Source: Catenulispora acidiphila DSM 44928 (GTDB lineage Bacteria > Actinomycetota > Actinomycetes > Streptomycetales > Catenulisporaceae). Taken from it: a DNA stretch of 64,000 bases. Each line of letters begins with the position of its first letter. The stretch's first letter is position 1. Below are positions 1-64,000 of this stretch, in pieces. Both the position numbers and the translations under genes were made by a program. The stretch is taken from positions 6,944,001-7,008,000 of the forward strand of contig NC_013131.1 in NCBI RefSeq assembly GCF_000024025.1, given 5' to 3'. The notes beneath the pieces were generated by a model. It ran no database searches. It had not been told where the DNA came from and worked only from the letters and a program-made list of their open reading frames with translations.

Positions 1-253
1 CACGCAACTCAGACTGCGCACGCTCCAGTTGCGCGAAGACCGCGTCGGCGTGACCCACCAACACCCGCGCCGCCTCGGTGAGGACCACGTTGCGTCCCCG
101 GCGTTCCAGCAGTTCGCAGCCGGTACTCTTGCTGAGCACGGCCAGCTGCTGCGACACGGCCGACGGCGTCAGGTACAACGCCTCGGCCGCCGCCGACACC
201 GTGCCGTGGTCGGCCAGAGCACGCAGCGTCCGGAGTTGCCGCACATCAATCAT
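1..253 (-). CDS. LysR-family transcriptional regulator (partial, N-terminal part)
   Basis: The minus strand read from the ATG at 253 encodes 84 residues starting MIDVRQLRTLRALADHGTVS and runs off the left edge of the window. It holds the winged helix-turn-helix of LysR regulators: the AAEALYLTPSAVSQQLAVL recognition helix and the following LLERRGRNVVLTEAA wing. The effector domain lies outside the window. It is divergent from the EamA exporter gene with only about 73 bases between starts, the usual layout for a LysR regulator that controls its neighbour; that link is inferred. The family call is secure, the ligand unknown. Confidence 0.88.
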   Translation of the reverse strand, partial: MIDVRQLRTLRALADHGTVSAAAEALYLTPSAVSQQLAVLSKSTGCELLERRGRNVVLTEAARVLVGHADAVFAQLERAQSELR

Positions 254-326
254 TCAGCCCACCTTAACAATCCAAAGCAAAATCATTCGCTGGTGCTGAA
301 CGATACCCCGCCCGCACACTTTTTTC

Positions 327-1286
327 ATGCGCAATCCCCGCCACATCGCCCTGGCGCTCGCGGTCGTCGTGATCTGGGGCGTGAACTTCGTCGCCATCGG
401 CCACGCCCTGGAGGGCTTCCCGCCGATCCTGCTCGCCGCCCTCCGCTTCGCCCTCACCGGCACGGCGGCCCTGTTCTTCCCTCGCCCGAAGGAGGTCCGC
501 TGGTACTGGATCGCCGGTATCAGTGCCTTCATGTTCTTCGGCCAGTACGTCCTGCTGTTCACCGCCATGGCGCACGGGATGCCCGACGGCCTGGCCTCCC
601 TGGTGCTCCAGAGCCAGGCGCCGTTCACTGTGCTAGCCGCCGCGCTCCTGCTCGGTGAGAAGACCGGTCCGCGCCAGGTGGCCGGGATCGCCGCCGCCGT
701 CGCCGGCCTAGTCGTCATCGGCGCCGGACGGGGCGGAAACGTCCCGCTCAGCTCGCTGCTGCTGGCCGTCGGCGCCGGGGCGTCCTGGGCGCTGGGCTCG
801 ATCTGCAACCGCAAGGCCGGTGCCACCAACGGCTTCGCGCTGATGGTCTGGGCGAGCCTGTACGCCGCTCCCCCGCTGTTCCTCACCTCGCTGCTGTCCG
901 AGGGCCCGCACCGGATCGGCCACGCCTTCGCGCACCTGCACGCCGGTCCCGTCGTGGGCCTGCTCTACGTGGTGCTGCTGTCGACCTTCGTCGGCATGGG
1001 CGCCTGGGTCGTCCTGATCACCAAGTACCCGGCTTCGGCGGTCGCGCCGTACACCCTCGGCGTCCCGCCGGTCGGCATCCTCGCGGCGCTGATCGCCAAC
1101 GGCGAGCGGATGACCGCGCTGGAGATCGCCGGCTCGCTGGTGGTACTCGGCGGGCTGGTGGCGATCGTCTGGCCGCGCCGGAGCGCGCGGGGCACGTCGG
1201 CGCGCCGGTTCCGCCGTCCCCGGATCGTGCCGGATCCGTCCGTGGCCGCCGCTACAGTCGAGGAGAGCACCCACGCCGCTGCCTAG
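327..1286 (+). CDS. EamA/DMT-family membrane transporter
   Basis: A 319-residue membrane protein of the drug/metabolite transporter superfamily, with two EamA repeats giving about ten helices. The first repeat begins IALALAVVVIWGVNFVAIG and contains the ILLAALRFALTG and LLLGEKTGPRQVAGI signatures; the second covers roughly residues 150-290. The last 35 residues are a charged cytoplasmic tail. Such proteins export amino acids or small metabolites; no substrate can be named. It is divergent from the LysR gene, its probable regulator. I see no strong ribosome binding site before the ATG at 327, so the start could be slightly off. Confidence 0.85.
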   Translation: MRNPRHIALALAVVVIWGVNFVAIGHALEGFPPILLAALRFALTGTAALFFPRPKEVRWYWIAGISAFMFFGQYVLLFTAMAHGMPDGLASLVLQSQAPFTVLAAALLLGEKTGPRQVAGIAAAVAGLVVIGAGRGGNVPLSSLLLAVGAGASWALGSICNRKAGATNGFALMVWASLYAAPPLFLTSLLSEGPHRIGHAFAHLHAGPVVGLLYVVLLSTFVGMGAWVVLITKYPASAVAPYTLGVPPVGILAALIANGERMTALEIAGSLVVLGGLVAIVWPRRSARGTSARRFRRPRIVPDPSVAAATVEESTHAAA

Positions 1287-1318
1287 AGCGCACGGCTCAG
1301 CACCCGGGAGAAGGACCC

Positions 1319-3547
1319 TTGGCCGCACCGACCACCGAGCCCCACGGCACCCTGTCGGTCGTCGAGGGCGTGCTGGAGCGGATCACCTTCGCCAACGAGG
1401 AGACCGGCTACACCGTCGCGCGCGTCGACACCGGCCACGGCGCCGCCGACCTGCTGACAGTGGTCGGCGCGCTGCTCGGCGCGCAGCCCGGCGAATCGCT
1501 GCGGATGCGCGGCCGCTGGGGCTCGCATCCGCAGTACGGCAAGCAGTTCATGGTCGACAACTACACGCAGGTCCTCCCGGCGACCGTCGCGGGCATCCAG
1601 AAGTACCTGGGCTCCGGACTCATCAAGGGCATCGGCCCGAAGACCGCCGAGAAGATCGTCGGCCACTTCGGCGTGGACACACTCACGGTCATCGACGAGA
1701 CGCCGGCCCGCCTGATCGAGGTCCCGACCCTGGGACCGAAGCGCACCAAGCTCATCGCGGCAGCGTGGATCGAGCAGAAGGCCATCAAAGAGGTCATGGT
1801 CTTCCTGCAGTCGGTCGGGGTGACCACATCGATCTCGGTGCGGATCTACAAGGAGTACGGCGACGCCTCGATCGACGTCGTGAAACAGGAGCCTTACAAG
1901 CTCGCCTCGGACGTGTGGGGCATCGGCTTCAAGACCGCCGACGCGATCGCGGTGGCTGTCGGCATCCCGCACGACTCGCCGGAGCGCGTAAAGGCCGGCA
2001 TCCAGTACGCGCTATCGCAGAGCTCTGACGCTGGTAACTGCTATCTGCCACGCGAGAAGCTCCTGGAGGAGTCTGTCAAAATCCTGACGGTCCCCACCGA
2101 GCTCACCTCCCACTGCCTTGATGAACTCATCGAGGCAGAGGGAGTCGTCGCCGAGGACATCCCGGATCCCGACGGCTACGACCCCGACGAGCCGATTCGC
2201 GCCATCTACCTCGTTCCCTTCCACCGCGCCGAAGCCTCGCTGGCCGCCCAGCTACGGCGCCTGCTGGAGGCGCCGGACGACCGCCTCGCCTCGTTCGCCA
2301 CGGTCGACTGGGACAAGGCTCTGGGCTGGCTGAAGGACCGCACCGGCGCCGACCTCGCGCCGGAGCAGACCGCGGCGGTGCAGCAGGCGCTGACGGCGAA
2401 AGTCAGTGTCCTGACCGGCGGCCCGGGCTGCGGCAAGTCGTTCACGGTGCGCTCGATCGTGGAGTTGGCGCAGGCCAAGCGGGCGCGCGTGGTCCTGGCC
2501 GCCCCGACCGGCAAGGCAGCCAAGCGCCTGACCGAGCTGACCGGCGCCGAGGCGATGACCGTGCACCGCCTGCTGGAGCTCAAGCCAGGCGGGGACGCCG
2601 CGTACGACCGGGACCGGCCGCTGGAGGCCGACCTCGTGGTGGTGGACGAAGCCTCGATGCTGGACGTCCTGCTGGCGAACAAACTGGTCAAGGCCGTCGC
2701 CCCCGGCGCACACCTGTTGCTGGTCGGCGACGTGGACCAGCTCCCCTCCGTCGGCGCCGGCGAGGTGCTGCGCGATCTCCTAGCCGCGCCCCGAGTGCCC
2801 CGCGTACGCCTGACGCAAGTCTTCCGCCAGGCGCAACAGTCCGGCGTCGTGGTGAACGCGCACCGGATCAACTCGGGGAAACCGTTGGAGCTCAAGGGAT
2901 TCGACGACTTCTTCCTGTTCGTCGAGGACGAGACCGAGGACGCCGCACGCGTCGCCGTCGAGCTGGCCACGACCCGCATCCCCAAACGCTTCGGCTTCGA
3001 CCCCCGCCGCGACATCCAGGTTCTGACTCCCATGCACCGCGGCCCAGCCGGCGCCGGAACCCTCAATGGGCTCCTGCAAGAAACGCTGACCCCCTCCCAG
3101 CCCTCGCGCCCCGAGAAGCGCTTCGGCGGCCGCACCTTCCGCGTCGGCGACAAGGTCACGCAGATCCGCAACAACTACGACAAGGGAAAGAACGGCGTCT
3201 TCAACGGCACCGGCGGCGTCATCACCTCCATGCTCCTGGAGGAGCAGACCCTGGTGGTACACACCGACGAGGACGAAGAGGTGACGTATGAGTTCGCGGA
3301 GCTGGACGAGCTACAGCACGCCTACGCCATGACAGTGCACCGATCGCAGGGCTCTGAATACCCCGTAGTTGTGGTCCCCGTGACAATGAGCGCCTGGATG
3401 ATGCTGCAACGAAACCTGCTCTACACGGCAGTCACGCGCGCGAAGAAGCTGGTGGTCCTGGTCGGCTCGAAACGCGCCCTGGCACAAGCGATCCGCACGA
3501 TGTCCGCAGGCAAACGCTTCACCGGCCTGGACTACCGCCTGCGATGA
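1319..3547 (+). CDS. recD2: RecD2-type (RecD/TraA family) ATP-dependent 5'-3' DNA helicase
   Basis: 742 residues, the normal length for RecD2. From the N terminus it shows an OB-like start (LERITFANEETGYTVARV), helix-hairpin-helix repeats (LIKGIGPKTAEKIVGHFG), Walker A GGPGCGKSFT near residue 366, Walker B VVVDEASMLD near 440, and the SH3/UvrD-like C-terminal motif AYAMTVHRSQGSEYPVVV near 667. RecD2 is a superfamily 1B helicase acting in DNA repair without RecBC. The start is TTG at 1319 after GGGAGAAGGA. Its TGA overlaps the ATG of the next gene (ATGA), so the two are cotranscribed. Confidence 0.92.
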   Translation: MAAPTTEPHGTLSVVEGVLERITFANEETGYTVARVDTGHGAADLLTVVGALLGAQPGESLRMRGRWGSHPQYGKQFMVDNYTQVLPATVAGIQKYLGSGLIKGIGPKTAEKIVGHFGVDTLTVIDETPARLIEVPTLGPKRTKLIAAAWIEQKAIKEVMVFLQSVGVTTSISVRIYKEYGDASIDVVKQEPYKLASDVWGIGFKTADAIAVAVGIPHDSPERVKAGIQYALSQSSDAGNCYLPREKLLEESVKILTVPTELTSHCLDELIEAEGVVAEDIPDPDGYDPDEPIRAIYLVPFHRAEASLAAQLRRLLEAPDDRLASFATVDWDKALGWLKDRTGADLAPEQTAAVQQALTAKVSVLTGGPGCGKSFTVRSIVELAQAKRARVVLAAPTGKAAKRLTELTGAEAMTVHRLLELKPGGDAAYDRDRPLEADLVVVDEASMLDVLLANKLVKAVAPGAHLLLVGDVDQLPSVGAGEVLRDLLAAPRVPRVRLTQVFRQAQQSGVVVNAHRINSGKPLELKGFDDFFLFVEDETEDAARVAVELATTRIPKRFGFDPRRDIQVLTPMHRGPAGAGTLNGLLQETLTPSQPSRPEKRFGGRTFRVGDKVTQIRNNYDKGKNGVFNGTGGVITSMLLEEQTLVVHTDEDEEVTYEFAELDELQHAYAMTVHRSQGSEYPVVVVPVTMSAWMMLQRNLLYTAVTRAKKLVVLVGSKRALAQAIRTMSAGKRFTGLDYRLR

Positions 3548-4323
3548 CAGACCTCATCCTGCACTTCGACAACAACAAGCCCCGCAAACTGAAGTACAAC
3601 CTCGCCGAGGCGCACAAAGCCGGCGCCACAACCCTGCTCACCTTCGGCGGCGCCTACTCCAACCACATCCGCGCGGTAGCCGCAGCCGGCCGCACCGAAG
3701 GCTTCGCAACAATCGGCGTCATCCGCGGCGAGGAACACCTCCCCCTGAACGAATCCCTCGCCTACGCGGCATCCCAAGGCATGCACCTGACCTACATGGA
3801 CCGCGAGTCCTACCGAACAAAGAACTCACCCACCACCCGCCGCGCCCTGCACAACACTTTCGGCGACTTCTTCCTCATCCCCGAAGGCGGCTCAAACCCC
3901 GCCGCAGTCCGCGGCTGCGCAGAACTCCCCGCCGAAATCCCCCACCCCTTCGACATCATCTGCTGCCCCGTCGGCACCGGCGGCACCCTGGCCGGCATCT
4001 CCGCCGGCCTCTCCCCCACCCAACGAGCCATCGGCTTCGCAGCCCTCAAAGGCGACTTCCTGAAAAAAGAAGTCGCCGACCTCCAACGCCAAACCTACGG
4101 CCACGCCCTCACCAACTGGCACATCGAAACCGACTACCACTTCGGCGGCTACGCAAAGATCCCCCCACACCTAGAAGCCTTCGCCGCAGCCTTCGGCACC
4201 ACCCACGGCTTCGAAGTGGACCGCATCTACGTCGCAAAAATGCTCTACGGCATCACCCACATGATCGAAGCCAACGCCTTCGCCCCCACCACCCGCATCG
4301 TCGCCGTCATCACCACCGGCTGA
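3544..4323 (+). CDS. ACC deaminase / D-cysteine desulfhydrase-like PLP enzyme, short N terminus
   Basis: 259 residues resembling the fold-II PLP enzymes that include 1-aminocyclopropane-1-carboxylate deaminase and D-cysteine desulfhydrase. NKPRKLKYNLAEA carries the PLP lysine, followed by TLLTFGGAYSNHIRA, IGVIRGEEHLPLN, FLIPEGGSNPAAVRGCAE and the phosphate loop CPVGTGGTLAG. Family members usually have about 30 more N-terminal residues before the NK motif. The upstream frame is open inside recD2 but shows no family sequence, so the protein looks genuinely short. It overlaps recD2 by four bases. Codons are richer in final A than in neighbouring genes. Substrate is not determined. Confidence 0.78.
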   Translation: MTDLILHFDNNKPRKLKYNLAEAHKAGATTLLTFGGAYSNHIRAVAAAGRTEGFATIGVIRGEEHLPLNESLAYAASQGMHLTYMDRESYRTKNSPTTRRALHNTFGDFFLIPEGGSNPAAVRGCAELPAEIPHPFDIICCPVGTGGTLAGISAGLSPTQRAIGFAALKGDFLKKEVADLQRQTYGHALTNWHIETDYHFGGYAKIPPHLEAFAAAFGTTHGFEVDRIYVAKMLYGITHMIEANAFAPTTRIVAVITTG

Positions 4324-4466
4324 GAGCCCGCCCACCGATGCGGCACGGCGGCACACCGGCACGACTACTGAGCCATCCGAGTGAGCCCCCGACAACCCCA
4401 CACCCCACTTTCCACGTGCTCCAAATAGCAGCCACATGGAGGGCAGCCACCACCCCAGCTCCCGCC

Positions 4467-5870
4467 TCAGCCGCTGGCGCCGCCGGTGAAGTTCCAGCCG
4501 GCGAGGTGGAGGGCGGGGGCCATGGCTGAGTAGGCGCCGTATTTCGAGGCGAAGGCTGGGGCGTGGGTGCCTATGGCTAGGACGCGGCCTGGGGCTAGGG
4601 CTTCGGGGTAGGACTGGGTGAAGCGGAGGTTTTTGACTGGGTGGGTGATTTCGCCGTTTTCGATGAGCCAGACGCCGTTGCGGGTGAGGCCGGTCATCAC
4701 GAGGCGGCGGGGGTCCAGGCAGCGGGTGTACCAGTGGTCGGTGACCAGGAGGCCTCGGTGGACCTTGGTGATCAGGCCTTGGACCGCGGAGTCCGCGGCG
4801 GGGCCGTCGACTTCGGTGGGGGTGAGGGTGACGGGGGGTTCGAGGCGGACGTTGATCGGTACGGCGCCGTCTGTCGCGCTGGAGGCGCTGGCGTGGCCGG
4901 TGCTGGTGGTGGCGGCTTCGCGGGCGGAGCGGCGGTCGTGGGCGACTGCTTGGGTCACGCCGTTGCGGACCAGGTGGAGGGGGTCGCGGGGGGTGCCTTC
5001 GGCGTCGAAGAGGGGACCGGCGGCCGGGCCTGAGAGGGGGTCGTCGATCAGGGTGACCAGGGGGTCGAACTGCTGGTCGCCGAGTTTGGCGAAGGACGTG
5101 CCCTCGGTGAGGGCCTTGCCGTTGAAGCCGTAGTCGGCCAGGACCCACAGGATGTCGCTGACCGCCGTGGGTTCCAGGACCACTTCGTACTCGCCGGGGT
5201 CGATCTCGATCGGGTTCTGCGAGGCGAGGGCCTTGGCGGCGGCGCGCGCGCCGAGTGCGGCGCCGTTCAGGTCGCTCATGCGGCGCGAGGCCTGGCGGGA
5301 GGCGCCGTCGGAGGTGGCGGTCTTGGCGATGCCGTCGATCGCGGCCTCGACGACCGTGCCGTGGACGGCCTGCCCCTCAGAGTTCGCATACGCCGTCACG
5401 ACCAGCCGGTTGCGGTAGAACCCGGCCGCGGTGAGCCCAGCGGCGGTGACCTCGTCCACATACGCCTTCACCTGCTCGGCCCGCGCCTCGGGACCCGCGC
5501 CGCCGGTCGCGAGGTCCGGATCGGCCGATGGGATGGGGAGCGGCGCGCGGCCGGACAGTCCTGCCCAGCCCGGGTCCGCCGGCGACAGGCGTACCGCCGC
5601 GACCGTGCGCTCGACCAGGGCGGCCAGGCCTGCGTCGTCGGTGACGGTCGTGGTGTTCACGGCGGTGCGGCCGTCGGCGTGGATGCGCAGGGTCACCGTG
5701 TCGGTGTCGCTGGCGACGTTCTGGTGAATGTAGGAGTTGGCGAATCGGGTGAGCGCTAGGTGTTCGTGCTCGACCGTCACGTCCACGTCCGCCGAGCCGC
5801 CGGCGGCCGTGCGCGCGGCCTGCAGCACGCGCTCGGCGGTCTCGCTCCGCACCGCGGTGTCCGGGCTCAT
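4467..5870 (-). CDS. tldE: TldE/PmbA-family metalloprotease subunit
   Basis: 467 residues of the TldD/PmbA (U62) family, the partner lacking the HExxxH zinc site. The N-terminal domain contains LALTRFANSYIHQNVASDTD, and the C-terminal half the conserved PIEIDPGEYEVVLEPTAVSD, NGKALTEGTSF and WYTRCLDPRRLVMTGLTRNG blocks. TldD and TldE form a heterodimeric protease that degrades unfolded peptides and matures some modified peptides. It follows tldD with a four-base ATGA overlap at 5867-5870. The 3' third uses unusually many A-ending codons (CTA, CCA, ATA). Confidence 0.92.
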   Translation of the reverse strand: MSPDTAVRSETAERVLQAARTAAGGSADVDVTVEHEHLALTRFANSYIHQNVASDTDTVTLRIHADGRTAVNTTTVTDDAGLAALVERTVAAVRLSPADPGWAGLSGRAPLPIPSADPDLATGGAGPEARAEQVKAYVDEVTAAGLTAAGFYRNRLVVTAYANSEGQAVHGTVVEAAIDGIAKTATSDGASRQASRRMSDLNGAALGARAAAKALASQNPIEIDPGEYEVVLEPTAVSDILWVLADYGFNGKALTEGTSFAKLGDQQFDPLVTLIDDPLSGPAAGPLFDAEGTPRDPLHLVRNGVTQAVAHDRRSAREAATTSTGHASASSATDGAVPINVRLEPPVTLTPTEVDGPAADSAVQGLITKVHRGLLVTDHWYTRCLDPRRLVMTGLTRNGVWLIENGEITHPVKNLRFTQSYPEALAPGRVLAIGTHAPAFASKYGAYSAMAPALHLAGWNFTGGASG

Positions 5871-7306
5871 CCGCGCACCCCCACTCGCACGTTCTGGAAA
5901 CGGGCCGGCGCCGCCGGATGGCCGGTGTGCCCGACCTGCCCGGGCTGCCCCTTGCCGCAGTTCGGCGTGCCCCAGGCGACGATCTCGTGGGAGAGCATGT
6001 CCATGCTCTGCCAGAACTTCGGGCCGATGCCGGTGTAGGTCGGGTTCTTCACCATGCGGCCGAGCTTGCCGTTCTTCACCTCGTAGCCGACCTCGCAGCC
6101 GAACTGGAAATTCAATCTCTTGTCATCGATCGACCATGACCGGTTCATGTCCATGAACACCCCGTCGTCGGTCGCGGCGATGATCTCCTCCAGCGTGTGC
6201 GGACCCGGCTCCAGACCGACGTTGGTCATGCGCACGATCGGCAGCCGCGACCAGTCCGTCGACCGCACGCTGCCGCCATAATCGAGCCCTGCGACAGCCG
6301 CGCTCTCCCGCCCGGACAGCACGCCGGTCCAGATGCCGTTGCGGACCGCATCGCGTTTGCCGGCCTTGGTTCCCTCGTCGTCGTAACCGAAGGAACCCAG
6401 CGCGCCGGGGTGGGTGGCGTCGATGACGATGTTCATCAGCTCGCTGCCATACTGCAGCGTGCCGAGCTGAGCCAGGTCCAGCCACGAGGTGCCGGCGTAC
6501 GCCGCCTCCCAGCCCAGGATGCGGTCCAGTTCGATGGCGTGGCCGACGGATTCGTGGATCTGCAACGCCAACTGCTCGCCGCCGAGGATCAGCGCGGTCT
6601 GGCCCGACGGGCACTGCGGGGCACGCAGCAGCGCCTGGGCTTCGTCGGCGATCCGGGAGGCCTGCGCGGCCAGGTCGAGCTCGGTGACCAGCTCCCAGCC
6701 GCGGGTGCCATACTGGCCGCGCCGCGAGGGGTACGAGCGGACCTGGGTCTCGCGCTCGCCGACCGCGGTGGCCGAGATCCCGCCGCCGCATTCGCGGATG
6801 TGCTGGTCGATCCGGTGTCCCTCGGAGGAGACGAACCACTTGCGCGTGTCCCAGATCTGGTAGATGCCGGTCGCGATGTCAGCACCCTGCGAGCGCATCT
6901 CGGCGGTGGCCGCCGTCAGCAGATCGCCCTTGTCCGAGACGGGCACCTCGAGCGGATCCACCTCGCACTCGCTGGCCCAGCTGCCGACCTCCGGATCGGC
7001 CGGGATCATCGCCGCCGGGCCCGGGACCCGCGAGGAGGCCTTGGCGATCTCCACCGCCTGCCGTCCGGCCGCGCGGACCGAAGGCGCGTCCAGATGCGGC
7101 GTCGCGAAGAAACCCCAGCTGGACCCGACAAGCGCCCGCACCCCGATACCGACCGTCTCCCCCTGGTCCAGCGCCTCCACGGCACCGTTGCGGGCGGACA
7201 TGGACTCGGTCCGGCGGTGCATGACGCGGGCGTCGGCGTAGCGGGCCCCCAGCGCGAGCGCGTGCTCCACGGCCTGATCGGCCGCGTCGAGGTAGCTGCT
7301 GCTCAT
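5867..7306 (-). CDS. tldD: TldD-family zinc metalloprotease catalytic subunit
   Basis: About 479 residues from the ATG at 7306. A GTG at 7327 is also open, but it overlaps the end of the cobC-like gene and the ATG start (MSSSYLDAADQAVEHALALG) fits the family. The zinc-binding HESVGH motif lies at residues 251-256 followed by AIELDRILGWEAAYAGTSW, and later blocks SFGYDDEGTK, VRMTNVGLEPG and FGCEVGYEVKNGKLG match TldD. It is the active partner of the overlapping tldE. The pair sits immediately downstream of the B12 operon (22 bases after its last gene) and may be read through from it. Confidence 0.93.
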   Translation of the reverse strand: MSSSYLDAADQAVEHALALGARYADARVMHRRTESMSARNGAVEALDQGETVGIGVRALVGSSWGFFATPHLDAPSVRAAGRQAVEIAKASSRVPGPAAMIPADPEVGSWASECEVDPLEVPVSDKGDLLTAATAEMRSQGADIATGIYQIWDTRKWFVSSEGHRIDQHIRECGGGISATAVGERETQVRSYPSRRGQYGTRGWELVTELDLAAQASRIADEAQALLRAPQCPSGQTALILGGEQLALQIHESVGHAIELDRILGWEAAYAGTSWLDLAQLGTLQYGSELMNIVIDATHPGALGSFGYDDEGTKAGKRDAVRNGIWTGVLSGRESAAVAGLDYGGSVRSTDWSRLPIVRMTNVGLEPGPHTLEEIIAATDDGVFMDMNRSWSIDDKRLNFQFGCEVGYEVKNGKLGRMVKNPTYTGIGPKFWQSMDMLSHEIVAWGTPNCGKGQPGQVGHTGHPAAPARFQNVRVGVRG

Positions 7307-7328
7307 GGGTCCGACCCTAACCCGCACC

Positions 7329-8360
7329 TTACCAAGACGTCGCGGCGAGCTGCTTCCAGCGGTCGATCAGCAGGTCGGTGGCGGTCCGGCCGCGCACGGC
7401 GACCCGCAGCCAGTCCGGGCCGAGGCCGGGGAAGGTGTCACCGCGGCGTACGGCGATGCCCTCGGCGCGCAGCTGGTCGCGGAGTCGCACGGCATTTGGC
7501 GCCCTGACCAGGACGAAGGGGGCACGTGAGGCTGCGGGGACGGTGACGCCGGGGATCTCGGTGAGGCGCGCCAGCAGGTGATCGCGGTCCTGGTCGGCCT
7601 GTTTGGCGAGGGCTTCGGCTTCGGCGATCGCGTCGGGGTCGCAGACCGCTCGCGCGGCGATGAGCGCCAGCGAGGAGACCGACCAGAGGGGTTGCGCCTC
7701 TATCAGAGCCCTGATGAGCGGCGCCGGACCGAGGACGTAGCCGACGCGCAGTCCCGCGAGTCCCCAGGTCTTTGTCAGGCTTCTGATGACGACGATATCC
7801 GAGTGTCCAGCAAGGGTTTCGGTCTCGCCGGGGATGCCGTCGATGAAGGCTTCGTCGACGACGACGGTGCGTCCGGGGCGGCGGAGACGTTCGATGGCCG
7901 CTGCCGGATGGAGAACCGAGGTCGGGTTCGTCGGGTTGCCGATCATCACGAGGTCGGGCTCGGTCGGGACCGCTTCCGGGTCGAGGGTGAAGTCGCCGGT
8001 GAGGATGTGGCGCTCGACGTCGTGACCGGCGGCGCGCAGGGCGGCTTCGGGTTCGGTGAACTGCGGGTGCACGACGAGCGCGCGCCGGGGTCGCAGGACC
8101 CTGGCAAGCAGGACGAACGCCTCCGCGGCGCCCGAGGTGAGCAGGACTTCGTCCGGCGCGCGGCCGTGGCGTTCGGCGACGGCTTCGGTGGCGGCGCGGG
8201 CGTCGGGGTAGGCGGCGAGCGTCGCGAGGCCTTCGGCGAGGCGGTCGCGGAGCCAGCGCGGGGGTTCCGGGAGGCGGACGTTGACTGCGAAGTCGTGACT
8301 GATGGCGACGTCACGCAGCTCGGCGTCGCCGTGGTGCCGCAGGTCCTCGTCCTCATCCAT
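7329..8360 (-). CDS. cobC: CobC-like PLP-dependent aminotransferase-fold decarboxylase (Rv2231c family)
   Basis: 343 residues of fold-type I, related to histidinol-phosphate aminotransferase and L-threonine-O-3-phosphate decarboxylase. Visible are VLLTSGAAEAFVLLARVL, IGNPTNPTSVLHPAAAI, VVDEAFIDG and the Schiff-base lysine in IRSLTKTWGLAGLRVGYVLG. In B12 synthesis such enzymes make the aminopropanol linker or its phosphate. The ATG at 8360 overlaps the end of cbiX by eight bases, making this the last gene of the B12 operon. Function rests on this context; a histidinol-phosphate aminotransferase role is the alternative. Confidence 0.82.
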   Translation of the reverse strand: MDEDEDLRHHGDAELRDVAISHDFAVNVRLPEPPRWLRDRLAEGLATLAAYPDARAATEAVAERHGRAPDEVLLTSGAAEAFVLLARVLRPRRALVVHPQFTEPEAALRAAGHDVERHILTGDFTLDPEAVPTEPDLVMIGNPTNPTSVLHPAAAIERLRRPGRTVVVDEAFIDGIPGETETLAGHSDIVVIRSLTKTWGLAGLRVGYVLGPAPLIRALIEAQPLWSVSSLALIAARAVCDPDAIAEAEALAKQADQDRDHLLARLTEIPGVTVPAASRAPFVLVRAPNAVRLRDQLRAEGIAVRRGDTFPGLGPDWLRVAVRGRTATDLLIDRWKQLAATSW

Positions 8361-9219
8361 GGGAGTGCGCGTGGCTGTGGTGGTGGCTGTGGCCGTCCTC
8401 GTCGGGGTGGTGATGCGGCGCCTGCGCGGCTCCGACCTTGTCTTCGAACCCTGGCATGGCGATGCGGTACACGCAGGTGTCGCAGTTCATCCGGATGTCG
8501 CCGGCGACGGCTTCGGCGTGGCGTTCCAGCACAAGGTCGGCGAGCTCGTCGCAGTCGCCGATGACCGGAGCGACGTCGTAGCCCGCGGACTGCTCGACGA
8601 TGCGGTCCGGCAGGACGCCGCGGAAGAGGAAGTACGGCAGGACCACGATGCGCTTGGCGCCGAGGCGGCGGCAGCGCTCCAGGCCTTCGGAAACCGAAGG
8701 CTGCGCAAGGGATACGAAGGCTGTCTCGACCATGCCGATGCCCCGGCCTTCCCACAGCAGGCGTGCGGCGCGGTAGACCTCGGCGTTGGCGTCGGGGTCG
8801 GTGGAGCCGCGGCCGACGAGCAGGACTGCGGCGTCGGCGCGTTCCTCGCGGGGCAGGACGGTGTCCAGGCGTGCTTCCAGCAGCGACAGGATGGTCGGGT
8901 GCACGCCGAGCGGGCGTCCGTAGGAGAAGGACAGGCCCGGGTGGCGCAGGCGCTCGCGGTTCAGGGAGCCGGGGATGTCGCCCTTGGCGTGGCCGGCGGC
9001 GACCAGGACCAGCGGCACGGCGGCGACGCGGTGGTGGCCGGCGCCGACCAGGCGGGCCACGGCTTCGCTGACCGGTGGCGCGGACAGCTCGATGAAGCCG
9101 CCGTCCACGGCCTCGACGGCCTGCGGCGCGCGGCGGGCGACGCGTTCGACGAAGGCGCGGAAGTCCTGGGCGCCCTCGGCGTCGCGGGTGCCGTGGCCGA
9201 CGATCAGCAGGGCGGTCAT
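8353..9219 (-). CDS. cbiX: CbiX-type sirohydrochlorin chelatase with histidine-rich tail
   Basis: 288 residues with two class II chelatase repeats: the first starts ALLIVGHGTRDAEGAQDF, the second AAVLLVGRGSTDPDANAEVYR. PLVLVAAGHAKGDIPG and VVLPYFLFRGVLPDRI carry the metal-site features of the CbiX/SirB family. CbiX inserts cobalt into sirohydrochlorin early in B12 synthesis. The end is a CxxC-like MNCDTCVYR segment plus a tail of about 20 residues (HHHPDEDGHSHHHSHAHSHG) with ten histidines, probably for binding cobalt or nickel. It overlaps cobH by ATGA and cobC by eight bases. Confidence 0.9.
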   Translation of the reverse strand: MTALLIVGHGTRDAEGAQDFRAFVERVARRAPQAVEAVDGGFIELSAPPVSEAVARLVGAGHHRVAAVPLVLVAAGHAKGDIPGSLNRERLRHPGLSFSYGRPLGVHPTILSLLEARLDTVLPREERADAAVLLVGRGSTDPDANAEVYRAARLLWEGRGIGMVETAFVSLAQPSVSEGLERCRRLGAKRIVVLPYFLFRGVLPDRIVEQSAGYDVAPVIGDCDELADLVLERHAEAVAGDIRMNCDTCVYRIAMPGFEDKVGAAQAPHHHPDEDGHSHHHSHAHSHG

Positions 9220-9845
9220 GAGGCTGTGCCTTCTTTCGCCGGGGCTTTGTGGATCAGGTCTTCGTAAATCAGGGCATTGAGTGCGGCAGCGGCGACGGCC
9301 GAGCCGCCCTTGCCCGAGACGTTCGAGACTGCCGGCAGTCCGGACTCCCGCAGCGCCGCCTTGGATTCCGCCGCGCCGACGAAGCCCACCGGCAGGCCGA
9401 TCACGAGCGCGGGACGGGCCTGCTCGGCGATGGCGATGAGCTCGAACAGGGCGGTCGGGGCGCAGCCAATGACGTAGACGGCGCCGGGTCCGGCCTGCTC
9501 AGCGGCGATGCGCAGGGCGGCGGCGGAGCGGGTGATGCCGAGGTCGGCGGCGAGTTTCGGCGCTGCCGGGTCCTTGATCGCGCACACGGCGTCGCGGCGG
9601 GTGATGCCGGCGGCGACCATTTCGACGTCAGCGACGATCGGGGCGCCGGCTCTGAGCGCTGCGGCGGCGTGCGCCAGCGCGGCTTCGTCGGTGACGAGGT
9701 CGGTGGCGTAGTCGAAGTCGGCGCTGGCGTGGATGACGCGCTCGAGGACGGCCTTGGTGTGGGGCGGGAGTTCGGAGGTGTCGAGCCGGGCACGCAGGAT
9801 GCGGTAGGACTCGGCCTCGATGGGGTGCACGGCGCGGGCGCTCAT
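9216..9845 (-). CDS. cobH: Precorrin-8X methylmutase
   Basis: 209 residues (MSARAVHPIEAESYRILRAR), the usual CobH/CbiC length. Family blocks are VIHASADFDYATDLV with the catalytic-region histidine, IVADVEMVAAGITRR, ALVIGLPVGFVGAAESK and VSNVSGKGGSAVAAAALNAL. The enzyme moves the C11 methyl group of precorrin-8X to C12, giving hydrogenobyrinate. The ATG at 9845 overlaps the TGA of the preceding cbiG-cobJ gene (ATGA), so a longer upstream reading is not needed. It is followed by cbiX with another four-base overlap. Confidence 0.94.
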   Translation of the reverse strand: MSARAVHPIEAESYRILRARLDTSELPPHTKAVLERVIHASADFDYATDLVTDEAALAHAAAALRAGAPIVADVEMVAAGITRRDAVCAIKDPAAPKLAADLGITRSAAALRIAAEQAGPGAVYVIGCAPTALFELIAIAEQARPALVIGLPVGFVGAAESKAALRESGLPAVSNVSGKGGSAVAAAALNALIYEDLIHKAPAKEGTAS

Positions 9846-12274
9846 GAGCCGCTCCAGGTGTAGCCGCGCGGCGTGACCATGCGGCCGGCCGCGACGCGGG
9901 TGTGGGAGCTGCCGACCAGGACGATCGTGTACATGTCGACGTCGGCGGCATCGAAGTCGCTCAGGGTACTGATCCACGCGCGCTCGCCGGGCCGCGAGGC
10001 GTCACGGACGCAGCCGACGGGCGTGGTCGGCGGCCGATGCTGCCGAAGGATGTCGAGCGCGTGCCCGAGCTGCCAGTCACGCCCCTTGCTGCGCGGGTTG
10101 TAGAAGACGGTGACGAAATCGCCCTGCGCGGCGGCCTGCACGCGGCGCTCGATGGCGGGCCACGGCGTGTGCAGATCGGACAGGGAGATGACCGCGTGGT
10201 CGTGCCCAAGCGGCGCCCCGAGGATGTTGGACGCGGCGAGCGAGGCAGTGATGCCGGGCACGCCGACGACATCGACATCATCGAGCTCTGCGAACAAGTC
10301 GAGCGCCGGACTGGCCATCGCATAGAGGCCGGAGTCACCCGAGCCGACGAGCGCCACGGCCCGCCCCTGCCGCGCGGTCTGCACGGCATCGCGAGCCCGC
10401 GCCTCCTCGCTGCCAAGCCCAGTCGCGCGAACCTCGGTGCCGGGACGCAGGAGGTCACGGATCTGGTCAAGATACTGGTCCAGCCCAATGACGACCGACG
10501 CGCGCCGCAGCTCGGCAACGGCACGCGGCGGGAGCAGATCACGCGCGCCGGGACCAAGGCCAATGAGCGCCAGGCGACCTCGGGGGGTGAGGCGGGCTAC
10601 GGCGGCGGTGGCCATGGGGGCGGGTGCCGGGGCAGGGGCAAGGGCATGAACAAGGTGATTGGCAGCAGCAGGCTGGGGCGGGAGCTCAGGCAAAACCGGT
10701 GTGTGGTCGGCGTCAGCAGGAGCGTCGGTGACGGCGAGAGAAGCGCTGGGCTGACCGGCTGCGGCAGAAACCTCAGCCAAGGCCGGCAAAAGATCGGCGG
10801 CGAGCGCATTGGGAGCGACGCCAGGGACTGAGGCGATGGCGGGAGCGGCGGCGGGCTGGCTGGCAGCCAAAGACTTGGCCGGGTCGGCGGCGAGCGCATA
10901 GGCATCGGCATCGGCACCAGAGACTGCGGCGATGGCGGGAGCGCCGGTGGGCTCGCTGGCAGCCGAACACTCGGCCGGGTCGGCGGCAAGCGCATCGGCG
11001 CCGGCATCGGCACCAGAGACTGCGGCGATGGCGGGAGCGCCGGTGGGCTCGCTGGCAGCGGAGGGCTCGAACGGGTCGGCGGCGGGCACCGGGACGTGAC
11101 TAAGGCGGCTGGCTGCGGCAAGTGCATCGGGAGCAGCGCTAAGAGCTGAGGCGATGGCTGGAGCGGTGGCGGGCTCGCTGGCAGCGGAGGGCTCGAACGG
11201 GTCGGCGGCGGGCACCGGGACGTGACTAAGGCTGCTGGCTGCGGCTAGTGCATCGGGAGCGGCGCCGGGAGGTTCGGTGGCGGCCGTCTGCGGCATCGCG
11301 CTGGGCACGCTCTTGGTTTTGGGGACGATGAGGGTGGATGGGGGGCGGTTTGGGGCGGTGTGGCGGGCGGCGGCTTCGGCTACGGAGGGGGTGCCTACTG
11401 CGGCTTGGACTGTGGGGCTGGGGTTGGGGACCTCTATGGGGGCTAGTTCTTTTGCTGGGTGGAAGTGGATGGGCCAGCCTCGGCGGGTTGCTGCTTCGAG
11501 GAGGCCGGGTTCGTTTGACTTGGCGTCTACGGAGGCTAGGTGGGCTACTGATGCGGGGCTCAGGTTGGCGGCGGCTAGGGCTCGGTCTACTGCGTCGAGG
11601 ACTTCGTCGGCTGTGACGCCGCGTGAGGCACCTACGCCTACGACCAGGGATTTGGGGCGGTAGATCAGGCCTGTGTGGGGTGATGTCTGGTCGGTGATGG
11701 TGATCGTGGCTGTGGGGTGGTCTTCGGTGGTGCTGGTGGTGGTGGGCAAAGGCGGGAGGGGCCAGTTATCTGCGCCTATCAGCGCGACCGGGGCACCGGA
11801 TAGGAGAGCTGCGCCGACTGGGGCTAGCTGGTCGGGGTTCTCGATGGTGAAGCCCAGGTCGGCGCCGTAGGTGTCCAGTGGCTGTGCGCCGGCGGCGTCG
11901 GAGGCGGTGGTGATGACTGGTGTGCAGCCGAGGACGGTGGAGACGCGCGTGGCCAGCTCGTTCGCGCCATGGTGGCCGCCGAGGACGGCGACGGCGTGGC
12001 GCAGTGACTCGTCGACGCAGACGACGGCCGCGTCAGTGCTCTTATGGCCGAGTATCGGCGCGAGGGAGCGGACTGCGGCGCCGACTGCGAGGAAGGCCAC
12101 GACCGCGTCGCAGTCCGCGAAGGCTGTGCGCAGCTCGGACGCGCCGCCGTAGACGTGCACCTCCGTGGGCCAGGCGGCGGCCAGGGTGGCGGCGGCGCGG
12201 TGGCCGGCGGCGGTCGCGGCGACCACGCCGATCGGCTTGCGGGGCGGAGCGGGTGCCCCGGTGTCGTGGCTCAA
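9842..12274 (-). CDS. cobJ: CbiG-CobJ fusion: cobalt-precorrin-5A hydrolase / precorrin-3B C17-methyltransferase
   Basis: A fusion of about 810 residues. Residues 10-300 are CbiG (CDAVVAFLAVGAAVRSLAPIL, VVCVDESLRHAVAVLGGHHG, VVGVGASRGVTADEVLDAVD), which opens the ring A lactone. The last 245 residues are CobJ (LALIGLGPGARDLLPPRA, ALVGSGDSGLYAMASPALDL, VPGITASLAASNILGAPLGH, TVFYNPRSKGRDWQ), which contracts the ring and methylates C17. Between them lies a linker of about 255 residues rich in Ala/Pro and made of internal repeats. I choose TTG at 12274: GGGGAG sits seven bases upstream and TTGA overlaps the cobL stop. A GTG at 12289 would add five residues but has no spaced ribosome site. Confidence 0.9.
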   Translation of the reverse strand: MSHDTGAPAPPRKPIGVVAATAAGHRAAATLAAAWPTEVHVYGGASELRTAFADCDAVVAFLAVGAAVRSLAPILGHKSTDAAVVCVDESLRHAVAVLGGHHGANELATRVSTVLGCTPVITTASDAAGAQPLDTYGADLGFTIENPDQLAPVGAALLSGAPVALIGADNWPLPPLPTTTSTTEDHPTATITITDQTSPHTGLIYRPKSLVVGVGASRGVTADEVLDAVDRALAAANLSPASVAHLASVDAKSNEPGLLEAATRRGWPIHFHPAKELAPIEVPNPSPTVQAAVGTPSVAEAAARHTAPNRPPSTLIVPKTKSVPSAMPQTAATEPPGAAPDALAAASSLSHVPVPAADPFEPSAASEPATAPAIASALSAAPDALAAASRLSHVPVPAADPFEPSAASEPTGAPAIAAVSGADAGADALAADPAECSAASEPTGAPAIAAVSGADADAYALAADPAKSLAASQPAAAPAIASVPGVAPNALAADLLPALAEVSAAAGQPSASLAVTDAPADADHTPVLPELPPQPAAANHLVHALAPAPAPAPMATAAVARLTPRGRLALIGLGPGARDLLPPRAVAELRRASVVIGLDQYLDQIRDLLRPGTEVRATGLGSEEARARDAVQTARQGRAVALVGSGDSGLYAMASPALDLFAELDDVDVVGVPGITASLAASNILGAPLGHDHAVISLSDLHTPWPAIERRVQAAAQGDFVTVFYNPRSKGRDWQLGHALDILRQHRPPTTPVGCVRDASRPGERAWISTLSDFDAADVDMYTIVLVGSSHTRVAAGRMVTPRGYTWSGS
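10784..11263 (-). repeat. In-frame imperfect repeats in the CbiG-CobJ linker
   Basis: Inside the fusion gene the linker is built from diverged copies. One unit, AAPDALAAAS-LSHVPVPAADPFEPSAASEP, occurs twice about 42 residues apart and is nearly identical at DNA level (around 11,080 and 11,200). A second unit, SAASEPTGAPAIAAVSGADA followed by ALAADPA, occurs twice, plus a third, more diverged copy (AASQPAAAPAIASVPG). All copies keep frame. Such Ala/Pro/Glu/Ser sequence is likely a disordered tether. Confidence 0.8.
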
Positions 12275-13464
12275 GGTCGTTCTCCCCACAGCAGGAACAC
12301 GGGATTGGCGGCGGCGAAGCGGTGCGCGTCGCCCGGGAGCGCGGACAGGCGCGAGGACTGGAGCAGCACGCCGTCCACATCGCGGCCGAACTTCGTCAGT
12401 AGGCTGATGGCATCCGGAACGCGCTCGATGGCGGCCAGCGCGACGACCACCATCGCGGCCGGGGTGGCGGCACAGGCAGCGATCACGTCCACGCCGCCGC
12501 CGCCGACGAACACCGCGTCCGGTTCCGGAAGGCGATCGAGGGCAATGGCGGCGTCGGCTGTCATTACTTCGACGGCGACACCATGTGCGGCAGCGTTGGC
12601 ACGGATGCGATCGCAGGACTCTGCGTCACGCTCGACCGCGACCACCGCCGCGCCGAACCGTGCGCACTCCACGCCCACCGAGCCCGACCCCGCGCCGATG
12701 TCCCACACCAGGCGGCCAGGACGCGGACCCAGCTTGGCGAGAGCCAGAGCCCGCACCTCCGACTTGGTGATCATCGAGGCACGGTGCGCGAACTCCGACT
12801 CCCCCAACGCCCACGTGCCCGGCACGCCGCCGAAGCCCGCGATCCAGCCACGTTCGGAGGTCAGCCGCGACTCGTCCAGACACAGCAAGACGTGCGGATC
12901 GGCGAACGTGGAGTGCGCTGCGGCGTGGGAACTGAGCGTTTCGATCTTCTGGTCCAGGTGACCGAGGCGTTGCGCGACCACGAAGGTGCGGTCCGGGAGT
13001 TCGGCGCCCAATTCCCTCGCGCCGGCGCCAGGGCCGGTCAGCACGGCGACCTTGGGAAAAGCGCGGCAGACGTTCGCTACCGGACGCAGCTCACGTCCAT
13101 GCGCGCTGACCACGATCGCGTCGTCCCATGACAAGCCGACCGCGGCGAAAGCGGTGGCGACGGAGGAAGGCGCTGGCAGAACCTTGATATCGAGTCCGCG
13201 TTCTCGTAGCTGACGGACGATGCCGAAGAAACCCGGATCTCCGCTGGCGATCACGCACACGTTCGCGTGCGACGCCATCGCATCGAACATGCCGTCGACG
13301 CTGCCGAGAACATAGCGCGCCGCACCTGACGGAAGCTCGATCGCATCCAGGTGACGCTCCCCGCCGACGACCAACGTCGCCGAAGCCAGTGCGGAGCGCG
13401 CCGCATCGGAAAGTGGGGCGCCGTCGAAGCCGATGACGGTGACGGTGACGGCAATCTCAGGCAT
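12271..13464 (-). CDS. cobL: Precorrin-6Y C5,15-methyltransferase (decarboxylating), CbiE-CbiT fusion
   Basis: 397 residues. Residues 1-205 are the CbiE methylase domain (VTVIGFDGAPLSDAARSAL, VCVIASGDPGFFGIVRQL, VLPAPSSVATAFAAVGLSWD). Residues 225-397 are CbiT, a Rossmann SAM methyltransferase (LVWDIGAGSGSVGVECARFG, AVVAVERDAESCDRIRANA, AVFVGGGGVD). Together they methylate C5 and C15 and remove the ring C acetate carboxyl. The gene starts eight bases inside the end of cobM and its stop overlaps the TTG start of the cbiG-cobJ fusion. Confidence 0.94.
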   Translation of the reverse strand: MPEIAVTVTVIGFDGAPLSDAARSALASATLVVGGERHLDAIELPSGAARYVLGSVDGMFDAMASHANVCVIASGDPGFFGIVRQLRERGLDIKVLPAPSSVATAFAAVGLSWDDAIVVSAHGRELRPVANVCRAFPKVAVLTGPGAGARELGAELPDRTFVVAQRLGHLDQKIETLSSHAAAHSTFADPHVLLCLDESRLTSERGWIAGFGGVPGTWALGESEFAHRASMITKSEVRALALAKLGPRPGRLVWDIGAGSGSVGVECARFGAAVVAVERDAESCDRIRANAAAHGVAVEVMTADAAIALDRLPEPDAVFVGGGGVDVIAACAATPAAMVVVALAAIERVPDAISLLTKFGRDVDGVLLQSSRLSALPGDAHRFAAANPVFLLWGERP

Positions 13465-14284
13465 CTGATTCTCGCTGCGCCAAAGCCGCGTCCGCAGCCA
13501 GCAACTCCCGACGCGCGCCCCGCTCAGCCCGCCGGAACCCGTGGAAGTGCCCCGGGTGGTACAGATGCGAGCGCGTCCCGTGTGAGCCCAGAGCGGGCCC
13601 GATCAGGAACAGCGTGTGCTTCCACAGCTTGCGCGCCTTCACCGTCTCTTCGAGGTCTGCGATGGTGCACTGCGCCAGCTCCTCGTCCTCCCAGGTAGCA
13701 CGGTAGGCGACGATTACCGGGGTGTCGGGGCTGTAGCCGCCCTCCAGCAGTTCGGCGGCGAGCTGGCCGGAGCGGGCGGCTGAGAGGAACACGGCCATGG
13801 TCGTGCCGTGGGCGGCGAAGGCGCGGATCGATTCCTTCTCCGGCATGGGGGTCTTGCCGCCGCCGAGGCGCGTGAGGATGACCGACTGCGCGACCTCGGG
13901 GATCGTCAGCTCGCGCTGGGCGATCGCGGCGACCGCCGAGAACGCCGAGACGCCGGGCACGATCTCGGTCTCCAATCCCAGCTCGCGGCAGCGCTCCAGC
14001 TGCTCCTGGACCGCGCCCCACAGCGAGGGGTCGCCGGAGTGGATGCGGGCGACGCGCAGGCCTTCGACGACGGCGCGTTCGTAGATCGCGATCACGCCTT
14101 CCATCGGCAGCGCCGCGGAGTCGACGATCTCGACCTCCGGGCTCGCGTGCTCCAGGACCGCCTCCTGAACCAGGCTGGAGGCCCAGATGAGGATGTCGGC
14201 CTCGGCGATCGCGCGCGCCCCGCGCAGCGTGATCAGGTCGGCCGCGCCCGGACCGGCTCCGATGAACGTGACCTTCGCCGTCAC
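13457..14284 (-). CDS. cobM: Precorrin-4 C11-methyltransferase
   Basis: 275 residues of the tetrapyrrole methylase fold: KVTFIGAGPGAADLITLRGA at the N terminus, then VARIHSGDPSLWGAVQEQLE, EIVPGVSAFSAVAAIAQREL and LTRLGGGKTPMPEKESI, the last two typical of CobM/CbiF. It transfers a methyl group from SAM to C11. The C-terminal 35 residues are an extra charged tail (HFHGFRRAERGARREL). It overlaps cobI (ATGA at 14281-14284) and cobL (eight bases), within the B12 operon. Confidence 0.95.
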   Translation of the reverse strand: MTAKVTFIGAGPGAADLITLRGARAIAEADILIWASSLVQEAVLEHASPEVEIVDSAALPMEGVIAIYERAVVEGLRVARIHSGDPSLWGAVQEQLERCRELGLETEIVPGVSAFSAVAAIAQRELTIPEVAQSVILTRLGGGKTPMPEKESIRAFAAHGTTMAVFLSAARSGQLAAELLEGGYSPDTPVIVAYRATWEDEELAQCTIADLEETVKARKLWKHTLFLIGPALGSHGTRSHLYHPGHFHGFRRAERGARRELLAADAALAQRESDA

Positions 14285-15027
14285 AGCGCTCCCCCTCGTC
14301 CGCGCCGCTGCGCGGTGGTGATGACAGTGGACAGATACGGCGCGCCGCCGATCGTGTCCGGGTCCAGGTCCGCGACCGCGCCGACGACCTCCTCCGGCAG
14401 TCCCAGCGCCGCGCCGAAAACGGTCTGTTCGCTGCGGCCGGCCTTCTCCACGGCCTGCAGCATCTCCGGCAGGAACCGACCGCCCTTGTAGGCGACGACC
14501 GTGTCGAACGCCTCGAGCGCCCGCTCGTAGGCCTCAAGACCGGCGGTCATCGGGAACAGCGCCAGGACTTCGCGTCCCTCGGCCAGGACCGTGCCGGATC
14601 GCGAGGCGAGGTCTTGCATCGCGGTGATGCCGGGCACGGTTTCCACCGCGGCGTCGGGCATCAGGGTTCGTACGCTCTGCGCAAGATAGCTGAACGTCGA
14701 GTAGATGTTCGGATCGCCGATGGTGGCGAAGGCGATGCTCTCGGCGCCGTCTTCGAACGCTGCGACGACGGCGCGTGCCGCCTCGTCCCAGGCGTTGAGC
14801 CGCTCGGCGGTGCGTCCGCCGCGGTCGGACAGCGCGAACGACACGGCGCGGATCGTGTCGCCGTCGATGTGTGCGCGCACCGTCGCCTCGGCACGTCCCG
14901 GGCCCTCGGGACCGTCGGCGAGTATGGGCACGAACACGACATCAGCAGCCTGCAATACGCGCACGGCCTTCACCGTCACCAGATCCGGATCACCCGGACC
15001 GACGCCGACACCAGTGAGCAGTCGCAT
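14281..15027 (-). CDS. cobI: Precorrin-2 C20-methyltransferase
   Basis: 248 residues from the ATG at 15027, starting MRLLTGVGVGPGDPDLVTVK. The frame is open further upstream inside cobB, but this start matches the family and shares one base with the cobB stop (TGATG). Blocks: VVFVPILADGPEGPGRAEAT, IAFATIGDPNIYSTFSYL, VETVPGITAMQDLASRSG and YKGGRFLPEML fit CobI/CbiL. The enzyme methylates C20 of precorrin-2. Followed by cobM with a four-base overlap. Confidence 0.94.
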   Translation of the reverse strand: MRLLTGVGVGPGDPDLVTVKAVRVLQAADVVFVPILADGPEGPGRAEATVRAHIDGDTIRAVSFALSDRGGRTAERLNAWDEAARAVVAAFEDGAESIAFATIGDPNIYSTFSYLAQSVRTLMPDAAVETVPGITAMQDLASRSGTVLAEGREVLALFPMTAGLEAYERALEAFDTVVAYKGGRFLPEMLQAVEKAGRSEQTVFGAALGLPEEVVGAVADLDPDTIGGAPYLSTVITTAQRRGRGGAL

Positions 15028-16397
15028 CACAGCACCCCGCAGCTCTCGACCAGTCGCCGGGCGATCGAGGGCGCCCCGGCCCAATGCAGATGCAGGTAGG
15101 AGGCGTGGATCCGTGCCCCGGCAAAGCCTTCGGTGACCGCTCCCCCGTTGCGGCGCCAGTGCCACGCCGGCGGCGAACCGGCCGACGGACTGACGGCGGT
15201 GCGGTGGAATTCGTGCCCTGACACGCGCGTCCCGGCGGCGGCGAGCACCGACTCGGAGGCGGCCACGGCGTGCCGGTAGCCGAGCGTGAGCCGGTCGGTC
15301 ATCACCGCTTCGGCGTCCACGACGCCGCACATCGGCAGCCCGTCCAAGCTCTTGCCGAGGTACAGCAGCCCAGCGCATTCGGCGGCGATCGCTCCGCCCA
15401 GGCGCGCGAACTCCGCGACGTTCTCGCGCAGCGCCTCGTTCGCGGCGAGCTCGGGGGCGTAGACCTCGGGGAAGCCGCCGCCGAGGACCAGGCCGCAGAC
15501 GCGTTCGGGCAGCTTCTCCTCGCGCAGCGGGTCGAACGGGCAGACCTCGGCGCCGGCGGCGGCGAGCAGTTCGGTGTTCTCGGCGTAGGAGAAGGTGAAT
15601 GCGGGCCCTGATGCCACCGCGATGCGCGGGCGGGCGCCCCGGCGGCTGCCGACCTCCTCGAAGGGGTCCCAGGCGGTGACGTCCAGCGGCGGGGCGCTGC
15701 GGGCCAGGCGGTAGACCTCGTCGAGCTGGAGTCCGGTGTCGACCAGCGCGCCGAGGGCGGCGACGGAGGCCAGCGCCTCCGCGCGGCGTTCGGCGACCGG
15801 GACCAGGCCGAGATGGCGCGAGGGAGCCGAGACCGCGGCATCGCGGCGGAGCGCGCCGAGCACCGGCAAGCCGATCTCGTCCAGCGCCTGCGTCAGGATG
15901 TTGCGATGGTTGTCCGAGCCGACGCGGTTCAGGACAACGCCCGCGATGCGCACCGCGGGGTCGAAGGAGCGGAAACCGTGCAGCAGCGCGGCGATCGAGC
16001 GGCCTTGGGCGGCGGCGTCCACGACGAACAGCACCGGGGCGTCGAGCAGCTTGGCGACCTGCGCGGTGGAGGCCAGCTCGCCCTCGCCGGTCGCGCCGTC
16101 GTACAGGCCCATGACGCCCTCGACGACCGCCAGGTCCGCTCCGGCGGCGCCGTGCGCGAACAGCGGCGCGATCCGCTCGGTGCCGACCATGTAGGGGTCG
16201 AGGTTGCGGCCGGTGCGCCCGGCGGCCAGCGAGTGGTAGCCGGGGTCGATGTAGTCCGGGCCGACCTTGAACGGCGCGACGGTGAAGCCGCGGTCTGTCA
16301 GGGCTTTGATGATGCCGGTGGCCACCGTGGTCTTGCCGTGGCCGGAGGCCGGGGCGGCGATGACGATCCGGGGCACGCTCAGCGGGGCGGACCTCAC
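15027..16397 (-). CDS. cobB: Cobyrinate / hydrogenobyrinate a,c-diamide synthase
   Basis: 456 residues from a GTG at 16397 that overlaps the cobO stop (GTGA). The N-terminal dethiobiotin-synthetase-like ATPase shows PRIVIAAPASGHGKTTVATG and FKVGPDYIDPGYHSLAAGR. The C-terminal class I glutamine amidotransferase shows VCGLVLGGGFPEVYAPELA and the nucleophile region GAIAAECAGLLYLG, with the late histidine in SYLHLHWAG. It amidates the a and c side chains using glutamine and ATP. The length equals the family norm. Confidence 0.95.
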   Translation of the reverse strand: MRSAPLSVPRIVIAAPASGHGKTTVATGIIKALTDRGFTVAPFKVGPDYIDPGYHSLAAGRTGRNLDPYMVGTERIAPLFAHGAAGADLAVVEGVMGLYDGATGEGELASTAQVAKLLDAPVLFVVDAAAQGRSIAALLHGFRSFDPAVRIAGVVLNRVGSDNHRNILTQALDEIGLPVLGALRRDAAVSAPSRHLGLVPVAERRAEALASVAALGALVDTGLQLDEVYRLARSAPPLDVTAWDPFEEVGSRRGARPRIAVASGPAFTFSYAENTELLAAAGAEVCPFDPLREEKLPERVCGLVLGGGFPEVYAPELAANEALRENVAEFARLGGAIAAECAGLLYLGKSLDGLPMCGVVDAEAVMTDRLTLGYRHAVAASESVLAAAGTRVSGHEFHRTAVSPSAGSPPAWHWRRNGGAVTEGFAGARIHASYLHLHWAGAPSIARRLVESCGVL

Positions 16398-17014
16398 CAC
16401 TCGATGCCTTTCTGGCCCTTCTGCCCGGCGTCCATGGGGTGCTTGACCTTGGTCATCTCGGTCACCAGGTCGGCGGCCTCCAGCAGCGCCGGGGCGGCGT
16501 CGCGGCCGGTGATGACGACATGCTGCGCGCCGGGGCGCTCGGCCAGGGTCTGCACGACGTCCTCGACGTCCACCCAGCCCCACTTCATCGGATAGGTGAA
16601 CTCGTCCAGGACGTACAGGCGGTAGGTCTCGGCGGCCAGATCGGCCTTGATGCGCTCCCAACCGGCGCGGGCGTTGTCGGCTTGCAGCTCCGGATCGCTG
16701 TGCAGGTCGCGCTGGATCCAGGACCAGCCCTCGCCCATCTTGTGCCAGTCCACGGCGCCGCCCTGGCCGGTGCGCTCGTGCAGCTCGCCGAGCGCCTTGA
16801 GCGCCGACTCCTCGCCGATGCGCCACTTGGCGGACTTGACGAACTGGAACACCCCGATCGGCCAGCCCTGGTTCCAGCCGCGCAGGGCCAGGCCGAAGGC
16901 GGCGGTGGACTTCCCCTTGCCGGGACCGGTGTGCACGATCGTCAGCGGCCGGTTGCGGCGCTGGCGCGTGGTGAGGCCGTCGTCGGGGACGTGGGTGGGT
17001 TGGCCCTGCGGCAT
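16394..17014 (-). CDS. cobO: Cob(I)yrinic acid a,c-diamide adenosyltransferase
   Basis: 206 residues of the CobA/CobO/BtuR adenosyltransferase family. P-loop at residues 28-37 (HTGPGKGKSTAAFGLALRG), then VGVFQFVK-like IGVFQFVKSAKWRIGEE, WHKMGEGWSWIQRD, LYVLDEFTYPMKWGWVD and VVITGRDAAPALLEAADLV. It attaches the 5'-deoxyadenosyl group to cobalt. The ATG shares one base with the stop of the chelatase gene (TGATG) and its own stop overlaps the cobB start. Confidence 0.95.
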   Translation of the reverse strand: MPQGQPTHVPDDGLTTRQRRNRPLTIVHTGPGKGKSTAAFGLALRGWNQGWPIGVFQFVKSAKWRIGEESALKALGELHERTGQGGAVDWHKMGEGWSWIQRDLHSDPELQADNARAGWERIKADLAAETYRLYVLDEFTYPMKWGWVDVEDVVQTLAERPGAQHVVITGRDAAPALLEAADLVTEMTKVKHPMDAGQKGQKGIEW

Positions 17015-19173
17015 CAGGCGGCCCTCCGGTCGGAGCGGGGTCGGTTGCCGTGCACCGCCGCGGTGAGCGTGTCCGCGGCGAGGTCGGTGAGCGGGAGGTG
17101 GTCGGCGTCCAGGTCGGCCGCCAGGCGCGCGGCCAGGCCCAGGCGGACCGGGCCGGCTTCGCAGTCCACGACGATGGACGTGCCGCCGAGGGTCGCCACC
17201 GCTTGGTGGAGATGGGCCGCGGCACGCCAGGTGTCGGCGAGGGGGTCCTTGGAATGCGAGGCCTGAGTCGCTCGGCCGTCGGTGATGACCAGCACGAGCG
17301 GACGCCGGTTCGGGTCGCGCATGCGCCCCACACGCAGCACGTCGGCGGCTTGCAGCAGACCGGCGGCCAGCGGGGTGCGCCCGCCGGTCGGCAGTGAGGT
17401 CAGTCGCGCGGCGCCGGCGTCGACGGACCAGGTGGGCGGCAGGGCGACTTCGGCCTCGCGGCCGCGGAAGGTCACCAGGCCGACCTTGTCGCGGCGCTGA
17501 TAGGCGTCCAGGAGCAGCGAGAGGATCGCGCCCTTGACGGCGGCCATGCGCTGGCGGGCGGCCATCGAGCCGGAGGCGTCGACGACGAACAGGACGAGAT
17601 TTCCTTCGCGGCCCTCGCGAATCGGCTCTCGCAGGTCCTCGGCGCGCAGGCGCAGCGCGCCTTCGCGGCGGCCTCGGGCGACCTGCTGGGGCGCGGAGGC
17701 GTGGACGGTCGCGACGAGGTGCAGACCGTGGCTGCCGGGGCGGGCGCCGACGGAGCGGCCGCCGGTGGCGCGGGATCGGGAGCGGCGGCCCTCGGCGCCG
17801 GTGCCGACGCCTTCGACCTGGAGCAGGCGGGCTTTGAAGGGTTCGCTCGGGGCTGCGGGCGGATGCTCGCGGGCGGGGTCGGCGGAGTGGGCTGAGTTGG
17901 TTGCGTCGGTTGCGTTGGCGGCACGCTGCGAGCGCGATTCGCCGTCAGCCGCCTCCGGCTGCCCGCCGCGCGGTCCGGCATCCGGGGCGGTCTGGTCAGC
18001 CGCGGAGCCATCCGGTCTTGCCGGGCTGTCAGTTTGAGGATTTGTGGCGCTGTCAGGGTTTTCCGGACTGTCTGTACCACTAGGGCCAGAGCCAGGACCG
18101 GGATCAGGGTCCTGATCCCCGTCGTCCATGGCCTCGTCCAAGCGCTCCTCGTCCAGCCCGGGGGCGTCGAACGGATGGCGGCGCCGGCGGTGCGGCAGCG
18201 CCAACTTCGCCGCCTGGCGCACGTCCTCGGCGGTGACCTCGTCGCGTCCGGCCCATGCCGCGAGCGCCGTCGCGGCGCGTGCCGTCACCAGGTCCGCGCG
18301 CATCCCGTCGACCTCGAAGGCCGCGCAGATGCGGGTGATGCGCAGCAGTTCGGCATCGGGCAGCCGCACCGCGGGCAGCAGGGCGCGGGCCGCCTCGATG
18401 CGGGCGGCGGTCTCCTTGTCGGCCTGCTCCCAGGCGGCGGCGAAGGCCTCCGGGTCGGCCTCGTAGGCCAGGCGGCGGCGGACGACCTCGGCGCGCTCGG
18501 CCGGGTCGCGGCTGGCTCGCACCTCGACGGTGAGACCGAAGCGGTCCAGCAGCTGCGGGCGCAGTTCGCCTTCTTCGGGGTTCATGGTGCCGACCAGCAG
18601 GAAGCGGGCGGCGTGGCGGACCGAGACGCCTTCGCGCTCGACGTGCGCGACGCCCATCGCGGCGGCGTCCAGGAGCAGGTCCACGAGGTGGTCGTGGAGC
18701 AGGTTGACTTCGTCCACGTAGAGCAGGCCGCGGTGGGCGGCGGCCAGCAGGCCCGGCTCGTAGGCCGCGACGCCGGAGGCCAGGACCTTCTCCAGGTCCA
18801 GGGAGCCGACGAGGCGGTCCTCGGTCGCGCCGACCGGCAGCTCGACCAGGCGCGCGGGGCGTGAGTGGGCGGCTGGGTCGCCGACGGTTTCGCTCGCGGT
18901 GTCGCCAGGGGCGTCGCCCGAGGTACCGCCCGCGGCATGCGGGCCGTCCGGGCAGGCGGGGTCAAGCGCGGCCGGGTCGCAGGAGAAGCGGCAGCCGGGG
19001 ACGACCGCGATCTGCGGCAGCACGGCAGCCAGGGCGCGCACGATCGTCGATTTCGCGGTGCCCTTCTCCCCGCGCACGAGCACGCCGCCGACGGCCGGAG
19101 ACACGGCGTTCAGCAGCAGGGCCAGCCGCAGGTCGTCGAGACCGACGACGGCGGTGAACGGGTACGGCGGCAC
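17014..19173 (-). CDS. ChlI/ChlD-type fused chelatase subunit (putative cobaltochelatase partner)
   Basis: 719 residues. The N-terminal AAA+ domain (about 1-340) has Walker [10 protein letters not shown] at residues 35-43, [20 protein letters not shown] as Walker B and [22 protein letters not shown] as sensor region. A long acidic/proline linker (about 345-480) leads to a von Willebrand A domain with MIDAS DASGS near residue 533 and [12 protein letters not shown]. This combines the BchI/ChlI and BchD/ChlD subunits and in actinomycetes accompanies CobN; no cobN is in the window. The GTG start has GAGGAG ten bases upstream, and it is the first gene behind the cobalamin riboswitch. Confidence 0.9.
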
Positions 19174-19226
19174 GCCGGATCAGCTCCTCACGGGTATCCA
19201 CGCCCGACAGGTCTCCTCAAGAGAAC

Positions 19227-19244
19227 ACGCCGCGGGGGCGGCGT
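19227..19244 (-). promoter_or_regulatory. GC-rich hairpin in the riboswitch-controlled leader
   Basis: A 7-bp stem (ACGCCGC / GCGGCGT) with a 4-base loop lies between the riboswitch aptamer and the chelatase start. There is no T-run after it on the minus strand, so it looks more like part of an expression platform than a simple terminator. The coding start and its GAGGAG follow about 40 bases later. Confidence 0.4.
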
Positions 19245-19249
19245 GCCTG

Positions 19250-19430
19250 GGGCGGCCGTAGTCTCCTGACTCTCAGATCCGCGCGCCTGCCCGGCCTTCC
19301 CAGAACACTGATGTTCCAGTGGCATATCGAGCGGGAGGCACTCCCTGATCACAGTGGCGGGACCGTTCCGGATTCGCACCGGATTCCTGCCGACCGTCCC
19401 GCGTGCAGCATCCCGCAGCGATCACCGGGC
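19250..19430 (-). promoter_or_regulatory. Cobalamin (adenosylcobalamin) riboswitch
   Basis: Read on the minus strand this leader carries the conserved cobalamin aptamer landmarks in the right order: GGAATCCGGTGCGAATCCGG and the CCCGCCACTGTGA segment (19389-19350), the second B12 box GCCACTG (19323-19317), CTGGGAAGG (19303-19295), and GAGAGTCAGGAGACT (19274-19261). It lies just upstream of the chelatase-cobO-cobB operon, so B12 should repress the whole minus-strand operon. Exact ends need a covariance model; the edges given are approximate. Confidence 0.9.
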
Positions 19431-19862
19431 GTCAAACCGTGTCCGGGCCGCGCGCGGGGTGGCGCCGGGACGCGGGGGGACGCGGCGGTGCGGCGCCCGG
19501 TGGCGCGATGTCCGGATGTGTCTGTCAATGGGAGGGTGAGCGATCGACAGCGCAGACGCCGTGTCCTGGGTGAATACGAGTTGGACGGCGGCGCCTTCGG
19601 GAGCGCGCTCGGGAGCGCGCGGACGGCGGTGCGGGGTGAGCAACGCGACACGCGCGGGGAAGCGAGCGAGCTGCGGGCTCGGGCGCTCGGCCGGCCCGGG
19701 ACGCTGTGGCGGGCGGTGCTGCGGCGGATTCGGACGGGCTGAGGGCGCGGACCGCGGGACCGCGGGTACGCCGGGCTTCAGCGGGCGCAGCGGGGTACGG
19801 CGGCTATAGCGGGGGTACAGCAGGCGCAGCAGGCGGGCTACCGGCGGCTACAGGACGCGGGC
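19431..19862. other. Intergenic stretch without a recognisable gene
   Basis: About 430 bases between the riboswitch leader and the sulfite-oxidase-like gene. Several open frames exist on both strands, but none gives a protein-like or family-like translation. The part around 19,740-19,860 is made of short GC-rich near-repeats (gcgggxxyrcag-like), and includes the 3' flank of the minus-strand oxidoreductase gene. The promoter of the B12 operon should lie in the part near 19,440-19,520, though I see no clear -10/-35 pair. Confidence 0.6.
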
Positions 19863-20519
19863 CTACAGCGGAGGACCGTCTCCCGGGTCCTCCTGATAGG
19901 AGTACCGCTGCTCCTTCCACGGGTCCCCGATGTTGTGGTACCCGCGCTCCTCCCAGAAGCCGCGGCGGTCCGCCGTCAGGTACTCGATCCCGCGGACCCA
20001 CTTGGGTCCCTTCCACGCGTACAGGTGCGGCAGGATCAGCCGCAGCGGGAAGCCGTGCTCGGGGGTGAGCGGCGCGCCGTCGTGATGGGTGGCGAAGACG
20101 ACGTCGTCGCGGAGGAGGTCCTCCAGGCGCAGGTTCGCGCTGTAGCCGTACTCGGCCCAGACGGTGACGTGGGTCGCCTCCGGTGCCGGCGGCGCGAGGT
20201 CCAGGACGGTGCGGGCGGCGACGCCGCGCCAGGGGGCGTCGAGCATCGTGAACTTGGTGACGCAGTGGAAGTCGGCGACCACGTCGATGGTCGGCAGCGC
20301 GGCGAACTGGTCGTGGAACCAGATCCCGCCCTGCTCCTCGGCGGTGGCGCCGGTGACCCGGAAGTCCCAGGTCGCGGGCTTGAAACGGGGTACCGGACCG
20401 TAGTGCAAGACCGGCCACTCGCCCCGCTGCATGCGCTGGCCGGGCGGGAGCCGGTCGGCCGACGGCGCCGTCCCGCCTTCCGCGTCCACCCCTGCTCCCG
20501 GCTGCCCCATGGGAACCAT
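19863..20519 (-). CDS. Sulfite-oxidase-like molybdopterin oxidoreductase
   Basis: About 218 residues. After a 35-residue leader come PVLHYGPVPRFKPATWDFRV, VVADFHCVTKFTMLDAPWRGV with the cysteine that would ligate molybdenum, and VWAEYGYSANLRLEDLL, ending GPKWVRGIEYLT and FWEERGYHNIGDPWKEQRY. This is the SuoX/YedY Moco-binding fold in its short actinobacterial form, without heme or dimerisation domains. No Tat signal is visible. Starts possible at ATG 20519, ATG 20510 or GTG 20543; 20519 is chosen only as a middle option. It is divergent from bfd across the iron box region. Confidence 0.82.
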   Translation of the reverse strand: MVPMGQPGAGVDAEGGTAPSADRLPPGQRMQRGEWPVLHYGPVPRFKPATWDFRVTGATAEEQGGIWFHDQFAALPTIDVVADFHCVTKFTMLDAPWRGVAARTVLDLAPPAPEATHVTVWAEYGYSANLRLEDLLRDDVVFATHHDGAPLTPEHGFPLRLILPHLYAWKGPKWVRGIEYLTADRRGFWEERGYHNIGDPWKEQRYSYQEDPGDGPPL

Positions 20520-20573
20520 CGTCCCAGATGTGGTGCACGGCACGTGCGCCGGGGACTTGGCAGCGGTCGTTGG

Positions 20574-20592
20574 GTAGCTTAGGCTTCCCTAA
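20574..20592 (+). promoter_or_regulatory. Iron box (DtxR/IdeR/DmdR-type operator) candidate
   Basis: GTAGCTTAGGCTTCCCTAA matches the 19-base actinobacterial iron box TTAGGTTAGGCTAACCTAA at 15 positions by my count, including the TTAGGCT core and CCTAA end. It lies 49 bases before the TTG start of bfd and between that gene and the divergent oxidoreductase. IdeR-type regulators commonly control iron storage genes from such sites, in some cases as activators. Confidence 0.7.
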
Positions 20593-20640
20593 GTACCCGT
20601 TGATCGCCAGTGGCGACCCCGCCGACAGCCGGAGCCCCGC

Positions 20641-20934
20641 TTGTACGCCTGCATATGCCACGCGGTCACCACCGCCGAGGTGGACGCCGCCGTCGCCTTG
20701 GGTGCCACCTCCGTGAAGCACGTTCGCAAGGCCACCGGCGCCGGTTCGGCGTGCGGAACGTGCGTGAAGCGGCTGAGCTGCCTGCTGGCGGCCGCGCGGG
20801 TCGCCGATTCGGCGCCGCCGGAGGTCATGCCGGAGGCGGAGCGGCTTCCGGCGCGGGAGCCGGCGTCGGTTCCGGCGGCTGCGATCTTCGAACACGCGCC
20901 GCACTGTCCGGCCGCCGTGCCTGCTCTCGGCTAG
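20641..20934 (+). CDS. bfd: Bacterioferritin-associated ferredoxin (Bfd), C-terminally extended
   Basis: 97 residues from a TTG at 20641 with GGAG upstream. The first 55 residues are a classical Bfd [2Fe-2S] domain: MYACICHAVTTAEVDAAV with Cys4 and Cys6, and GAGSACGTCVKRL with Cys38 and Cys41, the C-x-C-x31-C-x2-C pattern. Bfd donates electrons to bacterioferritin to release stored iron. Family members are usually near 65 residues; here about 40 extra residues rich in Pro/Ala/Glu follow, ending in EHAPHCPAAVPALG. The next gene is bfr, 168 bases on, and an iron box lies upstream. Confidence 0.88.
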   Translation: MYACICHAVTTAEVDAAVALGATSVKHVRKATGAGSACGTCVKRLSCLLAAARVADSAPPEVMPEAERLPAREPASVPAAAIFEHAPHCPAAVPALG

Positions 20935-21102
20935 TTCCGGCAGTAGTTCCGACCGGCCGTCGCCGATTCCAGCTGTTCCAGCTATTCCCGCCGGTTCCTC
21001 CTGTTTCCGGTCTATTCCGCGCGCGCCGAGACTCCCCGTTCGGCGCAATCCGCGCAAGCGCCGTTACCTCTGAGGTCGACGGCTCTGGCAATATCGAACG
21101 CC

Positions 21103-21585
21103 ATGCAGGGTGACAAGGACATCATCGCGTTCCTCAACGAGCAGCTCACCGCCGAACTGACGGCGATCAACCAGTACTGGCTGCACTACAAGCTGCAGGA
21201 CAACCGCGGCTGGAAGAAACTCGCCGAGTACACCCGCGCCGAGTCCATCGACGAGATGAAGCACGCCGACAAGCTCGCCGAGCGCATCATCTTCCTGGAA
21301 GGCCTGCCCAACTTCCAGAAGCTGTTCCCGCTGGAGATCGGCCAGAGCGTCACCGAGATGTTCCAGGCCGACATGAAGGTCGAGGTCGCCGCCGTCGAAC
21401 GCCTCCGCAACGGCATCAAGCTGATGCGCGAGCGCGGCGACGTCACCTCGGCGAACCTGTTCGAGGAGATCCTCGCCGACGAGGAACACCACATCGACTA
21501 CCTCGAGACCCAGCTGGACCTGATCAGCCAGCTCGGCGAGCCGCTGTACATCGCGCAGCTGGTCGAGCAGCCCGAGTCTTCCTGA
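21103..21585 (+). CDS. bfr: Bacterioferritin
   Basis: 160 residues, the normal length. All ferroxidase ligands are in place: Glu18, Glu51, His54, Glu94, Glu127 and His130 (motifs LTAELTAINQYW, EYTRAESIDEMKHADKLAERI, DEEHHIDYLETQL), and Met52 is the heme ligand. Bfr forms a 24-subunit cage that oxidises and stores iron in the cytoplasm. It follows bfd on the same strand and may share its iron-regulated promoter; the 168-base gap is large enough for one of its own. Confidence 0.95.
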   Translation: MQGDKDIIAFLNEQLTAELTAINQYWLHYKLQDNRGWKKLAEYTRAESIDEMKHADKLAERIIFLEGLPNFQKLFPLEIGQSVTEMFQADMKVEVAAVERLRNGIKLMRERGDVTSANLFEEILADEEHHIDYLETQLDLISQLGEPLYIAQLVEQPESS

Positions 21586-21611
21586 CCCTCACCGCACGAG
21601 AGATCCACCCC

Positions 21612-21647
21612 GCCCCGGACCGCTCGGCAGCCGCGCGGATCCGGGGC
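21612..21647 (+). terminator. Possible terminator hairpin after bfr
   Basis: GCCCCGGA at 21612 pairs with TCCGGGGC ending at 21647, an 8-bp perfect stem around a 20-base GC-rich loop, 27 bases after the bfr stop. No T-run follows, as is common in actinomycetes, so the call is tentative. Confidence 0.35.
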
Positions 21648-21760
21648 TATGCCACGACGGCATACGACACGGCGGCGACCCCCACGCCGGCGACTGTGGG
21701 CACAGCGCGACCCTGAGAACATCTCGGGGTCGTCCCTGATGCGGCGGGGGTGGGCGGCGT

Positions 21761-22846
21761 GTGAGCATGGGCGATATGGTCCGAGGTTGGGTTCGCGGGG
21801 CGCCTGCTGTTTCTGGTCCGGTGCTGGTTGTGGTGGGTGTTGTCGTGGTGACGGCGCTGGATGGGCCGAGTGCGGGCGATCAGGTGCGGGCTCTGATACC
21901 GCTGGCGGCGGTGGTGGCGGGGATGGGGTTGCTGCTGCGGGATCTGGCTGCTGAGCGGCGGGGGGTGTGGTTGGACGCCTCGGGTCGGCGGGGGCGGGCG
22001 GTGGATGCGCGGAGCGCGGTGGGGGTGTTGGTCGTCGGTGGGGCGCTGGTGCGGTTGTCGACCAATGGCGCTTCGTTGGCGGCGGAGGCCAGTGCGGTCA
22101 TTGCGGCGCTCATTCTCTTCTCCGGCGGGGTGTTGATCGCGCTGCCTTATGCGCTGCGGGTGTTGCGGGATCTGGATGCCGAGCGTGGTGAGCGGATTCG
22201 GGCTCAGCAGTTCGCGGAGGTCGCCGCGCACATGCACGACTCGGTGCTGCACACGCTGACGCTGATTCAGCGTGCTGATCCGCGGGACGTCGCCGGGCTC
22301 GCGCGGGCGCAGGAGCGGGAGCTGCGGGCGTGGCTGTACGACCGGCGGGGGCGGGCGCTCGACGCCACCGAGCCGGAGACGTTCGCCGGGGCGGTGCGGG
22401 CGGCGGCGGCCGAGGTGGAGGACCGGCACGGCGTGCGGGTGGACGTGGTCGCGGTCGGCGATGTGGCGCTCGGCGGTGCTCTGGCGGCGTGTGTCGCGGC
22501 TGCGCGCGAAGCACTGGTCAATGCTGCGAAATATGCCGGTGGGGCGCCGATCGCGGTGTTCGCCGAGGTGGAGATGGTGATGGATGCGGCGATGGTGATG
22601 GAGGTAGGAACAGAGGCGGAAACCGAGGCAGGGGCGAAGTTCGGCGGCGCGGGGATGGCGGCGCGTCGGGTCGAGATCTATGTCCGGGATCGAGGACCAG
22701 GGTTCGATCTCGACGCGGTGGGCGCCGACCGGATGGGGATCCGGGAGTCGATCGTCGGGCGCATGGCTCGCCACGGTGGGCACGCCGAAGTCCGCACCGC
22801 GCCCGGAGCGGGCACCGAGGTGCGGTTGGAGATGCGGTGTGAGTGA
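21761..22846 (+). CDS. Two-component sensor histidine kinase
   Basis: 361 residues. Four predicted membrane segments in the first 150 residues (e.g. VLVVVGVVVVTALDG, LIPLAAVVAGMGLLL, ASAVIAALILFSGGVLIAL) precede a NarX/MacS-like dimerisation helix with the phospho-acceptor in AEVAAHMHDSVLHTLTLIQR, then an HATPase domain with AREALVNAAKYAGG and RDRGPGFDLDAVGADRMGI. A low-complexity insert (about residues 269-298, VEMVMDAAMVMEVGTEAETE) interrupts the ATPase domain. Starts at GTG 21761, with ATG 21767 and 21776 possible. It overlaps the next response regulator by eight bases. Confidence 0.85.
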   Translation: MSMGDMVRGWVRGAPAVSGPVLVVVGVVVVTALDGPSAGDQVRALIPLAAVVAGMGLLLRDLAAERRGVWLDASGRRGRAVDARSAVGVLVVGGALVRLSTNGASLAAEASAVIAALILFSGGVLIALPYALRVLRDLDAERGERIRAQQFAEVAAHMHDSVLHTLTLIQRADPRDVAGLARAQERELRAWLYDRRGRALDATEPETFAGAVRAAAAEVEDRHGVRVDVVAVGDVALGGALAACVAAAREALVNAAKYAGGAPIAVFAEVEMVMDAAMVMEVGTEAETEAGAKFGGAGMAARRVEIYVRDRGPGFDLDAVGADRMGIRESIVGRMARHGGHAEVRTAPGAGTEVRLEMRCE

Positions 22847-23519
22847 TCCCATCACCGTCGTGCTCGTCGACGACCACCAGATGTTCCGTGCCGGAGTGCG
22901 GACCGAACTGCACCGCGCCGCAAAGGCTGCGGGGGCGCAGGCGGGAGCGCCGATCGAGATCGAGATCGTCGGCGAAGCGGACGAGACAGCGCGTGCCGTG
23001 GAAGTCATCGCCGCGACGCGCCCGCAGGTCGTGCTGCTGGATGTCCACCTGCCCGGAGGCGGCGGCGTCGAAGTCCTCAGGCAGACGGCGCCGGCGCTTC
23101 CCGACGTCCGCTTCCTCGCGTTGTCGGTGTCGGACGCGGCGGAAGACGTCATCGCCGTCATCCGCGCCGGGGCACGCGGCTACGTCACCAAATCCATCAG
23201 CGGCGCCGAACTCGCCGACGCGGTGCGCCGCGTAGCCGACGGCGATGCCTTCTTCTCGCCGCGCCTCGCAGGGTTCGTCCTCGACGCCTTCGCCAGTGGC
23301 GGAGCGGCTGCGCGTGACGAGGAGCTGGATCGGCTGACGCCTCGCGAGCGCGAGGTCCTGCGCTTCATCGCGCGCGGTTACGCCTACAAGGAAGTGGCGC
23401 GGGAGTTGGTCATCTCCATCAAGACCGTGGAGACGCACGTGTCCTCGGTGCTGCGCAAGCTGCAACTGTCGAACCGCCGGGAGCTCACCCGGTGGGCGAG
23501 CGACCGGCGGTTGGCGTAG
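22839..23519 (+). CDS. NarL/LuxR-family response regulator
   Basis: 226 residues from GTG 22839 inside the end of the kinase gene. The receiver domain has ITVVLVDDHQMFRAGV with paired Asp, the phosphorylation Asp in PQVVLLDVHLPGGGGVEVL, and the switch Lys in RGYVTKSISGAEL. The C-terminal LuxR helix-turn-helix is LTPREREVLRFIARGYAYKE and IKTVETHVSSVLRKLQL. It should be phosphorylated by the overlapping kinase. The regulon is unknown; it sits next to the iron storage genes without evidence of a functional link. Confidence 0.9.
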   Translation: MSDPITVVLVDDHQMFRAGVRTELHRAAKAAGAQAGAPIEIEIVGEADETARAVEVIAATRPQVVLLDVHLPGGGGVEVLRQTAPALPDVRFLALSVSDAAEDVIAVIRAGARGYVTKSISGAELADAVRRVADGDAFFSPRLAGFVLDAFASGGAAARDEELDRLTPREREVLRFIARGYAYKEVARELVISIKTVETHVSSVLRKLQLSNRRELTRWASDRRLA

Positions 23520-23540
23520 AGCCGGGTAAAAGTAGGCGCG

Positions 23541-24113
23541 CTAGAACCGGATGTTTCCCGGGCCGGCGGTGATGATCGTCTGGTTCAGGAAGGCTTCGCT
23601 GCCGTCGCAGGGCTTGCCCGCGGTGGGCTTGTCGACCTCGTCGAGGGTGATGGTCAGCGTGAAGTCGCCCGAGGCGCCGCGGTACGCGCCGGTGCCCGAG
23701 CCCTTCACCACCGCGACGCGCTGCGTGACGCTGATCGTGCCGGAGCACGTGGCCGGAGCGGTGGGGAAGCGGCTGCCCATCGCGGCGACGAAGGCCTTGT
23801 CGATGCCGGCGATGTCGAGGCGGAACGTGCCGTGCTGCAACCGGAGCTCCAGCTGGCTGTCGTGCTCGGGGTTGACCGAACCGTCCGGGTTGACGCTGAC
23901 CGCCTGGCCGTAGTCCCCGACCGCGCCGGCGAGGGTCACCTGCTCGGTCGGGCCGTCGTCGGTGGTGAAGGCGGTCATGTGCGCGGCCGTGGAAGCCGCT
24001 GCGGCTTCCGAAGCGGCGGGCTTGGCGGACGCGGTGGCGGCGGAGCAGCCGAGGACCGCCAGGACGCCCAGCGTCGCGGTCGCGGTGGTGACGGCGAGGA
24101 GTTTTTTCGTCAT
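23541..24113 (-). CDS. Secreted lipoprotein with dirigent/AOC-like beta-barrel features
   Basis: 190 residues from the ATG at 24113. MTKKLLAVTTATATLGVLAV is a lipoprotein signal peptide with a lipobox at VLGC, so Cys23 is likely lipidated. After an Ala/Ser-rich spacer, the mature part contains EQVTLAGAVGDYGQAVSVNP, LELRLQHGTFRLDIAGID and GSGTGAYRGASGDFTLTITLD; the GtGxYrGasG signature resembles allene oxide cyclase/dirigent-like barrels. Two cysteines (in ATCSG and GKPCDG) could form a disulfide. Function unknown. Its 3' end faces the response regulator 21 bases away. Confidence 0.7.
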   Translation of the reverse strand: MTKKLLAVTTATATLGVLAVLGCSAATASAKPAASEAAAASTAAHMTAFTTDDGPTEQVTLAGAVGDYGQAVSVNPDGSVNPEHDSQLELRLQHGTFRLDIAGIDKAFVAAMGSRFPTAPATCSGTISVTQRVAVVKGSGTGAYRGASGDFTLTITLDEVDKPTAGKPCDGSEAFLNQTIITAGPGNIRF

Positions 24114-24200
24114 GACCGACACTGTCGCGGCGACCGGGGCAGCGTCGGATCCGGGGCGGACCCTGGTCTTTCCCTCAGTGAACCCGCAGAAAAACACCAC

Positions 24201-24229
24201 GCCGCCCGACCGGGATCCGGTCGAGCGGC
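24201..24229 (-). terminator. Rho-independent terminator after the HNH-like gene
   Basis: GCCGCCCGACCG pairs with CGGTCGAGCGGC around a GGATC loop, with one mismatch in 12 pairs. Read on the minus strand it lies 15 bases past the stop of the HNH-like gene and is followed by GTGGTGTTTTT, a short U-run that supports intrinsic termination. Confidence 0.65.
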
Positions 24230-24243
24230 GCAGCGCCTAAGCC

Positions 24244-25014
24244 CTACTTCGCAGTCTTCTTAGCCGCCGTCCTCACGGCCGGCTTGTCATCGTCGTCGTC
24301 CTTGTCCCGGTCGTCCAGCTTGTCGGCGGGGATGAACTCGGCCGCCGGGCCGGTGCCGGTCTTGTGGAAGCGCAGGGCTTCCCACAGGGGACCGGGGATG
24401 ACGTGGATGCCGTAGTGGGCGCGGTGGTGGTTGGCGCACAGGACTTCCAGGTTGCCGGGGGATTCGGCCCACTTCTGGAAGTCCTCGTCGGTCTCGAAGT
24501 GCAGACCGAGGGCCTGCATGATCTTCTTCTCGTCGACCTGGTTGATCTGGGAGAACTCCACGTGGGTGTGGTGCAGTTCCGGGTCGCCGTCGCAGAGGTC
24601 GTCGTCGATGATGCACTTCCACATGCCCTGGCGCTTCAGGCGCGCCTTGGCCTGCTCGAACAGGTGGTAGTGCGGGTCGTCCTCGCGGGGGGAGTGCTCG
24701 GGGACGTGGGTGAGGATGTGGACCGTGAGCATCTGGTCGTGCTCGAGGGTCTTGCCCGTGGCCCTGGACACCGTCGGGTGCGTCGGGGAGGCAGTGCGGG
24801 CCGGCTCGTGGGAGTGCGCGGCGGCGCGGGGGGCGGGGACGGCCTTCTTGGCCGCGGGCCGGTCCGCGTGCTCGTGCTCGCTGGAGGCCGCCCTCTTCGC
24901 AGCGGTCTTCTTGGCGGGAGCCTTCGACCCCTTGTCCGCCTCGGCCGCGCGGCGATGCGCCTCCTCCGGGCCGATTTCCTCCTCGGAACCGAACAGCTTG
25001 CTCATCCAGCCCAT
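24244..25014 (-). CDS. HNH-endonuclease-like protein with Lys/Ala-rich flanks
   Basis: About 256 residues from ATG 25014, which has GGGGAGA six bases upstream. Residues 20-95 and the last 25 are low-complexity with KKTAAKRAAS-type repeats and an acidic DKDDDDDK run. The middle (about 100-225) has ELHHTHVEFSQINQVDEKK and NLEVLCANHHRAHYGIHVI, where the spaced HH ... N ... HH pattern resembles HNH nucleases, though the usual zinc cysteine pairs are not all present. It could be a nuclease or a structural relative; the Lys/Ala tails suggest DNA binding. Monocistronic, followed by a terminator. Confidence 0.6.
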   Translation of the reverse strand: MGWMSKLFGSEEEIGPEEAHRRAAEADKGSKAPAKKTAAKRAASSEHEHADRPAAKKAVPAPRAAAHSHEPARTASPTHPTVSRATGKTLEHDQMLTVHILTHVPEHSPREDDPHYHLFEQAKARLKRQGMWKCIIDDDLCDGDPELHHTHVEFSQINQVDEKKIMQALGLHFETDEDFQKWAESPGNLEVLCANHHRAHYGIHVIPGPLWEALRFHKTGTGPAAEFIPADKLDDRDKDDDDDKPAVRTAAKKTAK

Positions 25015-25072
25015 CGGGCTTCTCCCCACCTTGCTCGCTCGCTTGCGACAACCGGCCTAGCCGGGCCCGACC

Positions 25073-26119
25073 CTAGCCCCTCTCAGGGGATTGCATCAAG
25101 ACGGAGGAAACCACGTCGGCGGCGGTGTCACAGTCCTGCGCCGACACGTCCAGATGAGTCACGATCCGCAGCAGTTTCGGCCCGAAGGCGGAGATGCGCA
25201 CGCCCCTGCCGAAACATTCCTTCGCCACCGCCGGCGCGTCCTCGGTGTCGACGAGGACGATGTTCGTCTCCGGTTCGCGGACCGAGGCGCCGGCGTCCCG
25301 CAGCGCCGTCGCGATCCGGCGGGCGTTCTCATGGTCCTGCGATAGGCGATCGAGGTTGTTCTCCAGGGCGTAGTGCGCGCCGGCGGCGAGGATGCCGACC
25401 TGGCGCATCGAGCCGCCCAGGCGGCGCCGCAGGGACCGCGCCTCCTCCGAACGGCCCTCGGGCATCAGCAGCAGCGAGCCGGCGGGCGCGCCGAGTCCCT
25501 TGGACATGCAGACCGACATGGTGTGCGCGATCGCGCCGTACTCCCGCAGCGGGACGCCGGCGGCCGCGTGCGCGTTCCAGATGCGCGCGCCGTCCAGGTG
25601 CAGCCCGATGCCCGAGGCGTCCGTCAGGGCCCTGATGCGCTGCAGCGTCTCGAGGGGATACACGGCGCCGCCGCCGCGGTTGTGGGTGTTCTCCACCTCC
25701 ACCGCGCGGGTACCAACGGTGTAGCGGTCGCCGACGCGGATCATCGCGGCGAGGGCGTCGGGGTCCATCAGCCCGCGCGCCGAGGGCAGGGTGCGGGTCT
25801 GGATCCCGGCGTGCGCCGCCAGTCCGCCGTTCTCGTGCGCGACGATGTGCGCGTCGGCGTCGCAGATCAGTTCCTCGCCGGGCCCGACCTGCAGACGGAT
25901 CCCGATGTGGTTGGCCATGATACCGGTCGGCACGAACATCGCCTCGGCGAAGCCGAACAAGGCCGCCACGGCCTCCTCCAGCCGCCGGGCGGAGGGATCC
26001 TCGCCGTACTGGTCGTCGCCGACCTCCGCGGCCGCCATCGCCTCGCGCATGGGTGCGGAGGGCGTGGTGACGGTGTCGCTGCGGAGATCGATCGGGAGAA
26101 CGCGGTTGATAGTCGCCAT
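25073..26119 (-). CDS. ltaE: Low-specificity threonine aldolase
   Basis: 348 residues of the beta-eliminating lyase family (PLP, fold type I). Motifs: IDLRSDTVTTPSAPMREAMA at the N terminus, GDDQYGEDPSARRLEE, MFVPTGIMANHIGIRL, IGLHLDGARIWNAHAAAG with the Asp and Arg that hold PLP, and the Schiff-base lysine in MSVCMSKGLGAPAGSLLLM. It splits threonine (and allo-threonine) to glycine and acetaldehyde in the cytoplasm. It stands alone between the HNH-like gene and the DAHP synthase terminator. Confidence 0.92.
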   Translation of the reverse strand: MATINRVLPIDLRSDTVTTPSAPMREAMAAAEVGDDQYGEDPSARRLEEAVAALFGFAEAMFVPTGIMANHIGIRLQVGPGEELICDADAHIVAHENGGLAAHAGIQTRTLPSARGLMDPDALAAMIRVGDRYTVGTRAVEVENTHNRGGGAVYPLETLQRIRALTDASGIGLHLDGARIWNAHAAAGVPLREYGAIAHTMSVCMSKGLGAPAGSLLLMPEGRSEEARSLRRRLGGSMRQVGILAAGAHYALENNLDRLSQDHENARRIATALRDAGASVREPETNIVLVDTEDAPAVAKECFGRGVRISAFGPKLLRIVTHLDVSAQDCDTAADVVSSVLMQSPERG

Positions 26120-26134
26120 GCCCCGAAACGTATC

Positions 26135-26165
26135 GCTCCCGTCCCCGCGAGGCGGGGACGGGAGC
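26135..26165 (-). terminator. Strong terminator hairpin after DAHP synthase
   Basis: A perfect 14-bp stem (GCTCCCGTCCCCGC / GCGGGGACGGGAGC) with a 3-base loop, 12 bases beyond the stop of the minus-strand DAHP synthase gene. On that strand it is followed by GATACGTTT. It would isolate aroG from ltaE. Confidence 0.8.
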
Positions 26166-26177
26166 GGGAAGTCTGGC

Positions 26178-27542
26178 TCAGCGCCGGGCGCGCAGCATCT
26201 CCGCGACGAGGAACGCCAGGTCCAGCGACTGGCTGCGGTTCAGCCGGGGGTCGCACAGCGTCTCGTAGCGCTGGTGCAGGGCGTCCAGGGCGATCTCCGT
26301 GCCGCCGCCGACGCACTCGGTGACGTCCTCGCCGGTGAGCTCGACGTGGATGCCGCCGGGGTGCGAGCCGAGGCCGTGGTGCACCTCGAAGAAGCCCTTG
26401 ACCTCGTCGAGCACGTCGTCGAAGCGGCGGGTCTTGTGGCCCGAGGGCGCCTCGAAGGTGTTGCCGTGCATCGGGTCGCAGATCCACGCCACCTGGTGGC
26501 CCTCGCCGCGCACCTTCTCCACCAGGGCCGGCAGCTTCTCGCGCACCTGCCCGGCGCCCATGCGGACGATGAACGACAGCCGGCCGGGCTCGCGGTCGGG
26601 GTCCAGCCGGTCCAGGTAGGACAGCGCGTCGTCCGGGGCGGTGCCCGGGCCCAGCTTGATGCCGATCGGGTTGCTGATCCGGCTGAAGTACTCCACGTGC
26701 GCGCCGTCCAGGTCCCGGGTGCGCTCGCCGATCCAGATGTAGTGGCCGCTGGTCGCGTAGGGGTTGCCGGTGCGCGAGTCGATGCGGGTCAGCGCCGACT
26801 CGTACGGGAGCACCAGGCCCTCGTGCGCGGCGTAGAACTCGACGGTGCGCAGTTCCTCCGGCTCGGTGCCGCAGGCGCGCATGAACTGCAGGGCGCGGTC
26901 GATCTCCCCGGCCAGCGCCTCGTAGCGCTCCCCGGAGGGCGAGCCGGCCACGAAGTCCTGGTTCCAGGCGTGCACCTGGCGCATGTCGGCGTAGCCGCCG
27001 GTGGTGAACGCGCGCACCAGGTTCAGCGTGGAGGCGCTGGCCTGGTACAGGCGCAGCAGGCGCTTGGGGTCCGGGGTGCGGGCCTCGGGGGTGAAGTCGA
27101 AGCCGTTGACGGAGTCGCCGCGGTACGCCGGAAGGGTGACCCCGTCGCGGGTCTCGGTCGGCTTGGAGCGCGGCTTGGAGTACTGCCCGGCGATGCGCCC
27201 GACCTTCACCACCGGCAGCGAGGCGGCGTAGGTGAGCACGACGGCCATCTGCAGCAGCGTCTTGAGCTTGGCGCGGATCGCGTCGGCGGTGACCCCGGCG
27301 AAGGTCTCGGCGCAGTCCCCGCCGGTGAGCAGGAAGGCCTCGCCCCGGGACACCGCGGCGATGCGGTCCTTGAGCTGGTCGGCCTCCCCGGCGAAGACCA
27401 GGGGCGGATACGAGCGGAGCTCGGAGACGACGGAGGACAGCTCGGCGGCGTCCGGCCACTCCGGCTGCTGGCCCGCGGGGAGCGCGGACCACGTGTCTTC
27501 GATGGATCCGGTCCCGGCCGGATTCCTGACGACTTCACTCAT
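26178..27542 (-). CDS. aroG: Class II 3-deoxy-7-phosphoheptulonate (DAHP) synthase
   Basis: 454 residues of the class II (plant/actinobacterial) type. Features: FLLTGGDCAETFAGVTADAI near the N terminus, VKVGRIAGQYSKPRSKPTE, FTTGGYADMRQVHAWNQDF, HYIWIGERTRDLDGAHVEYF, NPIGIKLGPGT, WICDPMHGNTFEAPSGHKTR with the catalytic His, and GIHVELTGEDVTECVGGG. It condenses PEP with erythrose 4-phosphate, the first step to chorismate and aromatic amino acids. Single gene with its own terminator. Confidence 0.96.
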   Translation of the reverse strand: MSEVVRNPAGTGSIEDTWSALPAGQQPEWPDAAELSSVVSELRSYPPLVFAGEADQLKDRIAAVSRGEAFLLTGGDCAETFAGVTADAIRAKLKTLLQMAVVLTYAASLPVVKVGRIAGQYSKPRSKPTETRDGVTLPAYRGDSVNGFDFTPEARTPDPKRLLRLYQASASTLNLVRAFTTGGYADMRQVHAWNQDFVAGSPSGERYEALAGEIDRALQFMRACGTEPEELRTVEFYAAHEGLVLPYESALTRIDSRTGNPYATSGHYIWIGERTRDLDGAHVEYFSRISNPIGIKLGPGTAPDDALSYLDRLDPDREPGRLSFIVRMGAGQVREKLPALVEKVRGEGHQVAWICDPMHGNTFEAPSGHKTRRFDDVLDEVKGFFEVHHGLGSHPGGIHVELTGEDVTECVGGGTEIALDALHQRYETLCDPRLNRSQSLDLAFLVAEMLRARR

Positions 27543-27669
27543 TGAGCCAGGGTACGCGAAGCTCCGAAGGCCTCCGCCGCCGCGTCCAGTGCGTGGGACC
27601 GTCGGATCCGAGCCGCAGGACCGGGCGGTGACGGTGGTGCCGGGCTCGCCTGGCGGGGCGCAAGTGGCC

Positions 27670-28344
27670 TCAGTCGAGCCAGCCGGGACGGGCCAGTCCG
27701 GACTCGTAGGCCAGGACCACCAGCTGTGCCCGGTCGCGCGCGCCGAGCTTGACCATACTGCGGCTGACGTGCGTCTTCGCGGTCAGCGGGCTGAGCACGA
27801 GGCGGTCGGCGATCTCCTCGTTGCTCAGCCCGGCGGCGACCAGCGCCAGCACTTCGCGCTCGCGCTCTGTCAGGGCTTTGATCTGCTCGGCGGCGGGGTT
27901 GGGACCGGTGCGCTTGCTGCGGACGGCGAACTCCGCGATCAGCCGGCGGGTGACGCTCGGCGCCAGCAGGGCCTCGCCGGCGGCCACCGCGCGCAGCCCG
28001 CGCAGCAGGTCGGCGGGTTCGGTGTCCTTGAGCAGGAAGCCGCTGGCGCCGGCGCGGATCGCCTCGAAGACGTACTCGTCCAGCTCGAAGGTGGTCAGGA
28101 TCAGGATGCGGACGCCGGAGAGCTTCTCGTCGGCCGTGATCAGGCGGGTGGCCTCCAGCCCGTCGGTGCCGGGCATGCGGATGTCCATCAGGATCACGTC
28201 GGGCGCCAGCTCGGCGGCCAGGCGGTGCGCCTCGGCGCCGTCGGCGGCCTCCCCGGCCACCTCGATGCCGTCCTGCACCTCCAGCAGCGCGCGGAAGCCG
28301 GCGCGGACCAGCGCCTGGTCGTCGGCGAGCAGGACCCTGATCAT
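27670..28344 (-). CDS. NarL/LuxR-family response regulator
   Basis: 224 residues. Receiver domain: IRVLLADDQALVRAGFRALL, phosphorylation Asp in PDVILMDIRMPGTDGLEATR, ILTTFELDEYVFEAIRAGAS and Lys in GFLLKDTEPADLL. LuxR DNA-binding domain: LTEREREVLALVAAGLSNEE and LSPLTAKTHVSRSMVKLGAR. It follows its kinase with a four-base ATGA overlap. This type often controls ABC transporter or envelope-stress genes, but none lie next to it. About 125 bases separate it from the DAHP synthase start. Confidence 0.93.
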   Translation of the reverse strand: MIRVLLADDQALVRAGFRALLEVQDGIEVAGEAADGAEAHRLAAELAPDVILMDIRMPGTDGLEATRLITADEKLSGVRILILTTFELDEYVFEAIRAGASGFLLKDTEPADLLRGLRAVAAGEALLAPSVTRRLIAEFAVRSKRTGPNPAAEQIKALTEREREVLALVAAGLSNEEIADRLVLSPLTAKTHVSRSMVKLGARDRAQLVVLAYESGLARPGWLD

Positions 28345-29669
28345 GTCGGCTCCTCGGCATGGTCTTCGGCGGTGGGGGTGAGGGTGGGGGCGGTGTCAGT
28401 AACTATTACGGCGTCGGCGTCGGCGTTGCCGTCGGCGTTACTGCCGGCATTGCCGAGCAAGGCGCCGAACGGGATGTGCGCGTCGACCCGGAAGCCGCCG
28501 CCGGACTGCGGTCCGGCGGTGAGCGTGCCGCCGAAGGCCGTGGCGCGCTCGCGCATCCCCGGCAGGCCGTTGCCGCCGGCGCCGGGCTCCCCGAGCGGGC
28601 AGCCCCGGCCGTCGTCGGCGATCCGCAGGTGCAGGCCGCCGGCGGCCTCCACCAGGATCGTCGCGCGCCCGGCGGCGGCGTGCCGGACCACGTTGGTCAG
28701 CGACTCCTGGATGATCCGGTAGCCGGCCTGGCTCACCGCCAGCGGCACCGCCTCCAGGTCGCCGACCACGCTGAGCGCGACCTTCAGCCCGGCGGCCTCG
28801 GCGAGCTCCACCAGGTGCCCCAGCCGTCCCAGGTCCGGTGCCGGATCGCGGGGCGCGGCCCGGTCGCCGCGCAGCACGGTCAGCACCGAGCGCACCTCCC
28901 CCAGCGCCGAGCGGCTGGCGTCCTTGATCGCCGACAGCGCGATCCGGGCCTGCTCGGGGCGCCGGTCCATGACCTCCAGCGCCACGTTCGCCTGCACCGC
29001 GATCAGCGAGATGGAGTGCGCCAGCACGTCGTGCAGCTCCCGGGCGATCTCCAGCCGCTCCTCGCTGGCCTGCCGCCGGGACTCCTGCTCCCGGGCTCTG
29101 GCCTCCTGGTCCCGGGCCTTCTGCGCCTCCAGCGCGCGCTGGCGCAGCAGCCCGAACAGCTCGGCGAGCATCAGCAGCGCCAGCAGCCAGCCGGCGGTGA
29201 ACAGGATGTCGGCCGGGCTGTTGCGTTTCTCGCCGACGTGGGCGTGCGTCGGCACGAAGATCATCCCGATCGCGAACAGCAGCGACCCGGCCCACACCTC
29301 GCGCCGGTAGCCGGTGCCGCCGATGACGATCACCGCGAGCAGCGCGTTCAGGTAGATCGGGCCGGTGGCGTAACCCATCAGCAGGTAGAGCAGGGTGGCG
29401 CCGAGGCAGACCGCGAAGGCGACGCGCGGCGCCTTGCGCCGGTGCCACAGCGCGATCGGACCGGCGACCACCAGGAGCCAGGCGAACCAGTCCAGCGGCC
29501 GGACGTCGACCTGCGTGCTCCCGCCCTGGTTGTGCCAGTGGCCGTAGGCGCCCCAGGTCCCGAACACGTCGATGACCAGCACGATCAGCGGCAGCCCGAC
29601 CGTCGAGCGCTCCACCCACAGCCACGCCAGCCAGGGGCGCGAGGGCGGCTGCGGCGGCTGGTCGGTCAT
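28341..29669 (-). CDS. HPK7-type sensor histidine kinase
   Basis: 442 residues. Five or so membrane segments in residues 20-165 (TVGLPLIVLVIDVFGTWG, WFAWLLVVAGPIALWH, IYLNALLAVIVIGGTGY, FTAGWLLALLMLAELFGLL), a coiled coil, the phospho-acceptor His in IARELHDVLAHSISLIAVQA, then HATPase motifs YRIIQESLTNVVRHA, IADDGRGCPLGEPGAGGNGL. The final 45 residues are an unusual Ala/Asp/Asn tail (NADGNADADAVIV). It is the first gene of a pair with the overlapping response regulator. Confidence 0.93.
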   Translation of the reverse strand: MTDQPPQPPSRPWLAWLWVERSTVGLPLIVLVIDVFGTWGAYGHWHNQGGSTQVDVRPLDWFAWLLVVAGPIALWHRRKAPRVAFAVCLGATLLYLLMGYATGPIYLNALLAVIVIGGTGYRREVWAGSLLFAIGMIFVPTHAHVGEKRNSPADILFTAGWLLALLMLAELFGLLRQRALEAQKARDQEARAREQESRRQASEERLEIARELHDVLAHSISLIAVQANVALEVMDRRPEQARIALSAIKDASRSALGEVRSVLTVLRGDRAAPRDPAPDLGRLGHLVELAEAAGLKVALSVVGDLEAVPLAVSQAGYRIIQESLTNVVRHAAAGRATILVEAAGGLHLRIADDGRGCPLGEPGAGGNGLPGMRERATAFGGTLTAGPQSGGGFRVDAHIPFGALLGNAGSNADGNADADAVIVTDTAPTLTPTAEDHAEEPT

Positions 29670-29683
29670 GGTTGAACGCTAGA

Positions 29684-30250
29684 TCAGATCGCCGGACGCG
29701 GGTATCCGTCGAGCGGAGGCTGTGCCCCCGGTGCGGGTACTCCGGGGGGAGTACGCACTGGTCCGCCGGACTCCAAAACCTTGATGTGCCGCCAGACCGG
29801 GATCAGCGGCAGCGCCCCGAACACCCCGAAGGACATGTCCACCAGCGACCACCCGAACGGGATGCCCCGGATCGGGCCGCAGATCAGCGCCAGCGGGATG
29901 ACGCCGGCGCAGGCGATCATGCCGAACTGGACGACCCACTTGTTGCGGACCGGGTCGCGCCAGGGCCCGTAGAAGGCCACGGCGATGGTGAGGTGCCCGA
30001 AGGCGAGCCAGTCGGTGCCGTAGGAGATGAAGGGGTACTCGGCGTTGGTCTGCTGGAGGCCCTCGTGGGTGCGGTCGATCCAGGCGGTGAGGGCGCCGGG
30101 CGCGGGGAGGTGGTGCAGCCAGGCGCTGAGCCAGCGGGTCTCGGTCTCCAGCGGGAAGGCGGTGACGCCGCTGAGGACCAGGCCGGTGATGAAGAGGGCG
30201 AGCCACAGGCGGATGCGGCGGAGGTGGTGGTCGCTTTGGTCACTGTCCAC
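29684..30250 (-). CDS. Conserved integral membrane protein of unknown function
   Basis: 188 residues with four predicted helices: LWLALFITGLVLSGVTAFPL, GTDWLAFGHLTIAVAFYGPW, VVQFGMIACAGVIPLALICG and FGWSLVDMSFGVFGALPLIP. Between helices 1 and 2 lies an outer loop (ETRWLSAWLHHLPAPGALT, THEGLQQTNAEYPFISYG). Histidines and aspartates at helix ends are notable but match no motif I can name. The last 30 residues are proline-rich and cytoplasmic. It ends 14 bases before the kinase gene and could be its upstream operon partner. Confidence 0.72.
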   Translation of the reverse strand: MDSDQSDHHLRRIRLWLALFITGLVLSGVTAFPLETETRWLSAWLHHLPAPGALTAWIDRTHEGLQQTNAEYPFISYGTDWLAFGHLTIAVAFYGPWRDPVRNKWVVQFGMIACAGVIPLALICGPIRGIPFGWSLVDMSFGVFGALPLIPVWRHIKVLESGGPVRTPPGVPAPGAQPPLDGYPRPAI

Positions 30251-30301
30251 GCTGTGACGGTAGGGCGTGGGTGGGGCGGGGGTGACGGGGGTTGGGGGTG
30301 G

Positions 30302-31324
30302 TCACATGTTCTTCACGGCGCCGAGAGAGCCGAGTTCGAGGACAGCGATGGCGTTCTCCGTCAGGCTGCCCAGATATAGCGTTTCCCCACTGCGTCGCGC
30401 CGAGGTGACCGATTTATAGCCGACGCCCCAGCCGCGCAACTCCCGCACCTTCTCCCCGCTCGCGTCGAACGCGATGGCCCACGCCACGTCCTTCTCCGCC
30501 GGCTGCAACCGCTCGGGCGTGGCCCACACCAGCGAGCGCAGCCGCGGGTTCCTCGGCAGGAGCCAGTCGAGCGCCGGGTCGCGGGGCGAGACCATGGCGG
30601 CCCAGATCAGGCCGTCGGCGTCGCTGGTGAGGTTGTCGGGGAAGCCGGCCAGCGGGGCGCCGAAGGGCGAGGTGCGACCGGTCTCGGCGCCTTCGAGCTG
30701 AACGCGGGTCAGGCAGTAGCCGCCGGTCTCGGCCACGATCGCCGCCGCGCCGTCCTCGACGAGCACGACGCCGTTGGCGAAGGCGAAGCCGTCGGCGACC
30801 ACCTCCACGCCGCCGTCGCGGTAGCGGAACAGCCGGCCGGTCGCGGAGTGCTCGAACAGGTCGCCGCGGTACGCGTCGATGTTGAAGTGCCGCGAGGACT
30901 GCGTGAAGTAGATGCTCCCGTCGGCGGCGACGGCGGCGTTGCTGCAGAACGTCAGCGGCTCCCCCGCGACCTTCGCCGCGAGCACCCCAACCGTCCCGTT
31001 GGACAGCTGCACCTCCAGCAGCCCGCGATAGGCGTCGCACACCACCAGCGCGTCCTCCCCGAGCATCTCCAGCCCGAGCGGCCGCCCGCCGGTGGTCGTG
31101 ACGGCGCGCACCTCGCCCTCCGGCGTCACGCGCAGGATGCGGCCGTCGGCCAGACCGGTGAGCAAGTTCCCGGCCGTGTCGACCGCGATGTGCTCGGGCC
31201 CGGCGCCCGGCAAGGCGATCCGCCGCACCTCCGGCAGCGTCCGCACATCACCGCGCCGCCGCACCGGCTGCGGGTTCGGCGGTGGCGTCCACCGCACCGC
31301 GGCCATCTTCGAACGCTGAGCCAT
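30302..31324 (-). CDS. SMP-30/strictosidine-synthase-like six-bladed propeller protein
   Basis: About 340 residues from ATG 31324, preceded by AGAGGGGG ten bases upstream (a GTG at 31345 is also open). The sequence has repeated propeller strands: GPEHIAVDTAGNLLTGLADG, GRPLGLEMLGEDALVVCDAY, NAAVAADGSIYFTQSSRHFN, FANGVVLVEDGAAAIVAETG and GFPDNLTSDADGLIWAAMVS. The N(A/G)V...E...Y pattern is typical of strictosidine-synthase-like lactonases/esterases. No signal peptide is visible. Substrate unknown. Single gene between the membrane protein and pfkA. Confidence 0.8.
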   Translation of the reverse strand: MAQRSKMAAVRWTPPPNPQPVRRRGDVRTLPEVRRIALPGAGPEHIAVDTAGNLLTGLADGRILRVTPEGEVRAVTTTGGRPLGLEMLGEDALVVCDAYRGLLEVQLSNGTVGVLAAKVAGEPLTFCSNAAVAADGSIYFTQSSRHFNIDAYRGDLFEHSATGRLFRYRDGGVEVVADGFAFANGVVLVEDGAAAIVAETGGYCLTRVQLEGAETGRTSPFGAPLAGFPDNLTSDADGLIWAAMVSPRDPALDWLLPRNPRLRSLVWATPERLQPAEKDVAWAIAFDASGEKVRELRGWGVGYKSVTSARRSGETLYLGSLTENAIAVLELGSLGAVKNM

Positions 31325-31402
31325 AGAGCTCGCGCCCCCTCTCACCGGTCCAAAATGAGGACGTTAGTGGGCAGGGGGCGCGAGCACCAGATCCGGGCTG
31401 AT

Positions 31403-32431
31403 TTAGCCGAAGAAGACCTTCGCCTCCTCATACAGCGACATCGGCACCGTCTTCAGCGTCGCCGTGGCGGCCGCGAGCGGCACGCGCACGATGTCGGTGC
31501 CGCGCAGGGCGACCATCTTGCCGAAGTCGCCGTCGTGGACGGCGTCGATGGCGTGGAGGCCGAAGCGGGTGGCGAGCCAGCGGTCGAAGGGCGAGGGGGT
31601 GCCGCCGCGCTGGGTGTGGCCCAGGACGGTGGTGCGGGCTTCCTTCTTGGTGCGGCGCTCGATCTCGTCGGCGAGGCGTTCGCCGATGCCGCCGAGGCGG
31701 ACGTGGCCGAAGGCGTCGAGTTCGCCGGAGGAGACCTCCATCTGGCCGTCCTTGGGGGTCGCGCCCTCGGCGACCACCACGATCGGGGCGTAGCCGCGGG
31801 CGAAGCGGGATTCGATCCAGCCGCAGACCTCGTCGATGTCGAAGGTGACCTCGGGGATCAGGATCACGTTGGCGCCGCCGGCCAGGCCCGAGTGCAGGGC
31901 GATCCAGCCGGCGTGGCGGCCCATCACCTCCACGATCAGCGCCCTGGAGTGGGACTCGGCGGTGGTGTGCAGACGGTCGATCGCCTCGGTGGCGACGTGG
32001 ACCGCGGTGTCGAAGCCGAAGGTGTAGTCGGTGGCGTTGAGGTCGTTGTCGATGGTCTTGGGCACGCCGACGACGTTGACGCCGTACTCGTCGCCGAGCA
32101 CGGTCGCGACGCCGAGGGTGTCCTCGCCGCCGATGGCGATCAGGGCGTCCACGCCCTCGGCTGCCAGGTTCTCCTTGATCCGCTCGACGCCGCCCTCCAC
32201 CTTCAACGGATTGGTGCGCGAGGATCCGAGGATGGTGCCGCCGCGGGGCAGGATGCCGCGCACCGCCTCGACGTCCAACGGCTTGGTCATCCGGTCCAGG
32301 GGGCCCTTCCAGCCGTCCCGAAAACCGACGAACTCAAAGCCGTAGAACTGCACTCCCTTGCGGACCGAGGCGCGGATCACCGCGTTCAGTCCCGGGCAGT
32401 CCCCGCCGCCGGTCAGCACTCCGATGCGCAT
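31403..32431 (-). CDS. pfkA: Group III 6-phosphofructokinase, probably pyrophosphate-dependent
   Basis: 342 residues from ATG 32431, which has GGGAG seven bases upstream (GTG 32437 is less likely). Motifs: GVLTGGGDCPGLNAVIRA, GGTILGSSRTNP, AIGGEDTLGVAT, VGVPKTIDNDLNATD with the catalytic Asp, EVMGRHAGWIALHSG and LGHTQRGGTPSPFDR. Asp104 in GGED and Lys125 before TIDND are the pair found in PPi-dependent enzymes, whereas ATP enzymes of this group have Gly at 104. It phosphorylates fructose 6-phosphate and, if PPi-linked, works reversibly. Confidence 0.92.
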   Translation of the reverse strand: MRIGVLTGGGDCPGLNAVIRASVRKGVQFYGFEFVGFRDGWKGPLDRMTKPLDVEAVRGILPRGGTILGSSRTNPLKVEGGVERIKENLAAEGVDALIAIGGEDTLGVATVLGDEYGVNVVGVPKTIDNDLNATDYTFGFDTAVHVATEAIDRLHTTAESHSRALIVEVMGRHAGWIALHSGLAGGANVILIPEVTFDIDEVCGWIESRFARGYAPIVVVAEGATPKDGQMEVSSGELDAFGHVRLGGIGERLADEIERRTKKEARTTVLGHTQRGGTPSPFDRWLATRFGLHAIDAVHDGDFGKMVALRGTDIVRVPLAAATATLKTVPMSLYEEAKVFFG

Positions 32432-32640
32432 GGCCACACTCCCTGATGTTCACGATGTGATCTGGGTCACCGTACGATCACCGCCACCGTAACCGCTACG
32501 AGACGGTAACGAGAACCCGTTGATCACCTGCCGAGACACGCCGGTCACCTCTCGTGATCTTCGTGCCGCGCCGATGTCACCCCCGGGCTTACGCCCCCGG
32601 GCCGATGTGCGCCCGGACGGGCCGGTGACAGGGTTCGAAC

Positions 32641-33918
32641 ATGACCACCACACCGTTCCCCGCCCGCCGCCGACCCAACCGCCGGACCCTGCTGGGCGCC
32701 ACGATGGCCGCCGGGGTCGCGGTCCCGTTGGGCCTGGCCGGCCGGGCTTCGGCGGCCACGGCGGACGCCGCGAAGACGAATACGACCACGAATACGAATA
32801 CGCACCCGACCGCCCCGAGCCCGGCCGGCACGAAGACCACCGCGCCCCCGGCGCACCTGTTCATCCCGCCGCCGACCGGCCCGTACCAAGTCGGCACGGT
32901 CGACCTGCACCTGCTCGACACCTCGCGCCCCGACCCGCTGAACCCGGGCCAGTCCTACCCGCTGATGGCCAGCATCTGGTACCCGGCGCGGGACGCCGAC
33001 CGCTACCCGGTCGCGCCCTGGATGACCACCGGCACGTTCCAGGCCTGGCTCGCCGACGCCGGCTTCGACCCGGCCAGCCTGCCGGTCCCCGCCACCGCCG
33101 GGCATCTCGGCGCGCCGGTGCGCCGCGGCGGGCGCCCGCGCCCGGTGATCCTGTTCTCCCACGGCGCGCACGACCACCGCTCGGATGCGACGACCGTCGT
33201 GCAGGAGCTCGTCAGCCACGGCTACATCGTGGCCACCGTGGACCACACCTACGACGCGTTCACGCAGTTCCCGGGCGGGCCGGTCCTGTCACCGGCCGGC
33301 AGCGCGAACGTCCCGGAGTCCCCGAGCGACTTCGCCGCCGACGCCCGGTTCCTGCTGGACCAGATCCACGCCATCGCCGCCGGCCGCAACCCCGACGTGG
33401 ATCGCCATCCGCTGCCCGACGGCCTGCCGGGCAGCCTGGACCTGGACCGGATCGGCATGTTCGGCTGGTCCAAGGGCGGCACCGCGACCGCCCTGGCGAC
33501 CCTGGCCGACGACCGGATCCGCGCCGGGCTGGCCTTCGACGGCCCGATGGAGCCGACGATCACCACCGACCTGGCCAAGCCCTTCATGATGATGAGCGCG
33601 GTGTTCACCCGGGACGCCGACCCCGACGCGCAAGAGTTCTGGACGCACCTCAAGGGTTGGCGCCGCTACTTCCAGCTCAACGGCGCCGAACACATCGCGT
33701 TCAGCGACGCCGAAGGGCTGATCCTGCCGGTGGCGAAGATCCTCGGGCTGAGCCAGGACACGGTGCAGGGCCTGGTGGGGACCATGGACCCGAACGAGGG
33801 CGTGCGCGTCCAGCAGGCATACCCGCTCGCCTTCTTCGACCTGCACCTGCGGAACCGTCCGAGCCGGCTGCTGGACGGGCCGTCGCCGCAGTTCCCGGAC
33901 GTGCAGTTCATGTCCTGA
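32641..33918 (+). CDS. Tat-exported PAF-acetylhydrolase-like alpha/beta hydrolase
   Basis: 425 residues. The N terminus is a twin-arginine signal (RRRPNRRTLLGATMAAGVAV, cleavage after about ASAA at residue 39). A Thr/Asn/Pro-rich spacer leads to an alpha/beta hydrolase with VILFSHGAHDHRSDATTVVQ, nucleophile Ser277 in GMFGWSKGGTATA, Asp300 in AGLAFDGPMEP and His351 in NGAEHIAFSD, a triad resembling platelet-activating-factor acetylhydrolase and related lipases. Likely a secreted lipase/esterase. The upstream 200 bases are shared with divergent pfkA. Confidence 0.82.
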   Translation: MTTTPFPARRRPNRRTLLGATMAAGVAVPLGLAGRASAATADAAKTNTTTNTNTHPTAPSPAGTKTTAPPAHLFIPPPTGPYQVGTVDLHLLDTSRPDPLNPGQSYPLMASIWYPARDADRYPVAPWMTTGTFQAWLADAGFDPASLPVPATAGHLGAPVRRGGRPRPVILFSHGAHDHRSDATTVVQELVSHGYIVATVDHTYDAFTQFPGGPVLSPAGSANVPESPSDFAADARFLLDQIHAIAAGRNPDVDRHPLPDGLPGSLDLDRIGMFGWSKGGTATALATLADDRIRAGLAFDGPMEPTITTDLAKPFMMMSAVFTRDADPDAQEFWTHLKGWRRYFQLNGAEHIAFSDAEGLILPVAKILGLSQDTVQGLVGTMDPNEGVRVQQAYPLAFFDLHLRNRPSRLLDGPSPQFPDVQFMS

Positions 33919-33944
33919 TCATCAGGGCACAAGACGCGCGGGCA

Positions 33945-34670
33945 TCAGGGCACGAGCGGCGCCTTGACCACCCGCTCCCCCGCCGCGCGGTCGCCGCTCC
34001 AGGCCAGGCCCGCGGCGTCCATGCCGATCCGTCCCCAGATCATCAGCGCCAGGTCCGAGGCCGTCCCGGCGACCTCGGACACCGGCTCGCCGGGCCCGTA
34101 CTCCCAGGAGCGGCCGGCGTCGGTCGCGGTCAGGCGCAGCGCGGTCGCCGGCTCGGCCGCCAGACCGCGCTTGATCATGCGCGGGGCGAAGAGCTCGAAC
34201 ACCTCGCCGACCGCGTCGGCGGCGAAGGCGGCGTCGATCGGCTCGGCCGCGCCGCCGACGCCGGCCAGCGCGTTCTGCAAGTCCCAGCGGTGCATTCGCG
34301 TCTCGTGCGCGCGCCGACGCTGCCAGAACCCGACGGTGCGCGGCATCAGGCTGCTGAAGGTCCAGGCCTCGGTGCCGGGGTCGGCGGCGAGCGCGGTGGT
34401 GATCTGGTCGACCGTGCTCAGGTACCAGGTGTGCAGGGACGCCGGGTCGTGCGGGGCGGTGCGCTCCTGGTCGTTGCGGCCGTGGCCCTCCTGGATCGCC
34501 GTGGTGACCCACAGGTTGCCGTTGCCGAGATGGTCGGCCAGCTCATAGAGCGTCCACGGCGCGCACGAGGGGACCTGCCGGTCGAGGTCCGCCTTGGTCA
34601 GACCGGCGAGCAGCGCGCCGAAGGTGTCCAGCTCGGAGCGCAGGAGGCTGAGGAAGTCGAAATCACCCAT
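33945..34670 (-). CDS. Maleylpyruvate isomerase/DinB-family (mycothiol-dependent type) protein
   Basis: About 241 residues from ATG 34670 (a TTG at 34679 with GAGG before it is an alternative). The N-terminal DinB-like four-helix bundle has LDRQVPSCAPWTLYELADHL, a metal-site pattern completed by RRAHETRMHRWDLQNALAG with HxxxH spacing; the C-terminal MDMPI_C-like part has GLAAEPATALRLTATDAGRS and DLALMIWGRIG. Family members bind zinc or nickel and many use mycothiol. Substrate unknown. Confidence 0.85.
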   Translation of the reverse strand: MGDFDFLSLLRSELDTFGALLAGLTKADLDRQVPSCAPWTLYELADHLGNGNLWVTTAIQEGHGRNDQERTAPHDPASLHTWYLSTVDQITTALAADPGTEAWTFSSLMPRTVGFWQRRRAHETRMHRWDLQNALAGVGGAAEPIDAAFAADAVGEVFELFAPRMIKRGLAAEPATALRLTATDAGRSWEYGPGEPVSEVAGTASDLALMIWGRIGMDAAGLAWSGDRAAGERVVKAPLVP

Positions 34671-34739
34671 GGGGCGCAAGCTACCTCAGCGACGGTGTTG
34701 TCACCGGTGATTACCGCCGGTCGAGATCAGCGGTCGAGA

Positions 34740-35168
34740 TCAGTCGAGGCGCTTGAACATGTGCACGTCCTCGCCGTCGCCGGGGATGCCCAGCGTCCGG
34801 CCGGTCTCGGCGTAGCCGTGCCGCTGGTAGAACTCCGGCGCCTGGAACGTGAAGGAGGACACCGCGATCCGGTCGCAGCCGCGCCGGCGCGCCTCGGCCT
34901 CGGCGGCGAGCAGGATCTTCGAGCCCCAGCCGTCCTCGCGGGAGCCGGCCCGCACCCACAGCATGCTGATCCCGCACAGTCCGGCCCAGGTCCAGGCGGT
35001 GAGCCCGCCGACGAGCGCGCCGGCGTCGTCGCTCACCTTCACCGAGAAGACGTCCTGGTCGGCCTTCGTGGTCCCGGTCGCGGCGAAGTTGTACTCCTCC
35101 AGTCCGGCCTCGAGCGCCGCGCTCAGCTCCGGGTCGCGGCCGCCGGTGGTCAGCTGGGTCATCGTCAT
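34740..35168 (-). CDS. GNAT-family N-acetyltransferase
   Basis: 142 residues from ATG 35168, which overlaps the response regulator stop (ATGA). GNAT features: LVGGLTAWTWAGLCGISMLW, the acetyl-CoA loop RAGSREDGWGSKILLAAEAE in place of the canonical Q/RxxGxG/A, and SSFTFQAPEFYQRHGYAETG. It is the last gene of the plsC-HK-RR operon. Acceptor unknown; small GNATs of this form often modify antibiotics or amines. Confidence 0.85.
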   Translation of the reverse strand: MTMTQLTTGGRDPELSAALEAGLEEYNFAATGTTKADQDVFSVKVSDDAGALVGGLTAWTWAGLCGISMLWVRAGSREDGWGSKILLAAEAEARRRGCDRIAVSSFTFQAPEFYQRHGYAETGRTLGIPGDGEDVHMFKRLD

Positions 35169-35839
35169 TCGTCGTCCTCGTCGAGCCCTTGGGCGATGGC
35201 GTAGCGCACCAGCTCGACGCGGTTGTGCAGCTGGAGCTTGTTGAGCGTGTTCTGGACGTGGTTCTGCACGGTGCGGTGGGAGAGCACCAGGCGGTCGGCT
35301 ATCTGCTTGTACGACAGTCCCTTGGCGACCAGCCGCAGGACCTCGGTCTCGCGGTCGGTGAGGCGCGGGGTGTCGGCGGCGGTCCCGGCGCCGGCGCCCG
35401 GGGGGACCATCGCCAGCTTGCGGAACTCGCCGAGCACGAGTCCGGCCAGGCCGGGGGTGAACACCGGGTCGCCGACCGCGATGCGCTCCACGGCCGCCAG
35501 CAGTTCCTCGCGGCTGGCGGACTTCACCAGGTAGCCGATCGCGCCGGCCTTCACCGCCTGCAGCACGTCCTGCTGCTCGCCGGAGGCCGAGAGCACCAAT
35601 ACCTTGACATCCGGGTCGGCGGCGACCAGGCGGGCCGTGACCTCCGCGCCGGACAGCCGCGGCATCTGCATGTCCAGGACCACGACCTGGGGACGCGCGG
35701 CGGTTCCGCGCCGGACCGCCTCCTCGCCGTCCCCCGCCGTGGCCACCACGTCGTACCCGGCCTCGGCGAGGTCGCGGGCCACCGCGTCGCGCCACATCGG
35801 GTGGTCGTCGGCGACCATGACCCTGACCTGAGTGTTCAC
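35165..35839 (-). CDS. NarL/LuxR-family response regulator
   Basis: 224 residues. VRVMVADDHPMWRDAVARDL, phospho-Asp in PQVVVLDMQMPRLSGAEVTA, Lys in GYLVKSASREELL, and a LuxR domain LTDRETEVLRLVAKGLSYKQ with LSHRTVQNHVQNTLNKLQL. It follows the MacS-like kinase by 28 bases and overlaps the acetyltransferase gene. The helix-turn-helix is of the LiaR/MacR kind. Target genes are not visible. Confidence 0.92.
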   Translation of the reverse strand: MNTQVRVMVADDHPMWRDAVARDLAEAGYDVVATAGDGEEAVRRGTAARPQVVVLDMQMPRLSGAEVTARLVAADPDVKVLVLSASGEQQDVLQAVKAGAIGYLVKSASREELLAAVERIAVGDPVFTPGLAGLVLGEFRKLAMVPPGAGAGTAADTPRLTDRETEVLRLVAKGLSYKQIADRLVLSHRTVQNHVQNTLNKLQLHNRVELVRYAIAQGLDEDDE

Positions 35840-35867
35840 GGGCCCGACCTTATCGAGGGCGGCCCGC

Positions 35868-37373
35868 TCAGCGCACTCGCCATATGGTCTTCAGATCGCC
35901 GTGGCCGGCGCCGGACGGCGCGGGCGGACGCGGGACGCGCATCTCCACCTCCGTGCCCTGACCGGGGACGGAGACCACGTCGACGGTGCCGCCGACGTCG
36001 CGCAGCCGGCCCTGGATGGAGTGCGCGACGCCGAGGCGGCCGGCGCGGCGGGCCTCCTCCAGGCGGCCTTCGGGGATGCCGGGACCGTCGTCGCGGACCG
36101 TCACGATGACGCCGTCGCCCTCGTCCTCGACCAGGATCCAGGCGCGGGCTCCGAGGCCGTCGGCGCCCGGGCCGCCGTGCGCGCGGACGTTGTCCAGCGC
36201 GGCGGCGGCCGCTGCGGCGACCTCGCGCGCGACCGCGCTGGGCAGCGGCACCGGCGCGCCGGGACCGGCCAGCGTCACCCGGGGTCCGGCCAGCCGGCCG
36301 AGCAGCGCGCTCAGATCGAGGTCCACCGGGTCGCCGCCGGCATCGGCGCCCTCGACCTCGTGCCAGCTGTTGACCAGCGAACGCAGCGCCAACTCCTGCT
36401 CCCCGGCCATCCGGCCCAGGTCCCGGCTCGCGCCGCCGATCTCCGCGCCGCGCCGCTGGACCAGCGCCAGCACCTGCAGCACGCCGTCGTGGATGTCGCG
36501 GGCCAGGCGCTGGCGCTCGCGCGTGGCGGCCTCCAGACGCTGGGCCCGGACCAGGGTGAGCTCGGCGGTGCGGCCCAGCGCGGTGAGGTAGCCGACCGCC
36601 GCGCCGGTGAGGACCATCAGGACGGCGTTGTGGATCAGGTCCTGGCTCAGCGCGCCGCGCTCGAGCAAGTCGGCGCCGCCCATCAGCGCCGCCGCCGCGA
36701 CCCCGCCGCGCCAGCCCAGCGCGATCGCGACGGCGATCACCGGCGCCGCGGACCAGACCGTGGGCAGCGTCAGAGCGCCGGCTTCGATACGCGCGCGGGT
36801 GTCGACCAGGTCGGTGCTCAGGACGGCGGCGGCGCCGACGGCGAAGTCCGCGGCGAGGAAGGACAGCAGCGCACGCCGGGTCGTGGTGGTGCGGTGGTAG
36901 ACGATGCCGGTCCAGGCGGTCCAGACGGCCATGGTGAACAGGACGACGACCGCCGGGCCGATGTGCGCGTAGCGGTCGTAGGACGCTGCGAAGCGCGCCA
37001 CGGCGTAGAACAGCGCGAGGCTGCGGAAGAAGCCCAGGGCGCGCCACATGGCGCTGTCGACGGCCGGACGCTGCTGCGGGGACGGTTGGGGAGGCGAGTT
37101 CGGCGCGGGGCGCGGCTCCGGGACCGGCTCCAGCATCGGCTGCGGGTTCTGCGACACCGGCAGCACCGGAACCTCAGACGCCTCAGATATCTCAGCCGCC
37201 TCCGGCGCCGCCGCGACAGCCTCAATAGCTTCGGCGACCTCAGCGACCGAGACGGATTCAACGCCCTCGGCAACCGCGACGCCCTCGACCCTCTCAGCCT
37301 TCTTAGCCCCCTCAACCGCCTCGGCGGCCGGCATCGGCAAGACCGGCGACGTCGGATCCCCCGGCCCGTTCAT
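35868..37373 (-). CDS. MacS-like sensor histidine kinase with long disordered N terminus
   Basis: 501 residues. The first 105 are low-complexity with EGVAVAEGVESVSVAEVAEA-like repeats and then proline-rich. Five or six membrane helices follow (LFYAVARFAASYDRYAHIGP, VVVLFTMAVWTAWTG, VIAVAIALGWRGGVAAAALM), then the phospho-His in LARDIHDGVLQVLALVQRRG and an HATPase with VTVRDDGPGIPEGRLEEARR. This matches the MacS (DUF5931) kinases kept next to plsC in Streptomyces. It overlaps plsC by four bases. Confidence 0.9.
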   Translation of the reverse strand: MNGPGDPTSPVLPMPAAEAVEGAKKAERVEGVAVAEGVESVSVAEVAEAIEAVAAAPEAAEISEASEVPVLPVSQNPQPMLEPVPEPRPAPNSPPQPSPQQRPAVDSAMWRALGFFRSLALFYAVARFAASYDRYAHIGPAVVVLFTMAVWTAWTGIVYHRTTTTRRALLSFLAADFAVGAAAVLSTDLVDTRARIEAGALTLPTVWSAAPVIAVAIALGWRGGVAAAALMGGADLLERGALSQDLIHNAVLMVLTGAAVGYLTALGRTAELTLVRAQRLEAATRERQRLARDIHDGVLQVLALVQRRGAEIGGASRDLGRMAGEQELALRSLVNSWHEVEGADAGGDPVDLDLSALLGRLAGPRVTLAGPGAPVPLPSAVAREVAAAAAAALDNVRAHGGPGADGLGARAWILVEDEGDGVIVTVRDDGPGIPEGRLEEARRAGRLGVAHSIQGRLRDVGGTVDVVSVPGQGTEVEMRVPRPPAPSGAGHGDLKTIWRVR

Positions 37374-38224
37374 TGCCGCCGGGCGTCCTCGTCAGCCTCC
37401 TGCTGCCGCTGCTCCTCGATCGCCGCCCGGCGCTCCTCGACCGCTGCCTTCTTCGCCTCGGCGCGCTGCTCGGCGCGGTCGGCGGCCTTCTCGGCGGCGA
37501 TGATCTTCTTGGCGTCGGTGGCGTAGATGTCGGCGTACTCCTGGCCCGACAGGTCCATCAGCGCGTACATGATCTCGTCGGTGATGGAGCGCAGGATGTA
37601 GCGGTCGTCGACGGCGCCGGGGACCTCGCGGTAGCGCGAGAAGTCCAGCGGCTCGCCGAAGCGGACGCCGACCCGCTTGATCTTCGGCATGACCTGGCCG
37701 GTCGGCTGGATCTCGTACGTGCCGACCATCGCGCAGGGCACCACCGGGATGCCGGACTCCAGCGCGATGCGCGCGATGCCGGTCCGGCCCTTGTACAGGC
37801 GGCCGTCGGGCGAGCGCGTGCCTTCCGGGTACAAACCCAGCGCCTTGCCCTCGGACAGGATGCGCAGCGCGGTCTTCAGCGCCGGGTCCGCGGCCTTGCC
37901 GCTGGAGCGGTCGATCGGCACCGAGCGCACCCCGCGGAAGAACGCCGCGGTCAGCCGGCCCTTGATCCCCTTGCCGGTGAAGTAGTCGCTCTTGGCCAGG
38001 AAGTACACCGGCCGGGGAACCATCAGCGGCATGAAGAAGGAGTCGGAGAAGGACAGGTGGTTGCTGGCCAGGATGACCGGACCCTCGGCCGGGATGTGCT
38101 CCAGGCCCTTGGCCCACGGCCGGAAGAGCACCCGGAGAAGCGGCCCCAGGAAGATCACCTTGAGCAAGCCGTAGAACAACCGTCTGCCTCTCCGTAGGGC
38201 GGTATACGCGTACAGTGACTTCAT
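37370..38224 (-). CDS. plsC: 1-acyl-sn-glycerol-3-phosphate acyltransferase
   Basis: 284 residues. The acyltransferase block I NHLSFSDSFFM supplies the NHxxxxD catalytic pair, followed by FRGVRSVPIDR, LGLYPEGTRSPDGRLYKG and IPVVPCAMVGTYEIQP. The N terminus has one membrane segment (LFYGLLKVIFLGPLLRVLF). The last 50 residues are a charged Ala/Glu/Lys/Arg helix likely to form a coiled coil. It makes phosphatidic acid at the membrane. First gene of the operon with the MacS-like kinase; the ATG at 38224 is 90 bases from the divergent esterase gene. Confidence 0.92.
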   Translation of the reverse strand: MKSLYAYTALRRGRRLFYGLLKVIFLGPLLRVLFRPWAKGLEHIPAEGPVILASNHLSFSDSFFMPLMVPRPVYFLAKSDYFTGKGIKGRLTAAFFRGVRSVPIDRSSGKAADPALKTALRILSEGKALGLYPEGTRSPDGRLYKGRTGIARIALESGIPVVPCAMVGTYEIQPTGQVMPKIKRVGVRFGEPLDFSRYREVPGAVDDRYILRSITDEIMYALMDLSGQEYADIYATDAKKIIAAEKAADRAEQRAEAKKAAVEERRAAIEEQRQQEADEDARRQ

Positions 38225-38313
38225 ACCTGCAACGCACGGGGTTATCTTCGGGTTTCCGAAGCGAACACTACTGCGTGCCGCGTCGCTGTACTCCCCCCGT
38301 CCGCCGTGGAACG

Positions 38314-39120
38314 ATGGTGACCATGACCGCGCCCGTGCTCCCCGGTGCCGAACCCTTCTCGCACGACGTGCCCGCCGCGGCCGAGGCCGCCGAAGGCGCA
38401 GGTCCGGCCCGGATCGGCGTCCTGCTGTGCCACGGATTCACCGGCTCCCCGCAGTCCCTGCGGCCCTGGGCCGAGCACCTTGCCGAGGCCGGGTTCGGGG
38501 TGCGGCTGCCGCGGCTGCCCGGGCACGGGACCGACTGGCACGACATGCAGGTCACCACCTGGGACGACTGGTACGCCGAGGTGGACCGCGCCTTCCACGA
38601 GCTGCAGGCCGGCTACGACCGGGTGTTCGTCATGGGCCTGTCGATGGGCGGCACGCTCACCTTGCGCCTGGCCGAGCGGCACGGCGCCGACGTGGCCGGC
38701 ATCGTGCTGGTCAACGCCTCGGTGAAGCCGGACAAGGCGGTCATCAAGCTGGTCCCGGTACTCAAGCTCCTGGTCCCGAGCGTGGCCGGGATCGGCAACG
38801 CGATCAACAAGCAGGGTGTCAGCGAACTGGCTTACAGCCGGGTGCCGCTCAAGGCCCTGGACTCCTTCGCCGGCGGCTGGCGCACCGTGGCGGCGGACCT
38901 GCCGAAGGTCACGCAGCCCACCCTGCTGTTCCGGTCCACCGCGGACCCGGTGGTCCACCCGTCGAACAGCGCCATGATCTTGTCCCGCATCTCGGCCACC
39001 GACGTGACCGAACAGGTGCTGGAGAAGAGCTCGCACGTGGCCACCCTGGACCACGACGCCGAGCAGATCTATGCCGGAAGCGTGGAATTCGTCCGGCGGG
39101 TCGCCGGGTTGGGGAATTGA
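38314..39120 (+). CDS. Alpha/beta hydrolase, monoacylglycerol lipase / carboxylesterase type
   Basis: 268 residues from ATG 38314 (another ATG at 38323). IGVLLCHGFTGSPQSLRPWA provides the oxyanion HGFTGSP motif of Est30-like carboxylesterases, with nucleophile Ser110 in VMGLSMGGTLTL, Asp211 in STADPVVHPS and His241 in KSSHVATLDHD. RLPGHGTDWHDM and TWDDWYAEV fit thermostable monoacylglycerol lipases. Likely cytoplasmic. It is followed after one base by the next gene, so the two are an operon divergent from plsC. Confidence 0.88.
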   Translation: MVTMTAPVLPGAEPFSHDVPAAAEAAEGAGPARIGVLLCHGFTGSPQSLRPWAEHLAEAGFGVRLPRLPGHGTDWHDMQVTTWDDWYAEVDRAFHELQAGYDRVFVMGLSMGGTLTLRLAERHGADVAGIVLVNASVKPDKAVIKLVPVLKLLVPSVAGIGNAINKQGVSELAYSRVPLKALDSFAGGWRTVAADLPKVTQPTLLFRSTADPVVHPSNSAMILSRISATDVTEQVLEKSSHVATLDHDAEQIYAGSVEFVRRVAGLGN

Positions 39121-39121
39121 T

Positions 39122-39856
39122 GTGAGCACCGCCAGCGAACAACCGGGTCCCGGCTTGCCCGAGGAGCCCGTGGAGTCCATCGAGTCCGCCGACGCGCCCG
39201 CGGAGGAGGTCGCGACCGCCGCCGGCGGCGCCGCCGACCTGCCCTCGGACCTGCCGGATCGGACCGGGCTGATCGGCCGGGACGAGCCGGCCGACCGCAC
39301 CGACCGCACTGAGAGCGCCAGGAGCACCGAGAGCGCCGGGAGCACCCGCGGCGAGCCGGCGGAGCCCTCCGCCGAGGACCGCGCCGCCGAACCCGAGACC
39401 GAGGAAGAGCGCGTCGCCCGCGAGCGGGTGGAGTTCGACAAGCTGGTCGCCGCCTTCCACGGCGAGTCGGCGCCGGACCCGCAGCCGCACCGCCCCGAGA
39501 CCCCCGGCCCGCGCAAGATCGTCCGCTACCCGGTGCTGGACCCGCGCCCGGACTGGGGTCAGGAGATCCACGAGCCGACCGACGAGACCACCGCGGACCC
39601 GCTGGACTACGTCGAGCACTACGAGCAGCCGGACCCGCCGCTGCCGCAGGTCGCCGCGGCCACCCTGGCGTCGTGGACGATGCTGCTCGGCGGGGTGGCC
39701 TTCCTGGTGCTGCACACGCTGCTGAAGTGGGAGACGCCCGAGTACATGGGCTGGCTGGCGGTCATCGGCATCTTCGGCGGCGTCATTACCCTGGTGATGC
39801 GGATGAAGCCGGACCGCGACGAGTACGACGACCCGGACAACGGCGCAGTGGTCTGA
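39122..39856 (+). CDS. Hypothetical protein: acidic disordered N terminus, two C-terminal membrane helices
   Basis: 244 residues from GTG 39122, one base after the esterase stop. The first 130 are acidic and disordered, with short DRTDRTESARSTESAGSTR repeats; residues 130-175 (PRKIVRYPVLDPRPDWGQEI) look like a conserved linear motif. Then two helices: VAAATLASWTMLLGGVAFLV and MGWLAVIGIFGGVITLVMRM, with a short acidic tail. I do not recognise a function. It may anchor or regulate membrane lipid enzymes, given its neighbours plsC and the lipase; that is a guess. Confidence 0.75.
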   Translation: MSTASEQPGPGLPEEPVESIESADAPAEEVATAAGGAADLPSDLPDRTGLIGRDEPADRTDRTESARSTESAGSTRGEPAEPSAEDRAAEPETEEERVARERVEFDKLVAAFHGESAPDPQPHRPETPGPRKIVRYPVLDPRPDWGQEIHEPTDETTADPLDYVEHYEQPDPPLPQVAAATLASWTMLLGGVAFLVLHTLLKWETPEYMGWLAVIGIFGGVITLVMRMKPDRDEYDDPDNGAVV

Positions 39857-39879
39857 CCGGCGATCACCGGCTGCTCGCC

Positions 39880-40590
39880 TCACCCGATCCGCAGCACCGC
39901 GAGCACCGGCCGGTGGTCGCTGGCCAGCGCCTCGTCGGCCTTGGCGATGAGGTCCGTCGGCACGCCCGCGCGGACGACGTCGACGTCCCTGGAGACGAAC
40001 ACCGCGTCCAACCGCTGATAGGGATTCGGTCCGGTGGAGGTGAACTCGTCTCCCATCGGCGAGACCATCCACGCGTCGGCCAGCCGCTCGGTGAGGATGC
40101 CCCACTCCACACTGCCCGGGTAGCTGTTGAAGTCCCCGGCCAGGACCCGCGACGTGGTCTGGTTGCGCTCGGCGAACCCGTCGAGATGCCCCAGCACCTC
40201 CCCGGCCTGGTGGACGCGCTGTTCCAGATTCATGCTCAGGTGCGTGGAGGCGACGGTGAACCGGCTGGCGCCGATCCGCAGCGCGGCGAGCGCCATACCC
40301 CGCAGGTGGTAACCCCGCTTGTGCTCCAGGTAGAGCACCTCCGCGGCGTCCACCTCGACGTTCGGCCCGGCCAGCAACAGGTTGCCCGAGGCGTTGGCGC
40401 CGCCGGCGACCACGCTGAGCCCGAACGACGCCGCCATCGTCCGCGCGGCACGCTGCCAGCCGAAGAAGCGGGGCGACTCCTGGACGCACACCACATCCGG
40501 CGCACAAGAGCGCACAACGCGTGCCAGGGCTGCGCGGTCGTCTCTTAAGGACCGCACGTTATAAGTGAGTATCCGTACTGTCTCCTCCAT
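39880..40590 (-). CDS. Endonuclease/exonuclease/phosphatase-family protein
   Basis: 236 residues from ATG 40590 (METTV-like start MEETVRILTYNVRSLRDD). The EEP fold signatures are VRILTYNVRSL, DVVCVQESPRFFGW with the metal-binding Glu, FTVASTHLSMNL, VLAGDFNSYPGS with the DxN pair, RLDAVFVS and EALASDHRPVLAVL with the final SDH. Such Mg-dependent enzymes cut DNA or phosphodiesters, including lipid and sugar phosphates. No signal peptide. The start codon lies in one arm of a 17-bp inverted repeat, and no good ribosome site is seen outside it. Confidence 0.88.
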   Translation of the reverse strand: MEETVRILTYNVRSLRDDRAALARVVRSCAPDVVCVQESPRFFGWQRAARTMAASFGLSVVAGGANASGNLLLAGPNVEVDAAEVLYLEHKRGYHLRGMALAALRIGASRFTVASTHLSMNLEQRVHQAGEVLGHLDGFAERNQTTSRVLAGDFNSYPGSVEWGILTERLADAWMVSPMGDEFTSTGPNPYQRLDAVFVSRDVDVVRAGVPTDLIAKADEALASDHRPVLAVLRIG

Positions 40591-40626
40591 AGCGATCACC
40601 ACGTTAAGCGGTGATCGCTATGGAGG
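40584..40626 (-). repeat. 17-bp perfect inverted repeat over the EEP gene start
   Basis: Arms CCTCCATAGCGATCACC (40584-40600) and its exact complement at 40610-40626 flank a 9-base loop, between the glk stop and the EEP coding sequence. The EEP ATG (40590-40588) lies inside the downstream arm. No T-run follows. It may terminate glk transcription, hide the EEP start in RNA, or be a protein binding site. Confidence 0.85.
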
Positions 40627-40634
40627 GAAAGTGG

Positions 40635-41573
40635 TCAGACCCGAGCGAGGTCCGCGGCGCCGATCAGCCCGGCGTCCGGGCCCAGCGTCGCGGTCAGGAT
40701 CTGCGCGTAGGGACGGTGCCCCTTGCCGGCGAGCTTGCGCCGGTAGGCCTCGGCGGCCGGGGCGCGCAGCAGGTCGCCGGCCTCGGAGACGCCGCCGGCC
40801 AGCACGAAGGCGCTGGGGTCCAGCAGCGCGGCGATGTCCGACATGCCCTGGCCCAGCCAGTCGGCGATCTCGTTGAACGCCGCGAGAGCGATCGTGTCCC
40901 CGCCCCGGGCGGCCTCGGTGACGTGCGCACCCTGGATGCCCTCGACGGTGCCGTCGCCGAGCGCGAGCAGCTCCTTGGCCCGGCCCGGCGCCGCGGCGGC
41001 GCGCTCGCGGGCGGCGCGCACCAGGGCGTTGCCGGAGGCGTACTGCTCGAAGCAGCCGCGGTTGCCGCAGCCGCAGGGCCGGCCGTCCGGGACGACGCGG
41101 TAGTGGCCGGGCTCGCCGCCGATGCCGAAGCGCCCGCGGTACAGCGAGCCGCCCAAAATCAGGCCGCCGCCGATGCCGGTGCCGACGGTTATCACCACGA
41201 CGTCGTCGTGGCCGGCCGCGGCGCCGAACTTGGCCTCGCCCCAGGCCGCGGCGTTGGCGTCGTTCTCCACGACCACCGGCAGGCCGATGCGCTCCTCGAT
41301 GCGGTTCTTCAGGGGCTCGTTGACCCAGGACACGTTCGGGGCGAACAGCACGGTGGCCCGGTCGGCGTCGATGAAGCCGGCCGCGCCCAGGCCCACGGCA
41401 CCGATCTCGTGGTCCGCGCGGACCTTGCGCACCGCCTCGGCGATGGCGTCGGCAGTCTGGTCGGAGTTCTCCGGAGTGGAGACCTTGACCGAGTCGAGGA
41501 TCTTCCCCTTCTCGTCGACCACGCCGGCCAGGATCTTCGTGCCGCCGATGTCTACGCCGATGGTGAGAGTCAT
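40635..41573 (-). CDS. glk: ROK-family glucokinase
   Basis: 312 residues. ATP-binding motif IGVDIGGTKILAGVVD, catalytic END in VVVENDANAAAWGEAKFG, GTGIGGGLILGGSLYRG, the ROK zinc-site region GEPGHYRVVPDGRPCGCGNR (Cys-x-Cys-xxxx-Cys with GCFEQYASG), and LLDPSAFVLAGGVSEAGDLL. It phosphorylates glucose and in Streptomyces-type bacteria also mediates carbon catabolite repression. The ATG shares a base with the stop of the preceding DUF5304-like gene (TAATG). Confidence 0.95.
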   Translation of the reverse strand: MTLTIGVDIGGTKILAGVVDEKGKILDSVKVSTPENSDQTADAIAEAVRKVRADHEIGAVGLGAAGFIDADRATVLFAPNVSWVNEPLKNRIEERIGLPVVVENDANAAAWGEAKFGAAAGHDDVVVITVGTGIGGGLILGGSLYRGRFGIGGEPGHYRVVPDGRPCGCGNRGCFEQYASGNALVRAARERAAAAPGRAKELLALGDGTVEGIQGAHVTEAARGGDTIALAAFNEIADWLGQGMSDIAALLDPSAFVLAGGVSEAGDLLRAPAAEAYRRKLAGKGHRPYAQILTATLGPDAGLIGAADLARV

Positions 41574-42106
41574 TAGTCCCTGTTCTTCTGTTCGGACGGA
41601 TCGATCCGGTCCACCCGTTCGACGGTGATCTGCTCCTGCTGTCCTGCTTTGTCCCCGCCCGCACCGGAGTCCCGCCAGGACTGCTCGGAGCCGCGCACCG
41701 CCGACCGGACGGCCGCCGCGACCTCGCGGCCGGCGGCGCCGAGGTGGCGCGCCACCTCAGGGTACGACTGGACCGCCGGGGCCACGACGCGCGCCTCGAG
41801 GGCCGACCAGAGTTTGCGCGCCTCGTCGGCGAGCGTCCCGAGATCCTCGCGCACGCCGGTCGGCCCTGTCGAGCCGGGACCGGGCGGTGTCCGCTCCTCG
41901 GAAGCCTGCGCGGCGCGTCCGGTGCCGCCGGCGTCCGCGGTGCCCGCTTCGGGACCCTTGTCGCCCTGAACTGCGCTCTCGCCGCCTTCGGCGCCCTCAT
42001 TGCCACCCGCGCCACCCGCGCCGGGGGCGGCGGCGGCGCTGTCGGCGCCGGCCGCGTGCGGCGGGATGTCCTCGAAGGGGATGTCGTTTTCCTGGCTATC
42101 GCTCAC
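41573..42106 (-). CDS. DUF5304-like acidic protein
   Basis: 177 residues from GTG 42106, which has GGGAG seven bases upstream; an ATG at 42148 is open but would overlap the ATPase gene. Residues 1-85 are Ala/Gly/Glu-rich and disordered. Residues 90-150 (EDLGTLADEARKLWSALEAR, YPEVARHLGAAGREVAAAVR) form an amphipathic helical pair like the small proteins found beside glk in Streptomyces. The C terminus (QQEQITVERVDRIDP) looks conserved. Function unknown; it is translationally coupled to glk. Confidence 0.75.
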   Translation of the reverse strand: MSDSQENDIPFEDIPPHAAGADSAAAAPGAGGAGGNEGAEGGESAVQGDKGPEAGTADAGGTGRAAQASEERTPPGPGSTGPTGVREDLGTLADEARKLWSALEARVVAPAVQSYPEVARHLGAAGREVAAAVRSAVRGSEQSWRDSGAGGDKAGQQEQITVERVDRIDPSEQKNRD

Positions 42107-42119
42107 GGCCGTGCTCCCG

Positions 42120-43373
42120 TCACCGGTCACCGTTTTGTGTGTCTTCACTATGGTCCGTCAAGAACCGCTCGGGCCACAGGCTCTCGTCCGGCTGGAAGCC
42201 GACGCGCAGCACGCCCTCGGAGATCCGCGCCGATGCGATGCGGCAGCGGCGCAGCGCCGCGGGCAGCGGGAAGGCCCGCCGCTGGGCGGCGACCCCTGGA
42301 ACTTCCACACTGACCACCAACTCGTCCCCGGAGCGGACCAGACCGAGCTGGTCGCGCTCGACGCCGGGCAGCGGCACCTCGTAGCGGTAGCCGCCGTCCT
42401 CGCCCTCGGCGACCATCACCGGCTCCGGCGGGTCGGCCAGGCCGGGACCGGGGTCGGCCTCGCCGTAGACGGCCGCGCCGAAGGCTTGCAGCCCGGCGAC
42501 GCCGAGCGGTTCGGCGTCCGCGCGCGGCACGTCGGCCAACGTCTCGGCGTCCACGCGCAGCCCTTGCAGGGCGAGCAGCGTCGGCGTGGCCTGCAGCAGC
42601 GGCTGCGCGGCGGCCGAGGGCGACCCGACGATCCGCACCACGCTGCCGGGGTGCACCAGCGCGGCGCGCACCGCGGCGATCTCGGCGGCGGCGTTGTCGG
42701 TCCACTGGGTGACCATGGTGAACGGCGCCGGCAGGCCGACCAGCCCGGCCAGCAGCGGCCGCAGCGCGCGGGCCGCCTGGCCCTCGATCGGACGCACCCG
42801 GCGCAGCGCCGCGGCGGCGGTCTCCGGCCAGGCCAGCATCGCCAGCGCGGCCTTCAGCGGCGGGCCGTCGACCACGACGGTGTCCCACTCGGCCGAGGCG
42901 ACAGCGGTCGCGATCTCGCGCAGCGCGAGGATGTCGGGCAGGCCGGGGACCGGCCCGAGTTCGGTGGCGTCCGGCGCGGAGAGCCCGGCGACCGCCAGCG
43001 GGCCGCTGAGCAGCTTGGCGAGGTCGACCAGCGCGGTCTCGGTAGCCGCCGCGGGGTCGAAGCGGCGGACGGTGAGGTTCGCCAGCGCCGCGCGGCGGGC
43101 TTCGGCTTCCTCGGTGGCGGCTTCTGCTTCGTCGCCAGTGCTGCCGTCGTCAGCGCTGTCGTCGTCGAACTCGTCCAGACCGTCGTCGATATCCAGGACG
43201 TTGCCGTCCCCCGATACACCGGACGCGCCGAGCACAGCGGCCAGCTCGCCGGCGTCGGAGACTCCGAGCAGCAGCACGCGGTGCCCTCTGCTCGCGGCGC
43301 TCAGCGCAGTGGCCGCGGCCAGCGTCGTGGTGCCCGCACCGCCGGGACCGGTCAGGAACAGCAGTCGCGTCAC
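42120..43373 (-). CDS. ArsA/GET3-like ATPase with degenerate P-loop and HSP20-like C terminus
   Basis: 417 residues. The N-terminal P-loop is FLTGPGGAGTTTLAAATALS; the deviant Walker A of ArsA/GET3 is KGGVGKT, and here both lysines are missing. VVVDGPPLKAALAMLAWPET stands where ArsA has the switch/DTAPTGH region, again altered. The last 95 residues (YRYEVPLPGVERDQLGLVRS, DELVVSVEVPG, RISEGVLRVGF) form an ArsA_HSP20 domain. ATP hydrolysis is doubtful. It overlaps the SRPBCC gene by four bases and precedes the DUF5304-like/glk pair. Confidence 0.85.
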   Translation of the reverse strand: MTRLLFLTGPGGAGTTTLAAATALSAASRGHRVLLLGVSDAGELAAVLGASGVSGDGNVLDIDDGLDEFDDDSADDGSTGDEAEAATEEAEARRAALANLTVRRFDPAAATETALVDLAKLLSGPLAVAGLSAPDATELGPVPGLPDILALREIATAVASAEWDTVVVDGPPLKAALAMLAWPETAAAALRRVRPIEGQAARALRPLLAGLVGLPAPFTMVTQWTDNAAAEIAAVRAALVHPGSVVRIVGSPSAAAQPLLQATPTLLALQGLRVDAETLADVPRADAEPLGVAGLQAFGAAVYGEADPGPGLADPPEPVMVAEGEDGGYRYEVPLPGVERDQLGLVRSGDELVVSVEVPGVAAQRRAFPLPAALRRCRIASARISEGVLRVGFQPDESLWPERFLTDHSEDTQNGDR

Positions 43374-43810
43374 GCGGAGATCGCCTCGACACGCTTCTTC
43401 AGACCGGACAGCGCCCGGTCGATGATCAGCTTTTCGACCTTGCGCTTGAGCAGGCCGACCATCGGCAGCTTGACGTCCACCGCGAGCTGGTAGGTGACGT
43501 GGCTGCCGGACTCGGTCGCCTCGACGACGTAGGAGCCGTCCAGCGCGCGCATCATGTTCGAGGACACCAGGCTCCAGCGGACCTCAACGTCCGAAGGGTA
43601 TTCGTAGGCCAGCGTGTGCTCGTCGCGCAGCGCGCCGGCGTCCATGCGGTACCAGGCCCGGGTGGCGCGGCCGGCGTCGTCGCGTTCTTCGATCCGTGCC
43701 TGCTTCACCTCCCCGGCCCATTCCGGGTAGGCCTCGAAGTCGGTGATCACCGCCAGCACCGCCTCAGGCGGGGCCGCGATGTCGATGCTGGACTTGGTGC
43801 GCTCGGACAT
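43370..43810 (-). CDS. SRPBCC (START/polyketide-cyclase fold) protein
   Basis: 146 residues, a complete helix-grip fold: SSIDIAAPPEAVLAVITDFE at the start, YPEWAGEVKQARIEERD, VEVRWSLVSSNMMRALDGSY and a long C-terminal helix LKRKVEKLIIDRALSGLKKR. Such proteins bind hydrophobic ligands. It is first in the SRPBCC-ArsA-like-DUF5304-glk-EEP series and overlaps the ArsA-like gene (ATGA). Ligand and role unknown; conservation beside fadD suggests lipid-related work, which is inference. Confidence 0.85.
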   Translation of the reverse strand: MSERTKSSIDIAAPPEAVLAVITDFEAYPEWAGEVKQARIEERDDAGRATRAWYRMDAGALRDEHTLAYEYPSDVEVRWSLVSSNMMRALDGSYVVEATESGSHVTYQLAVDVKLPMVGLLKRKVEKLIIDRALSGLKKRVEAISA

Positions 43811-43963
43811 GGCCCGCCTCCTCGCCGTCGGTGGATGCGGCCAAGGCTATCGCGTGCGCCACACTGGAAGACCGGTCGAGCCTTTCGGCAGTGCATGATG
43901 GTCTCCAGCAGCAGTCGCATGGCCAGGAGTCCTAGAGGTTACGAAACAGCATCAAGTACTACC

Positions 43964-43975
43964 TACCGGCTGGTA
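43964..43975. promoter_or_regulatory. Candidate TetR-type operator upstream of fadD
   Basis: TACC-GGCT-GGTA is a palindrome with flanks CTACC/GGTAAT, about 90 bases before the fadD start and 155 before the divergent SRPBCC start. Fatty-acid regulators of the TetR family in actinomycetes bind similar ACCGGNNGGT-like sites. Short, so only suggestive. Confidence 0.35.
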
Positions 43976-44064
43976 ATAAGCAGTAGCGTCAGGGCGCGCC
44001 TCGACCCCACGCGGCGCCCGGCCGCCTTGTCGTCCGGCCTCGAAAACGAGGAGTCAAGACACCC

Positions 44065-45912
44065 GTGCGTGAGTTCAGCGTCCCGCCGCTCTATGAGGTC
44101 GGCGCCACCGGCAACCTGACCGACGTGGTGCACAACGCGGCCGAGAAGGCCCCGACCGCGGCGCTGCTGGGCCGCAAGGTCGGCGGCGTGTGGCACGACG
44201 TCACCGCCAAGGACTTCCTCGCCGAAGTCACCGCCCTGGCCAAGGGCATCGCCGCTTCCGGCATCGCAGCCGGCGACCGTGTCGCCCTGATGTCCCGCAC
44301 CCGCTATGAGTGGACGCTGCTGGACTTCGCGCTGTTCGAGGCCGGCGCGGTCGTCGTGCCCGTCTACGAGACCTCCTCGGCCGAGCAAGTCGAGTGGATC
44401 CTGTCGGACTCCGGCGCGGTCGCGGTGTTCGCCGAGACCAGCGACAACGCCGCCTGCGTGGAGGTCGCCCGCACCGGCGACACCCACTCCGACCTCGGCG
44501 GCGCGCCGAGCGTCCGGCAGGTCTGGGTGATCGAGCCGGACAGCGGCAAGGGCGCGGTCGAGGAACTGACCGCCGCCGGCAGCGCGATCAGCGACGAGGA
44601 CCTGGCCGAGCGGCGCCGGGCGGCGACCCCGGAGTCGCTGGCCTCGATCATCTACACCTCGGGCACCACCGGCCGCCCCAAGGGCTGCGTGCTGACCCAC
44701 GGCACGTTCCTCAGCGAGTGCGAGAACGTGACGCGCATGGCGTCCGCGGCGTTCAACGACTCCGGTTCGACGCTGCTGTTCCTGCCGCTGGCGCACGTGC
44801 TGGCCCGCGTCATCCAGACCGCCGCGCTCACCGCGCGGGTGAAGCTGGCGCACTGTTCGGACACCAAGAAGATCGTCGAGGAGCTCGGCAGCTTCAAGCC
44901 GACCTTCATCCTGTCGGTCCCGCGGGTGTTCGAGAAGGTCTACAACGGCGCGTCGCAGAAGGCGCACGCCGAGGGCAAGGGCGCCATCTTCGACAAGGCC
45001 GCCGCCACCGCGATCGCCTGGTCGCGCGCCGAGTACGCGGGCAAGGTCCCGATGGGCCTGAAGGTCAAGCACGCGGTGTTCGACAAGCTGGTCTACGGCA
45101 AGCTGCGCGCGGCCCTGGGCGGCAACGCCACCCTGGCGGTCTCCGGCGGCGCGCCGCTGGGCACCCGGCTGGTGCACTTCTTCCACGGCATCGGCCTGCA
45201 GGTCCAGGAGGGCTACGGCCTGACCGAGACGTGCGCGGCGATCACCTTGAACCCGATCGGCAAGTCCCGCCCCGGCACGGTCGGCGTCCCGGTCCCCGGC
45301 GCCTCGGTCCGCATCGCCGAGGACGGCGAGATCCTGGTCAAGGGCCCGATGGTGTTCTCCGGGTACTTCCAGAACGACACCGCCACCGCCGAGTCGATGC
45401 GGGACGGCTGGTTCGCCACCGGCGACATCGGCTCCCTGGACGCCGAGGGCTACCTGTCGATCACCGGCCGGAAGAAGGAGCTCCTGGTCACCGCTGGCGG
45501 CAAGAACGTCGCCCCGGCCGTCCTGGAGGACCGGATCAACGCCCACCCGCTGGTGAACCTGTCGATGGTGGTCGGCGACAAGCAGCCGTTCATCGGCGCC
45601 CTGGTCACCCTGGACCCGGAGTCCCTGCCGACCTGGGCCGCGGCCCACGGCAAGCCGGCGGACTGGTCGATCGCCGACGCCGCCGCCGACCCGGACGTGC
45701 GCGCCGAGGTCCAGAAGGCGATCGACGACGCGAACCGCGCGGTGAGCCACGCCGAGGCGATCAAGAAGTTCACGGTGCTCGGCACGGAGTGGAGCGTCGA
45801 GGGCGGGCAGGTGACGCCGTCGATGAAGCTCAAGCGGAACGTGGTGATGCAGGAGAACTCCTCGGACGTGGAGGAGCTGTACGCCGGGGTCGGGTCGACG
45901 ACCGGACAGTGA
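44065..45912 (+). CDS. fadD: Long-chain fatty-acid-CoA ligase (FadD15-like)
   Basis: 615 residues from GTG 44065 with AGGAG upstream. Adenylate-forming enzyme motifs: SLASIIYTSGTTGRPKGCVL (P-loop-like), FLPLAHVLARVIQ, GYGLTETCAAITLNPIG, DGWFATGDIGSLDAEGYLSI, TGRKKELLVTAGGKNVAPAV and the C-terminal Lys in PSMKLKRNVVM. It activates fatty acids to acyl-CoA via acyl-AMP at the membrane face. Divergent from the SRPBCC gene across 254 bases and ended by a strong hairpin. Confidence 0.95.
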   Translation: MREFSVPPLYEVGATGNLTDVVHNAAEKAPTAALLGRKVGGVWHDVTAKDFLAEVTALAKGIAASGIAAGDRVALMSRTRYEWTLLDFALFEAGAVVVPVYETSSAEQVEWILSDSGAVAVFAETSDNAACVEVARTGDTHSDLGGAPSVRQVWVIEPDSGKGAVEELTAAGSAISDEDLAERRRAATPESLASIIYTSGTTGRPKGCVLTHGTFLSECENVTRMASAAFNDSGSTLLFLPLAHVLARVIQTAALTARVKLAHCSDTKKIVEELGSFKPTFILSVPRVFEKVYNGASQKAHAEGKGAIFDKAAATAIAWSRAEYAGKVPMGLKVKHAVFDKLVYGKLRAALGGNATLAVSGGAPLGTRLVHFFHGIGLQVQEGYGLTETCAAITLNPIGKSRPGTVGVPVPGASVRIAEDGEILVKGPMVFSGYFQNDTATAESMRDGWFATGDIGSLDAEGYLSITGRKKELLVTAGGKNVAPAVLEDRINAHPLVNLSMVVGDKQPFIGALVTLDPESLPTWAAAHGKPADWSIADAAADPDVRAEVQKAIDDANRAVSHAEAIKKFTVLGTEWSVEGGQVTPSMKLKRNVVMQENSSDVEELYAGVGSTTGQ

Positions 45913-45929
45913 CGCGAGTCTGCTTCATT

Positions 45930-45964
45930 CAGGAAGGGCGCCCCTTTTCGGGGCGCCCTTCCTG
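45930..45964 (+). terminator. Strong terminator hairpin after fadD
   Basis: CAGGAAGGGCGCCCC pairs perfectly with GGGGCGCCCTTCCTG around a TTTTC loop, 15 bp, 17 bases after the fadD stop. It has no long T-run, as is usual in actinomycete terminators. Confidence 0.85.
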
Positions 45965-46017
45965 CTTTCGCGGAGCAGCACATCCGAGTTCTGCCAGGCA
46001 TCACATCCGGGCTCGCA

Positions 46018-46824
46018 TCACATCCGGGCCCGCAGCACGTCCACCTCGCAGCCCGGCGCCGCCGGATCGAACCCGTGCTCGGCCAGCCACCGGACGGCCA
46101 GCAGGCAGCGCACCGACCACCAGCCGCGGACCACGTCGAGGTCCACGTCGGTGCCGTAGCCGGCGAGCAGTTCGGCGAGGCGGTCCTCGTGGCCGAGGGT
46201 GAAGGTGGCGATGTCGTACAGGGCGTCGCCCCGCGCCGCCTCGGACCAGTCGATGACGCCGGTGACCCGGTCGTGCTCGACGAAGACGTGGGCGATCTGC
46301 AGGTCGCCGTGGATGAACGCCGGCTTCCAGGGCCGGAGCGCCGCCTCGGCGACCTGCCGGTTGCGGGTGACCAGGTCGGCGGGCAGGACGCCGTCGGCGA
46401 TCAGCCGCGCGCATTCGGCGTCCAGGTCGGCCGCGAGCGCGTCGGGGTTCGGGCCGGGCCAGGGCGGCAGCGGTGCTTCGTGCAGCGTCCGCATGGCTTC
46501 GCCGGCTGCCGCCCACGCCGCCGGCGACCCGGTCGAGCGCCCGCCGAGACGGCCCAGCGGCTCGCCCGGGAGCGCGGCGAGCGCCAGCACCGGCGGCTCG
46601 CACCACAGGACCTCCGGGGTCGGGACCGGCGCGAGCGCCATGGCCTGGACCTCGACGGCGGCGTGCGCCGGGTCGGCGTCGACCTTCAGGAACACCTCGC
46701 CGACGCGCAGGGTCGCGCGCTCGCTGTGCGCGACGACGATCTGGACCTCGGGATTCGGCGCCTTCTCGGGGTTCACGGTCTTCGCGGGGTTCACGGTCTT
46801 CGCGGGGTCCAGCGCCTCGGGCAT
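46018..46824 (-). CDS. Aminoglycoside phosphotransferase (APH)-family kinase-like protein
   Basis: 268 residues from ATG 46824, overlapping the MarR stop (ATGA). APH fold: ATLRVGEVFLKVDADPAHAA with the ATP lysine, ALAALPGEPLGRLGG, catalytic FIHGDLQIAHVFVEHD (HGD followed by H instead of the usual N) and metal-binding VIDWSEAARGDALYDIATF. The N terminus contains a short tandem repeat (KTVNPAKTVNPEK, from an 18-base DNA duplication around 46,768-46,807). Substrate unknown: antibiotics, sugars or amino alcohols are all possible. Confidence 0.85.
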   Translation of the reverse strand: MPEALDPAKTVNPAKTVNPEKAPNPEVQIVVAHSERATLRVGEVFLKVDADPAHAAVEVQAMALAPVPTPEVLWCEPPVLALAALPGEPLGRLGGRSTGSPAAWAAAGEAMRTLHEAPLPPWPGPNPDALAADLDAECARLIADGVLPADLVTRNRQVAEAALRPWKPAFIHGDLQIAHVFVEHDRVTGVIDWSEAARGDALYDIATFTLGHEDRLAELLAGYGTDVDLDVVRGWWSVRCLLAVRWLAEHGFDPAAPGCEVDVLRARM

Positions 46825-47264
46825 CAGAACGGTCCCTCCTCGACGAAGCGCCGCAGTCCTCTGGCAAAGGCCTCGGCCTCCCCCGGCGGCCACGCCGCCA
46901 GCGAGGCGGAGACCCGCTCGACGAAGCGGCCGCGCATCTGCTCCACCGCCGCGGCGCCGGCGTCGGTGAGCACCAGCAGCACCGAGCGCCGGTCGGCGGG
47001 ATCGGGCTCGCGCCGGACCAGCCCTGCGGCCTCCAGCCGCGAGGCGTGGCGGCTCACCCCCGAGCGGTCCAGCCCGACCACCGCGGCCAGGTCGGCGGCG
47101 TTGCGCGGGCCGGTCCGGGCCAGGCCGCTGAGCACCGGGTAGGCGTTCTCGTCGAGGCCGTCGGCGATGCCCTCGACCAGGGCGGCGTAGAGCCCGGAGC
47201 GGGTGCTGCGCTGGATCAGGACGCCGAAGGATGCGGCGATCTCCCGTCCGATGTCATCGTCCAT
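46824..47264 (-). CDS. MarR-family transcriptional regulator
   Basis: 146 residues from ATG 47264. Winged helix: YPVLSGLARTGPRNAADLAA, VVGLDRSGVSRHASRLEAAG, LVRREPDPADRRSVLLVLTD, flanked by dimerisation helices. It is divergent from an NTF2-like gene, and two palindromes in between are likely its operators. Downstream it is coupled to the APH-like gene. MarR regulators usually lose DNA binding when bound to phenolic or drug-like ligands. Confidence 0.92.
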   Translation of the reverse strand: MDDDIGREIAASFGVLIQRSTRSGLYAALVEGIADGLDENAYPVLSGLARTGPRNAADLAAVVGLDRSGVSRHASRLEAAGLVRREPDPADRRSVLLVLTDAGAAAVEQMRGRFVERVSASLAAWPPGEAEAFARGLRRFVEEGPF

Positions 47265-47274
47265 GGCTCCACAG

Positions 47275-47295
47275 TAGCGTGCATCGCGCACGCAT
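47275..47295. promoter_or_regulatory. Candidate MarR operator 1 (imperfect palindrome)
   Basis: TAGCGTGCAT-C-GCGCACGCAT centred at 47285, ten bases upstream of the MarR ATG. The right half is identical to that of operator 2; the left half keeps the GCGTGC core. Binding here would block transcription or translation start of the MarR gene. Confidence 0.7.
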
Positions 47296-47319
47296 TGTCT
47301 GCTACTGTTCGGAGCATGA

Positions 47320-47342
47320 GATGCGTGCGCCGCGCACGCATC
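47320..47342. promoter_or_regulatory. Candidate MarR operator 2 (perfect 23-base palindrome)
   Basis: Arms GATGCGTGCGC and GCGCACGCATC, 11 bp each around one central C at 47331, 42 bases before the NTF2-like ATG. It shares its half site with operator 1, whose centre is 46 bases away. Confidence 0.8.
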
Positions 47343-47383
47343 ACTTCGCCTGACATTCCTGACATCACTGAGGGAGCATCACC

Positions 47384-47776
47384 ATGTCCACGACCATCGC
47401 CGCCGCCCTGACCGACCTGCTGCTCACCCCCGGCCTGACGCTGGAGGAGGCCCTGGACCGGCACTTCGACCCGGCGTACCGGCAGCGCACCGACGGCGTC
47501 TGGGCCGACCGCGCCGGGTTCGCCGAGCACATCGCCCACCTGCGCGGCGTCGTCGCCGACGGAACGATCCGGGTCCACGACGAGCTCGGCGAGGGCGCCG
47601 CCTACGCCGAGCGGCACACCGTCGACGTCGTCAAGACCGACGGCTCGACCGCCTCCCACGAGGTCTACGTCTTCGCCGAGCGCGCCGCCGACGGCCGCTT
47701 CCTGCGGCTGGAGGAGGTCACGCTGATGCTGTCCGGCAGCGACGCCGACCGCGGCCTGGGCAGCGCGCGCGGCTGA
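47384..47776 (+). CDS. NTF2/SnoaL-like protein
   Basis: 130 residues with the small alpha+beta barrel of SnoaL-like proteins: a helical LTLEEALDRHFDPAYRQRTD start, GFAEHIAHLRGVVADGTIRV, ERHTVDVVKTDGSTASHEVY and FAERAADGRFLRLEEVTLML. GGGAG lies upstream of the ATG. It is probably the target of the divergent MarR regulator. Enzyme or ligand-binding role is not determined. Confidence 0.85.
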   Translation: MSTTIAAALTDLLLTPGLTLEEALDRHFDPAYRQRTDGVWADRAGFAEHIAHLRGVVADGTIRVHDELGEGAAYAERHTVDVVKTDGSTASHEVYVFAERAADGRFLRLEEVTLMLSGSDADRGLGSARG

Positions 47777-47808
47777 TCACGGCGGGCAGATGGGTGGCAG
47801 ATGGGCGG

Positions 47809-48012
47809 CTAGGACATCTCGCGCGGCGTCATCAACCGGATGTGGTTGCCGGAGGGGTCGCGGAAGGAGGAGTCGCGGCCGTACATCTCCTCGCTCTCGC
47901 CGAAGGCGCGCCAGAACTCCCGCGAGAAGTGCGCCCGCGACAGACTCGCCGCCGCCGCAAGGTCGGCATAGCCCGAGTCGCCAAGGTCTTTGGCCCGCTG
48001 CAGGTGGCGCGC
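47809..48012 (-). pseudogene. Remnant of an AraC-family regulator fused to the tail of a VOC protein
   Basis: The minus strand encodes ARHLQRAKDLGDSGYADLAA, ASLSRAHFSREFWRAFGES, the first helix-turn-helix of an AraC regulator, then switches without a break at about 47,895 to EEMYGRDSSFRDPSGNHIRL and MTPREMS, the C-terminal end of a vicinal-oxygen-chelate (glyoxalase-fold) protein. No start codon with a ribosome site precedes it, and both parent proteins lack most of their length. A deletion between neighbouring AraC and VOC genes explains this. Confidence 0.75.
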
Positions 48013-48075
48013 GGGGGCGACGGGAGCCGCGGGCTCTGACGTGCGCGGTCCGAGCGCCGCCGATAGCGTGCTGTC

Positions 48076-50607
48076 ATGGTCGACGACGGCGCTGAGCAGC
48101 GGAGCGCGGAGCCCGGCCACGGGATGGGCCCGGACTCCCTGATCCGGGTCCACGACGCCACCGAGCACAATCTGCGCCACGTCGACCTGGCCATCCCGCG
48201 CGACCGGGTCGTGGCGTTCACCGGGGTGTCGGGGTCGGGCAAGTCCTCGCTGGCGTTCGCGACCATCTACGCCGAGGCGCAGCGCCGCTACCTGGAATCG
48301 GTGGCGCCGTACGCGCGCCGCCTGATCGAGCAGGCCGGTGCGCCGCGGGTCGGGGGTATCAGCGGTCTGCCACCGGCGGTCGCGCTGCGGCAGCAGTACG
48401 GCGCGGGCAGCGCGCGCTCGAGCGTCGGGACCGTCAGCCGGGTCTCGAACGTGCTGCGCATGCTCTACTCGCGCGCCGGAACGTATCCGCCGGGCGCCGA
48501 ACCGGTCGACTCCGACTGGTTCTCGCCGAACACCGCGGTCGGCGCCTGCCCGACCTGCCACGGGCTCGGGCGGCGCTACACCGTCGAGGAGGACCGGCTG
48601 GTCGGCGATCCCGCGCTGAGCATCCGGGGCGGGGCGGTCGCCGCGTGGCCCGGGGCGTGGCAGGGGAAGAACTATCGGGACATCCTCGGCGAGCTGGGGA
48701 TCGACATCGACGCGCCGTTCCGGACACTGCCCGCCGAGCGGCGGCACTGGCTGCTGACCACCGAGGAGCAGCCGGTCGTCACTGTGCATCCGGTGCGGGA
48801 GGCGCATCGGATCACGCGTCCTTATCAGGGCACATACATGTCGCCGCGCAGCTGGGTGCTGCACACGTATGCCACCACCAAGAGCGCCTCGCTGCGGGCG
48901 AAGGCGGCGTCCTTCCTGACCGAGGAGCCGTGCCCGACGTGCGAGGGACGGCGCCTGAATCCCTTCGCGCTGAGCGTCACCGTCGCAGGGGTCGATATCG
49001 CTCGGGCGACCGCGCTCCCGCTCACCGACCTGGCCGATCTACTGCGCCGAGCCCGCGTTCACCCCGACACCGCCGCGCTGTCACCGGAACGCCGTCAGGC
49101 TGCCGAAGCCCTGATCGGCAACCTCGAGGAGCACATCAAAACCCTGACGGAACTCGGTCTCGGCTATCTCGGGACCGACCGCACCACCGCGACACTGTCC
49201 GGCGGTGAGTTCCAGCGGCTGCATCTGGCGACGCAACTCGGCAGCGGTTTGTTCGGGGTCTTATACGTCCTGGACGAGCCCTCCGCCGGGCTGCACCCCG
49301 CCGACACCGAGCTGCTGTTGACCGCGTTGAAACGCTTACGCGCCGCCGGGAATTCGGTGTTCGTGGTCGAACACAATCCGCGGGTCATCGCCGATGCCGA
49401 CTGGATCGTGGACCTCGGGCCCGGGGCGGGGACGCATGGCGGGCGCGTGCTGTACAGCGGTCCGGGGGCGGGGTTGGAGGGCGTCGCCGAGTCGGCCACC
49501 GCGCGGTATCTGTTCGGGAACACGCCGAGCCTTCGGCCGGCGAGCGTCCGCACACCGTCCTCCTGGCTGACGTTGTACGACGTCACGCGCCACAACCTGG
49601 ACCGCCTGACCGTCCGTTTCCCGCTCGGCACGCTGACCGCGGTCACCGGCGTCTCCGGCTCCGGCAAGTCGACGCTGGTCGGGCAGGTGCTGGCGGCGAC
49701 GATCCGGGACCACCTCGGGACACCCGAGAGCACCGAGAAGGACACCGACGGCTCCGAGGACGAAGCCGCCGCCCTGGACGACGACCGCATCGTCGCCATT
49801 CCCAAGGCCGACGGGCTGGACGCCGTGCAGCGCCTGGTCCAGGTGGATCAGAAGCCGATCGGGCGGACGCCGCGTTCGAACCTGGCGACGTACACCGGCC
49901 TGTTCGACGCCGTCCGCAAACTCTTCGCGGCCCAACCACTGGCGAAGGAGCGCGGCTACACCGCCAGCCGCTTCAGCTTCAACCTGCCCGACGGCCGCTG
50001 CCCGAACTGTCAGGGCGAGGGGGTGGTGAGCGTCGAACTCCTTTTCCTGCCTACGGAATCCGCGCCGTGTCCGGTCTGCCACGGGGCGAGGTACAACCCT
50101 GAGACGCTTCAGGTCCTGGTCGACGGCAAGTCGGTCGCGGACGTGCTCGCGCTGAGCGTCGAGGAGTCACTGGATTTCCTCGACCAACTGCCGACCGCGC
50201 ACCGCATCCTGCGCCTGCTCGACGACATCGGATTGGGCTACCTCACCCTCGGGCAGAGCGCGACGACCCTGTCCGGCGGCGAGGCGCAGCGGATCAAGCT
50301 GGTCAGCGAGCTGCATCGCGCGCGCCGCGGCCACACCCTGTACCTGCTGGACGAGCCGACCAGCGGGCTGCACCCCGCCGACGCCGACCTGTTGCTGGCG
50401 CGGTTGCAGGAGCTGGTCGACCAGGGCAACACGGTCGTGATCGTCGAGCACGACCTGCGCGTCGCGGCGGCCGCGGACTGGCTGCTGGACCTCGGTCCCG
50501 GCGCCGGCGCGGACGGCGGGCGGATCGTCGCGCAAGGGACGCCGGCCGAAGTATCCAGTGGCGGATCCGGGCTCGCGGCGCGATTCTTGGCTGCGCACAC
50601 CTCTTAG
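48076..50607 (+). CDS. UvrA-like ABC ATPase (class II UvrA / drug-resistance type)
   Basis: 843 residues, about 110 shorter than UvrA, lacking most of the UvrB-binding region. Two ABC halves: Walker A GVSGSGKSSLAF and GVSGSGKSTLVG; signature LSGGEFQRLHLATQL and LSGGEAQRIKLVSEL; Walker B VLYVLDEPSAGLHP and LYLLDEPTSGLHP. Zinc-finger pairs CPTCHGLG, CPTCEG, CPNCQGEG and CPVCHGA are present. Such proteins act in DNA damage or intercalating-drug tolerance (DrrC type). Two TTA codons at 49261 and 49336 are unusual for this high-GC genome. Confidence 0.9.
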   Translation: MVDDGAEQRSAEPGHGMGPDSLIRVHDATEHNLRHVDLAIPRDRVVAFTGVSGSGKSSLAFATIYAEAQRRYLESVAPYARRLIEQAGAPRVGGISGLPPAVALRQQYGAGSARSSVGTVSRVSNVLRMLYSRAGTYPPGAEPVDSDWFSPNTAVGACPTCHGLGRRYTVEEDRLVGDPALSIRGGAVAAWPGAWQGKNYRDILGELGIDIDAPFRTLPAERRHWLLTTEEQPVVTVHPVREAHRITRPYQGTYMSPRSWVLHTYATTKSASLRAKAASFLTEEPCPTCEGRRLNPFALSVTVAGVDIARATALPLTDLADLLRRARVHPDTAALSPERRQAAEALIGNLEEHIKTLTELGLGYLGTDRTTATLSGGEFQRLHLATQLGSGLFGVLYVLDEPSAGLHPADTELLLTALKRLRAAGNSVFVVEHNPRVIADADWIVDLGPGAGTHGGRVLYSGPGAGLEGVAESATARYLFGNTPSLRPASVRTPSSWLTLYDVTRHNLDRLTVRFPLGTLTAVTGVSGSGKSTLVGQVLAATIRDHLGTPESTEKDTDGSEDEAAALDDDRIVAIPKADGLDAVQRLVQVDQKPIGRTPRSNLATYTGLFDAVRKLFAAQPLAKERGYTASRFSFNLPDGRCPNCQGEGVVSVELLFLPTESAPCPVCHGARYNPETLQVLVDGKSVADVLALSVEESLDFLDQLPTAHRILRLLDDIGLGYLTLGQSATTLSGGEAQRIKLVSELHRARRGHTLYLLDEPTSGLHPADADLLLARLQELVDQGNTVVIVEHDLRVAAAADWLLDLGPGAGADGGRIVAQGTPAEVSSGGSGLAARFLAAHTS

Positions 50608-50622
50608 AGGGGACTGAATATC

Positions 50623-51609
50623 TTGCGACACGTACGACTGGGCCGCTCCGGCCTGAAAGTCTCGCGCCTGTGCCTGGGCATGATGAGCTACGGAAGCCCG
50701 GAATCGCGCGCCTGGATCATGCCCGAGGACGCCGCACTCCCGCTGGTCGCCCGCGCGGTCGAGGCGGGCATCACCTACTTCGACACCGCCGACATGTACT
50801 CCAAGGGCGCCAGCGAGGAAGTCACCGGCCGCATCCTGCCGAAGCTGTTCGCCCACCGCGACGACTACGTCCTGGCCACCAAGGTCTTCTTCCCGACCGG
50901 CACCGCCCCCAACGACTCCGGCCTGTCCCGCAAGCACATCATGGCCTCGATCGACGCCTCCCTGCGCCGCCTCGGCACCGACTACGTGGACCTCTACCAG
51001 ATCCACCGCTGGGACACCGAGACCCCCATCGAGGAGACCATGGAGGCCCTCCACGACGTGGTCCGCTCTGGCAAGGCCCGTTACATCGGCGCCTCGAGCA
51101 TGGCCGCGTGGCAGTTCAGCAAGGCCCAGTACACCGCCGACCTCCACGGCTGGACCCGGTTCGTCTCCATGCAGAACCACTACAACCTCGTCTATCGCGA
51201 AGAGGAACGCGAGATGATCCCCCTGTGCCTCGACCAGGGCATCGGCGTCCTCCCCTGGAGCCCTCTGGCCCGAGGCCTCCTCGCCGGCGCCCGCAGCCGC
51301 GACGGCGGCGCCACCACCACCCGCTCCACCAGCGACCCCTTCGCCTCAGAGCTCTACGACGCCCGCGACTACCCGGTCGTGGACGCAGTAGAGGCAATCG
51401 CAGCGGCACGCGGAGTACCGCCGGCACAGATCTCCCTGGCCTGGCTCCTCAGCCGCCCCGCAGTCACCGCCCCCATCTTCGGCGCCACCAAGCCCCACCA
51501 CATCGACGACGCGGTAGCGGCAGCCGAACTGGAGCTGACCGCCGAAGAACTGGCCGCGATGGAGACGCCCTACCGCCCGCGCGGCTTGGCGGTGCCGGAC
51601 TACACCTGA
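50623..51609 (+). CDS. Aldo/keto reductase
   Basis: 328 residues from TTG 50623 with GAGGGGA about ten bases before it. (beta/alpha)8 AKR with catalytic Asp/Tyr in TYFDTADMYSKGASEEVTGR, Lys in YVLATKVFFPTG and His in DLYQIHRWDTETPIEETMEA; NADPH site FGATKPHHIDDAV near the end. It resembles the YajO/Tas-like group reducing aldehydes and ketones with NADPH. It follows the UvrA-like gene by 15 bases, so cotranscription is likely. The 3' third uses more A-ending codons. Confidence 0.92.
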   Translation: MRHVRLGRSGLKVSRLCLGMMSYGSPESRAWIMPEDAALPLVARAVEAGITYFDTADMYSKGASEEVTGRILPKLFAHRDDYVLATKVFFPTGTAPNDSGLSRKHIMASIDASLRRLGTDYVDLYQIHRWDTETPIEETMEALHDVVRSGKARYIGASSMAAWQFSKAQYTADLHGWTRFVSMQNHYNLVYREEEREMIPLCLDQGIGVLPWSPLARGLLAGARSRDGGATTTRSTSDPFASELYDARDYPVVDAVEAIAAARGVPPAQISLAWLLSRPAVTAPIFGATKPHHIDDAVAAAELELTAEELAAMETPYRPRGLAVPDYT

Positions 51610-51684
51610 GGCGAGTGGTCGACGGCGGCGGCGGTCTGCCTGGCCGCCGCACTGCCGCTACTCGCTACCGGCTAATCGGGCCGA

Positions 51685-52083
51685 TCAGCCCTGTGCCTCC
51701 GGCGCCGCATCGCCCATCCCGAACCAGTCGTGGATCGGCCGCACCTCGACAGCCACCACATGGAAATCCAGCACCCGCGCTGCGATCTCGTGCGCGCGCT
51801 CGGCGTTCTCGCACTCGAGGACGTAGTACGCCGTCACGCTCTCCGTCGCCGCACTCGCTGCCGCCGCAATCGGTCCCTCGACCACCGCCGGCGCGGCGTC
51901 CTGCTGCCAGCGCAGCGTCATGGTGTCAGCCGGAAAGGCGAGGCCGGCGCCGTTCAGCATTTCGCCGGTGGCGGCGAGGTCGGCGTGCAGTGCCTCGTGG
52001 CGGGCGAAGACGTCGGCGCGTTGGGCGGGGGTCATCGAGGCGGTGGCGGCGGGGTCGGCGTACATCAGGACCATGAACTTCAT
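51685..52083 (-). CDS. YCII-related (DGPF-domain) protein
   Basis: 132 residues: MKFMVLMYADPAATASMTPA start, MLNGAGLAFPADTMTLRW, AAPAVVEGPIAAAASAATES, TAYYVLECENAERAHEIAAR and VEVRPIHDWFG. The canonical DGPF appears as EGPI, and the segment after it is alanine-rich instead of the usual ETKE, so the motif is weakened. These ferredoxin-fold proteins often sit beside sigma factors; none is here. Function unknown. Confidence 0.82.
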   Translation of the reverse strand: MKFMVLMYADPAATASMTPAQRADVFARHEALHADLAATGEMLNGAGLAFPADTMTLRWQQDAAPAVVEGPIAAAASAATESVTAYYVLECENAERAHEIAARVLDFHVVAVEVRPIHDWFGMGDAAPEAQG

Positions 52084-52092
52084 GCTGCGACT

Positions 52093-52126
52093 TACTTCAC
52101 GCCGCGACGTACTTCACGCCGCGACC
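52093..52126. repeat. 17-base tandem direct repeat at the end of pimB
   Basis: TACTTCACGCCGCGACG and TACTTCACGCCGCGACC stand head to tail between the YCII-like gene and pimB. The second copy contains the pimB stop codon and last three codons, so the first copy is a duplicate of the gene's end. Confidence 0.7.
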
Positions 52127-53286
52127 TTGGCCGCGGGGTCCAGCAGGCGGCGGAGGATGTCGGCGATGGAGTCCCACTGCCACTTCTCCTCGACCCAGGC
52201 GCGGCCTCGTTCGCCCATCGCCTTGGCCTTCGCGGGGTCCTTCAGCAGCTCCACGCAGCGCGCCGCCGTGCGCTCGATCGAGTCGCCGGGGACGACATAG
52301 CCCGTCTCGCCCTCCAGCACCGCCTCCGGGGCGCCGCCGCTGTCACCGGCGATCACCGGCAGTCCGACCGCCGAGGCCTCCAGGTAGACGATGCCGAGTC
52401 CTTCGACGTCCAGACCGTAGCGGCGCGTGCGGCACGGCATGGCGAACACGTCCCCGACCGCGAACAGGGTCGGCAGCTTCTCCCACGGCACCGAGCCGGT
52501 GAACACCACATGCTCGGCCACGCCCTCGGCGACCGCCAGCTTCTGCAGCGTCTCCTTGTACGGTCCGCCACTGCCGATCAGCAGCGCGGCATCGGGAACC
52601 GAGCGGCGAATCAGTGGCAGAGCCCTGATCAGCGTGTCCTGCCCCTTGCGCGGTACCAGGCGGGAGACGCATGCCACCACCGGGCGATCGGCCAGGCCCA
52701 GGGAAGCGCGCATCTCGGCAGCGCCGGCCGGATGCGGACGGAACATGTCGACGTCCACCCCCGGCGTCAGCTGCACCATCCGAGCGGCGGCAGACCGCGT
52801 CAGAGCCTTGGCGATCCGGGCGCGGTGGTACTCGTTCAGATAGGTGACGCAGTCCACCTCGTCCGCGATCTTGCGCAGCAGATCCCGCGCGCCGGGAAGC
52901 TTGGCCCAGCCCGACTCGTGTCCATGCGTGGTGGCCACTATGCGCTGCACGCCAGCCTTGCGCAGCGCCGGAGCCATCAGCCCCAGGGGAGCCGCGGCGC
53001 CGAACCACACCGACTCCGCCCCGATCTCCTTGGCGATCGCCACAGCACGCTTGGTGCGGTCCGGCGTCGGGAGCAGCATGCCGGTCTTCTCGCGGATCAC
53101 GCGGTGCTTCTGCTGCGAGTCGAACTCACGGCAGCGCGCGGGGTCGCCATGCCAGGAGGACGCGTAGACCACGGTCTGCTCGGCGGGCAGCCGCTCGACC
53201 ATGTTCTGCACGAACTGCTGGATCCCGCCCGGCCGGGGCGGATAGTCGTTGGTGACCACGAGAATCGTCAAAGCTCGGCCTTCCAT
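52114..53286 (-). CDS. pimB: PimB-type GT4 mannosyltransferase (phosphatidylinositol mannoside synthesis)
   Basis: About 390 residues from ATG 53286 (MEGRALTILVVTNDYPPRPG). GT-B fold GT4 family: GGIQQFVQNMVERLPA, VWFGAAAPLGLMAPALRKAG, THGHESGWAKLPGAR, donor domain CVSRLVPRKGQDTLIRALPL and YGLDVEGLGIVYLEASAVGL with the EX7E-type glutamates. The sequence around RRYGLDVEGLGIVYLEA is characteristic of PimB', which adds the second mannose to PIM1 from GDP-mannose on the inner membrane face. Monocistronic. A GTG/ATG further upstream (to 53319) is less likely. Confidence 0.88.
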   Translation of the reverse strand: MEGRALTILVVTNDYPPRPGGIQQFVQNMVERLPAEQTVVYASSWHGDPARCREFDSQQKHRVIREKTGMLLPTPDRTKRAVAIAKEIGAESVWFGAAAPLGLMAPALRKAGVQRIVATTHGHESGWAKLPGARDLLRKIADEVDCVTYLNEYHRARIAKALTRSAAARMVQLTPGVDVDMFRPHPAGAAEMRASLGLADRPVVACVSRLVPRKGQDTLIRALPLIRRSVPDAALLIGSGGPYKETLQKLAVAEGVAEHVVFTGSVPWEKLPTLFAVGDVFAMPCRTRRYGLDVEGLGIVYLEASAVGLPVIAGDSGGAPEAVLEGETGYVVPGDSIERTAARCVELLKDPAKAKAMGERGRAWVEEKWQWDSIADILRRLLDPAAKVAA

Positions 53287-53409
53287 CCCTGTGGTCCCTG
53301 CGACAGCGCGATAACTCAACGGAGTTTAGCCCGTGCCGACCCCGGTCCCCGCCGCGCCGGGCCGCGCGGCACGAGCCGGGCGACCGGTCCGATTAGGATG
53401 GCACGCACC

Positions 53410-54840
53410 ATGAGGATCGCCCGCCGCCAACCCGTCGTGCCCTGGTACGCGGCCACCCGCGTCCTGCTGCTCCTGCTGGCGTTGAACGTGCTCCCGTACT
53501 TCAACCGCGGCGCGGTCACCGGCGACGTCTCGACCTACCACGGGTGGCTGGCCGGCTCGTTCGACCACGGCCGGTACCCGCTCGACGACCCGAAGTGGCA
53601 GTACCCGCCGGGCGCCGCCGCTCCCCTGGAGCTGCCGCACCTGCTGCCCGGCAGCTACTACGTGCTGTTCTTCTTGATGTGTCTGGTCGCCGACGTGGCG
53701 GTCTTCGGAATGCTGCTGCGCGCCGCCCAGCGCGCCGATACCGAGCGCGCCACGCAGCCCGGGCCGCCCGGGCAGCCGTCGCAAGCCGGACCGTGGCTGT
53801 GGACGCTCGGCGTCGCCGCCATCGGACCGATGGCCTACGGCCGCTACGACCTGGTCGTCACCGCGTTCGCCGTCGCCGCGCTGACCGTGACGCTGCGCTC
53901 GAAGCGATCCACGGCGATCGCGCGCGGCGTCCTGATCGGCGTGGGCACGTTCCTCAAGCTGTGGCCGGCGGCGTTCCTGTTCGGCGCGCCCAAGCGGCGC
54001 AACGGCCGCCTGCTGGCCGGTGTCGCGGCGGCCGCCGCCGTGCTGCCCACGCTGGCGCTGGAGCTGTTCTTCCCCGGCGTGCTGTCCTTCCTGACCAACC
54101 AGAAGAGCCGCGGCATCCAACTGGAGTCGGTGTTCGCCTCGCCGTTCCTGGTCGGCAAGTGGTTCGGCTGGTCGCACGAGATGCAGAACACCAAGTACGG
54201 CGCCTATGAGTACCTCGGGACCGGCGTCGGGGTGGCCGGCAAGGCGGCGCTGGCCGCGACAGTGGTCGGCTTCGGCGTCCTGCTGCTGATCCGGCGGCGC
54301 GCCGCGGTCCGCGGCGGCTTCCCGTTCCCGGCGATGTTCGCCGACGTCGGCTTCGCCGCCGTGCTGGTCGCGGTCGTCACCAGCCGCGTGCTGTCCCCGC
54401 AGTACCTGGTGTGGCTGCTCGGTGTCGCGGCGGTATGCCTGACCCGCCGCGAGACCCTGATGCGCACGCCGGCCTGGCTGGTCCTCGGCGCGGTCTCGGT
54501 GACCCAACTGATCTTCCCGCTCTTCTACCACTCGCTGCGCTACGGCCAGGTCTACTCCGGCATGATCTTGTTCGGACGCAACGCGGTGCTGGTGGTCGCG
54601 GCGGTGCTGGCCCTGCGCGCGCTGTGGCGGGCGACCGGTCCGGACGCCTCCGCCGCGATGTTCTCAGGAGGGCTTCTTGGCGAGTCCCGCGGCGACGGTG
54701 TGCGCCTGGCTCAGGACGAAGGCGCGCCACTTGACCGTGAAGTCGGCGGTCGTGGTCCCCAGGACGGTCCGGAACGCGTGGTCGACGGGGTCGGCAGTCC
54801 CGGCCGGAGCGGTGCCGACCGCCTTGTAGAAGGCGACTAA
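53410..54840 (+). CDS. GT87-like polytopic membrane glycosyltransferase
   Basis: 476 residues from ATG 53410, with AGGATGG nine bases upstream. About ten membrane helices (YAATRVLLLLLALNVLPYF, YYVLFFLMCLVADVAVFGML, WTLGVAAIGPMAYGRYD, IFPLFYHSL). The periplasmic loop after helix 1 has GDVSTYHGWLAGSFDHGRYP, with the acidic residue typical of GT-C enzymes using polyprenyl-phosphate mannose, and QYPPGAA. It resembles GT87 alpha-mannosyltransferases. The last 59 residues (from about 54664) are charged and lie over the convergent peptidase gene. Divergent from pimB, which supports a PIM/lipoglycan role. Confidence 0.8.
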   Translation: MRIARRQPVVPWYAATRVLLLLLALNVLPYFNRGAVTGDVSTYHGWLAGSFDHGRYPLDDPKWQYPPGAAAPLELPHLLPGSYYVLFFLMCLVADVAVFGMLLRAAQRADTERATQPGPPGQPSQAGPWLWTLGVAAIGPMAYGRYDLVVTAFAVAALTVTLRSKRSTAIARGVLIGVGTFLKLWPAAFLFGAPKRRNGRLLAGVAAAAAVLPTLALELFFPGVLSFLTNQKSRGIQLESVFASPFLVGKWFGWSHEMQNTKYGAYEYLGTGVGVAGKAALAATVVGFGVLLLIRRRAAVRGGFPFPAMFADVGFAAVLVAVVTSRVLSPQYLVWLLGVAAVCLTRRETLMRTPAWLVLGAVSVTQLIFPLFYHSLRYGQVYSGMILFGRNAVLVVAAVLALRALWRATGPDASAAMFSGGLLGESRGDGVRLAQDEGAPLDREVGGRGPQDGPERVVDGVGSPGRSGADRLVEGD

Positions 54841-55998
54841 TTTCGCCTGTCCGTACCTCTGGGCGATCAACGCGCACGCCAGATTGCTGATCTGGTACGT
54901 CCGCGACACCGAGTCCCCGGACCCGGCGAAATCATCCGTGGTCGGCAGGCTCTGCGGCTGCCAATGGTCCTTCGACACGGCGTCCGCCAGTTCCAGGAAC
55001 CGCCGGTCGGTGACGATCGAAGAACCCAGGTAGCCGGTGTAGTCCGCGGCGCCTTCGGAGAGCCACAGCGGCACCGCCGAGGTGGTCCAGGCGCGGGTGG
55101 CGACGTGGGTGAGTTCGTGATCGAAGAAGAACTGCCAGGCGTCCGGCGCCTCCCCGTCGAAGGCCTCCGGATTGACCAGCACCCGGCTGGCCGGCGCCGC
55201 GGTCAGCGCCTGACCGCCCTCCCCGGCGGTGATCGCGACCACTCCGGCCAGACTCCCCGGCGCGCTGTCCAGCAGCGTCTCGACCTGCGCCTGGGTCAGC
55301 GGCACGACCACGACGACCTCGCCCTTCCACCCGGCCGCGCCCCACACCGTCGCCGCCTTCGCCGCGGCGTGGTCGGCCAGGTCCGCGAAGGGCTTGAGCC
55401 GCTGCTCGCCGCCGAGGCCGATGACCAGCGAGCGCGAGCCGTGCACCACCGATACCGGACCCTGATCCCAGATTTGAGTGTCGGGAGTCAGACCGGCGGC
55501 GCTGCCGTCGCTGCCGGAAGACAGCAGCCAACTCCCGCCGCGCTCGACGAACGTCAGATACCGCGTGCCGGTCACCGGCTTGTAGTCGACGCCGGACAGC
55601 TCGTAGGACTCGGTCACCCGGTACAGGTGCGCCACGCCGGCCTTCTGCACCCCGCTCTGATCGGCGGCGACCGCCATGCCCCACGAGGCCAGCGGCAGCG
55701 CCGCCAGGTTGTCGAAGACCTGCGCGTCGGCGGTCTGGAACGCCCCGGCGGCGTCGGTGGCGAGATAGGCGTCCTTGTCGTGGTCGGCGACGGCGGCGGC
55801 GCGGGCGGCCAAGGTGGCGGCGACAGCGGCCCGCACCTTCGGCTCCGGCGGCGCGGCCTGCGCCGAGGACGACATGGCGCAGCGCGCGACGACGACCGCG
55901 ATCACGACCGCGAGCAGCGCCGCACCGACGCGCACCTGTCCGCCGCCCAGGCGGGAGGTGGTCCCGTCCGGTCGCCGCAGCCACGCTATGCCCGCCAT
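54664..55998 (-). CDS. Membrane-anchored HExxH metallopeptidase-like protein
   Basis: 444 residues. One N-terminal membrane anchor (VGAALLAVVIAVVVARCAMS), then a periplasmic part with an NTF2-like first half (YLATDAAGAFQTADAQVFDN ... YRVTESYELSGVDYKPVTGT) and a gluzincin second half: FFDHELTHVATRAW supplies HExxH, and LWLSEGAADYTGYLGSS the third Glu ligand. This is the peptidase-MA-like arrangement. Substrate unknown. The 3' end overlaps the convergent GT87-like gene by 177 bases. Confidence 0.85.
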   Translation of the reverse strand: MAGIAWLRRPDGTTSRLGGGQVRVGAALLAVVIAVVVARCAMSSSAQAAPPEPKVRAAVAATLAARAAAVADHDKDAYLATDAAGAFQTADAQVFDNLAALPLASWGMAVAADQSGVQKAGVAHLYRVTESYELSGVDYKPVTGTRYLTFVERGGSWLLSSGSDGSAAGLTPDTQIWDQGPVSVVHGSRSLVIGLGGEQRLKPFADLADHAAAKAATVWGAAGWKGEVVVVVPLTQAQVETLLDSAPGSLAGVVAITAGEGGQALTAAPASRVLVNPEAFDGEAPDAWQFFFDHELTHVATRAWTTSAVPLWLSEGAADYTGYLGSSIVTDRRFLELADAVSKDHWQPQSLPTTDDFAGSGDSVSRTYQISNLACALIAQRYGQAKLVAFYKAVGTAPAGTADPVDHAFRTVLGTTTADFTVKWRAFVLSQAHTVAAGLAKKPS

Positions 55999-56098
55999 AG
56001 CCGACCATGCTAAGCCTTGCGGTCGAACATCCGGGCCACATCCGCCCGGCGTCCGGGTCGTCGCGACGACCCCGCGGGCAGCCTGCCCACCTGCGGGT

Positions 56099-57343
56099 CT
56101 AACGCACCGTCACCGGCAGCGTGTCCAGCCCTCGCAGGTTGATCCGGCCGTTCCAGACCGGCTCGGCGGCCGGCGCGAGCGCCGGGAACCGCACGGCCAT
56201 CCGCTCGACCGCGACCCGGCCCTCCAGCCGGGCCAGCGCGGCGCCGAGGCAGTGGTGCGGACCGCCGCCGAAGGCGACGTGGTTGCGGGCTCCCGCGCGG
56301 TCCAGCTGCAGATCGCCGGATCGCGGTCCCCAACGGGACTCGTCGTGGTTCGCCGAAGCCAGGGCGGCGACGACGAACCCGCCCTTGGGGATCACCTTGC
56401 CGCCGACCTCATACGGCTCCAGGATGACGCGCCGCGACAGCTGCACCGGACTGTCGTACCGCAGCATCTCCTCCACGCCGTTGGCGGCCAACTGCGGCGA
56501 CTCCCGCAGCTTCTTCAGCTCCTCGGGGTGGTTCAACAGGGCCAGCGTGCCGTTGCCGATGAGGTTGACGGTGGTCTCGTGCCCGGCGACGTAGAGCAGC
56601 ACCACCTGCGCGATCAGTTCCTCGTCGGAGAGCCGGTCGCCGTCCTGCTCGGCGGCGATCAGCGCGGTCAGCAGGTCCTCGCCGGGGTTCTCGCGCTTGT
56701 ACGCGATCAGCCCCCTGACGATGTCCTGCATCTCCAGGCGCGCGGCGTTGATCTCCGCCAGCAGGGCGGGGTCGCCGATCGGCTCCAGGGTGCGGACCAG
56801 CAGACCGCTCAGCACCCTGATCCGCGCGTGGTCGGTCTCGGGGATGCCCAGCATCCGGGAGATCACGGCGAACGGGATCGGGAAGGCGAGCGTGGCGATC
56901 AGATCGGCGGTGCCGGCGTCGGCCATGCGGTCCAGTGCGGCGTCCACGAGGTCGACGACGAACGGCTCCAGCGCCGCCACCGAGCGCGGGGTGAAGACCT
57001 TCGAGACCAGGCCGCGCAGCCGGGTGTGGTCCGGCGGGTCGCGGTCGAGCATCGACATGCCGTAGGCGTCGACGGTGTCCCCGGTGGCCGGACCAGCCGC
57101 CTCGATCATGGCGTCGGCCTGCAGCCGCGCCGTGCTGTCCGGCGCGGAGTTGCGGTAGTCGACGGAGTTGGCCGAGCGCAGCAGCGCCGAGACGTCGTCG
57201 TAGCGGGACAGGACCCAGAAACCGAGCGGGTGGTGGTGTACGGGGTCCTCGGTCCGGAGCCGGCGGAAGGCCGGATACGGATCGGCTATGTAGCCCGGCT
57301 CAAAGGGATTGAAAAGCGGCTCGAGTGGTTCGAGATCGGTCAT
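56099..57343 (-). CDS. Cytochrome P450 (soluble actinobacterial type)
   Basis: 414 residues. I-helix LLYVAGHETTVNLIGNG with the acid-alcohol pair (Glu in place of the common Asp), K-helix EEMLRYDSPVQLSRR, and heme loop HVAFGGGPHHCLGAALARLE with Cys365. Substrate-binding B region is SMLDRDPPDHTRLRGLVSKV. These enzymes need external ferredoxin and reductase; neither is adjacent. It is divergent from a TetR gene that likely controls it. Substrate unknown. Confidence 0.95.
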   Translation of the reverse strand: MTDLEPLEPLFNPFEPGYIADPYPAFRRLRTEDPVHHHPLGFWVLSRYDDVSALLRSANSVDYRNSAPDSTARLQADAMIEAAGPATGDTVDAYGMSMLDRDPPDHTRLRGLVSKVFTPRSVAALEPFVVDLVDAALDRMADAGTADLIATLAFPIPFAVISRMLGIPETDHARIRVLSGLLVRTLEPIGDPALLAEINAARLEMQDIVRGLIAYKRENPGEDLLTALIAAEQDGDRLSDEELIAQVVLLYVAGHETTVNLIGNGTLALLNHPEELKKLRESPQLAANGVEEMLRYDSPVQLSRRVILEPYEVGGKVIPKGGFVVAALASANHDESRWGPRSGDLQLDRAGARNHVAFGGGPHHCLGAALARLEGRVAVERMAVRFPALAPAAEPVWNGRINLRGLDTLPVTVR

Positions 57344-57411
57344 GCGGACTCACCTCGCCTCTCCCGAGTTCCGCCGGGCCCGGTCGGCCCTTCGGATACT
57401 CAGTGTCGGAA

Positions 57412-57428
57412 ACATACGCTGTGTATGT
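57412..57428. promoter_or_regulatory. Candidate TetR operator between P450 and tetR genes
   Basis: ACATAC-GCTGT-GTATGT, a 17-base palindrome, with a further CGTATG at 57429-57434 that pairs with CATACG at 57413. It sits 68 bases from the P450 start and 15 bases before the regulator's ATG. Confidence 0.65.
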
Positions 57429-57442
57429 CGTATGCTCTGGGC

Positions 57443-58045
57443 ATGTCCGGTGTCAAGAGCAGGCGCGAGCAGTACTCGGAAGCGACGCGCGCGGCCCTGC
57501 TGGCCGCCGCCGCGCGCCGGTTCGCAGAGCACGGCTTCGCCGGCACGGCGCTGGAGGACGTCGCCGCCGACATCCAGGCCACCCGCGGCGCGGTCTACCA
57601 CCACTTCGCCAACAAGACCGCGCTGTTCCGCGCGGTGCACGAACAAGCCGAATCCGAGATGCTGCAACGCGTCGAGGCCGCCGCCGCGGTGCACGCCGAC
57701 GACGTGCGCGCCGCCGCCGGAGCCGCGCTGGAGGAGTTCCTCGAGTGCTGCTGCGAGCCGGAGTACGGACGTCTGGTCTGGCAGGAAGCACCGGTGGCGC
57801 TGGGCTGGTCGGAGTGGCGGGCCAGCGAGGAGCAGTACGCCTTCGGGCTGATCGAGCGGACCATCAAAGCCCTGATCGACGCCGGAGCGCTGCCGCAGCT
57901 GCCGGCCGGCACGATGGCGCGCGCGGTGTTCCAGCTGCTCGGCGCGGCCGGGATCGAGCTGGCGCTGACGCCGGAGGCCGAGAAGGCCCGGGTCAAGGAC
58001 GAGTACACGCAAGTGCTGCGCTACATGCTCGGCGAAAAGGACTGA
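57443..58045 (+). CDS. TetR-family transcriptional regulator
   Basis: 200 residues from ATG 57443 (ATG 57425 would start inside the operator). N-terminal helix-turn-helix: SEATRAALLAAAARRFAEHG, FAGTALEDVAADIQATRGAV, YHHFANKTALFRAVHEQAE. The ligand domain has EFLECCCEPEYGRLVWQEA with three cysteines in a row, which is unusual. It likely represses itself and the divergent P450 through the palindrome between them; its ligand may be the P450 substrate. Confidence 0.92.
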   Translation: MSGVKSRREQYSEATRAALLAAAARRFAEHGFAGTALEDVAADIQATRGAVYHHFANKTALFRAVHEQAESEMLQRVEAAAAVHADDVRAAAGAALEEFLECCCEPEYGRLVWQEAPVALGWSEWRASEEQYAFGLIERTIKALIDAGALPQLPAGTMARAVFQLLGAAGIELALTPEAEKARVKDEYTQVLRYMLGEKD

Positions 58046-58068
58046 CCGCGATCGCTACGATCGAGGCC

Positions 58069-58962
58069 ATGGCCGAGCTGATCGGGAAGAACGGGACGTG
58101 GACCTTCGACGGGGACGTGGTGCGTATCGTGCCCGGTCACGACAAGGACGTCTCCCGGTTGCGCGCGGCGCTCGGCGAGATCACGGTACCGCTGGCGGCG
58201 CTGACCGGCGTCGCGTTCGAGGCGGCCGGCAAGAAGAGCAAGAACGGCGCGGGCCGCATCCGTCTGCGGCTGCGCGTCGGCGCCGATCCGCTGCTGCAAG
58301 CCTGCGACGGCCGGCTCGATGACGACTCGGATCCCTACCAGCTCGACGTGCCCCCTGAGCGCGGCGGCGTCGCGGAGTACTTCGCCGACGAGGTGCGCGA
58401 CGCGCTGACCGTCGCGCAGATCCCCGGCGAGGCGACCGACCAGTACCTGCTCGCGCCACCGGCGGTACCGATCTCGGCGAACGGCCAAGACGGCACCGGT
58501 TCCTTCGACGGCGAGATGGTGCGCCTGGAGTGGGGCTGGCTGGCGGACGGGAAGAAGCGCTCGGCGGGGAACCGCGCGTGGCCGCTGTCCGCGCTGGAGG
58601 CGGTGGAGTGGCGCCCGGCGGTCGGGATGGACTGGGGCTGGATCCGCTTCCGGGTGCGCGGGGACGCCGGGATCGTCTCGACGAACCCGCGGCTCGACCC
58701 GAACTGCCTGGCGCTGTGGGGGACGAAGAAGGAGAGCGGGAACAGCGCGGTGCTGGCCGCCGCGATCGTGGGGCGGATGACGCATCCGAACGCGCCCGCC
58801 GAGGTGGCTTCGGCGGCGGACGGCGTTGCGGCGGCGGCGGGCGGGGCGGATCACGACGTGCTGCTGCGGCGGCTGCGGGAGTTGGGGGATCTGTACCGCG
58901 ACGGGGTGCTCACCGATGAGGAGTTCGCGGCGGCGAAACAGGCTGTGCTGAAGCAGATGTAG
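58069..58962 (+). CDS. DUF4429 and SHOCT domain protein
   Basis: 297 residues from ATG 58069, preceded by GAGG. Two DUF4429 copies: AELIGKNGTWTFDGDVVRIV (about 1-120) and NGQDGTGSFDGEMVRLEWGW (about 145-235), each a PH-like beta module ending in ADEVRDAL or AAAIVGRM. The C terminus is a SHOCT helix pair LLRRLRELGDLYRDGVLTDE and EFAAAKQAVLKQM, a small oligomerisation unit. Function unknown. It starts 23 bases after the TetR stop and may be in its transcript. Confidence 0.82.
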   Translation: MAELIGKNGTWTFDGDVVRIVPGHDKDVSRLRAALGEITVPLAALTGVAFEAAGKKSKNGAGRIRLRLRVGADPLLQACDGRLDDDSDPYQLDVPPERGGVAEYFADEVRDALTVAQIPGEATDQYLLAPPAVPISANGQDGTGSFDGEMVRLEWGWLADGKKRSAGNRAWPLSALEAVEWRPAVGMDWGWIRFRVRGDAGIVSTNPRLDPNCLALWGTKKESGNSAVLAAAIVGRMTHPNAPAEVASAADGVAAAAGGADHDVLLRRLRELGDLYRDGVLTDEEFAAAKQAVLKQM

Positions 58963-58999
58963 GAGCTGCTTTCCGAGCGGAGCTCAGTAGTCCACGAGC

Positions 59000-60628
59000 T
59001 CAGCAGTTCACGGATTTGCGGACGTCGGAAGGCGCCTTGTCGACCGGACCGGTGCAGACGTCTGATCCGAGGTCGATCGCCGTCCATGCCCCGGCCTGGT
59101 ACAGGTAGACGATCTCGGCGTTGCCGTCGGTCGCCGAGGAAAGCTGTCCCCCGGCCCAGTCGCCGTCGCACCGCAGGACGGTGATCCTCGCGTCGTCGGG
59201 CATCGAGCCGTTCTTCTTCTCGGCGAGGGCGTACGCCTCCTTGTCGCCGAGGCAGGTCGGGATCGCGGTGCGCGCGGGCGTCGTGGGCTTCGAGCCCGCC
59301 TCGGTCGGCACGTCGGTCGCGGGGACTGAGCCGGCGTTCGAGTCTGTGGTCAAGTCGGCGGTCGAGGGCGCCGCAGCAGCCGCCGGGTCCGCCGGGTCCG
59401 CCGAGCGAGAGTCGGATGTCGAAGGGCTGGCTGCCGGGACGGCCAGGGCGGACTCCGGCGCGTTCGCGGCGGACGAGGGACCGCCGGAACTCGTCGCCAG
59501 CAGGGACGCCGCCGTGCCGCCGACGGCGAGCGCCGCGACAGCGAGGGCTGCGGTGACACCCCTTCGCGAACGGCGCCCGCGACCGCCACCATCAGCACCG
59601 CGACCGCCGCCGGCGACCGTCGACTCCTCCGGCGCGCGGGAAGCCCACGCTGTCACTCCGGCGGGACGCGCGCCGGTCTCCGACAACGGATGATCCGCCG
59701 GCAGCAGCGGCACGACCGCCACGTCCGGTGGCGCGCCGCCGTCCCGCAGTGCCGTGACGACCGCCTCGTGCTGCTCGGTGATCAGCGCGTCCACGGCGTC
59801 CGGCCAGGTGCGGGTCAGCGCCGGCACGTCGCCGATCCGCGCCAGCAGCTGCTCGGGCGTGGGGCGCGCGGCGGGGTCCTTGGCCAGGCAGGCGCCGACG
59901 ATGCCGCGCAGTTCCTCGGGGACGGCGTCGATGTCGGGCTCGGCGTGCACCACGTTGTAGAGCGTCGCCGGGGTCGAGGCGCCCATGAACGGCTCGGTGC
60001 CGGTGCACGCCATGTAGACCACCGCGCCGAGGGAGAAGATGTCGCTGGCCGGGGTCAAGGTCTTGCTTTCGGCCTGCTCCGGCGACATGTAGCCGGGCGA
60101 GCCGACCAGCCAGCCGGTGTGCGTGAGCTCGCTGGTGCTTCCGTCGGTGGCGCGCGCCACGCCGAAGTCGATGACCCGCGGACCGTCGGCGGCCAGCAGC
60201 ACGTTGGAGGGCTTCAGATCGCGGTGCACGAGCCCGGCGGCATGGATCTCGCCCAGCGCGCTGGCCAGCCCGGCGGCCAGCCGCGCGGCGGTCTCCGGCG
60301 GCAGCGCGCCGGTCTCGTCGATCGCCTGCCGCAGCGAGGGCCCGGGCACGAACACCGTGACCAGCCACGGAATCTCGGTCTCGACATCGGCGTCGACCAC
60401 CGGCGCGGTATAGGCGCCCGAGACCCGCCGCGACGCCGCGACCTCCCGCCGGAACCGCTCCCGGAACCCGGGATCCTCGACATGCTGCGCATGCACCAGC
60501 TTGAGCGCCACGAGCCGCCCGTCCGGCGCCCCGGCCAGGAAGACCCGCCCCATACCGCCGCGCCCCAGCTGGGCGAAGATCCGGTAGGGACCGATCCGCC
60601 GCGGATCGGACACCCCCAGTGGCTTCAT
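59000..60628 (-). CDS. Transmembrane serine/threonine protein kinase (PASTA-less, Cys-containing sensor)
   Basis: 542 residues from ATG 60628. Kinase domain about 10-270: GRGGMGRVFLAGAPDGRLVA with the ATP Lys, catalytic GLVHRDLKPSNVLLAADGPR, VIDFGVARATDGSTS and GSPGYMSPEQAE. A Gly/Arg linker and one membrane helix (GVTAALAVAALAVGGTAASL, near 375) lead to an outer Ser/Thr/Ala stalk and a C-terminal 85-residue domain with four cysteines (PTCLGD, VLRCDGDW, SDVCTGP, final SVNC), probably two disulfides. Signal unknown. Confidence 0.92.
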   Translation of the reverse strand: MKPLGVSDPRRIGPYRIFAQLGRGGMGRVFLAGAPDGRLVALKLVHAQHVEDPGFRERFRREVAASRRVSGAYTAPVVDADVETEIPWLVTVFVPGPSLRQAIDETGALPPETAARLAAGLASALGEIHAAGLVHRDLKPSNVLLAADGPRVIDFGVARATDGSTSELTHTGWLVGSPGYMSPEQAESKTLTPASDIFSLGAVVYMACTGTEPFMGASTPATLYNVVHAEPDIDAVPEELRGIVGACLAKDPAARPTPEQLLARIGDVPALTRTWPDAVDALITEQHEAVVTALRDGGAPPDVAVVPLLPADHPLSETGARPAGVTAWASRAPEESTVAGGGRGADGGGRGRRSRRGVTAALAVAALAVGGTAASLLATSSGGPSSAANAPESALAVPAASPSTSDSRSADPADPAAAAAPSTADLTTDSNAGSVPATDVPTEAGSKPTTPARTAIPTCLGDKEAYALAEKKNGSMPDDARITVLRCDGDWAGGQLSSATDGNAEIVYLYQAGAWTAIDLGSDVCTGPVDKAPSDVRKSVNC

Positions 60629-60749
60629 AGAGGCCCACCCTAAAGGGGATGCTTTCTCTGGGGAAACGCAAGGGTGCAGTTCCGGGGCGGGATGCGGCAC
60701 GTCGCCGGTGGTCGCCGAGCAGGAACGGGTTGAGGTTAGAGTCGGGAGG

Positions 60750-61505
60750 ATGAACGTCTCGGTCGTCAGCGGCCTCGCCTTCGGACCCGGCGGCCAGCGC
60801 TTGGACGTGTACTCCCCCACCGACTCCCTTGAGGCGCGGCAGCCAGAGTGCCCCATCGTGCTGCTGTGGCACGGAAGGGGACCGGATGAACGCGACGTCC
60901 TGGCTCCCCTGGCGATGGCGACGGCCGCTTCGGGCGTCGTGTGCGTCGTGCCGGACTGGCGACCCGATGCGCCGGATCTGGGGCGTACCCACCTGCGCGA
61001 GTCTGCTTTGTTCGTGCAGCAGCACGGAGGCGATTTCGGCGGGGACGTCAGCCGGACAACCCTGGCCGGCTGGTCGCTGGGAGGCAAGACCGCGGTGGGC
61101 GCCGCGCTGGACGCAGCGGCGCTGGACGGCTGGCGGCCGCAGGCGGTCGTCGCGATCGCGGGCGGGTATTCGAGCGCAGATCCTCTCACCCGGCAGGTGG
61201 CGATGGACCGGCTCGCCGGAGCCGGGGCATTGGCGGAGCCCATTCCGGTCCACCTGGTCCACGGCACCGCTGATGTACTCGTCGACATCGAGCGATCACG
61301 CCTGCTCCATGCGGCTCTGCGCGATCGCGACTGGCCGTGCACCCTCACCGAGCTGGACGGCGCAGACCATGCCGGCGTGGTCATGACCGTGTACGACCCC
61401 GAAGCGCGCCGCTGTCAGGCGACCGACGCCGAACACGTGCTGCGGGCCGGGCATCAGACCGCGCAGGTCATCGCGCGGGCCGCGACAAGCCCATCAGGTC
61501 CCTGA
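60750..61505 (+). CDS. Alpha/beta hydrolase (dienelactone-hydrolase/esterase-like)
   Basis: 251 residues from ATG 60750. RLDVYSPTDSLEARQPECPI then VLLWHGRGPDERDVLAPLA, nucleophile Ser109 in TLAGWSLGGKTAVGAALD, an acidic residue in VHGTADVLVDIERS and His207 in DGADHAGVVMTVYD. The nucleophile elbow and HG motif fit esterases of the polyhydroxybutyrate depolymerase/acyl-hydrolase kind. Its last 38 bases overlap the convergent hydrolase gene. Substrate unknown. Confidence 0.82.
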   Translation: MNVSVVSGLAFGPGGQRLDVYSPTDSLEARQPECPIVLLWHGRGPDERDVLAPLAMATAASGVVCVVPDWRPDAPDLGRTHLRESALFVQQHGGDFGGDVSRTTLAGWSLGGKTAVGAALDAAALDGWRPQAVVAIAGGYSSADPLTRQVAMDRLAGAGALAEPIPVHLVHGTADVLVDIERSRLLHAALRDRDWPCTLTELDGADHAGVVMTVYDPEARRCQATDAEHVLRAGHQTAQVIARAATSPSGP

Positions 61506-62448
61506 CAGCGTCGACGACCGCGTCGGGCCGCTGCATCACCAGTGTCACATGCCCGACGCCCTCGACGCGCCGGTTCTCCCCGTGCGTGAACGAGGCGGCG
61601 ACCTCGTCGTAGAGCCGCAGCTTGCCGGCGGTTTCGGCCGCGACCAGTTCCTCCGACATGCCGGCGATGACCGCGCGCTTGAACGGGTCGATGTCCATCG
61701 CGGTCAGGAGCACCGTCGGCACGTCCGGGACGGCGTCGGCGACGGCGCGCATCTCCTCGCCGAGGGCTTTGACGTTCGAGCTCTCCTGGATGCCGCCGCG
61801 CAGCCAGGCGCGGTGGACGTGGTTGGCGACCAGCGGTTCGCGGATCTCGGCGGGGAACTGCGCCATGGCGTCCTGGAACAGGCCGCGGTAGAAGTCCCTG
61901 ATCTCTTGCGGGACCTCGTGGATCTCGTCCGGGAGGACGGCGTCGGGGTCGAAGCCGTCCCAGAGGTCGGTCAGCTCCTTGGGCATGTACTTGCGCAGGT
62001 CCTCGTGCCCGGGCTCGATCAGGACCAGCGCCGCGACCTGTTCGGGATGCTGGGTCGCGAAGTAGCGCGCGTAGAGCCCGCCGAGCGAGTGGCCGACGAT
62101 GATGTAGGGCCCTGAGACACCTTCCGCGCGGAGGAGTTCCAGCAGGTTCCGCAGTTCGCCGGTGACTTCGGCCAAGGTGCGCGGGAGCGTCACGTCGCGG
62201 CTGCTCCAGCCGGTGCCGCCGCGGTCGTAGCTCACGACGGTGGCGAACTGCGCGACGCCTTCTTGGACTCGCCACATGTCCAGGCCGACCGAGCCGCCGC
62301 CGGGCAGGAGCACGACCGTGGCGCCCGCGCCCGCGCTCAGGTCTCCGTCCCCGTCCGCAGCACCGGTCCGGTATGTCTGCAGACTGCGGCCGTGCACCTC
62401 ATAGCGCTTGCCGAACGGTGCCGGCCGCTCTGAGTTCGGATCGGTCAT
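61468..62448 (-). CDS. Alpha/beta hydrolase
   Basis: 326 residues from ATG 62448, with GGGGAG six bases upstream. Canonical hydrolase: VVLLPGGGSVGLDMWRVQEG, VVSYDRGGTGWSS, nucleophile Ser121 in IIVGHSLGGLYARYFATQHP, acid in the TAMDIDPFKRAVI region and His in VEGVGHVTLVMQRPDAVV. Likely a cytoplasmic esterase or haloalkane-dehalogenase relative. Divergent from the ArsR-like regulator across 67 bases that hold a palindrome, so it is probably that regulator's target. Confidence 0.88.
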   Translation of the reverse strand: MTDPNSERPAPFGKRYEVHGRSLQTYRTGAADGDGDLSAGAGATVVLLPGGGSVGLDMWRVQEGVAQFATVVSYDRGGTGWSSRDVTLPRTLAEVTGELRNLLELLRAEGVSGPYIIVGHSLGGLYARYFATQHPEQVAALVLIEPGHEDLRKYMPKELTDLWDGFDPDAVLPDEIHEVPQEIRDFYRGLFQDAMAQFPAEIREPLVANHVHRAWLRGGIQESSNVKALGEEMRAVADAVPDVPTVLLTAMDIDPFKRAVIAGMSEELVAAETAGKLRLYDEVAASFTHGENRRVEGVGHVTLVMQRPDAVVDAVRDLMGLSRPAR

Positions 62449-62480
62449 CACGGGCTCCCCTCACGTCTGCCCCGTCTGCA

Positions 62481-62496
62481 TTCCCAACTATGGGAA
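62481..62496. promoter_or_regulatory. Candidate operator TTCCCA-N4-TGGGAA
   Basis: A perfect 16-base palindrome, TTCCCAACTATGGGAA, midway between the divergent hydrolase (start 62448) and the ArsR-like regulator (start 62516), followed at once by a GGTACC site. It fits the expected binding site of the adjacent winged-helix regulator. Confidence 0.7.
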
Positions 62497-62515
62497 CGGT
62501 ACCAGATATGGAACC

Positions 62516-63100
62516 ATGCAGCATGTGGACACCCTCACCCTGCTGCTGCACCCCGTCCGGCTCCGCATCGTGCACGCCATGGCGGGCGACCGGACGCGGA
62601 CCACCGCCGAGCTGTGCGAGCAGCTGGCGGACGTGCCGAAGACGACGGTGTACCGGCACGTCGGCCTGCTCGCCGACGGCGGCGTGCTGGACGTGGTCGA
62701 CGAGCAGCGCGTCCACGGCGCGGTCGAGCGGCGCTATCGGATGCGCGGCACCCGGGCCCGCATCGGCGCGGAAGAAGCAGCCGGGATGAGCGTGGAGGAC
62801 CACCGCCGGGCTTTCGCCGCCGCCGTCGCCGCGCTGCTCGCCTCGTTCAGCGGCTATCTCGACGGCGCCGACGCCGACCCGGCCGCCGATTCGGTCGGCT
62901 ACCGCCAGATCCCGTTGTGGCTCAACCCCGCCGAGCTGGCGGAGATGATCGAGGAGCTGCAGGCCGGCATCGTCGCGCGCGCCGGGAACCAGCCCACGCC
63001 GGATCGCGGGCTGTATCTGCTGAGCCCGATCTTCTTCCCGATCGAAAAGGCCGAGGACAGGACACCCGACAGGAACCCCGCCACCGACCCCGTCAGCTGA
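62516..63100 (+). CDS. ArsR-like winged-helix transcriptional regulator
   Basis: 194 residues from ATG 62516. Winged helix at residues 4-75: LTLLLHPVRLRIVHAMAGDR, TTAELCEQLADVPKTTVYRH, VGLLADGGVLDVVDEQRVHG. The C-terminal 110 residues (EDHRRAFAAAVAALLASFSG, IPLWLNPAELAEMIEELQAG, LYLLSPIFFPIE) form a putative ligand domain like that in YdfH-type or HTH_20 proteins. No metal-binding cysteines. Divergent from the alpha/beta hydrolase; overlaps the convergent XRE gene by eight bases. Confidence 0.88.
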   Translation: MQHVDTLTLLLHPVRLRIVHAMAGDRTRTTAELCEQLADVPKTTVYRHVGLLADGGVLDVVDEQRVHGAVERRYRMRGTRARIGAEEAAGMSVEDHRRAFAAAVAALLASFSGYLDGADADPAADSVGYRQIPLWLNPAELAEMIEELQAGIVARAGNQPTPDRGLYLLSPIFFPIEKAEDRTPDRNPATDPVS

Positions 63101-63968
63101 TCCCCGCGGTCGCCGCCCCGGCGACGACAGCCAGCCGCAGCTTGGTCTCGTCCTCGCTGCCCGGAACCGCGGTCATGATGACGATCTTCAGCTCGGTGTC
63201 GCCGTCGCCGAGCACATCGCAGTTCACTGTCACCGCGCCGACCGAGGGATGCTCGATCCTCTTGTGGTCCTCACGATGCGCGCCGACCGCGCCGGACGCC
63301 CACAGCTCGGCGAACCGCGCGTTGCCCGCGTTCAGGTCGCCGATCAGTCCGGCCAGCCGCGGATCCTTCGGGAACCTCCCGGTGGCGCGGCGCAGATCCG
63401 CCACGACGGCGCGATCGACCATGTCCGGATCCGACTCGATCACCGGCCAATGCGCGAGGCGTGCGTCGTCGGTGCCGACCGGGAACTTGCTGCGCGCGAA
63501 GTTGCGCTGGTGCTGCGGCACAGAGGCGGGGTCGCCGAACAACGCGGCCCAGCCACGGTTCCACCAGACCAGTTCCCAGTCCGCGGCGAACACCGCGACC
63601 GCCGTGTCCCCGAGGCGGCTGAGCACGCGGTGCACGCCGGGCGGGATGTGGTCGCTGATCATGGAGTCGGTCGGCGGCACGAGGTGCGCCAGGCGGTACA
63701 GGTGGTCGCGTTCGGCGACCGTCAGCTGGAGAGCCCGCGCGAGCGCCGCCACGACCGGGACCGACGGCGTCGTGGCACGTCCCTGCTCCAGGCGGACCAG
63801 ATAATCCACCGACACCCCGGCCAGGTCGGCGAGTTCCTCGCGGCGCAGCCCGGCGGCCCGGCGTGCCCGCCCCGAGGGGAGCGCCACCGCCGAGGGCGGC
63901 AGACGGTCCCGCCAGGTGCGGATCGTCGCGCCGAGGTCGGCTGCCGGTGGAGTGCTCACGTCATCCAT
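63093..63968 (-). CDS. XRE-family regulator with MmyB-like ligand domain
   Basis: 291 residues. N-terminal helix-turn-helix: RRAAGLRREELADLAGVSVD, YLVRLEQGRATTPSVPVVAA, LARALQLTVAERDHLYRLAH. The C-terminal MmyB-like/PAS-like domain has VLSRLGDTAVAVFAADWELV, WWNRGWAALFGDPASVPQ, NFARSKFPVG and FAELWASGAVGAHREDHKRI, which in relatives binds fatty acids. The right edge of the window lies 32 bases beyond its start. Target genes would be outside the window. Confidence 0.9.
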   Translation of the reverse strand: MDDVSTPPAADLGATIRTWRDRLPPSAVALPSGRARRAAGLRREELADLAGVSVDYLVRLEQGRATTPSVPVVAALARALQLTVAERDHLYRLAHLVPPTDSMISDHIPPGVHRVLSRLGDTAVAVFAADWELVWWNRGWAALFGDPASVPQHQRNFARSKFPVGTDDARLAHWPVIESDPDMVDRAVVADLRRATGRFPKDPRLAGLIGDLNAGNARFAELWASGAVGAHREDHKRIEHPSVGAVTVNCDVLGDGDTELKIVIMTAVPGSEDETKLRLAVVAGAATAGIS

Positions 63969-64000
63969 CCTCGCTCACCGACGGACCGCGCGGCGCCTCC

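Follow-up and report, generated by a model that had tools for sequence, protein, structure and literature searches.

The regulator gene marR and the gene for a small NTF2/SnoaL-like protein stand back to back in Catenulispora acidiphila, and the 119-bp stretch between them holds two palindromes. The question that this locus raises is whether these are operators of the neighbouring MarR protein and, if they are, which promoters and which genes each of them serves. Judging from their sequence, their conservation and their placing, we consider it very probable that both are operators of this MarR, which would most likely keep marR and its divergent NTF2/SnoaL-like neighbour repressed until released by a small ligand. 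The features concerned, numbered within the window (the whole 64-kb stretch of DNA that was analysed), are the following.

46018-46824, minus strand: APH-family kinase (Pfam APH, PF01636, 76.2 bits, cut-off 23.2)
46824-47264, minus strand: marR, encoding a MarR-family winged-helix regulator of 146 amino acids (Pfam MarR_2)
47271-47276, minus strand: putative marR -10 box, TACTGT (its first base 9 bp from the operator 1 centre; 80 of 82 loci have TAnnnT here)
47274-47296, no strand: candidate operator 1 (marR-proximal), an imperfect palindrome with core 47277-47293 and centre 47285 (from the sequence and repeats D7 and I13)
47303-47308, plus strand: putative NTF2-like -10 box, TACTGT (18 bp from the centre of operator 1; 74 of 82 loci have a TAnnnT-type box at +17 or +18)
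47320-47342, no strand: candidate operator 2, a perfect 23-bp palindrome with 11-bp arms and centre 47331 (from the sequence)
47370-47376: ribosome-binding-like GAGGGAG before the NTF2-like gene
47384-47776, plus strand: NTF2/SnoaL-like protein of 130 amino acids (SnoaL_2 profile, predicted fold)

Operator 2 reads GATGCGTGCGC-C-GCGCACGCATC and is, as the original prediction described it, a perfect palindrome; no other perfect odd palindrome in the window is as long, for the runners-up have arms of 9 bp, as do the longest perfect even palindromes. The imperfect palindrome predicted around 47285 was likewise found in place, its core reading GCGTGC-ATCGC-GCACGC, and the core common to both operators is GCGTGC-N5-GCACGC. 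Each also contains GCGCACGCAT, at 47286-47295 and 47332-47341, as had been foreseen. The two were said to share one half site, which is correct in that the same half-site sequence occurs in both operators, yet it is not one physical half site. When the intergenic stretch was dinucleotide-shuffled 20,000 times, no shuffle gave a 16/16 match to the motif and none gave two separate matches of at least 14/16, the motif used for scoring having itself been drawn from this intergenic region and its relatives. Across the organism's own genome (10,467,782 bases, one contig), GCGTGCN5GCACGC is present at two places, both in the marR/NTF2-like intergenic region, and a reversed-pattern control is also present at two; the count of cores is therefore ordinary, and the improbable part is that they lie 46 bp apart. 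If one mismatch is tolerated, shuffled versions of the whole window yield 2.2 matches on average (two or more in 69 of 100), so the bare window count is uninformative. A genome search for more copies of the half site, which had been proposed along with the prediction, returned 27 copies of GCGCACGCAT, three of them in the intergenic region (two of these make up the perfect palindrome), against 10 for the reversed control.

Conservation was examined from both sides of the pair. MarR orthologues with upstream DNA (n = 19, L002-L020, 56-65% identical) carry two or three sites in 15 cases and one in four. To avoid selection by marR, we used the NTF2-like protein as query against 297 genomes from a related family (Streptomycetaceae by inference, as it contains Kitasatospora and Streptacidiphilus genomes), 88 of which matched; 97 of the 117 matches were used, nine duplicates of places already included and 11 partial or weak matches (E 7.7e-27 to 5.6e-9) being left out. 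In all 133 loci were scanned, which after removal of 10 with identical sequence around the gene gave 123 distinct NTF2-like loci, 94 from the 297-genome search and 29 from other genomes (mostly first reached via marR) or the window. These were grouped into 82 whose adjacent marR is divergent and starts 60-260 bp ahead of the NTF2-like gene, 21 close homologues with no marR next to them and 16 paralogues, with four weak or short ones (L180, L181, L281 and L288) ungrouped, and a match of 12/16 or better was called a site.

Every one of the 82 divergent loci, the window included, has at least two sites (two in 76, three in six) and has one in the place of operator 1; loci picked by the NTF2-like protein alone, in the 297-genome search, have paired sites in 61 of 61 divergent cases. 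The 82 include some weak members, namely L249 with a marR match of 32 residues, L264 with a split match, and L280 and L287 (49% identity) with two sites of just 12/16. In three of the three-site loci (L230, L236 and L262) the extra 12/16 site lies inside marR and is probably due to chance. Three loci (L166, L235 and L243) have a third operator in the space separating marR from the NTF2-like gene, at a distance of 32 bp from the marR-proximal one. Identity at positions -7 to -4 and +4 to +8 is 99-100% in either operator, which is partly expected of sites picked by motif. As background, 372,102 bases of other loci held 55 windows of at least 12/16 and no pair 33-50 bp apart. None of the 16 paralogues without marR (53-62% identity; L263, L265-L279) has a site; their genomes often also hold a copy that does. 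The motif pair accompanies the marR/NTF2-like pair in all 82 divergent pairs, and sites are absent from all 16 distant paralogues without marR, which argues for the predicted reading of the palindromes as MarR operators.

Loci in which the two genes have come apart give evidence on which operators belong to which gene. Among the 21 close NTF2-like homologues without adjacent marR (at least 62% identity), 14 have two sites, two have one (L225, L247) and five have none (L169, L178, L234, L261, L286); L169, L178 and L286 are extra copies, and the same genomes hold another NTF2-like copy with sites. We searched for marR (E <= 1e-20) in 16 genomes with an NTF2-like gene without adjacent marR, leaving out G091 (L242), where marR is 878 bp away, and G053 (L170) and G059 (L169), both of which hold marR (L014, L020). 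An orthologue was present in 14 of the 16, at 17 places; at this threshold none was found in G276 and G281, and the NTF2-like genes of these two (L261, L234) are site-less. At 11 of the 17 places marR is either separated from the NTF2-like gene or arranged in tandem with it and has one site, 21-36 bp before residue 1, with a score of 11-14 of 16, and four of these 11 have further score-11 windows farther off or overlapping the site. Another four places have two sites and adjoin an NTF2-like gene, either intact or truncated, and L300 and L305 have two sites with no NTF2-like gene found beside marR. The sites thus mostly stay with each gene after a split and, as a rule, the separated target keeps two operators and the separated regulator one. 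Such natural splits, in which one site goes with the regulator and two with the target, are variants from which the part played by each operator can be read. The genome G040 has a marR (62%) with one site and no NTF2-like gene; the regulator can therefore exist without an NTF2-like target, which speaks against tight pairing. Several genomes have one-mismatch operator-like sites away from both marR and the NTF2-like gene.

The range extends to plasmids. The NTF2-like protein has matches in 28 plasmid-collection records, and in the seven that we looked at the site pair is present at four of four loci with a divergent marR: the Streptomyces plasmids L309 and L311, and plasmids of Prescottella equi and Rhodococcus qingshengii (Nocardiaceae, another order), where a divergent MarR gene goes with two sites 40 and 41 bp apart. 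The homologues without adjacent marR, in Streptomyces (L306), Pantoea (L308) and Klebsiella (L312), have no site of at least 12/16; the Pantoea locus has a different divergent regulator, and the Klebsiella locus has no annotated adjacent regulator. Identity of the two enterobacterial homologues is about 50%, and the Klebsiella 'plasmid' record, at 5.37 Mb, looks like a mislabelled chromosome.

According to the original prediction one operator sits at the marR start and the other at the NTF2-like promoter. These positions hold, with the refinement that the marR-proximal operator appears positioned for both promoters and the second falls immediately downstream of the putative -10 box of the NTF2-like gene. 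A simple scan of 47100-47500 found no -35/-10 pair of sigma-70 type and no terminator, and the promoters were therefore placed by a loose rule, from conserved TAnnnT boxes. For the NTF2-like box the rule chose whichever TAnnnT came last in the interval between the two gene-nearest operators, a looser criterion serving as fallback, and in three-site loci the marR-side and gene-side operators used in different measurements may differ. The marR start codon is at 47264, 21 bp from the centre of operator 1; counted along the marR strand from that centre, 80 of 82 loci have TAnnnT at +9 to +14, and 81 have a start-type codon (ATG, GTG or TTG) at +21 or +22. Boxes off the modal position number two of 82 for marR and eight of 82 for the NTF2-like gene. 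With six bases between the putative marR -10 box and the start codon, the marR transcript would probably be leaderless.

Operator 1 is placed between the two divergent -10 boxes, covering the spacer and -10 edge of the marR promoter as well as the -35 region of the NTF2-like gene. Because its distances to both boxes are near-fixed, it is nearly fixed to both promoters, and from this geometry it probably serves both and not marR alone. Operator 2 follows directly after the putative NTF2-like -10 box, across the start region, and its centre falls 13 to 25 bp past the end of that box. The spacing between operator centres runs from 35 to 48 bp over 96 loci (commonest 41, 36, 38 and 37), by which a fixed helical phase between the operators is rejected; given this variable spacing, a strictly phased co-operative complex is unlikely. 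A short out-of-frame reading frame (47316-47411) opens about one base past the expected start site of the NTF2-like gene, crosses operator 2 and enters the gene; it probably arose by chance. In the switch that we propose, a MarR dimer on operator 1 would cover the spacer and -10 edge of the marR promoter and, simultaneously, the -35 region on the NTF2-like side, another dimer, sitting on operator 2, would obstruct the NTF2-like start region, and a small ligand would lift MarR off its operators; operator 1 would then be the shared element, and operator 2 an extra lock on the target gene.

Of the proteins involved, the marR product matches PF12802 (MarR_2) with 56.3 bits (cut-off 27) and PF01047 with 46.9 bits (cut-off 24.6), and has relatives in the PDB by sequence. 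The MarR protein of the window is without cysteine and no column in an alignment of 14 proteins is an invariant cysteine; this argues against an OhrR-type thiol sensor, whose hallmark is a conserved reactive cysteine. Among named relatives the nearest is Catenulispora rubra, at 85% for marR and 93% for the AMP-ligase. The label 'NTF2-like' proved right at the level of predicted fold, the AlphaFold2 model having a mean pLDDT of 92.6 and its best PDB matches including AclR, IdmH, SnoaL2 and other NTF2-fold proteins (E from 1.9e-6, TM about 0.6-0.7; 2gey, E 1.9e-6; SnoaL2 8r2b, E 4.2e-6, TM 0.69). By sequence the NTF2-like protein of the window has no Pfam match at E 0.001 and alone reaches 16.9 bits with the SnoaL_2 profile, under the cut-off of 27; every one of the 16 aligned members of its family matches the profile at E <= 1, at best 1.2e-9.

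The switch had been predicted to control an APH-like kinase along with the NTF2-like protein. The NTF2-like part of this is supported, in that the motif pair travels with the marR/NTF2-like pair, but the kinase falls outside the conserved switch. Its start overlaps the marR stop (ATGA) and it is plausibly co-transcribed with marR in the Catenulispora acidiphila genome, to judge from this arrangement. Here it sits between marR and the AMP-ligase gene, and in five of six congener loci (L090-L094; not L096) marR is followed directly by a convergent AMP-ligase gene. Among 305 loci (many of which reach just ~1 kb past marR), no other genome had marR and kinase side by side, so the kinase is not part of the conserved switch. 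In the same 305 loci a relative of the kinase (E up to 1e-6) occurs outside its own genome only at L097/L191, one place of genome G036, on the strand opposite to a more distant marR. Downstream of the NTF2-like gene and on the same strand, 48076-50607 encodes a UvrA-like protein of 843 amino acids with a UvrA DNA-binding domain. Second UvrA-like proteins are known from drug-resistance contexts. In the interval before it, 47809-48075 has no Pfam match, and 47809-48020 on the minus strand resembles, by eye, a remnant of an AraC-type helix-turn-helix fused to a glyoxalase-like end.

Other explanations of the palindromes have to be set against repression by the neighbouring MarR. GC-rich DNA can be expected to hold about two such cores per genome by chance, a number that the reversed control equals, but two cores only 46 bp apart, the lack of any 16/16 match or 14/16 pair in 20,000 shuffles and sites conserved in 82 of 82 loci speak against chance; this conservation refutes the reading as chance palindromes, to which we give practically no weight. 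It is improbable that the palindromes bind some other regulator in place of the neighbouring MarR. Their size would suit other dimeric regulators too and the genomes may hold further sites, yet the sites track marR, including one site at marR genes away from the target, and they are missing both from the NTF2-like genes of G276 and G281, genomes in which no marR orthologue was found, and (at 12/16 or better) from the plasmid-collection homologues L306, L308 and L312, which have no marR adjacent.

Operator 2, a perfect inverted repeat downstream of a putative -10 box, would be transcribed, and might as such fold, within the NTF2-like mRNA, into a 5'-leader hairpin that acts by attenuation or translation control, with no role as a DNA operator. 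Against this the motif recurs in operator 1, which would be outside that mRNA, the core stem positions are near invariant without covariation (in sites picked by motif), no terminator-like site appeared in the simple scan of 47100-47500, and the distance of operator 2 to the -10 box varies by 12 bp; the hairpin is very improbable and was rejected on these points. Some MarR-family proteins activate. Activation of the NTF2-like gene from operator 1, instead of repression, would agree with this and with the nearly fixed distance of operator 1 to the NTF2-like -10 box, but a site over the -35 region and another over the start region would be typical positions for repression, and SCO3205 and CrtR, which have similar layouts, are described as repressors in the available text of the two reports (PMC3737563, PMC5401885); activation thus seems unlikely to us.

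Repression by the neighbouring MarR from both operators remains our preferred reading, and we lean, with some reserve, towards a broader one. The locus may represent an undescribed, widely spread actinomycete MarR/NTF2-like regulon, also on large plasmids, in which one operator would be common to back-to-back promoters whose -10 boxes keep near-fixed distances from its centre (9 bp and 17-18 bp), a second operator, of free spacing, would help to sandwich the target promoter, and the operators would stay with each gene after a split, two with the target and one with the regulator. Its breadth within one family (297 genomes) comes to 61 divergent pairs among 94 distinct NTF2-like loci. For an uncharacterised MarR/NTF2-like pair this provides a precise, testable candidate operator, and a reporter built on the two operators could help to identify the ligand and what the NTF2-like protein does.

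In the open-licence literature we found no report of the GCGTGC-N5-GCACGC motif or of the marR/NTF2-like pair, and for the string TGCGTGCG with Streptomyces no MarR-operator paper by title. SnoaL/SnoaL2-type NTF2-fold proteins of actinomycetes resemble the window protein in predicted fold and through its weak family match, and differ from it in sequence, as it is 11-21% identical to its 20 best structural matches. The closest likeness in layout is to SCO3205/SCO3204 of Streptomyces coelicolor, where, in the text of the report available to us (PMC3737563), two non-overlapping operators were predicted by conservation and shown to bind, with KD of 1.3 and 2.4 nM. Both systems have a MarR-family regulator divergent from a small enzyme-like gene, an intergenic region of 119 nt and two operators. 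They differ in the operator consensus, which is TTnAAnnnTCAA for SCO3205 and GCGTGC-N5-GCACGC here, so that an operator of SCO3205 type was rejected; in the target, a class III extradiol dioxygenase-like protein in SCO3204 and an NTF2/SnoaL-like protein here; and in that binding was measured for the SCO3205 operators (PMC3737563), whereas those described here are candidates from sequence and conservation. CrtR/crtE of Corynebacterium glutamicum, from the part of the report available (PMC5401885), likewise has a divergent MarR-type regulator that represses itself and its neighbour, a regulator transcript reported as leaderless and a very small regulon, but probably one TTAA-containing site, a carotenoid operon as target and, by the title, isoprenoid pyrophosphates as ligand. 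By analogy with these systems, the locus appears to follow a known plan, that of SCO3204/SCO3205, with another motif, and would be a switch of an ordinary kind.
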